Shown here: positions 1 to 47,913 of the stretch, in pieces
Numbering within the stretch: position 1 is the stretch's first letter
Layout: every line of letters starts with the position of its first letter
Source: Candidatus Rokuibacteriota bacterium
GTDB lineage: Bacteria > Methylomirabilota > Methylomirabilia > Rokubacteriales > CSP1-6
Reading direction: 5' to 3'
Length of the DNA stretch: 47,913 nt
NCBI GenBank assembly: GCA_003220435.1
Contig: QHSL01000060.1
Span: 111,917-159,829 of the forward strand
Notes under the pieces: generated by a model
The model's input: the letters and a program-made list of their open reading frames with translations, nothing else
What the model was told of the DNA's origin: nothing
Databases searched by the model: none
Translations under genes and position numbers: made by a program

Positions 1-29
1 CTAAGGACGTCCGCCCGCGGGTCTGACGC

Positions 30-1037
30 TCAGGGCTGGAGGACGACCTTGCCGATGCCGGCGCGGTCGTCCACGATGCGATGCGCCAGCGGTGCCTCGG
101 CGAGCGGGAGAACCCGGTCGACCAGCACGCGATGGCGTCCCGCCGCCGCCGCCTCGAGCGTGAGCTTGAGGTCCTCGGGCGTGATACGTCCCACCGAGCC
201 GATGACGGAGATCGCGTTCAAGTAGAGGTGCTTGACGTCGAGCGGGACGGTGCCGCCGCCGTGGGCGCCGGCGGTGATGAGTCGCCCGTTCCGCGCCAGG
301 CTGGCGAACGCCTTGGGGAAAAGCTCGACGTCGGCGATGTTCTCGAACACGACGTCGACGCCGCGGCCGCCGGTCAGCCGGCGCGCCTCGTCCGTCAGGT
401 CGCGCGCCCGGTAGTTGACGCCGCAGTCGGCGCCGAAGTCGAGGGCCGCGCGCACGCGTTCGTCGGCGCCGGCCGCCGCGATGACGCGGGCACCGAGCGA
501 CTTCGCCACCTGGATTCCGGCGATGCCCAGCCCGCCCGACGCGCCCATCACCAGGACCCATTCGTCGGCCGCGAGCTTCGCGACGTCGCGGAGCATGCTG
601 AGGGCCGTCGGCGCGTGGCGCGCCACCACGGTCGCCGTGACGAAATCGAGCCCGTCCGGAACCGCGTGCGTGGCGTCGGCGGGGACCTTCACGAACTCGG
701 CGTAACCACCCCACGCGTGGACGCCGAGGATGCCCGGGCCCTGGGTCGCCGTGGCCGGACGCACGATCTGCCGAGTGACGACGCGGTCGCCGACCCTGCG
801 GACGACGACGCCGTCGCCAACCGCGGCGATCACGCCGGACGGGTCGACGCCGAGGACGTGCGGGAGCGTGGGTCGAACCGCGTAGGTTCCGGCGCGGACC
901 GCGAGGTCCAGGGTGCGGTTCACCGAGACCGCGTGAACCCGGATCAGGACCTCACCCGGGCCCGGTGCCGGCGTCGGGATCTCCTCGAGCCGCATCACCT
1001 CCGGGGGACCGCACTCGCGCATCACCATCGCCTTCAT
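30..1037 (-). CDS. MDR-family NAD(P)H-dependent quinone oxidoreductase / zinc-free alcohol dehydrogenase
   Basis: This 335-residue protein belongs to the medium-chain dehydrogenase/reductase family. The N-terminal GroES-like half (about residues 1-130) contains GPGEVLIRVHAVSVN and HVLGVDPSGV. The Rossmann half carries the glycine-rich nucleotide motif GASGGLGIAGIQVAKSLGA and the segment GRGVDVVFENI. No catalytic-zinc Cys/His set or structural four-Cys lobe is visible, which points to the quinone-oxidoreductase/enoyl-reductase branch; the substrate cannot be read. The start is ATG at 1037 (MKAMVMRECGPPEV), because typical family members begin with MKA; the frame stays open further upstream only as GC-rich read-through. 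It is the last gene of the minus-strand run and lies 29 nt after the aldolase gene, so it is probably co-transcribed with it. Confidence 0.85.
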   Translation of the reverse strand: MKAMVMRECGPPEVMRLEEIPTPAPGPGEVLIRVHAVSVNRTLDLAVRAGTYAVRPTLPHVLGVDPSGVIAAVGDGVVVRRVGDRVVTRQIVRPATATQGPGILGVHAWGGYAEFVKVPADATHAVPDGLDFVTATVVARHAPTALSMLRDVAKLAADEWVLVMGASGGLGIAGIQVAKSLGARVIAAAGADERVRAALDFGADCGVNYRARDLTDEARRLTGGRGVDVVFENIADVELFPKAFASLARNGRLITAGAHGGGTVPLDVKHLYLNAISVIGSVGRITPEDLKLTLEAAAAGRHRVLVDRVLPLAEAPLAHRIVDDRAGIGKVVLQP

Positions 1038-1066
1038 GATCGACGGCGATCCCCAGGAGACTCGCC

Positions 1067-1717
1067 TTAGATCTTCTCGCCGAGCTTCGCCCAGTCGTCG
1101 AGAAACTTCTTGAGCCCGATGTCGGTGAGCGGATGCTTCATGAGCTGCTCGAGCACCGCGAACGGCATCGTGGCGACGTGGGCGCCCGCCTTCGCCGCGT
1201 CCACGACGTGGAGCGGGTTGCGGATCGACGCCGCGAGCACCTGCGTCCGGTAGCCCTGCACCCGGTAGATCTCGCAGATGTCGCGGATCAAGTCCATGCC
1301 GACATGAGCGATGTCGTCGAGGCGGCCGAGGAACGGGCTGATGTAGAACGCGCCCGCCTTCGCGGACAGGAGCGCCTGGGTTGGCGAGAAGCAGAGGGTC
1401 TGGTTGACGCGGATCCCCTTGCCCGAGAGATACTTCACGGCCTTGAGCCCGTCCTTGGTCAGCGGGCACTTCACGACCGCGTTGGTGGCGACCTGGGCCA
1501 GCTCCTCGCCTTCCTTCACCATGCCCTCGAAGTCGGTGGCGACCACCTCGAGGCTCACGTCGCCGGGGACGATCGAGCAGATCTCTTCGATGAGCGGGCG
1601 GAACGGGCGCTTCTCCTTCGCGATCAGCGAAGGGTTGGTGGTCACCCCGTCGACGACGCCGAGCGCCACGCCCTCTTTGATCTCGCCGACGTTCGCGGTG
1701 TCCAGGAAGATCTTCAT
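1067..1717 (-). CDS. tal: Transaldolase-like / fructose-6-phosphate aldolase-type protein (Fsa/TalC)
   Basis: A 216-residue single-domain TIM-barrel aldolase, the length of the short Fsa/TalC transaldolase group rather than the 320-residue classical TalB. The N-terminus [15 protein letters not shown] and the [12 protein letters not shown] motif are family hallmarks. Lys83 in NAVVKCPLT is the expected Schiff-base lysine, and [19 protein letters not shown] and [10 protein letters not shown] follow as usual. The family catalyses dihydroxyacetone transfer or aldol cleavage of fructose-6-phosphate; which reaction applies here cannot be decided from sequence. Its start codon overlaps the stop of the cyclophilin-like gene by 4 nt (ATGA), so the two are translationally coupled. 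It probably links sugar-phosphate metabolism to the PfkB kinase further upstream. Confidence 0.9.
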
Positions 1718-2088
1718 TCCGCCCTCCTGAGGGTGACGCGCGTGCCTGCGCCCACCTTCTTGAAGATACTCGGGTCGCCGACGACCTTGCCCACGACGTT
1801 CACGGGGCTCGCCGGACGGATCTCATCGCCCCGGCTCATCGGCGTGGGTCCGAAGAAGATGCAGAAGGCGCGCCCGGGAGGCCAGTAACCGAGGTCGCCC
1901 ACCTCGACGGTCTCGCGCGCGCCCTCGGGCGCCGCGGTGAGGCCGATGTCGAAGTAGATCTCGTCGCCCCACGTGTCGCCCTTCGCCTCGATGGGCAGCG
2001 CGTCCCAGATCGCACGCGCCGTCACCGAGTCGTTGAGCCGCGCCGACGCCGCGACCTTCCCCGCCGTGATCACGATCGTGTGATCCAT
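1714..2088 (-). CDS. Cyclophilin-like fold protein (TM1367 type)
   Basis: A 124-residue protein of the small cyclophilin-like beta-barrel family (TM1367-like). Family features are an N-terminal strand, the segment [20 protein letters not shown], the acidic [10 protein letters not shown], and the conserved [39 protein letters not shown], quoted here in parts as [16 protein letters not shown] and [13 protein letters not shown]. The family has no established enzymatic role and lacks the peptidyl-prolyl isomerase active-site residues of true cyclophilins. No signal peptide is visible, so a cytoplasmic location is likely. It leads the transaldolase gene with an ATGA overlap. The sequence upstream of its start holds palindromic element A, so its transcript must either begin in the short space 2089-2140 or read through that element. 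Confidence 0.75.
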
Positions 2089-2140
2089 CTCTCGATCAGC
2101 CTAGGCCGCGCTTCGAACGCGTGTCAAGCCGCGCGGGTGG

Positions 2141-2310
2141 CTGGCGGCGGGCGAGGACGGCGGGGGCGGAGGGGGTCGAGAGAACCACGCGGCACGCGTC
2201 CGCTGCTCCGGGGCGGCTGGGCTCCATCCGGGCGCGCCACTCCCGCCGCCGCGTGGAGGGAACGGGTTCCTTCGACCCCCTCCGCCCCCACCGTCCTCGC
2301 CCACCGCCAG
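2141..2310 (-). repeat. Large palindromic element, copy A (core-forward on minus strand)
   Basis: The two 40-nt arms (2141-2180 and 2271-2310) are complementary at 37 of 40 positions and enclose a core of about 90 nt. Read on the minus strand the core contains CGTTCCCTCCA, CCCGGATGGAGCCCAGCCGC and GCGTGCCGCGTGG, which recur in copies B and C. The two internal arm mismatches become G-U pairs in minus-strand RNA. The segment just inside the arms also pairs (GAACC with GGTTC), whereas copy B uses CGACC with GGTCG, a compensatory change. The element lies in the 490-bp gap between the PfkB and cyclophilin-like genes, inverted relative to copy B 100 nt away. The spacer 2311-2410 shows no gene; it contains short repeats around CACGCGCTTGAT. 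Confidence 0.85.
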
Positions 2311-2410
2311 ATCACGCGCGCGCTTGATTCGTGCCACGCACGCGCTTGATACCTCGCGCCGCACGCCCATGATACGACCCGAGGCGCGCGCGTGAACCAC
2401 CGCACCGGCG

Positions 2411-2575
2411 CCCGGTGGTGGGGCGGGCGGTGGCGGGTGGGGTCAGCGCGACCCGTTCCCTCCAAGCGGCGACGGACGTCACTGTGCCCGGATGGAGCCC
2501 AGCCGCACTGGGGTAGCGAGCGCGTGCCGCGTGGTCGCCGCGACCCCACCCGCCGCCGCCCGCCCCACCACCGGG
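2411..2575 (+). repeat. Large palindromic element, copy B (core-forward on plus strand)
   Basis: The arms 2411-2445 and 2541-2575 are complementary at 33 of 35 positions. The single internal mismatch is a U-G wobble in plus-strand RNA; the other lies at the inner edge of the arm. The core holds CGTTCCCTCCAAGCG, CCCGGATGGAGCCCAGCCGC and GCGTGCCGCGTGGTCGCCG. The arm sequence is unlike that of copies A and C although the core is shared. It begins 3 nt beyond the stop codon of the PfkB gene, so it occupies a terminator-like position for that minus-strand gene while its core runs in the opposite sense. No T-tract follows the stem, so it is not a standard intrinsic terminator. Confidence 0.85.
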
Positions 2576-2578
2576 CCC

Positions 2579-3421
2579 TTACTCGTAGCGCTGGTAAGCA
2601 GAGAGGGCGGCGTCGAGGGTGGGACGGTCGGGGAGCGAGGACCAGCCCAAGCCTTCGACCGCGAGCGAGCCGGCGCACGCGGCGGCGGCGGCGGCCTGCC
2701 ACGGATCGCTGTCCCGCTGATACTGGACGAGGAAGGTCGCGGCGAAGACGTCGCCGGCGCCGGTCGGGTCGACCTCGTGCGCTGGCCGGGGCCGGACGTC
2801 GTAGCGCTCGCCGTTGACGAACAGGAGCGCGCCGTCGCGGTCGGCGGTCAGGACGCCCACCGGCGTGCGCTGGAACCACTCGACGACCGCGGCTTCCTGG
2901 CCCCGGATGTCCTCGCGGCTGAGGAACAGGGCCTGGACCACCTGCAGCAGAACCTCCGGCGTCTGCCACGGTCGGCCCACGACGAGGCCGTCGGGGGACG
3001 TCGCCCGCAGCCATCCCTGCGCGGCGGCGCCGACCGCGCCGTCGGTGAACAGGGTCGCGATCATCGGGTCGACCTCGTCGAGGACCGGGGCGAGCAGCGT
3101 CAGCGAGGCCCCGCGCCAGTCGTCGGGAACGTCGGCCTTCGCGAGCGGTCCGGCGACGGCCTGGACGTGCGACACGCGCCCCTCGGGATCCTGCCGGTGC
3201 TCGAAGCGGGTCGTGTCGCCGGCGGGGACGCTGACGACCTCGATCTGGGGTGGGATCAGGTCCAGCGGAAAGTCGTCGCCGTGACTCGTGAGGAGCCCGA
3301 CCGAGAGCCCGAGTCGCTGCGCGGCGACGGCGGCGAACAGCGCGGCGCCGCCCGGACGGGTGGCGTCGCCGATGCGGTCGAGGGTGACGTGCCCGATGGC
3401 GACGAAGTCAGGCGCGCTCAC
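2579..3421 (-). CDS. PfkB-family carbohydrate kinase
   Basis: A 280-residue ribokinase-fold sugar or nucleoside kinase. The N-terminal substrate region reads GHVTLDRI...RPGGAALFAAVAAQRLG, corresponding to the family GGA signature. The C-terminal signature DPTGAGDVFAATF (residues 218-230) carries the anion hole and the catalytic Asp224. The protein is slightly shorter than typical family members (about 300-320 residues), mainly in the middle. The phosphate acceptor cannot be assigned. The start lies 7 nt from the acyl-CoA dehydrogenase stop, so it is co-transcribed with it. Palindromic element B follows immediately after its stop codon. Confidence 0.85.
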   Translation of the reverse strand: MSAPDFVAIGHVTLDRIGDATRPGGAALFAAVAAQRLGLSVGLLTSHGDDFPLDLIPPQIEVVSVPAGDTTRFEHRQDPEGRVSHVQAVAGPLAKADVPDDWRGASLTLLAPVLDEVDPMIATLFTDGAVGAAAQGWLRATSPDGLVVGRPWQTPEVLLQVVQALFLSREDIRGQEAAVVEWFQRTPVGVLTADRDGALLFVNGERYDVRPRPAHEVDPTGAGDVFAATFLVQYQRDSDPWQAAAAAACAGSLAVEGLGWSSLPDRPTLDAALSAYQRYE

Positions 3422-3428
3422 GCCCGCG

Positions 3429-4577
3429 TCAGAGCCGGAGCTCCTTGGCGATGATCTCCTTCATGATCTCGCTGGTGCCGCCGCCGATCGTGAACAGCCG
3501 GACGTCGCGCGCGAAGCGCTCGATGGCGTATTCGCGCATGTAGCCGTAGCCGCCGTGGAGCTGGACGCAGTCGTAGGCGACCCGGTTGGCCATCTCGGCG
3601 GTGAACAGCTTGACCATGGACGCCTCGCGCACGGCGTCGTCGCCGGCGGCGTGCTTCTGCCAGGCTGCGTAGGTGAGCCGCTTGCCGGCTTCGATCAGCG
3701 TGGCGAGGTCGGCGAGCTTGTGGCGCACCACCTGCTTCTCCGACAGCGGCCCGCCGAACGCCTGGCGCTCGCGCACGTACGCGATCGTGTCCTCGAGCGC
3801 CCGCTCGGCCATCGCGACCGCGTGCACGCCGGCCACCAGCCGCTCGCGCTGGAACACGCGCATGACCTCGTAGAACCCCACCCCTTCGCGCCCGAGGAGA
3901 TGCGAGGTCGGCAGGCGCACGTCCTGGAACGACAGCTCGGCGGTGTCGGAGGCGCGCATCCCCGTCTTGTCGAGCGTCCGGCCGACGGTGAAGCCCGGCG
4001 TCTCACGCTCGACCAGGAACATCGAGATGCCCCGGTGGCGCTGGGCCGCGTCGCCGGCTTCGACGCGAGCGGCCACGAAGTAGAGGTCGGCCAGCGCGCC
4101 GTTGGTGATGAACATCTTCGAGCCGTTCAGGACGTAGTGGTCGCCGTCGCGGGCGGCCCGGGTACGGATCGCCGCGACGTCGCTGCCGCCCCCGGGCTCG
4201 GTGACGGCGATCGCGCACAGCTTCTCGCCGCGGCAGATCGCCGGCAGGTACTTCTCCTTCAGCGCTTCGCTGCCCGTCCAGTAGAGGTGCGGCGAGGCCA
4301 TGTCGGTGTGGACGCCGACGGCCATCGCGAACGATCCGCTGCGCGACCGCGCGCACTCCTCGTGCAGGACCACCGTGGTGAAGAGGTCGGCGCCGCCACC
4401 ACCGTACTTCTCGTCGTACTCGACGCCGAGGAAGCCCAGCGCGCCCATGCGCGGCCAGATCGACTTCGGGATGCGGCCGGCCGCCTCCCACGCCTCGATC
4501 TGCGGCGCGACCTCACGGTCGACGAAGGCCCGCACCGCCGCGCGAAACAGGTGGTGGTGCTCGGCGAAGATCGTCAC
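3429..4577 (-). CDS. Acyl-CoA dehydrogenase (long-chain / FadE-like type)
   Basis: A 382-residue flavoprotein that would oxidise an acyl-CoA to its 2,3-enoyl-CoA and pass electrons to ETF. The order is the N-terminal helical domain with FLGVEYDEKYGGGGADL, the flavin-binding strand segment CAIAVTEPGGGSDVAAIRT, the middle beta-domain with GSKMFITNGALADLY, and the C-terminal helices with RERQAFGGPLSEKQVVRHKLADL and QLHGGYGYMREYAIERFARD. The C-terminal motif is GGGTSEIMKEIIAKEL, so the catalytic Glu found in EGTS-type enzymes is a Gly. Family knowledge suggests the base then comes from the preceding helix, as in long-chain enzymes, possibly the acidic pair in RALEDTIAYV. It sits between the globin and PfkB genes, spaced 7-19 nt. 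Confidence 0.92.
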   Translation of the reverse strand: MTIFAEHHHLFRAAVRAFVDREVAPQIEAWEAAGRIPKSIWPRMGALGFLGVEYDEKYGGGGADLFTTVVLHEECARSRSGSFAMAVGVHTDMASPHLYWTGSEALKEKYLPAICRGEKLCAIAVTEPGGGSDVAAIRTRAARDGDHYVLNGSKMFITNGALADLYFVAARVEAGDAAQRHRGISMFLVERETPGFTVGRTLDKTGMRASDTAELSFQDVRLPTSHLLGREGVGFYEVMRVFQRERLVAGVHAVAMAERALEDTIAYVRERQAFGGPLSEKQVVRHKLADLATLIEAGKRLTYAAWQKHAAGDDAVREASMVKLFTAEMANRVAYDCVQLHGGYGYMREYAIERFARDVRLFTIGGGTSEIMKEIIAKELRL

Positions 4578-4596
4578 GCCGGGAGGGGTCCCCGGC

Positions 4597-5061
4597 TCAC
4601 TGGCCGACGATGTCGGCCTTCATTGGACCGAGCGCGCCGAGGAGCTCCTTCTTCTCGCGCTCTCCCACCTTGTGCTTGTCGAGCGCCTTGACCAGGTCCT
4701 CGACCGTCGCGTTCCACTCGGCCTCGGTGATCTTCATGCCCTGGTGCGTCGTCTTCATGTTCTGGCCGTAGTACGAACAGGGTCCGCCGCTCGCCTCGCA
4801 GATTTGGTCGGCGAGACTGGACGTCAGCTTGCCCAGCGGCTTGCCCTGGAATCTCGCATTGACGCGGGTGTCGGTGACCAGGTTGGCCACGAAGCTCTCC
4901 ACCACCACCCCGATCGCGTCCCGTCCCTGGCGCGTCATCCCCGTGCTGTCGACCGCGCGCAGGCGCTCGTAGAGGGTCGGCTCCGGCTGCATCGTCGCGC
5001 AGGCTGCCAGGCCGACGACCCCCACCAGGACGAGCTGTCGCATCACGCTAATCCCTCGCAT
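4597..5061 (-). CDS. Group I truncated hemoglobin with lipoprotein signal
   Basis: A 154-residue protein with a hydrophobic N-terminus ending in the lipobox LAAC (Cys21), followed by a globin domain of about 130 residues. Family features are NARF, the paired cysteines in ICEASGGPC, GQNMKTTHQGMKITEAEW with proximal His106, and the C-terminal GALGPMKADIV. By alignment, the B10 position usually Tyr in trHbN proteins is Val58 here, so oxygen or NO chemistry may differ; this is inference. The lipobox implies an anchored extracytoplasmic hemoprotein. ATG at 5061 is preferred because GGAGGA lies about 9 nt upstream; ATG at 5043 is the alternative. It follows livF by 15 nt at the end of the Liv operon. 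Confidence 0.85.
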   Translation of the reverse strand: MRGISVMRQLVLVGVVGLAACATMQPEPTLYERLRAVDSTGMTRQGRDAIGVVVESFVANLVTDTRVNARFQGKPLGKLTSSLADQICEASGGPCSYYGQNMKTTHQGMKITEAEWNATVEDLVKALDKHKVGEREKKELLGALGPMKADIVGQ

Positions 5062-5076
5062 CGTTCGCCGTCCTCC

Positions 5077-5871
5077 CTAGCTCAGCCACCGTTTGCGCCG
5101 CTTGTAGTGCTTCACATCGCGGTAGGACTTGCGCGCCCCGACTTCCGTCAGCCCGAGGTAGAATTCCTTTACGTCGGGATTCTCGCGTAGCGCCGCCACC
5201 GGGCCGTCCAGCACGATCCGGCCGTTCTCCATGACGTAGCCGTGCTCGGCGATGGTGAGGGCCATCGCCGCGTTCTGCTCGACCAGCAGCACGGTGAGCT
5301 TCTCTTGACGATTGAGCCGCTGGATGATCTGGAAGATCTCCTCGACGAGGAGCGGCGCGAGCCCGAGTGACGGCTCGTCGAGGAGCATGAGACGCGGCCG
5401 CGCCATCAGGGCCCGGCCGATCGCCAGCATCTGCTGCTCGCCCCCGGACAGGTAGCCGGATTTCAGCGTGCGCCGTTCGGCCAGCCGCGGAAAGTATTCG
5501 TAGACCGCGGCCAGATCGGTGCGAATCGCGGCCACGCCCCGACGCGTGTGGGCTCCCGACAGGAGGTTTTCCTCCGTGGTCAGGTCGTCGAACACCCGCC
5601 GGCCTTCCATGACCTGCGTGATGCCCAGCTTGACGATCTCTTCCGGTCCGCGGTGATCGATCCGCGCCCCCGCGAACTCGACCGAGCCCGTGGTGATCTC
5701 ACCCCGCTCGGGCCCGAGGAGGCCCGAGATGGCTTTGAGCGTGGTGCTCTTGCCGGCCCCGTTGGACCCGAGCAGGGTGATGATCCGTTGCTCCGGCACC
5801 TCGAGCGAGATCCCCTTGAGAACGAGGATGACCCGGTCGTAGACGACCTCGACGTTGTTGAGCCGGAGCAT
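5077..5871 (-). CDS. livF: Branched-chain-type ABC transporter ATPase LivF (module 1)
   Basis: A 264-residue ABC ATPase of the LivF/BraG type. It shows Walker A GSNGAGKSTTLKAISGLL, the signature LSGGEQQMLAIGRALMARP, Walker B LMLLDEPSLGLAPLLVEEIF and the H-loop-region LTVLLVEQNAAMAL (LivF proteins have VEQN rather than VEHD). The typical LivF C-terminus EFYLGL is followed by an extra basic tail of about 24 residues ending in YRDVKHYKRRKRWLS. The same tail is present in the module 2 LivF and is absent from the third LivF in this window. It lies 6 nt after the substrate-binding protein gene. Confidence 0.94.
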   Translation of the reverse strand: MLRLNNVEVVYDRVILVLKGISLEVPEQRIITLLGSNGAGKSTTLKAISGLLGPERGEITTGSVEFAGARIDHRGPEEIVKLGITQVMEGRRVFDDLTTEENLLSGAHTRRGVAAIRTDLAAVYEYFPRLAERRTLKSGYLSGGEQQMLAIGRALMARPRLMLLDEPSLGLAPLLVEEIFQIIQRLNRQEKLTVLLVEQNAAMALTIAEHGYVMENGRIVLDGPVAALRENPDVKEFYLGLTEVGARKSYRDVKHYKRRKRWLS

Positions 5872-5877
5872 CGGCCG

Positions 5878-7107
5878 TTACTTCTTGTTGGCTTGCTTCA
5901 CCAGGGCCATCACCTCGTCGCGATAACCGCGAATCCAGTCCGTGATGGGCACCCACTCCGTGCCCTTGACCTGGTACATGCGCACCCAGCCGCCGCCCTC
6001 GTGATCCTGGGACGTCACGGTCATCGGCGGCAGGAAGCCCTGGAGATCGAAGTTCTTGATCGACTCGAAGCCCTTTCGCACGTTGTCGCCGGTCACCGGC
6101 AAGCCGAAGTTCTGGACGGCGAGCCGGACGCCCTCGGCGAGGATGGCGCCGTTCAGCACGCCCCGGCTGTAATACACGCTGCCGACGAACTTGGGGATCT
6201 CTTTGCCTTCGTCCCGGTAGACCCTTTGCATGATCTCCTTGATCACGGGCAAGCTGCGGCCGGTCGAGCTGTACTGCATGCCGATGTAGCCCTGGCCCGT
6301 GTCCCATCCGGCGGCCTCGATGTTCGTCTCCCCGGCGCCCCACACGAAGCTGACGAAGCGGTTCATCGGGAAGCCGGCGCGCTTCAGCTCCTTGATCGAC
6401 ACCGCCGGTGCCTGACCGAACAAGTGGCCGAGCACCCAGTCGGCCTTGAAGCGCCGCGTGATGTCGATCACTTGAGGTCCCATCTCGACGCCGGGCGGCG
6501 GAACCGCGAAGAGCCTCAGCTGGTAACCCTCCTTCTTGGCGACGGCCTCCACGATGGGAATGCCTTCGCGCCCGGCCGGGTTGTCGTAGTAGATATGGGC
6601 GATCTTCGTCCCCTTCTTCGCGCCCTGATCCTTGATGAACTGCAGGCCGGCGCCCGCTTGCGACCAATAGGTCGCCGCCATCGGGAAGATGTAGGGCCAC
6701 GACGTGCCGTCCGTCGAGTCGGCGCGGCCGAACCCCGGCGTGATGCCCGGGATCTTGTCGTCCATGTGCCGCGGCGTCAGCGCGTACACGATCGGCGTGC
6801 CGTAGTCGAGCGTGGCCACCGCCCCGTCGCGCTTGAGCCGCTCGTACGCCTCGACGCCCCGATCGACCAGGTAGCCGTGCTCGATCTCGGTGTACTCGAG
6901 CTTGTGACCCAGCACGCCGCCCTTCTTGTTGACGAGCGCGATGTAGTCGGTGAGACCGGGGCAGATCTCCACCCCGACGACCTTGGTCGCCCCGGTGCGG
7001 TCACACTGACCACCGACCTTGATCACGTGGCTCGCCATCGCGGGCGCCGCTAGCGCCACCGCCAGCGCGACGGCGAACCCCGCTGTCAACAATCCCTTGA
7101 TCTTCAT
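5878..7107 (-). CDS. Periplasmic substrate-binding protein of Liv-type ABC transporter (module 1)
   Basis: A 409-residue type I periplasmic binding protein (Peripla_BP_6 family). The first 25 residues form a signal peptide with a hydrophobic core and an AMA-S cleavage site. The mature part begins VIKVGGQCDRTGATKVVGVE and continues with the two-lobe pattern GLTDYIALVNKKGGVLGHKLE and KIAHIYYDNPAGREG. The ligand is unknown; the embedded acyl-CoA synthetase suggests a carboxylic acid. A strong AGGAGG site 7 nt upstream of ATG 7107 supports the start. Two hairpins between livM and this gene (7164-7250) may adjust its level relative to the permeases. Confidence 0.92.
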   Translation of the reverse strand: MKIKGLLTAGFAVALAVALAAPAMASHVIKVGGQCDRTGATKVVGVEICPGLTDYIALVNKKGGVLGHKLEYTEIEHGYLVDRGVEAYERLKRDGAVATLDYGTPIVYALTPRHMDDKIPGITPGFGRADSTDGTSWPYIFPMAATYWSQAGAGLQFIKDQGAKKGTKIAHIYYDNPAGREGIPIVEAVAKKEGYQLRLFAVPPPGVEMGPQVIDITRRFKADWVLGHLFGQAPAVSIKELKRAGFPMNRFVSFVWGAGETNIEAAGWDTGQGYIGMQYSSTGRSLPVIKEIMQRVYRDEGKEIPKFVGSVYYSRGVLNGAILAEGVRLAVQNFGLPVTGDNVRKGFESIKNFDLQGFLPPMTVTSQDHEGGGWVRMYQVKGTEWVPITDWIRGYRDEVMALVKQANKK

Positions 7108-7163
7108 GTCGTCCTCCTGTGCGCGGTCGATCTAGTCGGACCGCGTAGTATTACACGCTTCGA

Positions 7164-7250
7164 GCGGCGGCTGTGCCGCCGCAACCCTCCTGGGGAGCAT
7201 CGGAGGGGGCCCCAAAGGGCGAAGCCCGTCTGGTCAGTCGCCCCCTCCGA
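7164..7250 (-). promoter_or_regulatory. Intercistronic hairpins between livM and the binding-protein gene
   Basis: Two stem-loops lie in the 144-nt gap. The first, 7164-7182, is a perfect 8-bp GCGGCGGC stem with a TGT loop. The second has an outer 11-bp stem (7200-7210 with 7240-7250, TCGGAGGGGGC) and an inner GGGC-GAA-GCCC hairpin. There is no T-tract. Such structures between operon genes often stabilise the downstream binding-protein transcript; that role is inference. The corresponding livM to binding-protein junction in module 2 is only 16 nt and has none. Confidence 0.6.
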
Positions 7251-7251
7251 A

Positions 7252-8319
7252 TCAATATGAATACGGCCACAGCCGGAAGTACCGTTTCACGTTACCCCAC
7301 ATCCGGAAGAGCCCCTCCGGCTCGATGGCCAGGAACAGGATGATCAGCCCGCCGAAGATGATCAGCCGGAGGTTGGCCAGGAAATCCGCGATGGCCGCGT
7401 ACTTGAAGCCGAACAGGGCGGCTCCGCCCTCCACCACGTAGACGAGCACGATCGGCAGCAGGGTGATGAAGACGGCGCCGAAGACCGAGCCCAGCACGCT
7501 GCCCAGCCCGCCGATGATGATCATCGCCAGATACGAGACCGAAGTGGCGAGCGTGAAGTGCTCGTAGTTCGCGATCTTGAGGTAGTAGGTCCACAGAGCG
7601 CCGGCCATGCCCGCGTAGAAGGAGCTGACGGCGAAGGCCAGGAGCTTGTAGTGGAAGATGTCGACGCCAATGATCTCGGCCGCCACGTCGCGATCGCGGA
7701 CGGCGATGAACGCGCGGCCGACGCGACTCCGCACGAGGTTCATGGCCGCCACGTAGGCGACGATCGCGACGGGCAGCACCATGAAGTAGCGCCGATATTC
7801 GTTGTTGATGTTCCAGCCGAGGAACGTGGGCGTCGGCACGTAGATGGTCGATTGCACGCCGCCGCTGATCCACGGGCTGTGGTTGATCACCCACTCGATG
7901 ATGAACTGGCCGGCCAGGGTGGCGATGGCGAGGTAGAGTCCTTTGATACGGAGCGAGGGAATGCCGAAGAACGCGCCGACCAGCGCCGCGACCGCCCCGC
8001 CAGCCGGCAGGCCCAACCAGAAAGGCAGACCGAGCCTCACCGTGACCAGGGCGGCCGTGTAGGAGCCCACCATCATGAAGGCGCCGTGCCCCAGCGAGAC
8101 CTGGCCGGTGTAGCCGACGAGGATGTTGAGCCCGATGGCGCCGATGCTGGCCAGCAGCATGAGGTTGGCGAGCGACATCATGTGGCTGTCGAGGACGAGG
8201 GGGAGCAGGGCCAAGACCACGACGACGGCCAGCGTCGAGTAGCGCGCGAGCGGCAGCGGATAGAGGGCCATGTCGCCCTCGTAGGTCGTCTGGTATACCC
8301 CGCACTCGCGGTTGATCAT
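7252..8319 (-). CDS. livM: Branched-chain-type ABC transporter permease LivM (module 1)
   Basis: A 355-residue inner-membrane permease with multiple hydrophobic helices. The LivM hallmark GYTGQVSLGHGAFMMVGSYT follows helix 2, then SLRIKGLYLAIATLAGQFI (the family G-Y/F-Y-A-T-LA motif), the cytoplasmic coupling segment RSRVGRAFIAVRDRDVAAEIIGV, and GGLGSVLGSVFGAVFITLLP. ATG at 8319 (MINRECGVYQTTY) aligns with the start chosen for module 2 LivM. The gene lies 14 nt after livH, so they are co-translated with module 1. Confidence 0.94.
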   Translation of the reverse strand: MINRECGVYQTTYEGDMALYPLPLARYSTLAVVVVLALLPLVLDSHMMSLANLMLLASIGAIGLNILVGYTGQVSLGHGAFMMVGSYTAALVTVRLGLPFWLGLPAGGAVAALVGAFFGIPSLRIKGLYLAIATLAGQFIIEWVINHSPWISGGVQSTIYVPTPTFLGWNINNEYRRYFMVLPVAIVAYVAAMNLVRSRVGRAFIAVRDRDVAAEIIGVDIFHYKLLAFAVSSFYAGMAGALWTYYLKIANYEHFTLATSVSYLAMIIIGGLGSVLGSVFGAVFITLLPIVLVYVVEGGAALFGFKYAAIADFLANLRLIIFGGLIILFLAIEPEGLFRMWGNVKRYFRLWPYSY

Positions 8320-8333
8320 CCCTGGCCTCGGCC

Positions 8334-9218
8334 TCAGACGCGCTCGATGATCTCACGCCCGAAGAAGCCATACGGCCGGACCATCAAGGCGAGGATCATG
8401 AGGACGTACGGCAAGAAGTCCTTGGTGCCGCCGCCCACGTAGGGGTCGACGTAGCCCGCGGCCACGCTCTCGACCGCGCCGATGATGAGGCCCCCGACCA
8501 GCGCCCCCGGAACGCTGTCGAGGCCGCCGAGAATGACGGCCGGGAAGACCTTGAGACCGACCAGCGCGAGCTGGGTGTCCACGCCGATGAGGTTGCCCCA
8601 CAGGACGCCGCCGAGAGCGGCCGCCAGCCCGGCGATGGCCCAGGAGAGCGCGAAGACCATCCGCACGTTGATGCCCACCGCCATCGCGGCCTGCTGATCG
8701 TTCGCGGTCGCGCGCATGGCGATGCCCATGCGGCTCTTTCGAAAGAACCACACGAAGGTGACCATGAAGACGCCGGACACGACGGCCGCGGCGATGTTGA
8801 CGGGTGAGAGGTAGATCTCCCAGATCACGTACGGCTCGAGGGGGATCGGGAGCGGGATGTTCTTGGTCTGCGCCCCCCACAGCAGGGCCGCCGCTCCCTG
8901 GAAGACCTGGGCGAGCCCGACGGTCACCATCACCACCGAGATCACGTTCTGTCCCACCATCGGCCGCAGCACGCCACGCTCGACGATGAACCCGAGCGCG
9001 ATCATCGATCCCAGCAGGACCGGCAGCGCGACGGCGAGCGGGAGTTTGTACAGGACCAGGAGCGCCGCGGCGATGTAACCACCGAACATCACCAGCTCAC
9101 CCTGGGCGAAGTTGACCACGCTCGTGGCCTTGTAGATCAGGACGAACCCGAGCGCGACCAGCGCGTACATCGATCCGATCATCAGCCCGTTCACGAACAG
9201 GTCGAAGAAGAAGGCCAT
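8334..9218 (-). CDS. livH: Branched-chain-type ABC transporter permease LivH (module 1)
   Basis: A 294-residue permease starting MAFFFDLFVNGLMIGSMYAL. Family features are LVALGFVLIYKATSVVNFAQGELVM, the RKSRMGIAMRATANDQQAAMAVGINV coupling helix, and GGLDSVPGALVGGLIIGAVES. The C-terminus GFFGREIIERV is the usual LivH ending. The ATG at 9218 is chosen because homologues begin at this hydrophobic segment and because it lies 2 nt from the stop of the acyl-CoA synthetase gene, indicating tight coupling; the frame is open upstream only as read-through. Confidence 0.93.
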   Translation of the reverse strand: MAFFFDLFVNGLMIGSMYALVALGFVLIYKATSVVNFAQGELVMFGGYIAAALLVLYKLPLAVALPVLLGSMIALGFIVERGVLRPMVGQNVISVVMVTVGLAQVFQGAAALLWGAQTKNIPLPIPLEPYVIWEIYLSPVNIAAAVVSGVFMVTFVWFFRKSRMGIAMRATANDQQAAMAVGINVRMVFALSWAIAGLAAALGGVLWGNLIGVDTQLALVGLKVFPAVILGGLDSVPGALVGGLIIGAVESVAAGYVDPYVGGGTKDFLPYVLMILALMVRPYGFFGREIIERV

Positions 9219-9220
9219 CG

Positions 9221-11137
9221 CTACGCCCCCGCCAGCTCGCGCGCCTGGCCGACCCGGCGGATGGCGAGCTCGGTGCGCACGTTGGCCTGCCGCCCGTCCT
9301 GGTAGGTGATCACGGCGGTGACGCCGACCGACGGGGCCTCCGTGTAGAGCGCCTCGATGATCTCGGCGTACTTCTTGGCCACGAACCCGCGACGGACCTT
9401 GCGCGTGCGCGTGACCTCCTCGTCGTCCGGGTCGAGCTCCTTGTGCAGGAGCACGTACTTGTTGATGCGGGTACCCTCGGGCAGGTCGCGGTTCACGCGC
9501 TCGACCTCCTGCGCGATCAGGTCGTAGACCTCGGGCTTCTGCGCGAGATCCGTGTACGTCGTGTAGGCGATCTGTCGACGCTCGGCCCACTTGCCGACGT
9601 TCTCCATGTCGATGTTGACCATGGCGCCGACATAGGGCCGGTCCTGGCCGACCGCCACCGCCTCCTTGATGTAGGGGCTGAACTTGAGCTTGTTCTCGAT
9701 GTACTGGGGCGCGAACTTGGTGCTGTCGGCGAGCGCCGTGACATCCTTCGCCCGGTCGATGACGATCAAATGTCCGTCCTGGTCGAACAGCGCGGCGTCG
9801 CCGGAGTAGAGCCATCCGTCCCGAATCGTCTGGCTCGTCGCCTCGGCGTTCTTGTAGTACCCGACGAACACGCACGGGCTCCGGCTGATGACCTCGCCGG
9901 TCTCGGTGAGCCTGACCTCCGTGTTCGGGAAGGGCTTGCCCACCGTGCCGAGCTTGATGTCGCCGTCGCGCTGGACGCAGGACACGCCGCCCGCCTCGGT
10001 CTGGCCGTACACCTGCTTGAGGTTGATCCCGAGCGAGCGGAAGAAGAGGAAGATCTCCGGGCCGAGCGGGGCTCCGCCCGTATAGGCGTAACGGGTGCGC
10101 CGGAACCCCAGGTGGTCGCGCAGCGGGGCGAAGACGAGGAACTCGCCGAGGGCGCGGAGGACGCGCAGCCGGAGCGAGAGCGGCCGTTTCTCCATCGCCC
10201 GACGCGCCGCCTCCTCACCGGACGGCATGAGCCATCGATACAGATGGCGCTTCACCCAGGACGCGTCCGCCATCTTGACCTGGACCGTGGAGACCAGGTT
10301 CTCCCAGATCCGGGGCGGGGCCACGATGAAGTGCGGGCCGATCTCCCGCAGATTCTCGAGCACCGTCTCTGGACGCTCCGGACAGTTGACCGTGCAGCCG
10401 ACGATGAGGGAGCCGGCGAGCGACCAGAACGTGTCGCCGATCCAGGCCGGGGGCAGATACGCCAACATCTGGTCCGTCCGGTCGTAGTGCTCGACCTCGA
10501 GGATTCCCCGGATCGCGCTCACGAGGTTGGCGTGCGAGATCATCGCGCCTTTCGGAGCGCCGGTGGTGCCGGACGTGTAGCAGATCAGCGCCACGTCTTC
10601 TGACTTCGTCGAGCGCACCAGCTCGTCGAACAGGCCGGGCCGCTCGCCGTCGAGCTTGCGGCCCCGCTCTTCGAGCTTCTCGAGGGGTATGAGGAGCGGG
10701 TCGGTGTAGTGGCGGAGCCCCTTGGGGTCGTCGTAGATCAGCTTCGAGACCTTGGAGAGGCTCCCCTTGAGCTCGAGGATCTTGTCCACCTGCTCCTGGT
10801 CCTCGGCGAAGACGATCTTCGCGTCGGCGTGATCGATGACGTACTGGATCTCGCGCGCGATGGCATCCTGGAAGACGGGCACCGGCACCCCGCCCACGAC
10901 CTGCGCCGCGACCATGGCCGCGTAGACTTCAGGTCGGTTGTCGCTCAGGATGGCGAGCTTGTCGTCACGCCCGAACCCCAGGCTCACGAGGCCGAGCGCA
11001 AAGGCGCGCACGTGGCCGAGGTAGTCCGCCCAGGTCCACTCCTGCCAGATGCCCTTCTCCTTCTCCCGGAGCGCCGACGCCCCCGGATACTCCCGGGCGT
11101 TCTTGAGCAGGAACTGGGGAAGCGTCATCTCCGGCAT
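9221..11137 (-). CDS. AMP-forming long-chain-type acyl-CoA synthetase (module 1)
   Basis: A 638-residue adenylate-forming ligase. It carries the P-loop motif YTSGTTGAPKGAMISH, the A5-like QVYGQTEAGGVSC, the adenylate Asp motif LYSGDAALFDQDGHLIVIDRAKD, and the hinge region STKFAPQYIENKLKFSPYI. The C-terminal lobe ends with DPDDEEVTRTRKVRRGFVAKKY, which includes the family lysine region. It activates a carboxylic acid to its CoA thioester with ATP; chain length and substrate are unknown. ATG 11137 (MPEMTLPQFLLKNA) is the first sensible start. Its place between livG and livH argues that the imported ligand is CoA-activated. It is a paralogue of 17109-19142 but lacks that protein's 37-residue N-terminal extension. 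Confidence 0.92.
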   Translation of the reverse strand: MPEMTLPQFLLKNAREYPGASALREKEKGIWQEWTWADYLGHVRAFALGLVSLGFGRDDKLAILSDNRPEVYAAMVAAQVVGGVPVPVFQDAIAREIQYVIDHADAKIVFAEDQEQVDKILELKGSLSKVSKLIYDDPKGLRHYTDPLLIPLEKLEERGRKLDGERPGLFDELVRSTKSEDVALICYTSGTTGAPKGAMISHANLVSAIRGILEVEHYDRTDQMLAYLPPAWIGDTFWSLAGSLIVGCTVNCPERPETVLENLREIGPHFIVAPPRIWENLVSTVQVKMADASWVKRHLYRWLMPSGEEAARRAMEKRPLSLRLRVLRALGEFLVFAPLRDHLGFRRTRYAYTGGAPLGPEIFLFFRSLGINLKQVYGQTEAGGVSCVQRDGDIKLGTVGKPFPNTEVRLTETGEVISRSPCVFVGYYKNAEATSQTIRDGWLYSGDAALFDQDGHLIVIDRAKDVTALADSTKFAPQYIENKLKFSPYIKEAVAVGQDRPYVGAMVNIDMENVGKWAERRQIAYTTYTDLAQKPEVYDLIAQEVERVNRDLPEGTRINKYVLLHKELDPDDEEVTRTRKVRRGFVAKKYAEIIEALYTEAPSVGVTAVITYQDGRQANVRTELAIRRVGQARELAGA

Positions 11138-11148
11138 GGGCTCGTCTC

Positions 11149-11922
<774 letters not shown>

Positions 11923-11938
11923 ACGGGCCTCACCGCGC

Positions 11939-12754
11939 TCACGACAGCCACCGCTTCCGACGACGGTAATGCTTCACGTCGCGATAGCTCTTCCGCTGTC
12001 CCACGCCGGTCAGACCCAGATAGAACTCCTTGATGTCCTCGTTTTCGCTGATGGCTTTGGCGTCCCCGTCCAGCACGATCCGGCCATTCTCCATGACATA
12101 GCCATGCCGGGCAACCTGTAATGCCATGGTCGCGTTCTGCTCGGCCAGCAGCACCGCCACCCCCTCCGCGCGATTGAGCCGCGCGACGATCTCGAAGATT
12201 TCCGTCACGAGCATGGGCGCCAGGCCCATCGACGGCTCGTCCAGGAGCATCAGCGTCGGTCGCGCCATCAGCGCGCGGCCGATGGCCACCATCTGCTGCT
12301 CGCCCCCCGAGACGTAGCCCGCCTTGAAGCCGCGCCGCTCGGTCAGCCTCGGAAAGTAGTGATAGACGACGTCGAGGTCCTTCTTCGTCGACTGGCCGTT
12401 GTGGCGCGTGTAGGCCCCCGTCAATAAATTCTCCTCGACCGTCAGGTGCTCGAAGACATGCCGCCCCTCCATGACCTGGACGATGCCGTGCTTGACGACC
12501 TCCGAGGGATTCCGCCGGTGGATCGCACGGCCCCGGAACTCGATCGCGCCCTTGGTCACCTCGCCCCGCTCGGTGCGCAGCAGGCCGGAGATGGCCTTCA
12601 GGGTCGTGGACTTGCCGGCGCCGTTGGCCCCGAGCAGAGCGACGATGCCCCCTTCGGGCACGGTGAGCGACACGCCTTTCAACACGAGGATCACGTGGTC
12701 GTAGATCACCTCGATGTTGCTGACCGACAGGAGCGGCCGCGGCGCGTCGCTCAC
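11939..12754 (-). CDS. livF: Branched-chain-type ABC transporter ATPase LivF (module 2)
   Basis: A 271-residue LivF ATPase with Walker A GANGAGKSTTLKAISGLL, signature VSGGEQQMVAIGRALMARP and Walker B LMLLDEPSMGLAPMLVTEIF. It is clearly paralogous to module 1 LivF and shares the extra C-terminal tail ending in YRDVKHYRRRKRWLS. There is no ATG near the expected start; tandem GTG codons at 12754 and 12757 give VSDAPRPLLSVSNIEV, and 12754 is used here. It follows the binding-protein stop by 10 nt. Confidence 0.93.
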   Translation of the reverse strand: MSDAPRPLLSVSNIEVIYDHVILVLKGVSLTVPEGGIVALLGANGAGKSTTLKAISGLLRTERGEVTKGAIEFRGRAIHRRNPSEVVKHGIVQVMEGRHVFEHLTVEENLLTGAYTRHNGQSTKKDLDVVYHYFPRLTERRGFKAGYVSGGEQQMVAIGRALMARPTLMLLDEPSMGLAPMLVTEIFEIVARLNRAEGVAVLLAEQNATMALQVARHGYVMENGRIVLDGDAKAISENEDIKEFYLGLTGVGQRKSYRDVKHYRRRKRWLS

Positions 12755-12764
12755 CACCGGGCCC

Positions 12765-14081
12765 CTACTTCTCCTTCGCGCAGTCGCGCATCGTGTAGTT
12801 GAGCTTCTTGGCCTCGTCGACGGCCGCCGCCTCGAGCTTCGGCCGCACGACGTCGCGAATCGGCTCGATCCAGTCGGAGACGATGTTCCACTTCTTGCCG
12901 TCCCACTGCTGGACGAACGCCAGCCCATTGCCCTCGTGGTTGTCGCAGGTCACGCGGAGCGGGCGCATCATTCCCTTCATGCCCAGCTCCTCGAGACGCT
13001 TCTCCGTGATATCGAGGTTTTCGAAGCCCCACCGGACCTGCTCACCGGTGAGGGGCTTGTTGCCGTACTTCGTCATCGCGGTCCGGATGGCCTCGACGTT
13101 GAGCATGGCGTTGACCACCATCCGGTTGTAGAGCACCTCGCCGATGCCGTCCCGCCTGCCGGCGCCCTTTCCCTTGTCGTACAGGAACTTGTTGATGTCC
13201 TGGTGGACCTTGAACCCTGCGCCCGGGGCGTTGAAGTTCATGGATTTGTAACCCTTGGCCGCGTCGCCCGCGGGGATGACATCGACCTCGGTGCCCGTCC
13301 ACCAGTTCCCGACCACCCGGTCCATCTTGAAGCCGATGGCCGCCGCCTCTTTCACGGCGACCTGGTTCATGACGCCCCAGCCCGAGATGTAGATCCAGTC
13401 GGGATTGAGCCGCCGGATCTGGAGCCACGTCGCCTTCTGCTCCTGGCCAGGATGGTCCACCGCCAGGAGCGTGAGTTCGAACGCGTGGCGGCGCGCCAGC
13501 TCCTCGAGGGTCGGGTTGGCCTCCTTGCCGTACGGGCTGTTGTGATAGATGTGGGCGATCTTCTTGCCCTTCAGCTTGTCCATCCCGCCTTCCTGCAGGG
13601 CGACGTACTTGACGAACGCCGAGGCCTGGCTCCAGTAGGTCATCGGGAAGTTGAACACCCACGGAAACCAGCGACCGTCGGCGCTGGCGGTCATGCCGTA
13701 GCCCATCGAGTGGACGACGACCTTGTCGACCGGCGCCCTCGGGATGAGCTGGTAAGTGATGCCCGTGCTGTACGGGTTCACGAGCACCGGGCTCTTCGCC
13801 TTCAACCGCTCGTAGCACTCGACGCCCTGCTTGGTGTCGTACTGGTCCTCGCACTCCTCGAACGTGATCTTGACGCCGTTGATGCCGCCGTCACGCTCGT
13901 TGACCAGCGTGAAGTAGTCGGCAGCCCCGTTCGCGATGGGGATGCCGTTGGGCGCGTAGGGCCCGGTGCGATAGACGAGCAGCGGAATGAAGATCTCGCC
14001 GGCCGCCTGCGCCTTCGTGAGAGGAAGTCCGCCGGCGAGGATCAGCGCCAGTGTGCCGACGAGCAGGACTCGCAGTGTCAT
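12765..14081 (-). CDS. Periplasmic substrate-binding protein of Liv-type ABC transporter (module 2)
   Basis: A 438-residue type I periplasmic binding protein. The signal peptide is MTLRVLLVGTLALILAGG followed by a QA-type cleavage site near residue 27. The mature protein begins EIFIPLLVYRTGPYAPNGIP and contains VNERDGGINGVKITFEECED and KKIAHIYHNSPYGKEANPT. It is only distantly similar to the module 1 binding protein, so the two modules probably recognise different ligands. The extended C-terminus (VDEAKKLNYTMRDCAKEK) includes a lone cysteine. Its start lies 16 nt from livM with no hairpin between them. Confidence 0.92.
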   Translation of the reverse strand: MTLRVLLVGTLALILAGGLPLTKAQAAGEIFIPLLVYRTGPYAPNGIPIANGAADYFTLVNERDGGINGVKITFEECEDQYDTKQGVECYERLKAKSPVLVNPYSTGITYQLIPRAPVDKVVVHSMGYGMTASADGRWFPWVFNFPMTYWSQASAFVKYVALQEGGMDKLKGKKIAHIYHNSPYGKEANPTLEELARRHAFELTLLAVDHPGQEQKATWLQIRRLNPDWIYISGWGVMNQVAVKEAAAIGFKMDRVVGNWWTGTEVDVIPAGDAAKGYKSMNFNAPGAGFKVHQDINKFLYDKGKGAGRRDGIGEVLYNRMVVNAMLNVEAIRTAMTKYGNKPLTGEQVRWGFENLDITEKRLEELGMKGMMRPLRVTCDNHEGNGLAFVQQWDGKKWNIVSDWIEPIRDVVRPKLEAAAVDEAKKLNYTMRDCAKEK

Positions 14082-14097
14082 GGTATGTCCTCCGGTG

Positions 14098-15174
14098 TCA
14101 GTGCGGGAACGGCCACAGGCGCAGCTTTTCTTTGCCGATCTGCCACAGCCGCGCCAATCCGTGCGGTTCGACGATCAAGAAGAAGAGGATCAGGCCCCCG
14201 AAGACCATCAGCTCGATCTGCTTCTGCAGCGCCACCGACATGGTGAGGCCCACGGCATGTGGCAGGTTGGTGAGGAGGATCGGCAGCATCAGGATGAACG
14301 CGGCGCCCAGCCAGGAGCCCAGGATGCTTCCGAGGCCCCCGATGATCACCATGAACAGCACGAGGAACGACTGGTTGATGTCGAAGGCGAGGGTCTCGGC
14401 GCTGCCGAGGTAGAGGAAGACCAGCTCGGCGCCCGCCACGCCGCAGTAGAAGGAGCTGATGCCGAAGGCGAGCAGCTTCGTCCGGAGAGGTCGCACCCCG
14501 ATGATCTCGGCGGCGATGTCCCGGTCGCGGATCGCCATCCAGGACCGGCCGATCCGGCCCCGGACCAGGTTCTTGGCCACCAGCGCGAAGACCGCGACGA
14601 AGGCCAGCGCCATCACGTAGCGCGCCGCTGCGCTCGCGTTCGGGCCGGTGACGGTCACGCCGAGCAGTGTCCGATGGGGCGCGGTGATGGTGCCCGACGA
14701 CGCGTAGTTGGTGAACCACGCGACCTTGTTGAAGAGCCAGATCAGGAAGAACTGCGCCGCCAGCGTCGCGACGGCGAGGTAGAACCCCTTGATGCGGAGG
14801 CTCGGGATCCCGAAGCCGAGCCCGATGACCGCCGCGACGAGGCCCGAGAGCAGGAAGACCACGACGATGCTGAGCTGCGGGAACGCGGTGGTGAGCTTGA
14901 ATGCCGAGTAGGCGCCGACGGCCATGAAGCCACCGGTCCCGAGCGAGAGCTGCCCGGCGTACCCGGTCAACAAATTGAGCCCGATCGCCGCGAGCGTGTA
15001 GATCAGGAACGGGATCAAGATCGCCTGTAGCCAGTACTCGCCGGCGACGAGCGGGGGCACGACGAACGCCACCACGGCGATCGCCACGACGACCACGCGA
15101 TCCTGGACGATCGGGAAGATCGCCTGGTCGCTGGCGTACGTCGCTTTGAACTGCCCGGCCTCGCGATAGATCAC
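14098..15174 (-). CDS. livM: Branched-chain-type ABC transporter permease LivM (module 2)
   Basis: A 358-residue LivM permease with LLTGYAGQLSLGTGGFMAVGAY, SLRIKGFYLAVATLAAQF and GRIGRSWMAIRDRDIAAEIIGV. GTG at 15174 gives MIYREAGQFKATY, which aligns residue by residue with the N-terminus of module 1 LivM; the upstream GTG at 15189 would add five residues and lies inside element D. The ribosome-binding region GGGGCGCC (15180-15187) overlaps the base of the element D stem, so translation could depend on that fold. Confidence 0.92.
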   Translation of the reverse strand: MIYREAGQFKATYASDQAIFPIVQDRVVVVAIAVVAFVVPPLVAGEYWLQAILIPFLIYTLAAIGLNLLTGYAGQLSLGTGGFMAVGAYSAFKLTTAFPQLSIVVVFLLSGLVAAVIGLGFGIPSLRIKGFYLAVATLAAQFFLIWLFNKVAWFTNYASSGTITAPHRTLLGVTVTGPNASAAARYVMALAFVAVFALVAKNLVRGRIGRSWMAIRDRDIAAEIIGVRPLRTKLLAFGISSFYCGVAGAELVFLYLGSAETLAFDINQSFLVLFMVIIGGLGSILGSWLGAAFILMLPILLTNLPHAVGLTMSVALQKQIELMVFGGLILFFLIVEPHGLARLWQIGKEKLRLWPFPH

Positions 15175-15183
15175 CTCGAGGCG

Positions 15184-15326
15184 CCCCACGGGCCGGGCCG
15201 GTTGGGGGCTGCCCCGGCGACCACGCTCGCTGACACCCGCGGCGTCGATGTCTGACGGGCGGCGCTGAGGGCAGTCCTGAAAACACGGGTCGCCGGGGCC
15301 GCCCCCGCCCGGCCCGGCCCGTGGGG
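15184..15326. repeat. Long inverted repeat between livH and livM (element D)
   Basis: Arms 15184-15223 and 15287-15326 are complementary at 36 of 40 positions, a stem of about 40 bp. They enclose a 63-nt core that is unrelated to the cores of copies A-C. It lies 40 nt after the livH stop codon and 9 nt before the livM start, inside the operon. In minus-strand RNA the 3-prime arm ends at the livM ribosome-binding region. It could act as an intercistronic processing or translation-control structure. No T-tract is present. Confidence 0.8.
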
Positions 15327-15366
15327 TGTCCTGCGTTTCAGGCGTAGATCGAGGATTTTCATTTCG

Positions 15367-16305
15367 TCAAACGCGCTCGATGATTTTTTCGCCGAAGAGG
15401 CCCTGGGGCCTGGCCAGCAAGAACGCGAGGGCGAGGACGTAGGCGAACCAGTTCTCGATGGCGCCACCGACCAGCGGTCCCCAGTAGACCTCGCCCACCT
15501 TCTCGCCGATGCCGATGATGAGACCGCCCACGATGGCGCCCGGCACCGACTCGAAGCCGCCCAGGATGAGTACCGGCAAGGCCTTGAGCGCGATGAGCGA
15601 GAGGCTGAACTGCACGCCGCTCTTGGCGCCCCACATCAGCCCGGCGACGATGGCGACGACGCCCGCCACCGACCAAACGACGACCCAGATCGTCTTGAGG
15701 GGGATGCCAATGGAGAGCGCGGCCTCGTGGTCGTCGGCGACAGCGCGCAGGGCCCGGCCGATACGGGTCTTCTGGAAGAACATCGCGAGCAGCGTCACGA
15801 GGAGCGCGGCCGTCACCGCCGCCGTCAGCTCGAGCTCGTTGATCTGGACGCCGCGGACCACGAACGATCGATCGGGGATCCCGATGTCGAGCTTCTTGAC
15901 GTTGGCGCCCCACAGCATCTCCCCGAAGCCCTCGAGGAAGAAGTTGAGGCCGATCGTGGCCATGAACAGGATGATGTGCTCCTGGTTGACCAGAGGTCGC
16001 AGCACGAACCGCTCGATCGCGAAGGCCAAGGCCACCATGACGGCGGTGGTCAGGGCGAGCGCGAGGACGACGGGCACGCCGCGCTCCAGCAGCCCGACCA
16101 GCGTGAGGGCCGCGAACAGCACCATGACCCCCTGGGCGAAGTTGAACACGCCCGAGGCCTTGAAGATGAGGACGAAGCCGAGCGCGACCAGCGAATACAT
16201 GAGGCCCGCGAAGACCCCGCCGATGAGCACCTCCACGAGGAATGCCGGCGATCCAGCCATGTCCTTGAACGGCGCCACCAGCACCGCATACACCACGTCC
16301 ACCAT
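15367..16305 (-). CDS. livH: Branched-chain-type ABC transporter permease LivH (module 2)
   Basis: A 312-residue permease with FAGLMYSLVALGFVLIFKASGVFNFAQGVMVLF, cited in part as FVLIFKASGVFNFAQG. It also has the coupling segment QKTRIGRALRAVADDHEAALSIGI and GGFESVPGAIVGGLIIGIGEK, and ends GLFGEKIIERV. An N-terminal stretch (MVDVVYAVLVAPFKDMAG) is about 16 residues longer than in the module 1 LivH. It follows livG by 15 nt. Confidence 0.93.
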   Translation of the reverse strand: MVDVVYAVLVAPFKDMAGSPAFLVEVLIGGVFAGLMYSLVALGFVLIFKASGVFNFAQGVMVLFAALTLVGLLERGVPVVLALALTTAVMVALAFAIERFVLRPLVNQEHIILFMATIGLNFFLEGFGEMLWGANVKKLDIGIPDRSFVVRGVQINELELTAAVTAALLVTLLAMFFQKTRIGRALRAVADDHEAALSIGIPLKTIWVVVWSVAGVVAIVAGLMWGAKSGVQFSLSLIALKALPVLILGGFESVPGAIVGGLIIGIGEKVGEVYWGPLVGGAIENWFAYVLALAFLLARPQGLFGEKIIERV

Positions 16306-16320
16306 CAGGGCCCCCGTCGA

Positions 16321-17112
16321 CTATGACTCATGGGCGACCCCCAGGTACGCGTCCAGCACGGCCCGGTCGCTCCGGATCTCGGCGGGCGGGGCGTCGGCGA
16401 TCTTCCGGCCGTAGTCGAGGACCACCACCCGGTCGGAGATGTCCATGACCACGCCCATGTCGTGCTCGATCAACACGATCGTCGTGCCGAACTCCTGATT
16501 GACGTCGAGGATGAAGCGGCACATGTCCTCCTTCTCCTCGACGTTCATTCCGGCCATGGGCTCGTCGAGCAGCAGGAGCGTGGGCTCCGCGGCGAGCGCC
16601 CGGGCGAGCTCGACGCGCTTCTGAAGCCCGTAGGGCAGGCGGCCGGCCGGCGTCTTGCGGATCCCCTGGATCTCGAGGAAGTCGATGATCCGCTCGACGG
16701 CGGCCCGGTGCTCGAGTTCCTGGCGCCTGGCCGGACCCCAGTAGAGCGCCTCGAGCAGGAAGCTGCCCCGCATCTTCAAGAGGCGTCCGGTCATGATGTT
16801 GTCGAGCACGCTCATGCCGCGGAACAGGGCGACGTTCTGGAACGTGCGAGCGATACCGAGCGCGGCGACGTCGGGGGGCCGCAGATGTGTCCGGTCCCGG
16901 CCGGCGAACGCGATTCGTCCCTCGTACGGGTGGTAGAAGCCGCTGATCGCGTTGAGCAGCGTCGTCTTGCCGGCGCCATTCGGGCCGATGATGGCGACGA
17001 CCTCTTCGCGCGCGACGCCCAGGCTCACCCGGTTGAGGGCGATGAGGGCGCCGAACCGCACGCTCACGCCCTCGACCTCGAGCAGCGGCCCTCCGGCCTC
17101 GGCCCGACTCAC
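16321..17112 (-). CDS. livG: Branched-chain-type ABC transporter ATPase LivG (module 2)
   Basis: A 263-residue LivG ATPase with Walker A GPNGAGKTTLLNAISGFY, GIARTFQNVALFRGMSVLDN, the degenerate signature LPYGLQKRVELARALAAEP, Walker B TLLLLDEPMAGMNVEEKEDM and the H-loop TIVLIEHDMGVVMDIS. Its ATG overlaps the stop of the acyl-CoA synthetase gene by 4 nt (ATGA). In module 2 the order is synthetase then livG; in module 1 livG comes first. Confidence 0.94.
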   Translation of the reverse strand: MSRAEAGGPLLEVEGVSVRFGALIALNRVSLGVAREEVVAIIGPNGAGKTTLLNAISGFYHPYEGRIAFAGRDRTHLRPPDVAALGIARTFQNVALFRGMSVLDNIMTGRLLKMRGSFLLEALYWGPARRQELEHRAAVERIIDFLEIQGIRKTPAGRLPYGLQKRVELARALAAEPTLLLLDEPMAGMNVEEKEDMCRFILDVNQEFGTTIVLIEHDMGVVMDISDRVVVLDYGRKIADAPPAEIRSDRAVLDAYLGVAHES

Positions 17113-19142
17113 CGTCCCCCCTGCGCCGCGACGAGGTCCACGTCGCGGATCTTCACGTCCGCCCGCATGGTGCCGGTCCGGCCGTCCTCGTACGTAACCT
17201 TCGCCTCGACCTGGACGTGATCTCGCCCGGAATAGAGCGCCTCGATGAGCGGCGCATACTTTTGCGCGATGAATCCGCGACGCACCTTCCGGGTCCGCGT
17301 GATCTCCTCGTCGTCAGGATCCAGCTCCTTGTGGAGGATCAGGAAGCGCCGGACCTGGGTCGCGTGCAGCACCGCGTCCTCGGCGAGGCTTCGGTTGACG
17401 CGCTCCACCTCTCGGTGGATTAGCTCGTAGACCTCGGGCTTCTGGGCCAGGTCGGCGTAGCTCGTGTAGGCGATGTTCCGGCGCTCGGCCCAGCTCCCGA
17501 CGGCGATGAGATCGATGTTGAGGAGCGCCGTCACGCACGGCCGCCCCTGGCCAATGCACACCGCCTCCCGGACGTAGGGCGAGAACTTGAGCTTGTTCTC
17601 GAGAAACTTCGGGGCGAACATCGTCCCGTCGGCCAGGCGGCTCACGTCCTTCGCCCGATCGATGATCTTCAGGTGACCGTCCGCGTCGAGGAAGCCCGCA
17701 TCCCCCGAGCGGATCCAGCCGCCCTCGAGCGTCTGTCGCGTGGCCTCGGGGTTCTTCGCATAGCCCTGAAAGACGCCCGGGCTGCGAAAGAGCACCTCGC
17801 CCTCGTTCGAGATGCGGATCTCGACGCCGGTGATCGGCGTCCCCACGGTGTCGAGCCGCACGTCACCGTCGCGCTGGATCGTGACGAACACGCTGGCCTC
17901 GGTCATGCCGTAGAGCTGCTTGACGTTGACGCCCAGGCCGCGGAAGAAGAGAAAGATCTCCGGGCCGATGGCCTCGCCGGCCGTGTAGGCGCGGCGGACG
18001 CGCGACAGGCCGAGGTTGTCCTTCAAAGGGCCGTACACCAGGAAGCTTCCAAGCGGATAGAGGAGACGCTGCCGGAGGGAAATCGGCTGCCGGCCCAGCC
18101 GCCTGCGCTCGATGTCCTGCGCCAGCCGCAGGAAGAAGTGGACGATCGCGCGCTTGGGCCGCGCGGCGTCCTCGACCCGGACCATGACGCCGGTCAGGAC
18201 GCTTTCCCAGATACGGGGCGGCCCGAAGAAGTAGGTCGGGGCGATCTCCTTCAGATCGGCGAGAACGGTCTCTGCGCTCTCCGGGCAGTTGATCGCGAAG
18301 CCCACGACGATCGCCTGGGCGTAGGAAAAGATGTGGTCGCCGACCCACGCCATCGGCAGGTACGAGAGGACCTCCTCGTCCTCGCGGAGCCCTTCGACCT
18401 GGGCCGCGTTGCGGGCGGTCGCGATCAGGTTCCGGTGGGAAAGCATGGCGCCCTTCGGGGTCCCGGTCGTGCCCGAGGTGTAACAGATGATGGCGATGTC
18501 GTCCGCCGTACCGCGGCCGACCTCGTCGTCGAAGTACGTGGGGTGACTGACCTCGAACTTCTTCCCGAGCTCGCGCAACTCGCTGAGGCTCGCGAGACCG
18601 GGCTCGCGATAGGCGCGCATCCCGCGTGGGTCGTCGTACAGGACGTGCTGGAGGCGGCGGCAGCGGGCCCGGACGCCGAGGAGCTTGTCCACCTGCTCCT
18701 GGTCCTCGACGACGGCGAACCGGGCCTCGGCGTGGTCGACGATGTACTCCATCTCCTTCTCGACGGAGTCCTGGTAGATCGGCACCGGGACGCCGCCCAG
18801 CGCCTGGACGGCCGCCACGGCCCAGTAGAGTCGGGGCCGGTTGTCGCCGACGATCGCGACCCGGTCGCCTCGCGCGAAGCCGAGCGAGGCCAGACCGAGG
18901 GCGATGAGCCGGGCTTCCTCGAAGTACTGGGCCCACGTGTACGCTCGCCAGATCCCGAGGTCCTTCTCACGGATGGCGACCTTGCTCCCGAACCGTCGGG
19001 CGTTGAGCCGCACGAGCTTGGGAAAGGTGTCCCGCTCGGCGTCGAGTGCCAGAGCGTCGGTGCCCTTCGCGACCGCCTCCAAGTCGCCTCCGGTTGATTC
19101 CACAGGGTGGGGCTGAGCCGATCGGGACTCGGCTCGCGTCAC
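17109..19142 (-). CDS. AMP-forming long-chain-type acyl-CoA synthetase (module 2)
   Basis: A 677-residue adenylate-forming ligase with YTSGTTGTPKGAMLSH, QLYGMTEASVFVTI, RSGDAGFLDADGHLKIIDRAKD and the C-terminal DPDDEEITRTRKVRRGFIAQKY. It is the paralogue of the module 1 synthetase but has about 37 extra N-terminal residues (MTRAESRSAQPHPVESTGG onward). GTG at 19142 is the most upstream start and lies only about 6 nt from the predicted transcription start, so either the message is nearly leaderless or a later start is used. GTG at 19103 is an alternative, but neither has a clear ribosome-binding site. It heads the long operon. Confidence 0.88.
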   Translation of the reverse strand: MTRAESRSAQPHPVESTGGDLEAVAKGTDALALDAERDTFPKLVRLNARRFGSKVAIREKDLGIWRAYTWAQYFEEARLIALGLASLGFARGDRVAIVGDNRPRLYWAVAAVQALGGVPVPIYQDSVEKEMEYIVDHAEARFAVVEDQEQVDKLLGVRARCRRLQHVLYDDPRGMRAYREPGLASLSELRELGKKFEVSHPTYFDDEVGRGTADDIAIICYTSGTTGTPKGAMLSHRNLIATARNAAQVEGLREDEEVLSYLPMAWVGDHIFSYAQAIVVGFAINCPESAETVLADLKEIAPTYFFGPPRIWESVLTGVMVRVEDAARPKRAIVHFFLRLAQDIERRRLGRQPISLRQRLLYPLGSFLVYGPLKDNLGLSRVRRAYTAGEAIGPEIFLFFRGLGVNVKQLYGMTEASVFVTIQRDGDVRLDTVGTPITGVEIRISNEGEVLFRSPGVFQGYAKNPEATRQTLEGGWIRSGDAGFLDADGHLKIIDRAKDVSRLADGTMFAPKFLENKLKFSPYVREAVCIGQGRPCVTALLNIDLIAVGSWAERRNIAYTSYADLAQKPEVYELIHREVERVNRSLAEDAVLHATQVRRFLILHKELDPDDEEITRTRKVRRGFIAQKYAPLIEALYSGRDHVQVEAKVTYEDGRTGTMRADVKIRDVDLVAAQGGR

Positions 19143-19154
19143 AGCAGTGGCAAA

Positions 19155-19183
19155 AGTCTAGCCAAGCGCCGGGGTCATGTCAA
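19155..19183 (-). promoter_or_regulatory. Sigma70-type promoter of the duplicated Liv operon
   Basis: On the minus strand a perfect -35 TTGACA (19178-19183) is followed by a 17-nt spacer and a -10 TAGACT (19155-19160). The predicted start of transcription is near 19148. It lies in the 89-bp gap after the purine permease stop codon and faces the acyl-CoA synthetase. It is the best promoter match in the window and may drive genes from 19142 down toward the PfkB gene, where the tight spacing ends. Confidence 0.75.
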
Positions 19184-19231
19184 GAAATTGGGTTGGGATA
19201 ACGCAGACTTACGACGCTACGGGCCGAGGCG

Positions 19232-20626
19232 CTACCTCGCCGCGCCTTCGATCAGCGGCAGGCAGAAATAAAGGACGAAGGCCGCGCTCGCGAGGTAGAC
19301 CATCAGGTGAAGCTGGTGGCCCTTGCCGCGCAGGACCTTGATCGCGGTGTAGCTGACAAAGCCGGCCCCGATCCCGCTGGTGATCGACCACGTGAACGGC
19401 ATCGCGAGCATGGTCATGAAGGCGGGAATCGCTTCCTCGTAGTCGTCCCAGGAAATGTCGCGCACGATCGCCATCATGAAGAAGCCGACGATGATGAGCG
19501 CCGGCGCCGTCGCCTGCGCCGGGATCACGCTGGCCAGGGGCGAGAAGAACATCGCGGCCAGGAACAGGACGCCAACCACGACCGAGGCGAGCCCGGTCCG
19601 GGCGCCGTCGGCCACCCCGGCCGCGGACTCGATGTATGTGGTGTTGCTGCTGCTGTTCGCGTAGCCGCCGAACAAGGCTCCGAGCGAATCGACCAGGAGG
19701 ACACGGTCGGCCCGGGGCAGCCGGCCCTGCGCGTCGAGGAAGCCGCCGCGGCCACCCACGCCGATGATCGTCCCCATCGTGTCGAAGAAGTCGCTGAGCA
19801 TGATCGAGAACGTCACGAGGACAGCGGTCAGCGCGCCGAGCTTCGCGACGAAGCCGAAATCGACGCGGCCGAACGTCGAGAAGTCGGGCGCCTGCACGAT
19901 CGCCTGCGGGAGCCGGGCCGCGCCGGGTGTCGGGAACGCCTGGCCACCGGCGAAAGCCTCGTTGAGCACGATCGCGATTACGGTCGTGCCGAGGATGCCC
20001 AGAAGAAGGGCGCCGCGCGTGCGCCGCGCCATGAGCCACGCGGTGAGAAAGAATCCGATGAGAAAGACCACGATCGGTAACCCCTTCAGCGTCCCGAGGC
20101 CGACCGGCAGCGGGCCCGACGCGGGCTTCACCACGAACCCCGCGGTGAAGAAGCCGATGAAGGCGATGAAGAGGCCGATGCCGACGCTGATCGCGCGCTT
20201 GAGGCCGATGGGGACGGCGTCCATGACCGCCTCGCGGAAGCGCGTCAGCACCAGCAGCGTGATGACGAGTCCCTCGAGCAGCACGACGGTCATCGCCTGC
20301 GGCCACGAGAGGCCGCGGCCGGCAACCAGCTCGAAGGCCACCACGGCGTTGAGCCCCATGCCGGCCGCGAGCGCGAGCGGATAGTTGCTGGCGAGGCCCA
20401 TCGCGATCGACAGGAGGCCGGCGGTCAGACAGGTCACGGTGAGCGTCGCGGCGAACGGCAGCCCTTTGCCCTGGAGGCCCGGAACGCCGGTGAACCCGAG
20501 GATCACGGGGTTCACGAAGATGATGTAGGCCATTACCATGAACGTCGTGACGCCCGCGCGCACCTCGGTCGCGAGGTTCGTGTTGCGCGCGGCGAAGGCG
20601 AAGTAGCGGGAGAGGAGCCCGGCCAT
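19232..20626 (-). CDS. AzgA/NCS2-type purine (guanine/hypoxanthine) permease
   Basis: A 464-residue inner-membrane transporter with about 12-14 hydrophobic segments. The N-terminus FAFAARNTNLATEVRAGVTTFMVMAYI and the motifs NPVIL, GMGLNAVVAFELV, and DFFDTMGTIIGVGG are typical of the AzgA branch of nucleobase-cation symporters. Members import hypoxanthine, guanine or adenine using the proton gradient; the exact base is not readable. The gene starts 32 nt after the stop of the small exported protein and ends 49 nt before the Liv promoter. Confidence 0.9.
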   Translation of the reverse strand: MAGLLSRYFAFAARNTNLATEVRAGVTTFMVMAYIIFVNPVILGFTGVPGLQGKGLPFAATLTVTCLTAGLLSIAMGLASNYPLALAAGMGLNAVVAFELVAGRGLSWPQAMTVVLLEGLVITLLVLTRFREAVMDAVPIGLKRAISVGIGLFIAFIGFFTAGFVVKPASGPLPVGLGTLKGLPIVVFLIGFFLTAWLMARRTRGALLLGILGTTVIAIVLNEAFAGGQAFPTPGAARLPQAIVQAPDFSTFGRVDFGFVAKLGALTAVLVTFSIMLSDFFDTMGTIIGVGGRGGFLDAQGRLPRADRVLLVDSLGALFGGYANSSSNTTYIESAAGVADGARTGLASVVVGVLFLAAMFFSPLASVIPAQATAPALIIVGFFMMAIVRDISWDDYEEAIPAFMTMLAMPFTWSITSGIGAGFVSYTAIKVLRGKGHQLHLMVYLASAAFVLYFCLPLIEGAAR

Positions 20627-20658
20627 GTGCCGGGCCGCAGTCTACATCGATTGAGGAG

Positions 20659-20877
20659 CTATCGGTATTCCGGTTGCGGCTCGAAGGCGGGCCCGAGGCT
20701 GATCTCCGGCGGATCCACCTTCTCCGCGGCGTCCTTGACTTCCTCGAAGACGCGGATCAGCTCACCGGCGCCGTCGGTGAGCACGGCGGGCACCAGCAAG
20801 GGCTGGGCGCTCGCAGGGCCTGCGGCGCCGAACCCGAGGGCCAGGGCCGCGAAGAGCGAGACCAGACGGGTACCCAT
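20659..20877 (-). CDS. Small exported protein of unknown function
   Basis: A 72-residue protein with a clear signal peptide (MGTRLVSLFAALALGFGAAG, cleavage near ASA-Q25). The 48-residue mature part has a hydrophobic stretch and an acidic segment (LIRVFEEVKDAAEKVDPPEI) ending in a proline-rich tail. There are no cysteines. The family is not recognised. It precedes the purine permease gene by 32 nt and may be co-transcribed. The start is ATG at 20877, with only a G-run rather than a spaced ribosome-binding site. Confidence 0.55.
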   Translation of the reverse strand: MGTRLVSLFAALALGFGAAGPASAQPLLVPAVLTDGAGELIRVFEEVKDAAEKVDPPEISLGPAFEPQPEYR

Positions 20878-20948
20878 GCCCCCGTGATACGCAAGGGTTC
20901 TGCCAGAGATTCGTCGGGTGCGAAGTCAGCGAAACTTCGGCGAAATCA

Positions 20949-20960
20949 GTCACCGGTGAC
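20949..20960. promoter_or_regulatory. Perfect 12-bp palindrome upstream of the small exported protein
   Basis: GTCACCGGTGAC is a perfect palindrome in the 137-bp gap between the MenB/BadI-like gene and the small exported protein. Its position suits an operator, but no promoter hexamers can be assigned with confidence and no partner regulator is visible nearby. Confidence 0.3.
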
Positions 20961-21014
20961 CGCCCGGGAGGTGTCAGTGCGCCGACGTTGGGTCTGTCGT
21001 CGCGGGACGCTCTG

Positions 21015-21797
21015 TCACTTCCGGAACTTCTTGAAGTCGACGGGTCTCTTTTCCACGAACGCGTTCCGGCCCTCCATCGCTTCCGCCGTCTGATAGTAGA
21101 GCCCGAGCGCGGTGTGCGCGAACTGGGCCACGCCGGCCCGAGGCTCGGAGTCGATGTTGAACGACTGCTTGGCCAGGGCCAGCGCGGTCGGGCTCTTGTC
21201 GAGGAGCTCGGCGCACCACTTCTCGACCTCGGCCCGGAGGTCCTTGAAGGGAACGACCTTGTTGACGAGCCCCATCGCCAGAGCGTCCTGCGCCGAGTAC
21301 TGCCGGCAGAGGTACCAGATCTCCCGCGCCTTCTTCTCGCCCACGACGCGCGCCAGAAACCCCGTGCCGTGGCCCGCGTCAACGCTGCCCACGCGAGGGC
21401 CGGTTTGGCCGAAGATCGCGCTCTCGGAGGCGATCGAGAGGTCGCAGAGCACGTGCAGCACGTGGCCCCCGCCAATCGCGAAGCCGTTGACCATCGCGAT
21501 GACGGGCTTCGGGATGTGGCGGATCGCGCTGTGCAAGGCTTCGACGTCCATCGGGCGAGCGCCCGGCGCGTAGCCGCCCTGGCCCCGCTCCTTCTGGTCA
21601 CCGCCGGAGCAGAAGGCCTTGTCGCCGGCGCCGGTGAGCACGGCCACGCCGACGGCGGGGTCCCAGCGCGCGTCCAGGAACGCGTCGGTCAGCTCCGCCA
21701 CGGTCGTGGTGCGGAAGGCGTTGCGAACCTCGGGCCGGTTGATGGTGATCCAGGCGACCCCGTTCTTCTTCTCGTAGAGGATGTCGGTGTACGCCAT
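21015..21797 (-). CDS. Crotonase-fold enzyme of the MenB / BadI group
   Basis: A 260-residue crotonase-fold protein. [49 protein letters not shown] and [27 protein letters not shown] are diagnostic of the MenB (dihydroxynaphthoyl-CoA synthase) and BadI (2-ketocyclohexanecarboxyl-CoA hydrolase) clade. The SVDAGHG loop and [17 protein letters not shown] resemble BadI as I recall it, while [10 protein letters not shown] resembles MenB. No other menaquinone genes are here, and the gene closes a Liv transporter operon with another crotonase at its head. A catabolic ring-cleaving role is therefore plausible but unproven. It follows livM by 15 nt. Confidence 0.85.
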
Positions 21798-21812
21798 GAA
21801 ACCTCCGAGCCG

Positions 21813-22793
21813 CTAGAGCGATTTCTTGAAGCGGTTACCCAGCTCGCCGACGACGCCGCGCCGGAACGTCAGCACGCAGACCACGAAGATCACGCCCTGC
21901 ACCACCGTGACCCACGCCCCCAGCTGCGCCAGATAGTTCTCGAGCGTGACCACGATGAAGGCGCCCACCACGGGGCCGAACACGGTGCCGAGGCCGCCCA
22001 GCAGCGTCATGAGCACCACCTCGCCGGACATCGTCCAGTGGACGTCGGTGAGGGACGCGAGCTGGAAGACGAGAGCCTTCGTCGCTCCGGCCAGGCCCGA
22101 GAACGTCGCGGAGAGCACGAACGCGACGAGCTTGTACCGCTCGGCGCGATAACCGAGCGAGATCGCTCGCGGCTCGTTCTCGCGGATCGCCTTCAGGACC
22201 TGACCGAACGGCGAATGGATCGCCCGGTAGATCAGCAGGAAGCCGCCCAGGAAGATGGCGAGCACGACGAAGTACAGCGTCAGGGTCTGCGTGAGGTCGA
22301 GCACGTTCAAGAGCGTGCCCCGCGGCACCGACTGGATGCCGTCCTCCCCGCCCGTGAACGCAGCCTGCAGGCTGAAGAAGTACGCCATCTGGGCGAAGGC
22401 CAGCGTGATGTTCGCGAAGTAGATGCCCTTGCTCCGGATCGCCAGCGCGCCGATGACCACCCCGAGGCCGGCCGCGACGGCTGTCCCGAAGAGGATCGCG
22501 AGCTCCGGCGGGAATCCCCACGCCTTCGCGGAGTGGGCCGCGCCGTAGCCTGCCGCGCCCAGGAAGGCGGCGTGGCCGAAGGAGAGGAGCCCGACGTAGC
22601 CGATGAGGAGGTTGAAGGCGCACGCGAAGAGCGCGAAGCACAGCGCCTTCATGAGGAAGACCGGATACACGAAGAACGGCGCCGCCACCAGCGCCGCCAC
22701 CATCACCGCGAAGGCGACGACCTGATGCGTCGGGAGGGGCGTCACCGACCCGACGGCGGTGGCCGCCGTGTCGTCGCCGGTCGTCGTCGTCAC
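21813..22793 (-). CDS. livM: Branched-chain-type ABC transporter permease LivM (third system)
   Basis: A 326-residue LivM permease with NLLIGYVGLLSFGHAAFLGAAGY, ALAIRSKGIYFANITLAFAQM, HSPFGQVLKAIRENEPRAISLGY and GGLGTVFGPVVGAFIV, the last typical of the LivM lineage. GTG at 22793 is the natural start: it overlaps the livH stop by 4 nt (GTGA), and the protein then begins VTTTTGDDTAAT. It is only distantly related to the LivM proteins of modules 1 and 2. Confidence 0.92.
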   Translation of the reverse strand: MTTTTGDDTAATAVGSVTPLPTHQVVAFAVMVAALVAAPFFVYPVFLMKALCFALFACAFNLLIGYVGLLSFGHAAFLGAAGYGAAHSAKAWGFPPELAILFGTAVAAGLGVVIGALAIRSKGIYFANITLAFAQMAYFFSLQAAFTGGEDGIQSVPRGTLLNVLDLTQTLTLYFVVLAIFLGGFLLIYRAIHSPFGQVLKAIRENEPRAISLGYRAERYKLVAFVLSATFSGLAGATKALVFQLASLTDVHWTMSGEVVLMTLLGGLGTVFGPVVGAFIVVTLENYLAQLGAWVTVVQGVIFVVCVLTFRRGVVGELGNRFKKSL

Positions 22794-23677
22794 GAGGCCC
22801 GCCCGAAGAGGCCGGCGGGCCGCACCAGCAGCACGAGCGCCATGATGACGAAGATGACCGTGTTGGACGCTTCGGGATAGAAGACCTTCGTAAAGCCCTC
22901 GATCACCCCGAGCGCGAAGCCCGTGACGATCGAGCCCATGATGGACCCCAAGCCGCCGATCACCACCACCGCGAAGACGACGATGATGAGATCGGCGCCC
23001 ATCAGCGGGTTCACCTGGTAGATCGGCGCCGCCAGCACGCCGGCCAGGGCCGCGAGGCCCACGCCGAACCCGTAGGTCAGCGTGATCATCCGGGGCACGT
23101 TGATCCCGAACGCCTGCACCAGCGACGGGTTCTCGGTCGCGGCGCGCAGGTACGCGCCCAGGCGCGTGCGCTCGATCACGTACCAGGTCGCCAGGCACAC
23201 CGCGAGCGAGAACACGATGACCCAGGCCCGATAGTTGGGTAGGAACATGAACCCGAGGTTCCGGCCCCCGCCGAGCTGCGCGGGCATCGGATAGGGCAAG
23301 CCCGACGAGCCGTACTCGTGCCGGAACAACCCCTGGATGATCAGCGCAAAGCCGAACGTGAGCAGGAGGCCGTACAGGTGATCGAGCTGATAGAGCCGCT
23401 TGAGCGTCGTGCGCTCCAGCACGATCCCGGTGATCCCCACCACGACCGGCGCGATGAGCAACGCCCACCAGTAGCCGAGCCCCGCCCACTGCAGCAGGAA
23501 GTAGGCGACGAACGCCCCCATCATGTACTGGGCGCCATGCGTGAAGTTGATGATGTTGAGCAGCCCGAAGATGACGGAGAGCCCGAGGCTCAACATCGCG
23601 TAGAACGCACCGTTGATCAGCCCGATCAGCAGCTGCCCGAACAACGCCTGCGTCGGCACCCCGAAAATCGTGGTCAT
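22790..23677 (-). CDS. livH: Branched-chain-type ABC transporter permease LivH (third system)
   Basis: A 295-residue LivH permease beginning MTTIFGVPTQALFGQLLIGL, with GLSVIFGLLNIINFTHGAQYMMGAF, RTRLGAYLRAATENPSLVQAFGIN, and GGLGSIMGSIVTGFALGVIEG, ending GLFGRAS. The start is ATG at 23677 because homologues begin here. No ribosome-binding site precedes it; instead it shares a leader ending in TACAATGA with the two SsuC-like permeases. The LivH frame stays open about 99 codons upstream through the tandem repeats, but that extension has repeat-like low-complexity composition. Confidence 0.92.
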   Translation of the reverse strand: MTTIFGVPTQALFGQLLIGLINGAFYAMLSLGLSVIFGLLNIINFTHGAQYMMGAFVAYFLLQWAGLGYWWALLIAPVVVGITGIVLERTTLKRLYQLDHLYGLLLTFGFALIIQGLFRHEYGSSGLPYPMPAQLGGGRNLGFMFLPNYRAWVIVFSLAVCLATWYVIERTRLGAYLRAATENPSLVQAFGINVPRMITLTYGFGVGLAALAGVLAAPIYQVNPLMGADLIIVVFAVVVIGGLGSIMGSIVTGFALGVIEGFTKVFYPEASNTVIFVIMALVLLVRPAGLFGRAS

Positions 23678-23724
23678 TGTATTGGAGCGTGAGGACGGCT
23701 CATACCGAGGGTGGCCTGCTGTAG
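23678..23724 (-). promoter_or_regulatory. Shared permease leader motif, copy 1 (upstream of livH)
   Basis: Read on the minus strand this leader contains GGCCACCCTCGGT, then GAGCCGTCCTCA, and ends with TACAATGA at the livH start. The same layout occurs before the permeases at 36085 and 36967, with a 2-nt deletion here relative to the 36085 copy. A short ORF (MSRPHAPIQ) stops on the TGA that overlaps the livH ATG. There is no Shine-Dalgarno sequence. Confidence 0.6.
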
Positions 23725-23725
23725 A

Positions 23726-23851
23726 TGCGAGCCGGCTCCGACCCGCCCGCGCCTTGTGCGCGCCGACTGCGCGCCGGCTCCGACCCGCCCGCGCCACCCT
23801 CGCGTCGGCTGCGAGCCGGCTCCGACTCGCCCGCACAACTCTTGCGCCGGA
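23726..23851. repeat. Three-copy 42-bp tandem repeat
   Basis: Units 23726-23767, 23768-23809 and 23810-23851 share GCCGGCTCCGAC followed by CGCCCGC; copies 1 and 3 contain the perfect palindrome GAGCCGGCTC. The 42-bp period equals 14 codons, so all frames show 14-residue peptide repeats. No spacers vary as in CRISPR. The array abuts the shared leader motif, whose GAGCCG segment resembles the repeat. It lies in the 543-bp gap between the binding-protein and livH genes. Confidence 0.8.
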
Positions 23852-23958
23852 CGCGGCGTAGATCCGACCCGCCGGTTCATCCCTGACGCCAGGAGCGACG
23901 TGGCGCCGACACGGCCGACCGTGCGTCGTGGAGGATGCTGAGGGCGCATCAGTCCGGC

Positions 23959-23992
23959 GGCTCGTGCAAGGCACGGCGCGGTTCCACGAGCC
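23959..23992. other. Stem-loop in the binding-protein / livH gap
   Basis: GGCTCGTG and CACGAGCC form a perfect 8-bp stem around an 18-nt loop. Apart from this hairpin, I see no gene or recognisable signal in 23852-24052. Confidence 0.4.
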
Positions 23993-24052
23993 GATGCAGC
24001 CGCAGCCGTTGGATCAGGGCGGCAGTAAGTGGAAGAAGCGTCGCTGTGCGAG

Positions 24053-24206
24053 GGCCTGGGGGTGAGGGTGGGAGAGGGGTGCGCCGACTCGTTCCCTCCA
24101 AGCGAACGTCGTGCGAGCCGCACCCGGATGGAGCCCAGCCGCACCCGGCAATGCGCTCGCGTGCCGCGTGGTCGCCGCACCCCTCTCCCACCCTCACCCC
24201 CGGGCC
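24053..24206 (+). repeat. Large palindromic element, copy C (core-forward on plus strand)
   Basis: Arms 24053-24083 and 24176-24206 are complementary at 30 of 31 positions; the only mismatch is a U-G wobble in plus-strand RNA. The core shares CGTTCCCTCCAAGCG, CCCGGATGGAGCCCAGCCGC and GCGTGCCGCGTGGTCGCCG with copies A and B, but the arm sequence is different from both. It sits 14 nt after the stop codon of the binding-protein gene, the same placement as copy B after the PfkB gene, and separates that gene from livH within one operon. Confidence 0.85.
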
Positions 24207-24220
24207 CGCCGCAACGCGAG

Positions 24221-25432
24221 CTACTTCTTCACCAGCTCACAGCCACCCTGATCAAGCGGCCTGAACGCCTGCTCGGCGGGGATAGTCGCGCGGATCTTGT
24301 AGTAGTCCCATGGATACTTGGACTCGGACGGTTTCTTGACCTCCACCAGGTACGCAGGGTGAATCTTGCGGCCGTCGACGCGGATCGTGCCTTTGCCGAA
24401 AAGCGGGTCGTCGGTCGGCATCTCCTTCATCTTGGCAATGACCTTGGCGCCGTCGTCGCTCTTGAGCGCCTCGACCGCCTTGAGATAGTGCAGCGTTCCC
24501 GCGTACACGCCCGCGTGGATCATCGTCGGATGGATCTGCCGGTTGCGCTCGGCGAACCGCTTGGCGAACGCGCGCGTCTTCTCGTTCATGTCCCAGTAGA
24601 ACGTCTCGGTGAAGGTGAGCCCCTGGGCCTTCTCGAGGCCGAGCGCGTGCACGTCGGTGAGGAACACCAGCAGGCCCGCGAAGATCTGGCCGCCCTTCAC
24701 GATGCCGAACTCGGCCCCCTGCTTGATGGCGTTGGTGGTGTCGCCGCCGGCGTTGGCCAGGCCGATGACCTTGGCCTTGGAGGCCTGGGCCTGGAGGAGG
24801 AACGACGAGAAGTCCTGCGTGTTGAGCGGGTGGCGCACCTTGCCCAGCACCTTGCCGCCGTTCTTCAGCACGACCGCCTCGACATCGCGCTCGAGGGCGT
24901 GGCCGAACGCGTAGTCGGCCGTGATGAAGAACCACGTATCACCGCCGGTCTTCACGACCGAATTGCCGGTGCCGTTGGCGAGCGCCCAGGTGTCGTACGT
25001 CCAGTGAATCGTGTGGGGCGAGCACGCCTTGCCGGTGAGGTCGGATGATGCCGCGGAGGAGACGATGAACGCCTTGCCCTTGTCGCGGGTGATCTGGTTG
25101 ACGGCCAGCGCCACGCCGGAGTTCGGCACGTCGATGATGAGGTCGACCTTCTCGGCGTCGTACCACTGCCGGGCGATCTGCGAGCCGACGTCGGCCTTGT
25201 TCTGATGGTCGGCGAACACAATCTCGACCTTCAGCCCTTTGGCGGCGGCGCCGAAGTCCTCGACGGCCATCCGCGCTGCGACCACCGAGCCCTGACCGGC
25301 CAGGTCGGCGTAGAGGCTCGACTGATCGTTGAGGACCCCGATCTTGACGACGCCGTCGGAGATCTGGGCGTGCGCCGGGCCAGCGGCCAGGCTCAAGACG
25401 ACGATGAGTGCCGCGAGGCGTGCGATGGTCAT
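24221..25432 (-). CDS. Periplasmic substrate-binding protein of Liv-type ABC transporter (third system)
   Basis: A 403-residue type I periplasmic binding protein. The signal peptide MTIARLAALIVVLSLAAG ends at AHA-Q. The mature part begins ISDGVVKIGVLNDQSSLYADLAGQG and includes VFADHQNKADVGSQIARQW and TWFFITADYAFGHALERD. These resemble binding proteins for organic acids and aromatic compounds, although the ligand is not deducible. ATG 25432 has GGAG about 8 nt upstream. It lies between livF (59 nt upstream) and the repeat-rich gap before livH. Confidence 0.92.
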   Translation of the reverse strand: MTIARLAALIVVLSLAAGPAHAQISDGVVKIGVLNDQSSLYADLAGQGSVVAARMAVEDFGAAAKGLKVEIVFADHQNKADVGSQIARQWYDAEKVDLIIDVPNSGVALAVNQITRDKGKAFIVSSAASSDLTGKACSPHTIHWTYDTWALANGTGNSVVKTGGDTWFFITADYAFGHALERDVEAVVLKNGGKVLGKVRHPLNTQDFSSFLLQAQASKAKVIGLANAGGDTTNAIKQGAEFGIVKGGQIFAGLLVFLTDVHALGLEKAQGLTFTETFYWDMNEKTRAFAKRFAERNRQIHPTMIHAGVYAGTLHYLKAVEALKSDDGAKVIAKMKEMPTDDPLFGKGTIRVDGRKIHPAYLVEVKKPSESKYPWDYYKIRATIPAEQAFRPLDQGGCELVKK

Positions 25433-25491
25433 GCGCTCTGCTCCTTTGTTTATAGCCGCGGCGGCGCCCGGATCGGGCACGCACGGCGGCA

Positions 25492-26188
<697 letters not shown>

Positions 26189-26196
<8 letters not shown>

Positions 26197-26944
26197 GGCC
26201 CGAGCCCATGTAGGCCTGGATCACGTCCGGATTGCGCGACACGCTCCGGTAGTCGCCCTCGGCGAGGATCTCGCCGCGCGCCAGGACCGTGATGGTGTTC
26301 GAGAGGTTCTCGACGACCCGGAGATTGTGCTCGACCATCAGCACGGTGCGGTTCGCCGCCACCCGCTTGATCAGCGCCGAGATGCGGTCGACGTCCTCGT
26401 GGGCCATGCCGGCGGTCGGCTCGTCGAGCAGCATCATCTGCGGCGCCAGCGCGAGCGTCGTGGCGATCTCCAGGGCGCGCTTACGGCCGTACGGCAGCTC
26501 GACCGCCAGCGTGTGCGCGAACGCAGCCAGGCCAACCGCCTCGATCAGCTCGAGCGCGCGCCCGTTCAGGCGATCCAGCGCGCGCTGCGAGCGCCAGAAG
26601 TCGAACGAGCCGCCGCGCTCGCGCTGCAGCGCGATGCGCACGTTCTCGAGCACGGACAGATGGGGGAACACCGCCGAGATCTGGAACGAGCGGACGAGGC
26701 CGAGCCGCGCGATGTCGGCCGGCTGCGATCCGGTGATGTCACGCCCGTTGAATCGGATGCGCCCGCGCGTCGGCGTGAGGAAGTGCGTCAACAGATTGAA
26801 GCAGGTCGTCTTGCCCGCGCCGTTGGGGCCGATCAGTGCGTGGATCGTGCCGCGGCGGACGCGGAGCTTCACGTCCTTCACCGCCACGAACCCGCGAAAC
26901 TCTTTGGTCAGCGCCTCCGTCTCGAGGATGACGTCGTCGGCCAT
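26189..26944 (-). CDS. livG: Branched-chain-type ABC transporter ATPase LivG (third system)
   Basis: A 251-residue LivG ATPase with Walker A GPNGAGKTTCFNLLTHFL, GLVRSFQISAVFPHLSVLEN, the degenerate signature LPYGRKRALEIATTLAL, Walker B MMLLDEPTAGMAHEDVDRI and the H-loop TVLMVEHNLRVVE. ATG 26944 (MADDVILETEALTKEF) is the family start; it lies 2 nt from the stop of the crotonase gene, so the genes are tightly coupled. Confidence 0.94.
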
Positions 26945-26946
26945 TT

Positions 26947-27750
26947 CTAAGGACGGGCGGGGGGCGGGTAGAAGCGCGCCTCCCGCTTCTCGTGCCACGC
27001 GCGGTTCGCTTCGTCCATCTCCCACGATGTCATGCACTCATCCTGCGCCGCCAGCACGTCCTCCAGGAGCGTGCGCGGGTCGCGGTGAAACGACTCGTGC
27101 AGGAGGCGCTTGGTGTGGCCGGTGGCGGTCGGCGAGGCGGCGCGCGCCTTCGCGACGACGGCGGCCAGCGTCGCGTCGAGGTCTCCGGGCGCGCACACCC
27201 AGTTGACCAGGCCGCTCGCGCGCGCCTCGGCGGGGCTCACGTGGTCGTTGAGCAAGGCGAGCTCTTTGGCGCGCCCGACGCCCACGACCCGCGCCAGCCG
27301 CAGCACCGCGCCGTCGGGGACGAGGCCGTGGCGCGTCGCACCCAGGCCGAGGATCGCGTCGTCGGTGGCGAGGCGGAGATCGCACGCCAGCGCCAGCTGC
27401 AAGCCGCCGCCGATCGAGTACCCGTGCAGCACCGCGAGCGTGATCTTCGGCATGTCTTCCAGACAGTCGAGCGCCCGGTTCCAGTGCCGATAGAACGCCT
27501 CGCCGATTGCTCCCGTCGATAGCGCCGCGCGGTCCATGCCCGAGCAGAACGCGCGCCCGGCGCCGCGCACGACGACCTGGGTGACGCCCGAGTCGGCGGC
27601 CGCCATCGCGGCGCAGTCGGCGAGCGCGGAGGCCAGCTCGGTGGAGAGCGCGTTGAGGACTTTCGGCCGGTTCAGCGTGATCCAGCCGACGCCGTCTCGC
27701 GCCTCGTAGGTGACCGGCGCGGCGGCGCTGACGTTGTCGACGGCGCTCAC
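26947..27750 (-). CDS. Crotonase-fold protein (enoyl-CoA hydratase/isomerase family) with altered active site
   Basis: A 267-residue crotonase-fold protein with WITLNRPKVLNAL, GAGRAFCSGMD and HGYSIGGGLQLALACDLRLA. Typical hydratases carry two catalytic glutamates; the positions align with Gln118 (GGGLQLAL) and a non-acidic residue near ATRHG, while Asp146 in LVPDGAVLRLAR aligns with the Asp used by dienoyl-CoA isomerases. Simple hydratase activity is therefore doubtful and an isomerase or hydrolase role is possible (inference). Start is GTG 27750. It heads the minus-strand operon that includes the third Liv system; TTGACT near 27782-27787 is a weak promoter candidate. Confidence 0.88.
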   Translation of the reverse strand: MSAVDNVSAAAPVTYEARDGVGWITLNRPKVLNALSTELASALADCAAMAAADSGVTQVVVRGAGRAFCSGMDRAALSTGAIGEAFYRHWNRALDCLEDMPKITLAVLHGYSIGGGLQLALACDLRLATDDAILGLGATRHGLVPDGAVLRLARVVGVGRAKELALLNDHVSPAEARASGLVNWVCAPGDLDATLAAVVAKARAASPTATGHTKRLLHESFHRDPRTLLEDVLAAQDECMTSWEMDEANRAWHEKREARFYPPPARP

Positions 27751-27862
27751 GAAGTTGTACGATCACCGGGTGTCCGAGGAAAGTCAAGGCCGCCCGGCCA
27801 GAAGGCAGTGCGCAGCCGCAGCGCGCGGCGCGAGGCGCGCCCATGATGAGGAGGCCACGCCG

Positions 27863-28834
27863 ATGTCCGTGATCACACGCCGCCGATTCGTCGCCGGCGC
27901 CGCCGCGGCGGGCGCGGCCCCCGTGCTCGCGCCTACCGCCGGCGCGCAGACGTCAGTCAAGATCGGTACCGCGGTGCTCGGCGACTACTCGCTGGCGGGG
28001 CCCGTGATCGTCGCGCTCGAGCGGGGATTGTTCAAGAGCGAGGGGCTCGCCGCCGAGTTCGTGCCGTTTCGGGGCGGCCCGGATCTCCTGAAGGCGGTGA
28101 TGGCCGGCGAGTGTCTCATCGGGATCACCGGCAGCTCCGACATCCTCGTCTTCCGCGAGGCCGGCTCGCCGATCAAGATGATCGCCACGCACACCGAGGG
28201 AAACCACTTCACGCTGAACGTGGCGCCGGAGATCCAGAGGATCGTCGACCTCAAGGGCAAGGCGATCGGCGTCACCCGCGCCGGCGCGACGACGTGGGTT
28301 TTCGCGCGCATGCTCGCGAAGCGGGAAGGCTGGGACCCCGACAAGGACGTGCAGATCGTGGCCCTCGGCGGTCTCGACGCGCAGCTCGCGGCCATGGCCC
28401 GCAAGGAGATCGCGGCCTACGTGTGGGGCGACGGCGGCGCGGTGACCGAGCTCCAGGGCAAGTCCAAGGTTCTCCTGCGCCTGGACGCGGTGACGCCCAA
28501 GTGGATCAGCCAGATCCAGTACGCGTCCGAGGACGCGATCAAGAAGCAGGCCGATGCGATCCGGAAGAGCCAGCGTGCGTTGTTCGGCGCGCTGAAGCTC
28601 ATGCGCGACAAGCCGGGCGAGATCGCCGAGGTGGTCGGCAAGAAGCTCGGCTGGAGCGCCGAGGCGGTGCTCGGCGCCCACAAGATCTCCGGCCCGCTGC
28701 TGCCTGTCGACGGGCGCATCAACGTGGACGCGCTCGGCGCGATGCAGGACACGTTCCTCGAGCACGGACTGATCAAGAGGAAGCTCCCGCTCGACGAGCA
28801 CTACACGCGCGACTTCACACCGGTGAAGCTATAA
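27863..28834 (+). CDS. NMT1/SsuA-type ABC transporter substrate-binding protein with Tat signal
   Basis: A 323-residue binding protein of the NMT1/SsuA/TauA family (nitrate, sulfonate, taurine, pyrimidine precursors). The N-terminus ITRRRFVAGAAAAGAAPVLA contains a twin-arginine motif followed by a hydrophobic stretch and an A-x-A cleavage site. Mature motifs are GPVIVALERGLFKSEGLAAEFVPF, LLKAVMAGECLIGITGSSD and DLKGKAIGVTRAGATT. ATG 27863 has GAGGAGG about 9 nt upstream. No permease or ATPase adjoins it; the SsuBC-like genes at 35345-37811 are the likely partners, 6.5 kb away on the other strand. Confidence 0.88.
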   Translation: MSVITRRRFVAGAAAAGAAPVLAPTAGAQTSVKIGTAVLGDYSLAGPVIVALERGLFKSEGLAAEFVPFRGGPDLLKAVMAGECLIGITGSSDILVFREAGSPIKMIATHTEGNHFTLNVAPEIQRIVDLKGKAIGVTRAGATTWVFARMLAKREGWDPDKDVQIVALGGLDAQLAAMARKEIAAYVWGDGGAVTELQGKSKVLLRLDAVTPKWISQIQYASEDAIKKQADAIRKSQRALFGALKLMRDKPGEIAEVVGKKLGWSAEAVLGAHKISGPLLPVDGRINVDALGAMQDTFLEHGLIKRKLPLDEHYTRDFTPVKL

Positions 28835-28866
28835 GGTCGGTCGTTCTGATTCTCCGCGTCGCGCTC

Positions 28867-30183
28867 GTGCTGCTCGTGCTCGCCGCCGCGGCGCCGGCGC
28901 ACGCCCAGATCTTCCTCGCGTCTCGCCCGAAGCCCGAGTTCACGATCGGGCCGTTGTCGGTCCGCGCGAACGTGGTGCCCGCTGGCGGACCCATCGAGGT
29001 CAGCCTGCTGTGGAGCCTCGTGGTGCCGCCGAACGTCGGCGGCGCAGCGCTCGAGCAGGATCTCTACCTGCTGTGGCCCGGCGCCGTGGACGGCGAGATG
29101 GTCGCCGGGGAGCCGGATCCGACGCTGCGCCGGACGGTCGAGGAACGCGGGTTCCAGGTCACCCGCGAGGGCCGACTACCGCTGTCCGCCCGGGCCGTGT
29201 ACTCCGGTCCTCAGCGGGCGAAGCCGGAGCCTCTGCCCGGCGGCGCGCCGTTCGTCACCTACACGCGGGAGGCGGGACCGCTCGGCCTGCCCACGCCGGC
29301 CACCTGGATCCGGATCCCGTGGACGCCGCAGCTCGTCGACCGCTCGTTCTTGATCGACCTCAGGATGCGGCTCGCCAGGCTCAGGCGGCCCAAGCAGGCC
29401 ACCTGGCTGGAGAACTTCCTGTGGGGCGAGCGCCACCTGGTCACGCTGAGCTTCAGCGACGTCCGGACGCGCGCCACGTTCCCCATGTATCTCGCGTACC
29501 GCGATCGCGTGATCCACCTCGCCGACGATCCGTCGACACTGACCATCACGTTCGCGGACTCCGACCATCTCAAGATCCACGAAGTCTTTCCGGGCTCGAG
29601 CCAGCGGCGCACGAGCGAGTCGCGCCGGCGCACCGAGATCGTGTCGACCTACATCGATCCCTCGGAGGGTCTCCGCCCTCAAGTGTTGATCGTGCAGTAC
29701 GGCTACTTCTCCGGCTGGCAGTCGTGGGCGCCGGTGCTCTTCGCGACGTTGTTCTTCGTCCTCGGCAACGTCGCCGGCCCCCTCGTCACCGCCCTCGCCA
29801 AGCGACTTGGCTCGCGGCTTCAGGGACGCATCCGCATCGGGCCGCGAAGCGGTGCCGGCGCCGAGCACCAGACCGGTACCGTCGTGCCGCGCGAGACGCT
29901 GGCCCAGATCTCGCCAGGCGAGACGACCTACGACGAGATCTTGAAGATTTGCGGACCCGATCCGGAGGAGCGCGAGCGGCTCAACGCCCCGGGTCGCCGG
30001 ACGCTGGTCTATCGCGGGCGCCGCACCGTCCCCCACGGGCGCCGGCAGTTCGGGTGGCTGGCGACGGTACAGAGCTGGGACGTCGAGCACCACGAGCTCG
30101 AGATCGAGCTCGACGGCGACCGGGTGCGCGACGTTCAGGCGCAAGTGCACCGCACACGCCTCACTCAGCCCAACCCGGCCTGA
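28867..30183 (+). CDS. Exported membrane-anchored protein of unknown function, paralogue 1
   Basis: An unrecognised protein of about 438 residues. A hydrophobic N-terminus ending AAPAHAQ is a likely signal peptide. An extracytoplasmic beta-rich region of about 280 residues follows (QIFLASRP, EFTIGPLSVRANV, WSLVVPP, IPWTPQL). Then come a transmembrane segment (SWAPVLFATLFFVLGNVAG) and a C-terminal domain of about 100 residues. There, ISPGETTYDEILKICGPDPEERERL and RTLVYRGRR resemble the SmpA/BamE-type motif (inference). The first conventional start is GTG 28867, but the signal peptide looks more complete from CTG 28846, with AAGG about 9 nt before it. It follows the binding-protein gene by only 12-32 nt. 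Confidence 0.6.
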   Translation: MLLVLAAAAPAHAQIFLASRPKPEFTIGPLSVRANVVPAGGPIEVSLLWSLVVPPNVGGAALEQDLYLLWPGAVDGEMVAGEPDPTLRRTVEERGFQVTREGRLPLSARAVYSGPQRAKPEPLPGGAPFVTYTREAGPLGLPTPATWIRIPWTPQLVDRSFLIDLRMRLARLRRPKQATWLENFLWGERHLVTLSFSDVRTRATFPMYLAYRDRVIHLADDPSTLTITFADSDHLKIHEVFPGSSQRRTSESRRRTEIVSTYIDPSEGLRPQVLIVQYGYFSGWQSWAPVLFATLFFVLGNVAGPLVTALAKRLGSRLQGRIRIGPRSGAGAEHQTGTVVPRETLAQISPGETTYDEILKICGPDPEERERLNAPGRRTLVYRGRRTVPHGRRQFGWLATVQSWDVEHHELEIELDGDRVRDVQAQVHRTRLTQPNPA

Positions 30184-30197
30184 GGCGCGCGGCAAGG

Positions 30198-31526
30198 ATG
30201 AGCCGCGCCTGGGTCGCAGGGCTGCTGCTGGCGGCGGCGCCCGCCGTCGCGGAGGGGCAGATCTTCCTCGCGTCGCGGCCGAGCCCCGAGTTCACGATCG
30301 GCCCGCTGTTCGTCCGCGCGAACGTGACGCCGGACCTGGACGTGGTCACGGTCGACGTGCTGTGGAGCCTCGTGATTCCGCCCACGAAGAGCGGGGCCGG
30401 CGTCGAGCAGGACCTGTATCTTCTCTGGCCGGGGCCGGTCGGGGGCGCGCTGACGGGCGCGTCACCCGACGCTACGCTGGTCGCCTATGTCAAGGATCGC
30501 GGGTTCGTGCCGATCGGCGAGGGACGCCTGCCGCTCTTCGCCCAGAGTCTCTACCGCGCCGGCGACGACGCCCCGCCCCAGCCCATCGCGGGCGGCGCGC
30601 CGTTCGTGACGTTCATCCACGAGGGCGGTCCGCTCGGCCTGACGGCTCCCGCGACCTACGTGCGGATTCCGTGGACGCCCATGCTCGCCAATCGCACCTG
30701 GCTGATGGATCTTCGAATCGACCTGCCCAACCTCCTGAGACGGCGGCAGGCGATGTGGATCGAGGACGCGTTCTGGGGCCCGTCCTACTCGCTGTCGCTC
30801 ACCTTCAACGACGTGCGGCCCCGCGCGCTCTTTCCGCTCTACTTCGAGCAGCGCGACCGGATCGTCCGTCTCGCCGACGATCCGTCGCAGCTGATCGTCA
30901 ACCTCCGCGACGCCGAGCACCTCAAGATCCACGAGGTCTTCCCCAGCTCGGCGCGCCGCCGGCTCAGCGAGACGCTCGACTCCACCGAGGAGGTCTCGCT
31001 CTTCCTCGACCGCTCCGAGGGCTTGAGCCCCCAGGTGCTCACGGTCCGCTTCGGATACTTCCGGGGCTGGCGCGCGTGGACGCCCGTTCTGATCCCGATT
31101 GTCTTCTTCGCGCTCGGCAACCTGGCGTGGCCGCTGTTCATGTCGCTGGCCAGGCGCGTCGGGGCCCGGCTCGCCGGCCGGGTGCAGCTCGGCCCGGGCG
31201 GCGCCGCGCGGCAGACCGGCGTGGTCCTCTCGCGCGAGACGCTCGCCAGGCTCGCCCCCGGGTCGACGACGTACGAGGAGGTTGTGCGTCTCTGCGGCGC
31301 CAACGCCGAGGAGCACGAGCAGCTCGCCGCGCCCGATCGCCGCACGCTGATCTATCGCGGGCGCCGCGTCGCGCCCCAGGGTGGGCGGAGCCTCGGCTGG
31401 CTCGCGACCGTCAGCCGCTGGTCGGCCGAGCAGCACGAGGTCGAGATCACGCTTGAGCGCGACGTCGTCGTCGACGTGCAAGCCCGCGTGCGCCGCTCGT
31501 ACCTGGTGCAACCGGAGCCCAGCTAG
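30198..31526 (+). CDS. Exported membrane-anchored protein of unknown function, paralogue 2
   Basis: A 442-residue tandem paralogue of the preceding gene with the same layout. There is a signal peptide (MSRAWVAGLLLAAAPAVAEG), a beta-rich region (QIFLASRPSPEFTIGPLFV, LWSLVIPPTKSGAGVEQDLYL), a transmembrane segment (WTPVLIPIVFFALGNLAWPL), and a BamE-like C-terminal region (LAPGSTTYEEVVRLCGANAEE, RTLIYRGRR). Conserved stretches between the two include VPFVTFIHEGGPLGL-like and LKIHEVFP segments. ATG 30198 lies 14 nt after the stop of paralogue 1. The family is not recognised; a pair of adjacent copies suggests local duplication and perhaps a heteromeric envelope complex. Confidence 0.65.
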   Translation: MSRAWVAGLLLAAAPAVAEGQIFLASRPSPEFTIGPLFVRANVTPDLDVVTVDVLWSLVIPPTKSGAGVEQDLYLLWPGPVGGALTGASPDATLVAYVKDRGFVPIGEGRLPLFAQSLYRAGDDAPPQPIAGGAPFVTFIHEGGPLGLTAPATYVRIPWTPMLANRTWLMDLRIDLPNLLRRRQAMWIEDAFWGPSYSLSLTFNDVRPRALFPLYFEQRDRIVRLADDPSQLIVNLRDAEHLKIHEVFPSSARRRLSETLDSTEEVSLFLDRSEGLSPQVLTVRFGYFRGWRAWTPVLIPIVFFALGNLAWPLFMSLARRVGARLAGRVQLGPGGAARQTGVVLSRETLARLAPGSTTYEEVVRLCGANAEEHEQLAAPDRRTLIYRGRRVAPQGGRSLGWLATVSRWSAEQHEVEITLERDVVVDVQARVRRSYLVQPEPS

Positions 31527-31539
31527 GCCGCCCGGGCCT

Positions 31540-31568
31540 TGACAGGAGCCGCGAAGCGCCCCCATATA
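31540..31568 (+). promoter_or_regulatory. Candidate sigma70-type promoter of the DppA-like gene
   Basis: TTGACA (31540-31545) is a perfect -35 hexamer, followed by a 17-nt spacer and CATATA (31563-31568), a weak -10 that continues into TATAGA. The gene starts at 31602 with AGGAGG at 31591-31596. The promoter lies just after the stop codon of paralogue 2, separating the transporter from the upstream operon. Confidence 0.5.
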
Positions 31569-31601
31569 GACCCCCACCGATCGATTTTCCAGGAGGCGTG
31601 T

Positions 31602-33149
31602 ATGGTTGAGATCACCCGACGTGACGTGCTCAAGACTGCGGCGGCGGGCGCGATGGCCGCGCTCCCGGGCGGTCTTCCGCGCCCGGCGGCCGCGCAAACG
31701 ACGCAGAAGCGCGAGCTGGTCGTCGCTCAGGGCGGCGACATCGCGGCCTTCGATCCGCATCAGAGCACGTCGTCGAATGACATCCGCATCTCGTTCAACA
31801 TCTTCGACAACCTCACCAGCCGGCGTCCGGACGGCAAGCTGGCCCCCGGCCTCGCGACGGAATGGAAGCTGCAGGGTCAGACGACGTGGGTCTTCAAGCT
31901 GCGCTCGGGCGTCAAGTGGCACGACGGTGAGTCGTTCTCGTCGGCGGACGTGAAGTTCAGCATCGACCGCTCGCTCGACACGACCCTGAAGGGCAATCGT
32001 GTCAACACCGTGCTGACCACGGTGGATCGCGTCGAGACGCCGGACCCAGGCACCGTGGTCATCCACACCAAGAAGCCCGATCCGCTGCTCCCAGCGCGGC
32101 TGGGGTTCTATGGCGGACAGATCATCCAGAAGAAGTACGTGGAGTCCGTCGGGCCCGACACGTTCAACCAAAAGCCAGTCGGCACCGGGCCACTGCGCTT
32201 CGTGTCGTGGACGAAGGACGATCGAGTCGTCCTCGAGGCCAACCCGAGCTACTGGGGCGGCCGCGTGGATTTCGACCGGCTCGTCGTGCGCGCGCTGCCC
32301 GAGATGGCGCCCCGCGTGGCCGCCCTGCTCAAGGGCGAGGTCGATCTGATCACTCAGGTCCCACCCGATCAGGGCGAGCGGATCAAGGCCACTGCATCGA
32401 CCGCAGTAGCCGGCGCGCTCTACGGCGGACTCTACGTGCTCGCGGTGAACTCGAAGCGGCCGCCGCTCGACAATCCGCTGGTGAAGCAGGCGCTGTCGCT
32501 GGCCATCGACCGCGAGACCATCGTGAAGGAGCTCTGGCGCGGCCGCGGCATCGTGCCGAACTCGATGATCGCGAAGGGCGACAACCACTTCGATGCCGCC
32601 CAGCCCCCCTTGCCCTTCAATCCGGCCGAGGCAAAAGAGCGCCTCAAGAAATCCGGCTACAAGGGCGAAGAGATCGTCATCGAGACCACCGCCGGATACA
32701 TGGCAGGCGACAAGCCCATGAGCGAGGCGGTCCAGGCCATGTGGCGGGACATCGGGGTGAACGCCAAGGTCGAGCTCTTCGAGTATTCGGTCCGCGCTCA
32801 GAAGAACCGCGACAAGACCTTCAAGGGGCTCTGGTGGTCGGATCCGACGTCGACGCTGCGCGATCCCGACGGCATGATGTGGCGGCTGCTCGGTCCGGGC
32901 GGGCCGCAGGACTACTGGCGCCATCCCGAGTTCGACGAGCTTGGCGCCGCCGCGCGCCTCTCGGTCGATGAAAAGTTTCGCGGTGACGCGTACAAGAAGA
33001 TGACGAAGATCTTCCTCGAGCATTTGCCCTGGATCCCCGTGATCCAGCCGTACGAGGACTACGGCCTGCAGAAGTACGTGGAGTGGACGCCGGATCCGCT
33101 GCAGCAGCTCGAGATCCGGCGCTTCAACTTCAAGTTCCGCCGCGCGTAG
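31602..33149 (+). CDS. Family 5 (DppA/OppA-like) ABC transporter substrate-binding protein
   Basis: A 515-residue extracytoplasmic binding protein for dipeptides, oligopeptides or related solutes. The N-terminus EITRRDVLKTAAAGAMAAL is a Tat-type signal with a twin-arginine pair, and cleavage near RPAAAQ follows. The mature part has the SBP_5 features FDPHQSTSSND, LAPGLATEWKLQG, FKLRSGVKWHDGESFSSADVKFSID, KPVGTGPLRFV and ALSLAIDRETIVKE. The ligand class cannot be decided between peptides, opines and nickel chelates. ATG 31602 follows a strong AGGAGG by 5 nt. Confidence 0.92.
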   Translation: MVEITRRDVLKTAAAGAMAALPGGLPRPAAAQTTQKRELVVAQGGDIAAFDPHQSTSSNDIRISFNIFDNLTSRRPDGKLAPGLATEWKLQGQTTWVFKLRSGVKWHDGESFSSADVKFSIDRSLDTTLKGNRVNTVLTTVDRVETPDPGTVVIHTKKPDPLLPARLGFYGGQIIQKKYVESVGPDTFNQKPVGTGPLRFVSWTKDDRVVLEANPSYWGGRVDFDRLVVRALPEMAPRVAALLKGEVDLITQVPPDQGERIKATASTAVAGALYGGLYVLAVNSKRPPLDNPLVKQALSLAIDRETIVKELWRGRGIVPNSMIAKGDNHFDAAQPPLPFNPAEAKERLKKSGYKGEEIVIETTAGYMAGDKPMSEAVQAMWRDIGVNAKVELFEYSVRAQKNRDKTFKGLWWSDPTSTLRDPDGMMWRLLGPGGPQDYWRHPEFDELGAAARLSVDEKFRGDAYKKMTKIFLEHLPWIPVIQPYEDYGLQKYVEWTPDPLQQLEIRRFNFKFRRA

Positions 33150-33161
33150 GGCCGCGTAGCC

Positions 33162-33187
33162 GGGCGGAGCCCTCTCGGGCTCCGCCC
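33162..33187 (+). promoter_or_regulatory. Intercistronic 11-bp hairpin between binding protein and permease
   Basis: GGGCGGAGCCC and GGGCTCCGCCC form a perfect 11-bp stem with a TCTC loop in the 46-nt gap between the DppA-like and DppB-like genes. No T-tract follows, so it is more likely an mRNA-stability or attenuation element that keeps binding protein more abundant than permease (inference). Confidence 0.6.
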
Positions 33188-33195
33188 CATCGCGC

Positions 33196-34122
33196 ATGCG
33201 CGGTCTCCTTCCCTTCCTCGGCTCCCGGCTGCTCCGCGCCGCCATCGCGCTCTGGCTCGTCTCCACCGTCGTGTTCGTCGTCATGCGCCTGTCCGGCGAT
33301 CCAGTCCCGCTGCTGCTGCCGCCCGACGCGCCGCGCAGCGAGATCTTCCGCGTGCGCGCCGAGCTCGGCCTCGACCGGCCGCTGCCGGTGCAGTACGCCG
33401 TGTTCCTCGGCAACGCGCTGCGTGGCGATTTCGGCCGCTCGATCCACTTCCGCCAGCCCGCCTTCGGCGTCGTTCTCGGATATTTGCCGGCGACGCTCGA
33501 GCTCGGCCTGACCGCCTTCGCGCTGGCGATCGTGATCGCCCTGCCCATCGGCGTCATCTCGGCGGTGCGACGCAACTCGGCCGTCGACCAGACCGCGATG
33601 GGGCTGGCGCTGGTCGGCCAGTCGGCGCCGACCTTCTTCATCGGTATCTTGCTCATCCTGATCGTCTCGCTGAACCTAGGCTTGCTCCCCACCTCGGGCC
33701 GCGAGAGCTGGCGTCACCTCGTGCTGCCCTCGCTCACGCTCGGCGCCTTCGCGATGGCCTCGATCGCCCGGCTCACCCGCTCGTCGGTGCTCGAGGTCCT
33801 GCGCGCGGACTACGTCCGGACCGCGCGCGCCAAGGGCTTGTCGGAGGCGCTGGTGGTCGCCAAGCACACGCTCAAGAACGCCGCCGTCCCGATCGTGACG
33901 ATCACCGGGCTTCAGTTCGGCACGCTGCTGGGCGGCGCCGTCGTGACCGAGACGGTGTTCGCGTGGCCGGGCATCGGGCGGCTCGCCATCCAGTCGATCT
34001 ACAACCGCGACTACCCCGTCGTGCAGTGCACGGTGTTCCTCTCCGCGGTGCTCTTCATCGTGATCAACTTTTGCATCGACCTGCTCTATGGCGTCCTCGA
34101 TCCCCGGGTCCGCTCCAGCTGA
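33196..34122 (+). CDS. DppB-like ABC transporter permease
   Basis: A 308-residue inner-membrane permease with the DppB/OppB pattern. It has an N-terminal helix (AIALWLVSTVVFVVMRLSGDP), LGLDRPLPVQYAVFLGNALRGDFGRSI, cited in part as NALRGDFGRSI, the EAA-type loop YVRTARAKGLSEALVVAKHTLKNA, and the C-terminal ETVFAWPGIGRLAIQSI. It pairs with the DppC-like protein in a heterodimeric transport channel. It overlaps the next gene by 35 nt in a different frame. Confidence 0.92.
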   Translation: MRGLLPFLGSRLLRAAIALWLVSTVVFVVMRLSGDPVPLLLPPDAPRSEIFRVRAELGLDRPLPVQYAVFLGNALRGDFGRSIHFRQPAFGVVLGYLPATLELGLTAFALAIVIALPIGVISAVRRNSAVDQTAMGLALVGQSAPTFFIGILLILIVSLNLGLLPTSGRESWRHLVLPSLTLGAFAMASIARLTRSSVLEVLRADYVRTARAKGLSEALVVAKHTLKNAAVPIVTITGLQFGTLLGGAVVTETVFAWPGIGRLAIQSIYNRDYPVVQCTVFLSAVLFIVINFCIDLLYGVLDPRVRSS

Positions 34123-34984
34123 GCTGGCCGCGGCGACGGCCGCCGGCCGCTCGCGGCGCACGCGGGCGCTCGCGCTCGGCGGCGGCGCGTTCGTCTTGCT
34201 GCTGATCGTGGTGGCGCTGGCGGCGCCGGCGATCGCGCCGCACGATCCCATCCGCCAGTCGCTACGAGCGCGGCTGGCGGCGCCCACGCTCTCGGCCGCC
34301 GACGGCAAGGCGCACGCGCTGGGGACGGATCACCTCGGGCGCGACGTTCTCTCGCGCATGATCTTTGGGGCGCGGATCTCGCTGCTGGTGGGCTTCGCGG
34401 CGGTGGTGGTGGGCGGTCTGATCGGCGCCACGCTCGGCATCGTCGCGGGCTTCCACGGCGGCTGGACGGACAGCACGATCATGACCATCGCCGACGCTCA
34501 GCTCGCGTTTCCCTTCATCCTGCTGGCGATCGGCATCATCGCCGTGCTCGGGCCGAGCTTCCTGACCCTGATCGTCGTCATCGGGCTCTCCGGCTGGGTC
34601 AACTACGCGCGGATCCTCCGCTCGCAAGTGCTGGTGCTCCGCTCGCGCGAGTTCGTGGACGCGATCCGGGCCCTGGGCGGCTCGGTGACGCGCATGGTGA
34701 GCCGGCATATCCTGCCGAACGTCCTTTCGTCACTGGTCGTGATCGCGACGCTCGAGCTGGCGCGAGCGATCGTGCTGGAGGCGACCCTGTCGTTCCTGGG
34801 GCTGGGTATCCAGCCGCCGACGCCGTCCTGGGGCGGGATGGTTCACGAAGGGCGGGAGTACCTCGACTCGGCGTGGTGGATCTCGACCGCGCCGGGAATC
34901 GTGCTGATGGTGACGTCGATCGTCGTGAGCCGTACGGGCGATTGGCTCCGCGACCTCCTCGACCCCACGCTGCGGGGCGAGTAG
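34088..34984 (+). CDS. DppC-like ABC transporter permease
   Basis: A 298-residue DppC/OppC permease. It has an alanine-rich N-terminus, one helix (LALGGGAFVLLLIVVALAA), APHDPIRQSLRARLAAPT, the LGTDHLGRDVLSRMIFGARISL motif, the EAA loop FVDAIRALGGSVTRMVSRHILPN, and SFLGLGIQPPTPSWGGMV. The family expects DppD and DppF ATPases next, but the transporter operon ends here; the gene beyond is on the other strand. ATPases must be supplied from elsewhere or the system is incomplete. Confidence 0.92.
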   Translation: MASSIPGSAPAELAAATAAGRSRRTRALALGGGAFVLLLIVVALAAPAIAPHDPIRQSLRARLAAPTLSAADGKAHALGTDHLGRDVLSRMIFGARISLLVGFAAVVVGGLIGATLGIVAGFHGGWTDSTIMTIADAQLAFPFILLAIGIIAVLGPSFLTLIVVIGLSGWVNYARILRSQVLVLRSREFVDAIRALGGSVTRMVSRHILPNVLSSLVVIATLELARAIVLEATLSFLGLGIQPPTPSWGGMVHEGREYLDSAWWISTAPGIVLMVTSIVVSRTGDWLRDLLDPTLRGE

Positions 34985-34988
34985 CTCG

Positions 34989-35192
34989 CTAGACCGCGTC
35001 GGCGACCGGGATGCGGGACAGGACGCAGAACGGAATCGTCACCGTCTCGGCGCAGGTCAGGCAGTAGAAGTCCAGCTCCAGGCCCCCGCGCTGCCCGTGC
35101 AGCGTGAGGCGCTGGCTGCAGCGGGCGTGGTGAATCCCGCCGTCGAGAGCGAGATAGACGGTCACGACTTCGGCTTCAACCGAGACGCTCAT
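34989..35192 (-). CDS. Small cysteine-motif protein of unknown function
   Basis: A 67-residue protein starting MSVSVEAEVVTVYLALDGG. It contains HHARCSQRLTL and FYCLTCAETVTIPFC, so three or four Cys plus His could form a small zinc-ribbon-like site, but the spacing is atypical. ATG 35192 is chosen because AGGAGGG lies about 9 nt upstream. It has its own promoter candidate (35248-35275). It lies tail to tail with the DppC-like gene with 4 nt between the stop codons. Function unknown. Confidence 0.55.
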   Translation of the reverse strand: MSVSVEAEVVTVYLALDGGIHHARCSQRLTLHGQRGGLELDFYCLTCAETVTIPFCVLSRIPVADAV

Positions 35193-35247
35193 GGACGTTG
35201 CCCTCCTGCACCCGAGAGGGAGCAAGCGCCGTTCCAGGAATGCCTGT

Positions 35248-35275
35248 GTTGTAACCGCACGAGATATCAGATCAA
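35248..35275 (-). promoter_or_regulatory. Candidate promoter of the small cysteine-motif gene
   Basis: On the minus strand TTGATC (35270-35275), a 16-nt spacer, and TACAAC (35248-35253) match four of six consensus bases in each hexamer. It is 56 nt from the start codon at 35192, downstream of two hairpins that could end transcription of the preceding permease gene. Confidence 0.45.
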
Positions 35276-35279
35276 GCGA

Positions 35280-35341
35280 CCGGCGCAGCGCCGGCGGTGT
35301 TCAGGAACTGGGCGGTTCGGTGGGAAGGGCCGGACCGGCCC
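35280..35341 (-). terminator. Two perfect GC hairpins after the SsuC-like permease 1 gene
   Basis: GGGCCGG-A-CCGGCCC (35327-35341) begins 3 nt after the permease stop codon (35345), and CCGGCGC-A-GCGCCGG (35280-35294) lies farther downstream. Both are 7-bp perfect palindromes around a single central base. Neither has a T-tract, so Rho-independent termination is uncertain, but the position at the end of the long operon fits transcript-end protection. Confidence 0.4.
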
Positions 35342-35344
35342 GGA

Positions 35345-36085
35345 TCAACCGCGCCAGCGAGATAGCCTATCGTTCACGTGATCGAGGCCGAGAACGATCG
35401 CGATCGACGTCGCGGACACCAGGGCGGTCGCGGCGAAAAGCTCGGGCGCCTGAAAACCGTTGGCCAGCGAGCCCATGACGTAGCCCATGCCCCGGACGCC
35501 GGCGAACATCTCCACGACCAGGACCCCCAGCAGGCAGAAGACGATCCCCAGGCGCATCCCCGCGAGCACGGACGGGACGATGGCCGGCAGCAGCACCTTC
35601 CAGTAGAGCTGCCAGGGTGTGGCGCCGAGCGAGCGAGCCACCGTCACGAGGTTCCGGTCGACGTCGCGCACGGCCCCCATGACCAGGACCAGGATCGGGA
35701 AGAGGCCGTGAAGTGCGCCGTAGAACACCGCCGGCGCCGTACCGTAACCGAGCAGCAAGACGATCCAGGGCAGCACCAGGATCTTCGGCATACCGTAGAG
35801 CGCGATCACGTAGGGCGAGAGGACGTCCCGCAGGAGCCGGAGCGAGCCGACGGCGATCCCGGCGCTCACGCCCAGCACGACCGACAGCACGTAAGCCGCG
35901 GCAGTCTTGGCCAGCGTGTCGCCGAGGCCCGCCAGCACGGGACCCGTGTTGCCGGCCAGGGCGCGGGCCACGGCGCTCGGCGCCGGGACGAAGAGCGGGT
36001 CGACCCACGCGGATCTCGCGGCGAGCTCCCAGAGGGCCAGCCCGGCTAAGACGGTGGCGAGCTGAAGTGCGCGGCTTGTCGTCAT
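35345..36085 (-). CDS. SsuC/TauC-like ABC transporter permease 1
   Basis: A 246-residue permease of the nitrate/sulfonate/taurine type. It begins MTTSRALQLATVLAGLALWELAA and has VPAPSAVARAL, the cytoplasmic segment VTVARSLGATPWQLYWKVLLPAIVPSVLAGMRLG (the family EAA loop, cited in part as ARSLGATPWQLYWKVLLPA) and GLGDTLAKTAAAYVLSVV. ATG 36085 is preferred to ATG 36100 because the shared leader TACAATGA ends exactly there; there is no Shine-Dalgarno sequence. It is paired with permease 2 and probably forms a heterodimer. Confidence 0.9.
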   Translation of the reverse strand: MTTSRALQLATVLAGLALWELAARSAWVDPLFVPAPSAVARALAGNTGPVLAGLGDTLAKTAAAYVLSVVLGVSAGIAVGSLRLLRDVLSPYVIALYGMPKILVLPWIVLLLGYGTAPAVFYGALHGLFPILVLVMGAVRDVDRNLVTVARSLGATPWQLYWKVLLPAIVPSVLAGMRLGIVFCLLGVLVVEMFAGVRGMGYVMGSLANGFQAPELFAATALVSATSIAIVLGLDHVNDRLSRWRG

Positions 36086-36216
36086 TGTACCGGGTGCCAT
36101 GAGGCCGGCTCGGACCGAGGGTGGCCCGCCATAGGAGCGACCCGGCTCCGGTCGCCCGGTTCAGCGTCACTGGTCTTCGAGCCCCGCTTCAGCCGGCTCG
36201 CCCGTGGCCATTTCAT
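36082..36216 (-). CDS. Small upstream ORF (44 codons) coupled to SsuC-like permease 1
   Basis: ATG at 36216 lies 4 nt after the stop of permease 2. The 44-residue reading frame begins MKWPRASRLKRG, contains AGHPRSEPAS near its end, and stops at a TGA overlapping the permease 1 ATG (CAATGA). The peptide is basic and has no known family. Translation may feed ribosomes to the permease start, which lacks its own ribosome-binding site. It could be only a leader ORF without a functional product. Confidence 0.4.
   Translation of the reverse strand: MKWPRASRLKRGSKTSDAEPGDRSRVAPMAGHPRSEPASWHPVQ
36086..36142 (-). promoter_or_regulatory. Shared permease leader motif, copy 2
   Basis: Minus-strand sequence with CGGAGCCGGGTCGC, then GGCGGGCCACCCTCGGTCC, GAGCCGGCCTCA and a final GTACAATGA at the start of permease 1. 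It matches the livH leader (23678-23724) and the permease 2 leader (36968-37028) in order and spacing. It lies inside the 44-codon upstream ORF. Confidence 0.6.
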
Positions 36217-36220
36217 CCGT

Positions 36221-36967
36221 TCATTCGCTCCAGCGCCGGGCTCGGCGCTCCAGGCCGCTCGCGAGGACGTCGGAGCCGACGACGAGGAGCAGCGTGACGA
36301 GGACGAGCGCGACGTAGTCGCCCGTGCGCAGCAGGCCGTAGGCGTGGTTGATGAGGGCGCCCATTCCGTCCTTCGAGCCGAGAATCTCGCCGACGACGAC
36401 CCCGATCACGCTCAGCGCGAGCCCGGTCCGGAGCCCCCCGACGAGCGTGAAGAGCATCGAGGGCAGCATGACACGGAAGAACACGACCACCACACCGGCG
36501 CCGTACGCCCGCGCGACGAGGACGAGATGCGGATTCACCTGTCGCACGCCGGCGAGCACCGCGAGGGTGATCGGGAAGAAGCCGAGCAGGAACCCGAAGG
36601 CGATCTTCGACGCGGCGTCGAGGCCGAAGAACAGCATGAGCGACGGATACCAGACCACGGCCGGGACCGCGTAGAGCGCCGCGATCATCGGCCCCCAGGC
36701 GCGGCCGAGCAGCCGGTTCATCCCGAGCGCGAAACCGCAGCCGAGGCCGGCCGCGACCGCCAGCGCGTACGCCACGCCGATCTCGCGCACCGTCAGCCAG
36801 AGGCTCGCCGGCAGCCGAGGGTACGAGCGGAGGAGCAGGAGATCGCGCAGCGCTGGCACCACCGCCGAGGGCGGGACCGCGAGCAGGGGGTTGGCCGCGC
36901 GCCCCGCCAGCTCCCACACCGCGAGCAGGGCCGCGAGCAGACCGAGGCGGAGCAGGGCGACCTTCAT
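36221..36967 (-). CDS. SsuC/TauC-like ABC transporter permease 2
   Basis: A 248-residue permease beginning MKVALLRLGLLAALLAVWELAG, with VPPSAVVPALRDLLLL, TVREIGVAYALAVAAGLGCG, and the EAA-type loop LVARAYGAGVVVVFFRVMLPS. It ends RRARRWSE. The start ATG 36967 is reached through the TGA of a 22-codon upstream ORF rather than a Shine-Dalgarno site. The protein is a diverged relative of permease 1, so the transporter probably uses a heterodimeric channel with the ATPase encoded just upstream. Confidence 0.9.
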   Translation of the reverse strand: MKVALLRLGLLAALLAVWELAGRAANPLLAVPPSAVVPALRDLLLLRSYPRLPASLWLTVREIGVAYALAVAAGLGCGFALGMNRLLGRAWGPMIAALYAVPAVVWYPSLMLFFGLDAASKIAFGFLLGFFPITLAVLAGVRQVNPHLVLVARAYGAGVVVVFFRVMLPSMLFTLVGGLRTGLALSVIGVVVGEILGSKDGMGALINHAYGLLRTGDYVALVLVTLLLVVGSDVLASGLERRARRWSE

Positions 36968-37032
36968 TGTATCGGGGCCCCCGAGGCCGGCTCCATCCGC
37001 AGGTGGCCCGCCCCAGAAGGGCGCGGCTTCAT
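36964..37032 (-). CDS. Small upstream ORF (22 codons) between the ATPase and permease 2
   Basis: Its ATG (37030-37032) overlaps the ATPase TGA and its TGA (36964-36966) overlaps the permease 2 ATG, giving two ATGA junctions in a row. The 22-residue peptide begins MKPRPSGAG and contains HLRMEPAS, matching the end of the 44-codon ORF (both end in P-I/V-Q). The nucleotide sequence contains the shared leader motif. Whether a peptide is made is unknown; the arrangement indicates continuous translational coupling. Confidence 0.45.
   Translation of the reverse strand: MKPRPSGAGHLRMEPASGAPIQ
36968..37028 (-). promoter_or_regulatory. Shared permease leader motif, copy 3
   Basis: Minus-strand GGGGCGGGCCACCTGCGGAT, then GGAGCCGGCCTC and ATACAATGA at the permease 2 start. 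It matches copies 1 and 2 and shares CGGATGGAGCC with the core of the large palindromic elements. Confidence 0.6.
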
Positions 37033-37811
37033 TGCATCGCCCGGAGCGATTCCTCGCGCATCTCGCTCCAGAGCTTGGCACGCAGCGCGACCATCTCGGG
37101 CGACTCCATCGAGCGCGGGTACTCCATCGTCAGCTCGAGCACCGACTTGATCCGTCCCGGCCGCGCCGTCATGACGGCGACGCGCGTCGACAGGAAGAGC
37201 GCCTCGTGCAGGCTGTGGGTCACGAAGATCACGGTCTTGCGCGTGCGCCGCCAGATGTCGAGGAGCCACTCGCCCATGAGCACGCGAGTCTGCTCGTCGA
37301 GAGCGCCGAACGGCTCGTCCATCAGGAGGATCTTCGCGTCGATGGCCAGCGCGCGCCCGATGGCCACGCGCTGCTTCATCCCGCCGGAGAGCTCGCGCGG
37401 GTAGCGCTCGGCGAAGCCGCCCAGCCCGAGCGGGCCGAGGAGCTCGCCGGCCCTCCGGCGCCTCCGCTCGGCCGGGACTCCCTGCAGCTCGAGCCCGAAC
37501 TCGACGTTCTCGAGCGCCGTGCGCCACGGGAAGAGCCCGGCGTCCTGGAACACGGTGGCGACCCGCCGCGGGTCGGGACCCGTCACCGGCCCGCCGGCGA
37601 CCAGCAGCCGCCCGCGGTCCGGCGACACGAGGCCGCCGAGCATGCCGAGGAGCGTCGATTTGCCGCAGCCGGAGGGGCCGATCAGGGTGCAGAACTCGCC
37701 CTCGGCGACCGAGAGCGACACGTTGTCGAGCGCGTCGACTGGACCCGAGCTCGTGACGTAGCGCTTGGCGACGGACTCGATGGCGATCAGCGCGCCGCCC
37801 GCGGCGGTCAC
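37029..37811 (-). CDS. SsuB/TauB-like ABC transporter ATPase
   Basis: A 260-residue ABC ATPase of the nitrate/sulfonate/taurine group. It has Walker [19 protein letters not shown]-loop [18 protein letters not shown], signature [18 protein letters not shown], Walker [18 protein letters not shown] and H-loop [18 protein letters not shown] 37811 is the start: it overlaps the acyl-CoA dehydrogenase stop by 4 nt (GTGA). The gene ends with CAATGA, which begins the 22-codon ORF. Its binding protein is not in the operon; 27863-28834 is a candidate. Confidence 0.92.
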
Positions 37812-38953
37812 GAGAGCTGGAGGATCTCCCGAGCGATGACCATGCGCTGGATCTCGGACGTGCCCTCGCCGATCTCGGTCAGCTTCGCGTCGCGGAAGAT
37901 CCGCTCGACCGGGAACTCGGTGATGTAGCCGGCGCCGCCGTGGATCTGCACGGCCTTGGTCGCCGCCTTCATCGCGGTCTCGGACGCGAACACCTTCGCC
38001 ATCGCCGCCGCGTGCGAGGCGGGCTGCCCGGCGTCTTTCAGGAGGGCGGCGCGCAGCGTGAGGAGACGGGCCACTTCGACCTCGGTCGCCAGGTCCGCGA
38101 TCATCCCCTGGAGCCCGTTGAACTCGGCCAGCACCCGTCCGAACGCGGATCGCTGCTTCATGTACTTCACGGCCTGGTCGATCGCCGCCTGTGCGATGCC
38201 CACGCCCATCGCCGCCATCGCGATGCGCCCGCCCTCGAGGACCTTCATGGACTGCGCGAAGCCGGTGCCGCGTACGCCCATCAAGGCCGTCTGGGGGACA
38301 CGCGCGTCCTCGAATATCAGCTCGGCGGTGTTCGACGCGTGGAGCCCGAGCTTGCGATAGGGCTTGCCGACGGTGAAGCCAGGCGCGCCCTTGTCGAGGA
38401 TGAAGGCCGAGATGCCCTTGGCCTTCGGCTCCGCCTCGCTCCGGGCCATGACCACCGTGGTGGAGGCAACCGACGCGTTCGTGATGAACGCCTTGCTCCC
38501 GTTCAAGATCCATTCGCCTTGCTTCAGCTCGGCGCGCGTGCGCAACGCGGCGGCGTCGGAGCCCGAGCCGGGCTCGGTGAGGCCCCACGCGCCCAACGCG
38601 CGGCCAGTGGCGAGCGCCGGCAGATACTTCGCCTTCTGCTCGGGCGACGCGAAGCTGGCGATGTGGCTCGTACACAGCGAGTTGTGGGCCCACATCGTGA
38701 TGCCGACCGATGCGTCGCCGCGACAGAGCTCCTCGACGATCAGGGCATAGGACACGTGGTCGAGCCCGGCGCCGCCGTACTGCTCCTCCACCAGCACCCC
38801 GAGGAAGCCGAGCGGGCCGAGCTTCTGTACGATCTCGTGGGGGAACTCGTGGCGTTCGTCGTACGGCGCGATCTTGTCGCCGAGCTCGGCGTCGGCGAAC
38901 TCGCGAGCGACGGCGCGAACCTGCCGCTGCTCGGGCGTCAGCTCGAAGTCCAC
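37808..38953 (-). CDS. Acyl-CoA dehydrogenase (short/branched-chain type)
   Basis: A 381-residue flavoprotein with [54 protein letters not shown] and [19 protein letters not shown]. The C-terminal [17 protein letters not shown] keeps the Glu of the common catalytic motif. It oxidises short or branched acyl-CoA substrates with ETF as acceptor; the exact substrate is not fixed by sequence. It follows the B12 subunit by 6 nt, in an operon suited to branched-chain acyl-CoA breakdown. Confidence 0.93.
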
Positions 38954-38959
38954 GTGACG

Positions 38960-39364
38960 TCAGACCGCGGCGCGGATGTGCTCGCGGACGAAGCGGACGA
39001 TGTCCTGGGTCGAGGTGCCGGGCGTGAAGAGCTCCTTCACCCCCATCGCCTTGAGGGCGGCGATGTCCTCGGGCGGGATGATCCCGCCGCCGAAGACCAC
39101 GATGTCCCCGGCGCCCTGCTCCGCGAGCAGATCGAGCACGCGCTTGAAGAGATAGTTGTGGGCACCCGAGAGCACGGAGAGCCCGATCGCGTCGGCGTCT
39201 TCCTGGACCGCGGTGGCGACGATCTGCTCCGGCGTCTGGTGGAGCCCCGTGTAGATTACCTCGAACCCGGCGTCCCGCAGCGCCCGCGCCACGATCTTGG
39301 CGCCGCGGTCGTGCCCGTCGAGGCCCGGCTTGGCGACGACGACTCGGATCGATCGCTCGGCCAT
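38960..39364 (-). CDS. Cobalamin-binding small subunit of acyl-CoA mutase (IcmB / McmA2 type)
   Basis: A 134-residue B12-binding flavodoxin-like domain. It begins [21 protein letters not shown], in which Asp16-x-His18-x-x-Gly supplies the lower axial histidine of cobalt. It continues with [17 protein letters not shown] and [13 protein letters not shown], both cobalamin contacts. It forms the second subunit of the mutase encoded at 41138-42751, from which it is separated by IlvE and HIT genes. Its start codon overlaps the HIT stop by 1 nt. Confidence 0.93.
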
Positions 39365-39786
39365 CAGCGTCCACCTCCGAGCTCGGCCCGCAGCTGCTCG
39401 CCGACCCTCGCGATCCGGTCGCGGTCACCGGGCACCAGCTTCCAGTCGAACCCCTTGCCGTCGTTGGTCCAGCGCGGGATCAGGTGCAGGTGGAAGTGCT
39501 CCACCGACTGGAAGGCCGCCGGCCCATTGGCCTGGAGCATGTTCAGCCCGTCCGGCTTGAGCGATCGCCGCTGGGCCGTGGCCACGCGCTGGGCCGTCGC
39601 GATCGCGGCCTGCAGATCGGCGATCTCGGCCTCGAAGATCGTGGCCGCGTGCGCCTTGGTGAGCACCAGGCAGTGCCCGGCGTTGAGCGGATTGATGTCC
39701 ATGATGCAAAGCGTCCGCTCGTCCTCGTAGATCTTGATCGAGGGAATCTGCCCGTCGCAGATCTTGCAGAACACGCAGTCGGCCAT
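39364..39786 (-). CDS. HIT family protein (histidine triad hydrolase)
   Basis: A 140-residue histidine-triad protein. The N-terminus [16 protein letters not shown] carries the CxxC pair common in bacterial HIT proteins, ILND-like segment [21 protein letters not shown] follows, and the triad is HFHLHLIPR. Members hydrolyse dinucleoside polyphosphates or adenylylated small molecules; the substrate here is unknown. The start is ATG 39786. In an operon with acyl-CoA enzymes it may clear adenylylated by-products (inference). Confidence 0.93.
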
Positions 39787-39794
39787 GGGCTCCC

Positions 39795-40868
39795 CTAGAC
39801 CACGACCGTCCAGCCGTGGGTGTCCGGCGCGGTGCCGTACTGGATGCCGACGATCGCGTCGTAGAGCTTCTTGGTAAGCGCGCCGATCTTGCCGCCGTTG
39901 ACCACGATGCGCTCGCCCTTGTAGGCGAGCTCGCCGACCGGAGAGATGACCGCGGCGGTCCCGGTGCCCCAGACCTCCTCGAGCGTCCCCTTGCGCGCCG
40001 CGGCCGCGACCTCGTCGATCGCGATCTGGCGCTCGCTGACCCGCAGGCCCCACTCCCGCATCAGGGTGAGCGCCGAATCGCGGGTGACGCCGGCCAGGAT
40101 CGTGCCGCCGAGGGGCGGCGTGATGACCTCGCCGTCGATCTTGAGCATGATGTTCATCGTGCCGACCTCGTCGATGTACTTCCGCTCGCGGCCGTCCAGC
40201 CACAGCACCTGCGTGAAGCCTTCGTGCTTGGCGTCCTCGGACGCGTAGAGACTCGCCGCGTAGTTGGCGCCGGTCTTGACGCCACCCACGCCGCCCTCGA
40301 CCGCCCGCACGTACTTGTCGACGACCAGGATCTTCACCGGGTTCATCCCCTCCGGGTAGTACGCGCCCACCGGCGACAGGATGATGTAGTAGAGGTACGA
40401 CTTCGCCGGCCGAACGCCGAGGAACGCCTCGTTCGCGATGATCGTCGGACGGACGTAGAGGGACGTGCCCACCGTCGACGGTACCCAGTCCTTCTCGATG
40501 CCGACGAGCGTCACCAGCGCCTTGAGCGCCAGCCCGGGGTCGAGCGGCGGAATGCAGAGCCGCTTGGCCGAGATGTTGATGCGCTCCAGGTGCTTCTGCG
40601 GCCTGAACAGCCGCACCGCGCCGTCCCGCCCCCGGAACGCCTTGAGCCCGTCGAAGACCGCCTGCGCGTAGTGCAGCACGGCCGCCGCCGGATCCAGGGA
40701 GAGGGGCCCGTACGGCTCGATCCGCGGGTCGTACCAGCCCTTCTCCTCCTGGAAATCCATGACGAACATGTGGTCGGTGAAGACGGTCCCGAACGACAGC
40801 TCGCTGTCCTTCGGCTTCGGCTTCTTCACGGTCGCGTGGCTGATCCGGATCGGCTCACTCATGGTCAT
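39795..40868 (-). CDS. ilvE: Branched-chain amino acid aminotransferase IlvE
   Basis: A 357-residue fold-type IV PLP aminotransferase of the longer (type II) IlvE group. LHYAQAVFDGLKAFRG and LFRPQKHLERINISAKRL precede the catalytic Lys198 in EGGVGGVKTGANYAASL; ITPPLGGTILAGVTRDSAL and GTGTAAVISPVGEL bind the cofactor phosphate and the substrate. It interconverts Leu, Ile and Val with their 2-oxo acids. In this catabolic operon it probably starts amino-acid degradation. ATG 40868 (MTMSEP) or 40862 (MSEP) are both possible. Confidence 0.95.
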   Translation of the reverse strand: MTMSEPIRISHATVKKPKPKDSELSFGTVFTDHMFVMDFQEEKGWYDPRIEPYGPLSLDPAAAVLHYAQAVFDGLKAFRGRDGAVRLFRPQKHLERINISAKRLCIPPLDPGLALKALVTLVGIEKDWVPSTVGTSLYVRPTIIANEAFLGVRPAKSYLYYIILSPVGAYYPEGMNPVKILVVDKYVRAVEGGVGGVKTGANYAASLYASEDAKHEGFTQVLWLDGRERKYIDEVGTMNIMLKIDGEVITPPLGGTILAGVTRDSALTLMREWGLRVSERQIAIDEVAAAARKGTLEEVWGTGTAAVISPVGELAYKGERIVVNGGKIGALTKKLYDAIVGIQYGTAPDTHGWTVVV

Positions 40869-41011
40869 CCTCGTTTAGCGTAGTTTCCCCGACGCGACAG
40901 ATGAAGCAAAGACGCCGAGAGCCAGCGCATGGCAACATCCTCCCGAAAATTCGCAGAAGTGTTCGCAGCGATTCAGCCACACTCACACTCTTGCATACGG
41001 TCCTCGCTCCA

Positions 41012-41133
41012 CGGCCGATCAAAACGACCCAGATGCTAGGCGGCGACTGAAGCCCGACTGAGGCGTATGCCGCATACGCCGCCGGAAGCGGCCGAACGAG
41101 CCAACGACGCAGATGGGTCGTTTTCATCGGCCG
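41012..41133. repeat. Inverted repeat with inner palindrome between mutase and ilvE
   Basis: The 20-nt arms 41012-41031 and 41114-41133 are complementary at all but one position (CGGCCGAT and AAAACGACCCA with a single C/G difference). The inner palindrome GGCGTATG-CCG-CATACGCC is at 41062-41080. It begins 4 nt after the mutase stop codon. The 269-nt gap to ilvE otherwise shows no confident gene. It could be a stable transcript end or a small MITE-like relic. Confidence 0.65.
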
Positions 41134-41137
41134 GCGC

Positions 41138-42737
<1,600 letters not shown>

Positions 42738-42751
<14 letters not shown>

Positions 42752-43895
42752 CGTGGTCTCCCAGGAGGTCGCGCGCGATCACGAGCTTCTGGATCTGCGA
42801 CGTGCCTTCATAGAGTTGGGTGATCTTCGCGTCGCGGAACGCGCGCTCGACCTCGTACTCCTTGATGAAGCCGTAGCCGCCGTGGACCTGGATCGCGTCG
42901 GTGGCGACCTTCATGGCCGTCTCGGAGGCGAACAATTTGGCCATCGCCGCCGCGGTCCGGTACGGCCGGCCGCTGTCCTTGAGCGTGGCGGCGCGCAGGG
43001 TCAAGAGCCGGGCGCCGTCGATGGCCGTCGCCATGTCGGCCAGCATCCACTGGACCATCTGGTGCTGGCCGATGGGGACGCCGAACGCCCGACGCTCGCG
43101 AGCGTAGGCAACCGAGCGCTCGTACGCGCCGGTCGCGATCCCGACCGCCTGGGCGGCGATCCCGATCCGTCCGCCGTCGATCGCGGTCATCGCGATCGTG
43201 AACCCCTGGCCTTCCTCGCCGACGCGATTCGCCGCCGGCACGCGGCAGCCTTCGAAGATCAGCTCGGCGGTGTCGGAGGCGCGGATGCCGAGCTTGTCCT
43301 CGATCTTGCCGACCGTGAAGCCCGGCGTGCCCTTCTCGACCAAGAACGCGGAGATGCCGCGATATCCCAGGGAACGATCCGTCTGGCAGAAAACAAGGGC
43401 GAACGTCGACTCGCGACCGGTCGTGATGAAGCGCTTGCGGCCGTTCACGATGTAATCGGCGCCGTCGCGGACCGCCAGCGTCGCCTGGTTCGTCGCGTCC
43501 GACCCGGCCTGGGGCTCGCTGAGCGCGAAGCACGCGAGGGCGTGGCCGGAGGCCACCGGCTTCAGGAAGCGCTCGCGCTGCGCGTCGGTGCCGTAGCGCA
43601 GCAGCGGGTCGCCGTAGAGCGAGTTGTTGACCGACATCACCACGGCGTGGCTCGCGCACGCCCGGGCGATTTCCTCGAGCGCCACCACGTAGGACACCGC
43701 GTCGGCGCCGCTGCCTCCCCACTGTTCCCGAACCGCGATCCCCATGAGACCGAGCTCGCCCATGCGCTTGACGGTCTCGTGGGGGAAGCGCGCGTCGCGG
43801 TCGATCTCGGCGGCGATGGGCTTGATCGCCGAGTCGGCGAACTCCCGCGCCATCGTCTGGATCATCTGCTGCTCCGCGTTCAGCTCCAGCTTCAT
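42738..43895 (-). CDS. Acyl-CoA dehydrogenase (butyryl/isobutyryl-type)
   Basis: A 385-residue flavoprotein with [53 protein letters not shown] and [20 protein letters not shown]. The C-terminus [20 protein letters not shown] is followed by [17 protein letters not shown], with the usual catalytic Glu. It oxidises a short acyl-CoA and reduces the ETF encoded next to it. It follows EtfA by 15 nt and overlaps the mutase start by 14 nt. Confidence 0.94.
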
Positions 43896-43910
43896 GACTT
43901 CGACGACTCC

Positions 43911-44891
43911 TTACTTCTCCAGTAGCTTCTTGAACTCCTTGGTGAGCTCCGGGACGACCTCGAACAGATCGGCGACGATCCCGTAGTCGGCGATCTTGAA
44001 GATCGGCGCCTCCGGGTCCTTGTTGATCGCGACGATCACCTTCGAGGTCCGCATGCCGGCCAGATGCTGAATCGCGCCCGACACGCCGAAGCCCAGGTAG
44101 AGCTTGGGCGAGATGGTGCGGCCGGTCTGGCCGATCTGGAACCGGTGCGGCCGCCAGCCGGCGTCGACCGCCGCGCGCGAGGCGCCCACCGCGGCGCCGA
44201 TGACGCGGCCCAGATCCTCGAGGATCACGTAGTTCTCGGGCCCCTTCATCCCGCGCCCACCCGAGATGACCGTCTCGGCCTCGGTCAGCTCCGGCAGCCC
44301 GGTAGAAACTTCCTCGCGCCGCTCGACGAACTTCATCTGGGCGCCGACCGCGGTCGCCGCGGGGCGCTCGACCGACGCGGTCTTGCCCGGCTGAGCTTCG
44401 GCGGGACGGAACACGTTGGGCCGCAGCGTCGCGACCCACGGCGCCTTGGCCCACGTGACCTTCGAGAGAAGCTTGCCGGCGTACACCGGACGGGTCGCGA
44501 CGAGCTTGTCGCCCTCCAGCGCGAATCCGACGCAGTCGGCGGCGAGCCCGACGCCGAGCCGCGCGGCCAGCCGGGCCACGAACTCGCGCTGGCGGCTCGT
44601 GACTGGCGCCAGGATCGCCTGCGGTGCCTCCTTGCCGGCGAGCTCGGCGGCCGCCGCCACCCACACCTCGCTCCGGTACGGAGCGAACGCCGCGTTCTCG
44701 AGCAGCACCACCCGAGCGGCCCCCCACTCACCGAGCTGCTTCAGCCCGGCTTCGCTCGCCTTGTCGGTGAGCCACACGGCTTCGACGCGGCCCGGCGCCA
44801 GGCGTGCGGCTTCGCCGATGACCTCGGCCATGACTTTCTTCGGCGAGCCGTTACGATCGTCTTCAACGATGCACCAGAATGCTCCGGCCAT
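43911..44891 (-). CDS. etfA: Electron transfer flavoprotein alpha subunit
   Basis: A 326-residue EtfA. The N-terminal domain begins FWCIVEDDRNGSPKKVMAEV, and the C-terminal FAD-binding domain contains VISGGRGMKGPENY, GAAVGASRAAVDAGWRP, QIGQTGRTISPKLYLGFGVSG and INKDPEAPIFKIADYGIVAD. It carries electrons from acyl-CoA dehydrogenases to the quinone pool via ETF dehydrogenase, which is not in this window. It is spaced 12 nt from etfB. Confidence 0.95.
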   Translation of the reverse strand: MAGAFWCIVEDDRNGSPKKVMAEVIGEAARLAPGRVEAVWLTDKASEAGLKQLGEWGAARVVLLENAAFAPYRSEVWVAAAAELAGKEAPQAILAPVTSRQREFVARLAARLGVGLAADCVGFALEGDKLVATRPVYAGKLLSKVTWAKAPWVATLRPNVFRPAEAQPGKTASVERPAATAVGAQMKFVERREEVSTGLPELTEAETVISGGRGMKGPENYVILEDLGRVIGAAVGASRAAVDAGWRPHRFQIGQTGRTISPKLYLGFGVSGAIQHLAGMRTSKVIVAINKDPEAPIFKIADYGIVADLFEVVPELTKEFKKLLEK

Positions 44892-44903
44892 GTCCCGATC
44901 CCC

Positions 44904-45683
44904 CTAGATCGCCTTGGCGTCTTCACGCAGGCTGCGCACGAGCTCCTTCACGGCAGTGGGAACGTCACCCTGGATGATGCGCCCGGGCGGTCGGGGCGGC
45001 AGCGCCTGGAGCCCGACCACGGAAAGCTGGGACGGCTCGACCGCCCCGCCGAGGTCGGATGCCTTCAGGTCTTTGATCTCCTTCTTCTTCGCGCCCATGA
45101 TCCCTTTCAGCGTCGGATACCGCGGCTCGTTGAGTCCCTTCTGGGCGGCCAGCACGGCCGGCAGCGGAAGGTCGAAGACCTCAAGCCCGCCTTCGACCTG
45201 ACGGGCCGCGCGCACCGACTTGGCGTCGGCGTCGATCGTCTCTTCCATGATCCAGTAGGCGCACGGCCAGCCGAGCAGCTCGGCGAGCTGCGCCGTCACC
45301 GCGCCCATGTCGTCGTCGATCGCCTGCCGGCCGCACAGCACGAGCTGCGCGCTCTCCTGCTTGATCACCGCGGCCAGCGCCCGCGCCGTCGCGAGCGTGT
45401 CGGCCGCCGCCCACGCCGGATCGTTCAGATGGATCGCGCGGTCGCAGCCCATCGCGAGGCAGGAGCGCAGCGCTTCCTTCACGCGATCGGGGCCGAGCGA
45501 GACGGCCACGACCTCGCCCTGGCCACGCTTCTCCTTGATCCGCAGGGCCTCCTCGACGGCGAACTCGTCGTACGGCGAGACGATCCACGTGATGCCGGTC
45601 GTGTCGATCGTCTTGCCGTCGGCGGCGACCTTCACCTGGGTCGCCGTGTCGGGCACCTGCTTGATGGTGACGAGAATCTTCAT
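44904..45683 (-). CDS. etfB: Electron transfer flavoprotein beta subunit
   Basis: A 259-residue EtfB, beginning MKILVTIKQVPDTATQVKV, with ISPYDEFAVEEALRIKE-type sequence (WIVSPYDEFAVEEALRIKE), GCDRAIHL, LCGRQAIDDDMGAVTAQLAELLGWP, cited in part as GRQAIDDDMGAVTAQLAE, and the C-terminal LPAVLAAQKGLNEPRYPTLK motif. ATG 45683 overlaps the GntR stop (ATGA) and has GGAG about 8 nt upstream. Its direct fusion to the regulator gene suggests that the operon is controlled by the GntR protein. Confidence 0.95.
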   Translation of the reverse strand: MKILVTIKQVPDTATQVKVAADGKTIDTTGITWIVSPYDEFAVEEALRIKEKRGQGEVVAVSLGPDRVKEALRSCLAMGCDRAIHLNDPAWAAADTLATARALAAVIKQESAQLVLCGRQAIDDDMGAVTAQLAELLGWPCAYWIMEETIDADAKSVRAARQVEGGLEVFDLPLPAVLAAQKGLNEPRYPTLKGIMGAKKKEIKDLKASDLGGAVEPSQLSVVGLQALPPRPPGRIIQGDVPTAVKELVRSLREDAKAI

Positions 45684-46438
45684 GAAGACGCTCCTTCGTA
45701 GTGGAGTTCCCTGGTGATCCGGAAGCGGTCGCCCGGAATGAAGACGCGGTCGAAGACGATCGGCGCGCCGGCGGCGTTGAACGAGACGCGCTCGGACTCG
45801 AACGCCGGCTCGCCGGCGCGGCACCCGAGGTCGCGCGCTTCGCGTCGGCCCAGCCGCACCGCCGAGACGGTCTCGCGCGCGTGCGTGATGACGACGCCGA
45901 GCTTGAACTCGAGGACTTGATGGAGCGGCGTCAGCGCCAGGTCGGCGCGCACGACCTCGTCGCCGATCGGCGAGGGCAGGAACGACCTCTGCAGGCTCAT
46001 CGGGTGGCCGTCGACCAGCCGCAGCCGCTCGAGGCCGAGCACTCGCGCGTTCGGGGAAAGCCGTAGCGCCTCGGCGACCCGCCGGTCGGCGGCGCCGAAC
46101 CGCGTTCCCAGGAGCCGCGTCGCGACGTGCTCGCCCTTGGCCGAGAGGTCGCCGGCGAAGCGCCGGAGCTGGAGGATGTCGTAGTCGATCGACGGCGCGG
46201 CGACGAACGTGCCGAGGCCGTGCCGCCGCGTGATCAGGTGATCGCGCTCGAGGAGCTCCAGCGCCTGTCGCAAGGTCATGAGCGTGACGCCGAAGCTCTG
46301 CGCGAGCTTTCGCTGGTTGTCGAGCCGGGCGCCCGCCGCGAGCTGGCCGCTGCCGATCCGCTCGCGCAGCGCCTCCGCGATGCGGTGGTAGCGGGGAACG
46401 CGAGCGCCGAGCTTGCCGTCCATCCTGACGCCGTTCAT
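45680..46438 (-). CDS. GntR-family transcriptional regulator (HutC/FarR type with UTRA domain)
   Basis: A 252-residue regulator. The N-terminal winged helix-turn-helix (about residues 14-80) contains RYHRIAEALRERIGSGQLAAG, LDNQRKLAQSFGVTLMTLRQA and LLERDHLITRRHGLGTFVA. The remaining C-terminal domain is of UTRA type (FGAADRRVAEALRLSPNARV, LERLRLVDGHPMSLQRSFLP, FDRVFIPGDRFRITRELHY), which binds a small effector. It is the first gene of the EtfBA-dehydrogenase-mutase operon, so it most likely autoregulates and senses a pathway metabolite. Candidate operators lie just upstream (46448-46551). Confidence 0.92.
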   Translation of the reverse strand: MNGVRMDGKLGARVPRYHRIAEALRERIGSGQLAAGARLDNQRKLAQSFGVTLMTLRQALELLERDHLITRRHGLGTFVAAPSIDYDILQLRRFAGDLSAKGEHVATRLLGTRFGAADRRVAEALRLSPNARVLGLERLRLVDGHPMSLQRSFLPSPIGDEVVRADLALTPLHQVLEFKLGVVITHARETVSAVRLGRREARDLGCRAGEPAFESERVSFNAAGAPIVFDRVFIPGDRFRITRELHYEGASS

Positions 46439-46447
46439 CGAACCTCA

Positions 46448-46551
46448 GTGTTCTAGAACTCTCTTCCGGAAAGCCCAGCGCGATGGCACCAGGTCGGAAG
46501 AGGAACGGCAACGCCGAAGGGAACTTGGGCCTGCCGCGAGAGTTCTAGTGT
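46448..46551. promoter_or_regulatory. Pair of candidate GntR operator sites
   Basis: GTGTTCTAGAACTCTC (46448-46463) includes the perfect palindrome GTTCTAGAAC (46450-46459). GAGAGTTCTAGTGT (46538-46551) is a related inverted copy overlapping the trpD stop codon (46545-46547). The shared core is GAGAGTTCTAG. Sites 90 nt apart in the 106-bp gap before the GntR gene suit autoregulation by looping or dual binding (inference). Confidence 0.5.
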
Positions 46552-47645
46552 AGGCCAGCCGACCCGCGCCGTGCAAGCTCCTGGGTGAGGGCCACCAGGC
46601 GCTCGAGCTTGCCCCGGGCGGCGCCGCGGTCGATCGACCGCGCCGCCAGCTCGACCCCTTCCTTCAGATCTCGCGCCTTGGCGCCGGCGACGAGCGCGGC
46701 CGCCGCGTTCATCAGCACGATGTCACGGCGCGGGCCGGGCTCACCGCCGAGGATGGTCCGGATGATCTCCGCGTTCTGCTCGCGATCGCCGCCCTGCAGA
46801 TCGCGGATCGAGGCGCGCGCCACGCCGAAATCTTCCGGCCGAACGGCGAAGGTCCGCACCGTGCCCTCACGCACCTCGGAGATGCGACTCTCGCCGGTGT
46901 TCGAGATCTCGTCGAGGCCGTCGGCGCCGTGGACCACGAAGGCGCGATAGGTGCCGAGCTCAGCCAGGACCCGGGCGATCGGTTCGGTCAGAGCGGCAGC
47001 AGCGACGCCGATGACCTGGGCGTTGGCGCCCGCCGGGTTCGTGAGCGGGCCGAGCAGGTTGAACACGGTCCGGATCCCGACTTCGCGCCGGGCGGTCATC
47101 ACGTACTTCATCGCCGTGTGCAGCAGGGGCGCGTAGAGAAAGCCGATGCCAACCTCGATGATGCAGCGCCCCACCAGCTCGGACGTGAGCTGGAGGTTCA
47201 CCCCGAGCGTCTCGACGACGTCGGCGGAGCCGCAGAGCGAGGCGCCGCTGAGCCCGGACATGGAGCGATTGCCGTGCTTGGCGACCTTGAGCCCGGCGCC
47301 GGCGACGACGAACGCGGTGGCGGTCGAGACGTTGAACGTGCCGGACGCGTCGCCGCCGGTGCCGCACGTGTCGATGAGCATCTCGCGGTCCGTGCCGGTA
47401 AGCGCCGCCGTCTCTTCGGCGTGCGCGTGGACGCGCGCCACCTTGAGCCGCATCACCTGCGCGAAGCCGATCAGCTCCTCGACGGTCTCACCCTTCATCC
47501 GGAGCGCGGTCAGGAACGCGGCGATCTGCGAGTCGGTCGCGGTGCCCGACATGATCGCCTCCATCGCCGCGGCGGCTTCGATGCGCGTGAGGTCGCGCCG
47601 GTCGATGAGAACCCGGACCACTTCGGTGATGATCGGACTCGTCAT
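46545..47645 (-). CDS. trpD: Anthranilate phosphoribosyltransferase TrpD
   Basis: A 366-residue TrpD catalysing anthranilate plus PRPP to phosphoribosylanthranilate in tryptophan synthesis. It contains DTCGTGGDASGTFNVSTATAF, cited in part as CGTGGDASGTFNVSTATAF, the KHGNRS motif, AMKYVMTARREVGIRTVFNLLGPLTNPA, cited in part as RTVFNLLGPLTNPA, and DGLDEISNTGE. After HGNRS there are about five extra residues (LSGAS/LCGSA, looking like a 15-bp duplication) beside the substrate loop. ATG 47645 has AAAGGGGG upstream. The frame is open back into the LivM remnant, but that is a degenerate fusion rather than part of TrpD. Confidence 0.92.
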   Translation of the reverse strand: MTSPIITEVVRVLIDRRDLTRIEAAAAMEAIMSGTATDSQIAAFLTALRMKGETVEELIGFAQVMRLKVARVHAHAEETAALTGTDREMLIDTCGTGGDASGTFNVSTATAFVVAGAGLKVAKHGNRSMSGLSGASLCGSADVVETLGVNLQLTSELVGRCIIEVGIGFLYAPLLHTAMKYVMTARREVGIRTVFNLLGPLTNPAGANAQVIGVAAAALTEPIARVLAELGTYRAFVVHGADGLDEISNTGESRISEVREGTVRTFAVRPEDFGVARASIRDLQGGDREQNAEIIRTILGGEPGPRRDIVLMNAAAALVAGAKARDLKEGVELAARSIDRGAARGKLERLVALTQELARRGSAGLH

Positions 47646-47735
47646 CCCGGCGCCCCCTTTCCTTGCGGCTGGACCAAGAGTATCGCACTTGCCCCCAGGC
47701 AAATGGCCACCGCCGACGGACGGGTATGTGGTGTC

Positions 47736-47913
47736 GGCCAGCGCCAGATAGTAATAGGCGCGGCCATCGCGGAACTGCATCTGACGCGGGTTGCCCGTGA
47801 AGGTGATGTAGAGCCCGAGCGCGCCGCCGAGCGCGTCGATGTTCGACACCGCGATGCGGCACACCTCGGCGAACGCCACCGTGAGCAGCACGAAATAGAA
47901 GCCGCGCAGACCG
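47736..47913 (-). pseudogene. Truncated LivM fragment running off the window edge
   Basis: Fifty-nine residues at the edge (GLRGFYFVLLTVAFAEVCRI to RAYYYLALA) match the central part of Liv-type permeases. After YYYLALA the homology stops abruptly and the frame continues as DTTYPSVGGGHLPGGK without permease character, running in frame into trpD with no stop codon. This looks like a 3-prime-truncated livM remnant joined to trpD by deletion. The 5-prime part lies outside the window, so whether the rest is intact is unknown. Confidence 0.7.

Follow-up and report, generated by a model that had tools for sequence, protein, structure and literature searches.

Two adjacent genes of a soil bacterium (Rokubacteria), lying between genes for two ABC transporter binding proteins, encode membrane proteins that belong to no named family, and the question raised by this locus is what these proteins are and with what they might work. 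The window, by which we mean the whole stretch of 47,913 nt that was analyzed, comes from a 5.4-Mb draft genome. A first-pass annotation, made from the DNA sequence without database searches, had described the two products as tandem paralogs sharing a signal peptide, a beta-rich region, one membrane segment, and a BamE-like C-terminus, all of which we find in both proteins, and had placed the BamE-like part on the cytoplasmic side of the membrane, opposite to BamE.

Layout of the Locus

The two genes and their products, here called FAM1 and FAM2, are encoded on the same strand 14 nt apart, and the proteins are 56% identical over 427 aligned residues (E 1e-176). The coordinates, order, and composition of the pair had been given correctly and both gene ends exactly; the start of the first gene, however, is probably the CTG at 28846 and not the GTG at 28867 that had been assigned to it. 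No ATG, GTG, or TTG start yields a normal signal peptide for FAM1, and the sequence AAGG at 28833–28836 lies 9 nt before the CTG. We prefer the CTG start because a normal, charged signal peptide is present in the longer form alone and because a CTG is present at the corresponding site in three sister genomes (G048, G050, and G053), where it overlaps the end of the NMT1-type gene.

Domain searches agree with the earlier placement of the pair between two ABC binding-protein genes, the upstream one of NMT1 type and the downstream one of family 5 (table 1). The NMT1-type gene is likely the first gene of the FAM1/FAM2 transcript. On the minus strand at 35345–37900 the window also encodes two NitT/TauT-type permeases and an ATPase frame, convergent with the binding-protein cluster, and the NMT1-type gene together with these permeases and ATPase could represent one importer split around FAM1/FAM2.

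Table 1. Features of the FAM1/FAM2 Locus (Window Coordinates)
Feature	Position	Strand	Basis or remark
NMT1/THI5-like ABC substrate-binding protein gene	27863..28834	+	PF09084, E 4e-23
Family protein 1 (FAM1), bitopic membrane protein	28846..30183	+	CTG 28846 preferred, GTG 28867 possible
FAM1 signal peptide, predicted cleavage between AHA and Q	28846..28905 (boundary approximate)	+	Sequence reading and family AxA/AxG before Q
FAM1 beta-saddle ectodomain, predicted periplasmic	28906..29730 (boundaries approximate)	+	Alignment to FAM2 and FAM2 model
FAM1 membrane helix	29731..29806 (boundaries approximate)	+	Hydropathy, positive-inside rule over alignment
FAM1 BamE-like domain, predicted cytoplasmic	29807..30180	+	Alignment to FAM2 domain, whose fold was modeled
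Family protein 2 (FAM2)	30198..31526	+	Start ATG, AAGG just upstream
FAM2 signal peptide, predicted cleavage between AEG and Q	30198..30257	+	Sequence reading, family pattern
FAM2 beta-saddle ectodomain, residues 21–291	30258..31070	+	AlphaFold2 model; Ost1 Z 13.2, 181 residues, rmsd 3.2
FAM2 membrane helix, residues ~295–320	31080..31157	+	Hydropathy peak 1.8; charge asymmetry in 75/75
FAM2 BamE-like domain, predicted cytoplasmic	31158..31523	+	Structure search, profile comparison, charge and cysteine pattern
Family-5 (dipeptide-type) ABC binding-protein gene	31602..33149	+	PF00496 (SBP_bac_5), E 4e-86
Permease genes of family-5 ABC cluster	Starts 33196 and 34088		PF00528

Distribution and Evolution of the Family

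A protein search identified the family in 54 of 95 Methylomirabilota genomes, namely in 53 of the 57 genomes of the taxonomic family to which the source belongs and in the one genome of a second family of the same order, whereas the remaining 37 genomes of the phylum gave no match in this search. The family spans one order. Profile searching added one match outside this order, confined to the C-terminal part (E 0.004), which is probably a BamE-like protein rather than a family member. Beyond the phylum set, contigs were scanned with a single protein as query, a search that reaches close relatives only, and the closest named relative found was Candidatus Rokuibacteriota AR28. No members were found in viral contigs or plasmids, and the viral fold library gave no match at E < 0.001.

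Of the nine genomes in the window's genus, six have the intact tandem pair, which is confined to this genus; elsewhere a single gene, or one with a divergent extra copy, is the usual state. Both this confinement and the order-wide range of the family had escaped the first-pass annotation. A maximum-likelihood tree places FAM1 and FAM2 in clades of their own, each with full support, the FAM1 clade consisting of the six copies from the genus, and FAM1 clusters with two sequences from other genera (100/99); the two copies therefore predate the species of the genus. In pairwise comparisons of species dN is 0.03–0.07 and dS 0.28–0.31, and the resulting ratio of about 0.10–0.24 indicates that FAM1 and FAM2 are real genes under purifying selection. 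Individual loci depart from the intact arrangement: FAM1 is broken into two frames in one genome (G052:C49) and was not found beside FAM2 in another (G049:C109), and the single copy of a third carries an in-frame TAG (G079:C18). The source genome itself encodes a third copy (G000:C78, L034 8364–9620; 42% identity), which is shorter, lacks a stretch of the extended hairpin in the BamE-like domain, and precedes a carbon-nitrogen hydrolase gene, an arrangement that recurs within the genus.

Sequence Features and Membrane Topology

We aligned 75 members of the family. Neither protein of the window matches a family in Pfam or NCBIfam, in keeping with the earlier view that no family could be named, and whether single proteins or the 75-member alignment served as query, sequence searches of Pfam, NCBIfam, and PDB returned nothing usable beyond a weak similarity to BamE. 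Single members gave NCBIfam matches to unrelated families at E 0.026 or worse, which we treated as chance. No match to an enzyme family and no catalytic motif was found; the HEXXH motif is absent from all 75 members, and an M1 enzyme was rejected on this ground. The signal peptide consists of a hydrophobic stretch that mostly ends in AxA or AxG before Q. The predicted mature N-terminus reads Q-x-F (FAM2 residues 21–23, window 30258–30266) and is invariant in the 75 sequences, which is unusual.

Following the signal peptide there is one hydrophobic segment (FAM2 residues ~295–320), and in 75 of 75 proteins more basic residues flank it on the C-terminal than on the N-terminal side (mean 6.6 vs. 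1.7). Cysteines are partitioned in the same sense: all 75 ectodomains together contain one, while the C-terminal domains contain at least one in 67 of the 75 proteins and 68 in total, so that these are essentially single and unpaired. Cytoplasmic proteins commonly have unpaired cysteines, which periplasmic ones avoid. Because the positive-inside charge pattern and the cysteine partition agree, the BamE-like domain is predicted to lie in the cytoplasm and the ectodomain in the periplasm, and the orientation proposed in the first-pass annotation is thus supported by two independent signals.

The Ectodomain Is Modeled as an Ost1-Type Beta-Saddle

An AlphaFold2 model of FAM2 built on the 75-sequence alignment has a mean pLDDT of 83.5, with most blocks of the ectodomain near 90, and contains a single saddle of the M1-aminopeptidase type at residues 22–289. 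In a second structural aligner ranks 1–8 were all Ost1/ribophorin I (Z 11.5–13.2, ~181 residues, rmsd 3.2–3.4), followed by the DUF4424 protein lpg2210 (Z 9.9) and then by the N-terminal domains of M1 aminopeptidases (Z ~8–9). The typical Z stated for this aligner for models without a clear match is 7–8, and the best Z of 13 obtained with the modeled ectodomain is well above that background. Foldseek alone listed leukotriene A4 hydrolase and ribophorin I among its top three matches (5.8e-5 and 1.5e-4). The model thus gives good support for the membrane-proximal saddle of Ost1/ribophorin I as the closest known structure. Since identity is 8% and the Ribophorin_I profile (PF04597) matched nothing across the genome even at E 10, what is indicated is a shared fold, common descent being beyond what these data establish.

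The C-Terminal Domain Is Predicted to Adopt the BamE/BLIP Fold

A motif of the (I/L)xPGxTTY(D/E)E(I/V) type that the first-pass annotation had noticed near the C-terminus is detected by a strict pattern in 51 of the 75 members, and when the domains are aligned, the P and one T of the motif region together with the following G show little or no variation. Folded alone, the C-terminal domain reached a mean pLDDT of 80, with a core above 90. Its top 15 rows in the second aligner were all Escherichia coli BamE (Z 8.1–8.9) and covered almost the entire BamE chain; the next rows were BLIP (7.8), DUF4309 (7.2), and gonococcal BamE (6.3), and a search with the whole model returned BamE 9h84_E at Z 8.7. 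The BamE ranking is that of the second aligner, Foldseek alone having given no significant match for the isolated domain. Z values of 8–9 are only moderately above the background of the tool, and the case for BamE lies in the consistency of the list together with the sequence. When the family was compared by hhalign with 24 BamE-like proteins of the same phylum, the probability was 65% (E 6e-5); ten column shuffles scored no higher than 0.92%, and reversal of the profile gave 0.13%. The Pfam model PF04355 is matched by 4 of the 75 members, with a best E of 0.013, and neither protein of the window reaches its gathering score. Together these results support a BamE/BLIP fold for the modeled domain, in line with the BamE-like assignment of the first-pass annotation. 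Long frames of up to ~1000 aa in this genome (G000:C100:2816–2884, L094) and similar frames in other genomes have partial BamE-like matches that cover the first helix-turn only.

The first-pass annotation would have been refuted had structure prediction assigned the proteins to a known family of ordinary function, but the models returned two known folds in a family and an architecture that are not known ones. The earlier statement that no family is recognizable holds in that there is no named family, but the fold of the ectodomain, a saddle of Ost1/M1 type, is recognizable and had been missed. We conclude that this is a new protein family with known folds in a new arrangement.

Genomic Neighborhood

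In 22 genomes, including the present one, a family gene directly follows an NMT1-type gene at a distance of −4 to +124 nt (mostly −4 to +51 nt), sometimes overlapping it, and this pairing persists in loci that lack the dipeptide-transporter genes or the branched-chain cluster. Only some of the genomes have family-5 ABC genes close to the family gene. A NitT/TauT-type permease is encoded a few kilobases away in the window and in most of those loci with an upstream NMT1-type gene. However, an NMT1-type neighbor is missing from well over half of the loci examined, and divergent paralogs instead adjoin a carbon-nitrogen hydrolase (nitrilase-like), a luciferase-like, or a URO-D-like gene, and therefore the partner is not fixed.

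Possible Function

Because the proteins have no enzyme signature and both folds are known from protein-binding complexes, we tentatively propose that FAM1 and FAM2 are paralogous, nonenzymatic type-I inner-membrane adaptors that join periplasmic and cytoplasmic partners. The architecture is well supported; whatever goes beyond architecture and topology we infer. Prediction strongly supports a first step in which the protein would be exported by Sec via its cleavable signal peptide and stop at its one membrane helix, so that a noncatalytic saddle would face the periplasm and an Arg-rich domain of BamE fold the cytoplasm. By analogy with the saddle domains of Ost1 and the M1 enzymes, the saddle may then dock a periplasmic partner; the best candidate, both in the window and in 21 further genomes, is the NMT1-type binding protein encoded directly upstream, which is the most likely partner in the main clade. 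As BamE and BLIP are protein-binding modules, the C-terminal domain may likewise dock a cytoplasmic or membrane-surface partner, and the protein would tether or couple components on both membrane faces. The tandem pair may form a heterodimer or supply two versions with different partners.

The folds of both domains, the profile support for BamE, the uniform charge asymmetry, the cysteine partition, and the lack of HEXXH and of any enzyme family match all favor an adaptor, as do the distances to the NMT1-type gene in 22 genomes, which are those of translational coupling, and the nearby NitT/TauT-type permease; yet gene order kept between related genomes can persist without function, the divergent paralogs and most loci have no NMT1-type neighbor, and the isolated C-terminal domain was not significant in Foldseek alone. 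The adaptor could more specifically be a dedicated accessory subunit of a NitT/TauT-type ABC importer, with the saddle receiving the loaded binding protein and the cytoplasmic domain regulating or tethering the transporter. We regard this version as doubtful: it would explain the operon-like adjacency with its short gaps and the permeases and ATPase of the right type in the window, but many members, including the third copy (G000:C78), have no such neighbor and, to our knowledge, other importers of this kind need no such subunit. That the BamE fold reflects a role in outer-membrane biogenesis akin to that of BamE, with the domain in the periplasm, is very improbable given the charge pattern, the cysteine partition, the missing lipobox, and the presence in the genome of a separate BamE-like protein (G000:C90) that is an ordinary lipoprotein with a lipobox.

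The resemblance to Ost1 suggests a bacterial counterpart of its ectodomain-plus-helix module beside the Sec translocon or a glycosyltransferase, in which the saddle would hold emerging polypeptides and the basic cytoplasmic domain contact the ribosome or SecA. The gap between the eight Ost1/ribophorin I rows and the next Z of 9.9, the same order of signal peptide, saddle, helix, and cytoplasmic domain, and a match that runs up to the same place before the helix speak for it, as do the 16% Arg content of the cytoplasmic domain and the binding of ribosomes by the cytoplasmic domain of archaeal Ost1 (PMC11417166). We nevertheless consider such a counterpart unlikely, since the saddle is single where Ost1 has two, the cytoplasmic fold differs, identity is low, the Ribophorin_I profile gives no match, and several carriers (e.g., G039, G069, and G092) have no STT3 match; weak STT3 matches occur within the genus only and were not used as support. 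It is from fold and domain order that an Ost1-like role near the translocon appears possible. That the order-wide family, with an Ost1-type saddle plus helix outside and a BamE fold in the cytoplasm, serves as a translocon-associated or polypeptide-handling adaptor is a conjecture to which we give quite low odds; were it true, the Ost1 ectodomain module could have in this family its first bacterial relative, and a BamE-fold domain could be at work on the inner membrane face. We retain the general adaptor as our preferred reading.

Comparison with Known Systems

The N-terminal domains of M1 aminopeptidases and leukotriene A4 hydrolase have the same saddle fold, but the family lacks the catalytic domain along with HEXXH. 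DUF4424 proteins (PF14415), represented by lpg2210 (4g2a; PMC3848476), are secreted bacterial proteins with an M1-type beta-saddle that aligns over 190 residues; the DUF4424 domain, however, stands alone or is mostly followed by a helical YARHG domain, unlike the membrane helix and BamE-like tail of the family, and a genome-wide search with its profile gave nothing at E 10.

With BamE (PF04355, SmpA/OmlA) and the BLIP superfamily the C-terminal domain shares two short helices around a PGxTTxxEV-type turn, followed by strands, and E. coli BamE 5d0o_E can be superposed on it over 82 of 83 residues at Z 8.9, with an rmsd of 3.2 and 16% identity. BamE is a periplasmic lipoprotein, whereas the family has a signal peptide ending in AxA before Q with no lipobox cysteine, a domain that is cytoplasmic by predicted topology and below the Pfam cut-off, extended Arg-rich strands, and a membrane helix with a saddle ectodomain as tether. 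Our search of the open-access literature turned up no account of such a BamE-like domain in the cytoplasm.

Ost1/ribophorin I has been reported from eukaryotes and from TACK and Asgard archaea (PMC11417166), and the present family is bacterial. Yeast Ost1 (6ezn_A) aligns over 181 residues (Z 13.2, rmsd 3.2) and the human protein at Z 11.9; the matched part, yeast residues 227–443, is the saddle nearest the membrane, followed as in the family by one membrane helix and a cytoplasmic domain. Ost1 has two tandem saddles versus one in the FAM2 model and a ribosome-binding domain where the family has a BamE-like one, and identity over the aligned part is 8%. For an uncultured soil lineage, this work gives the architecture of a membrane-protein family that is conserved and unannotated and occurs in nearly all sampled genomes of the lineage's taxonomic family. 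It indicates that a single membrane helix can link the Ost1/M1 saddle to BamE, both of them complex-holding folds, with the BamE part on the side where it would not be expected. Should the resemblance to Ost1 reflect descent, the family bears on the origin of the eukaryotic and archaeal Ost1 subunit.
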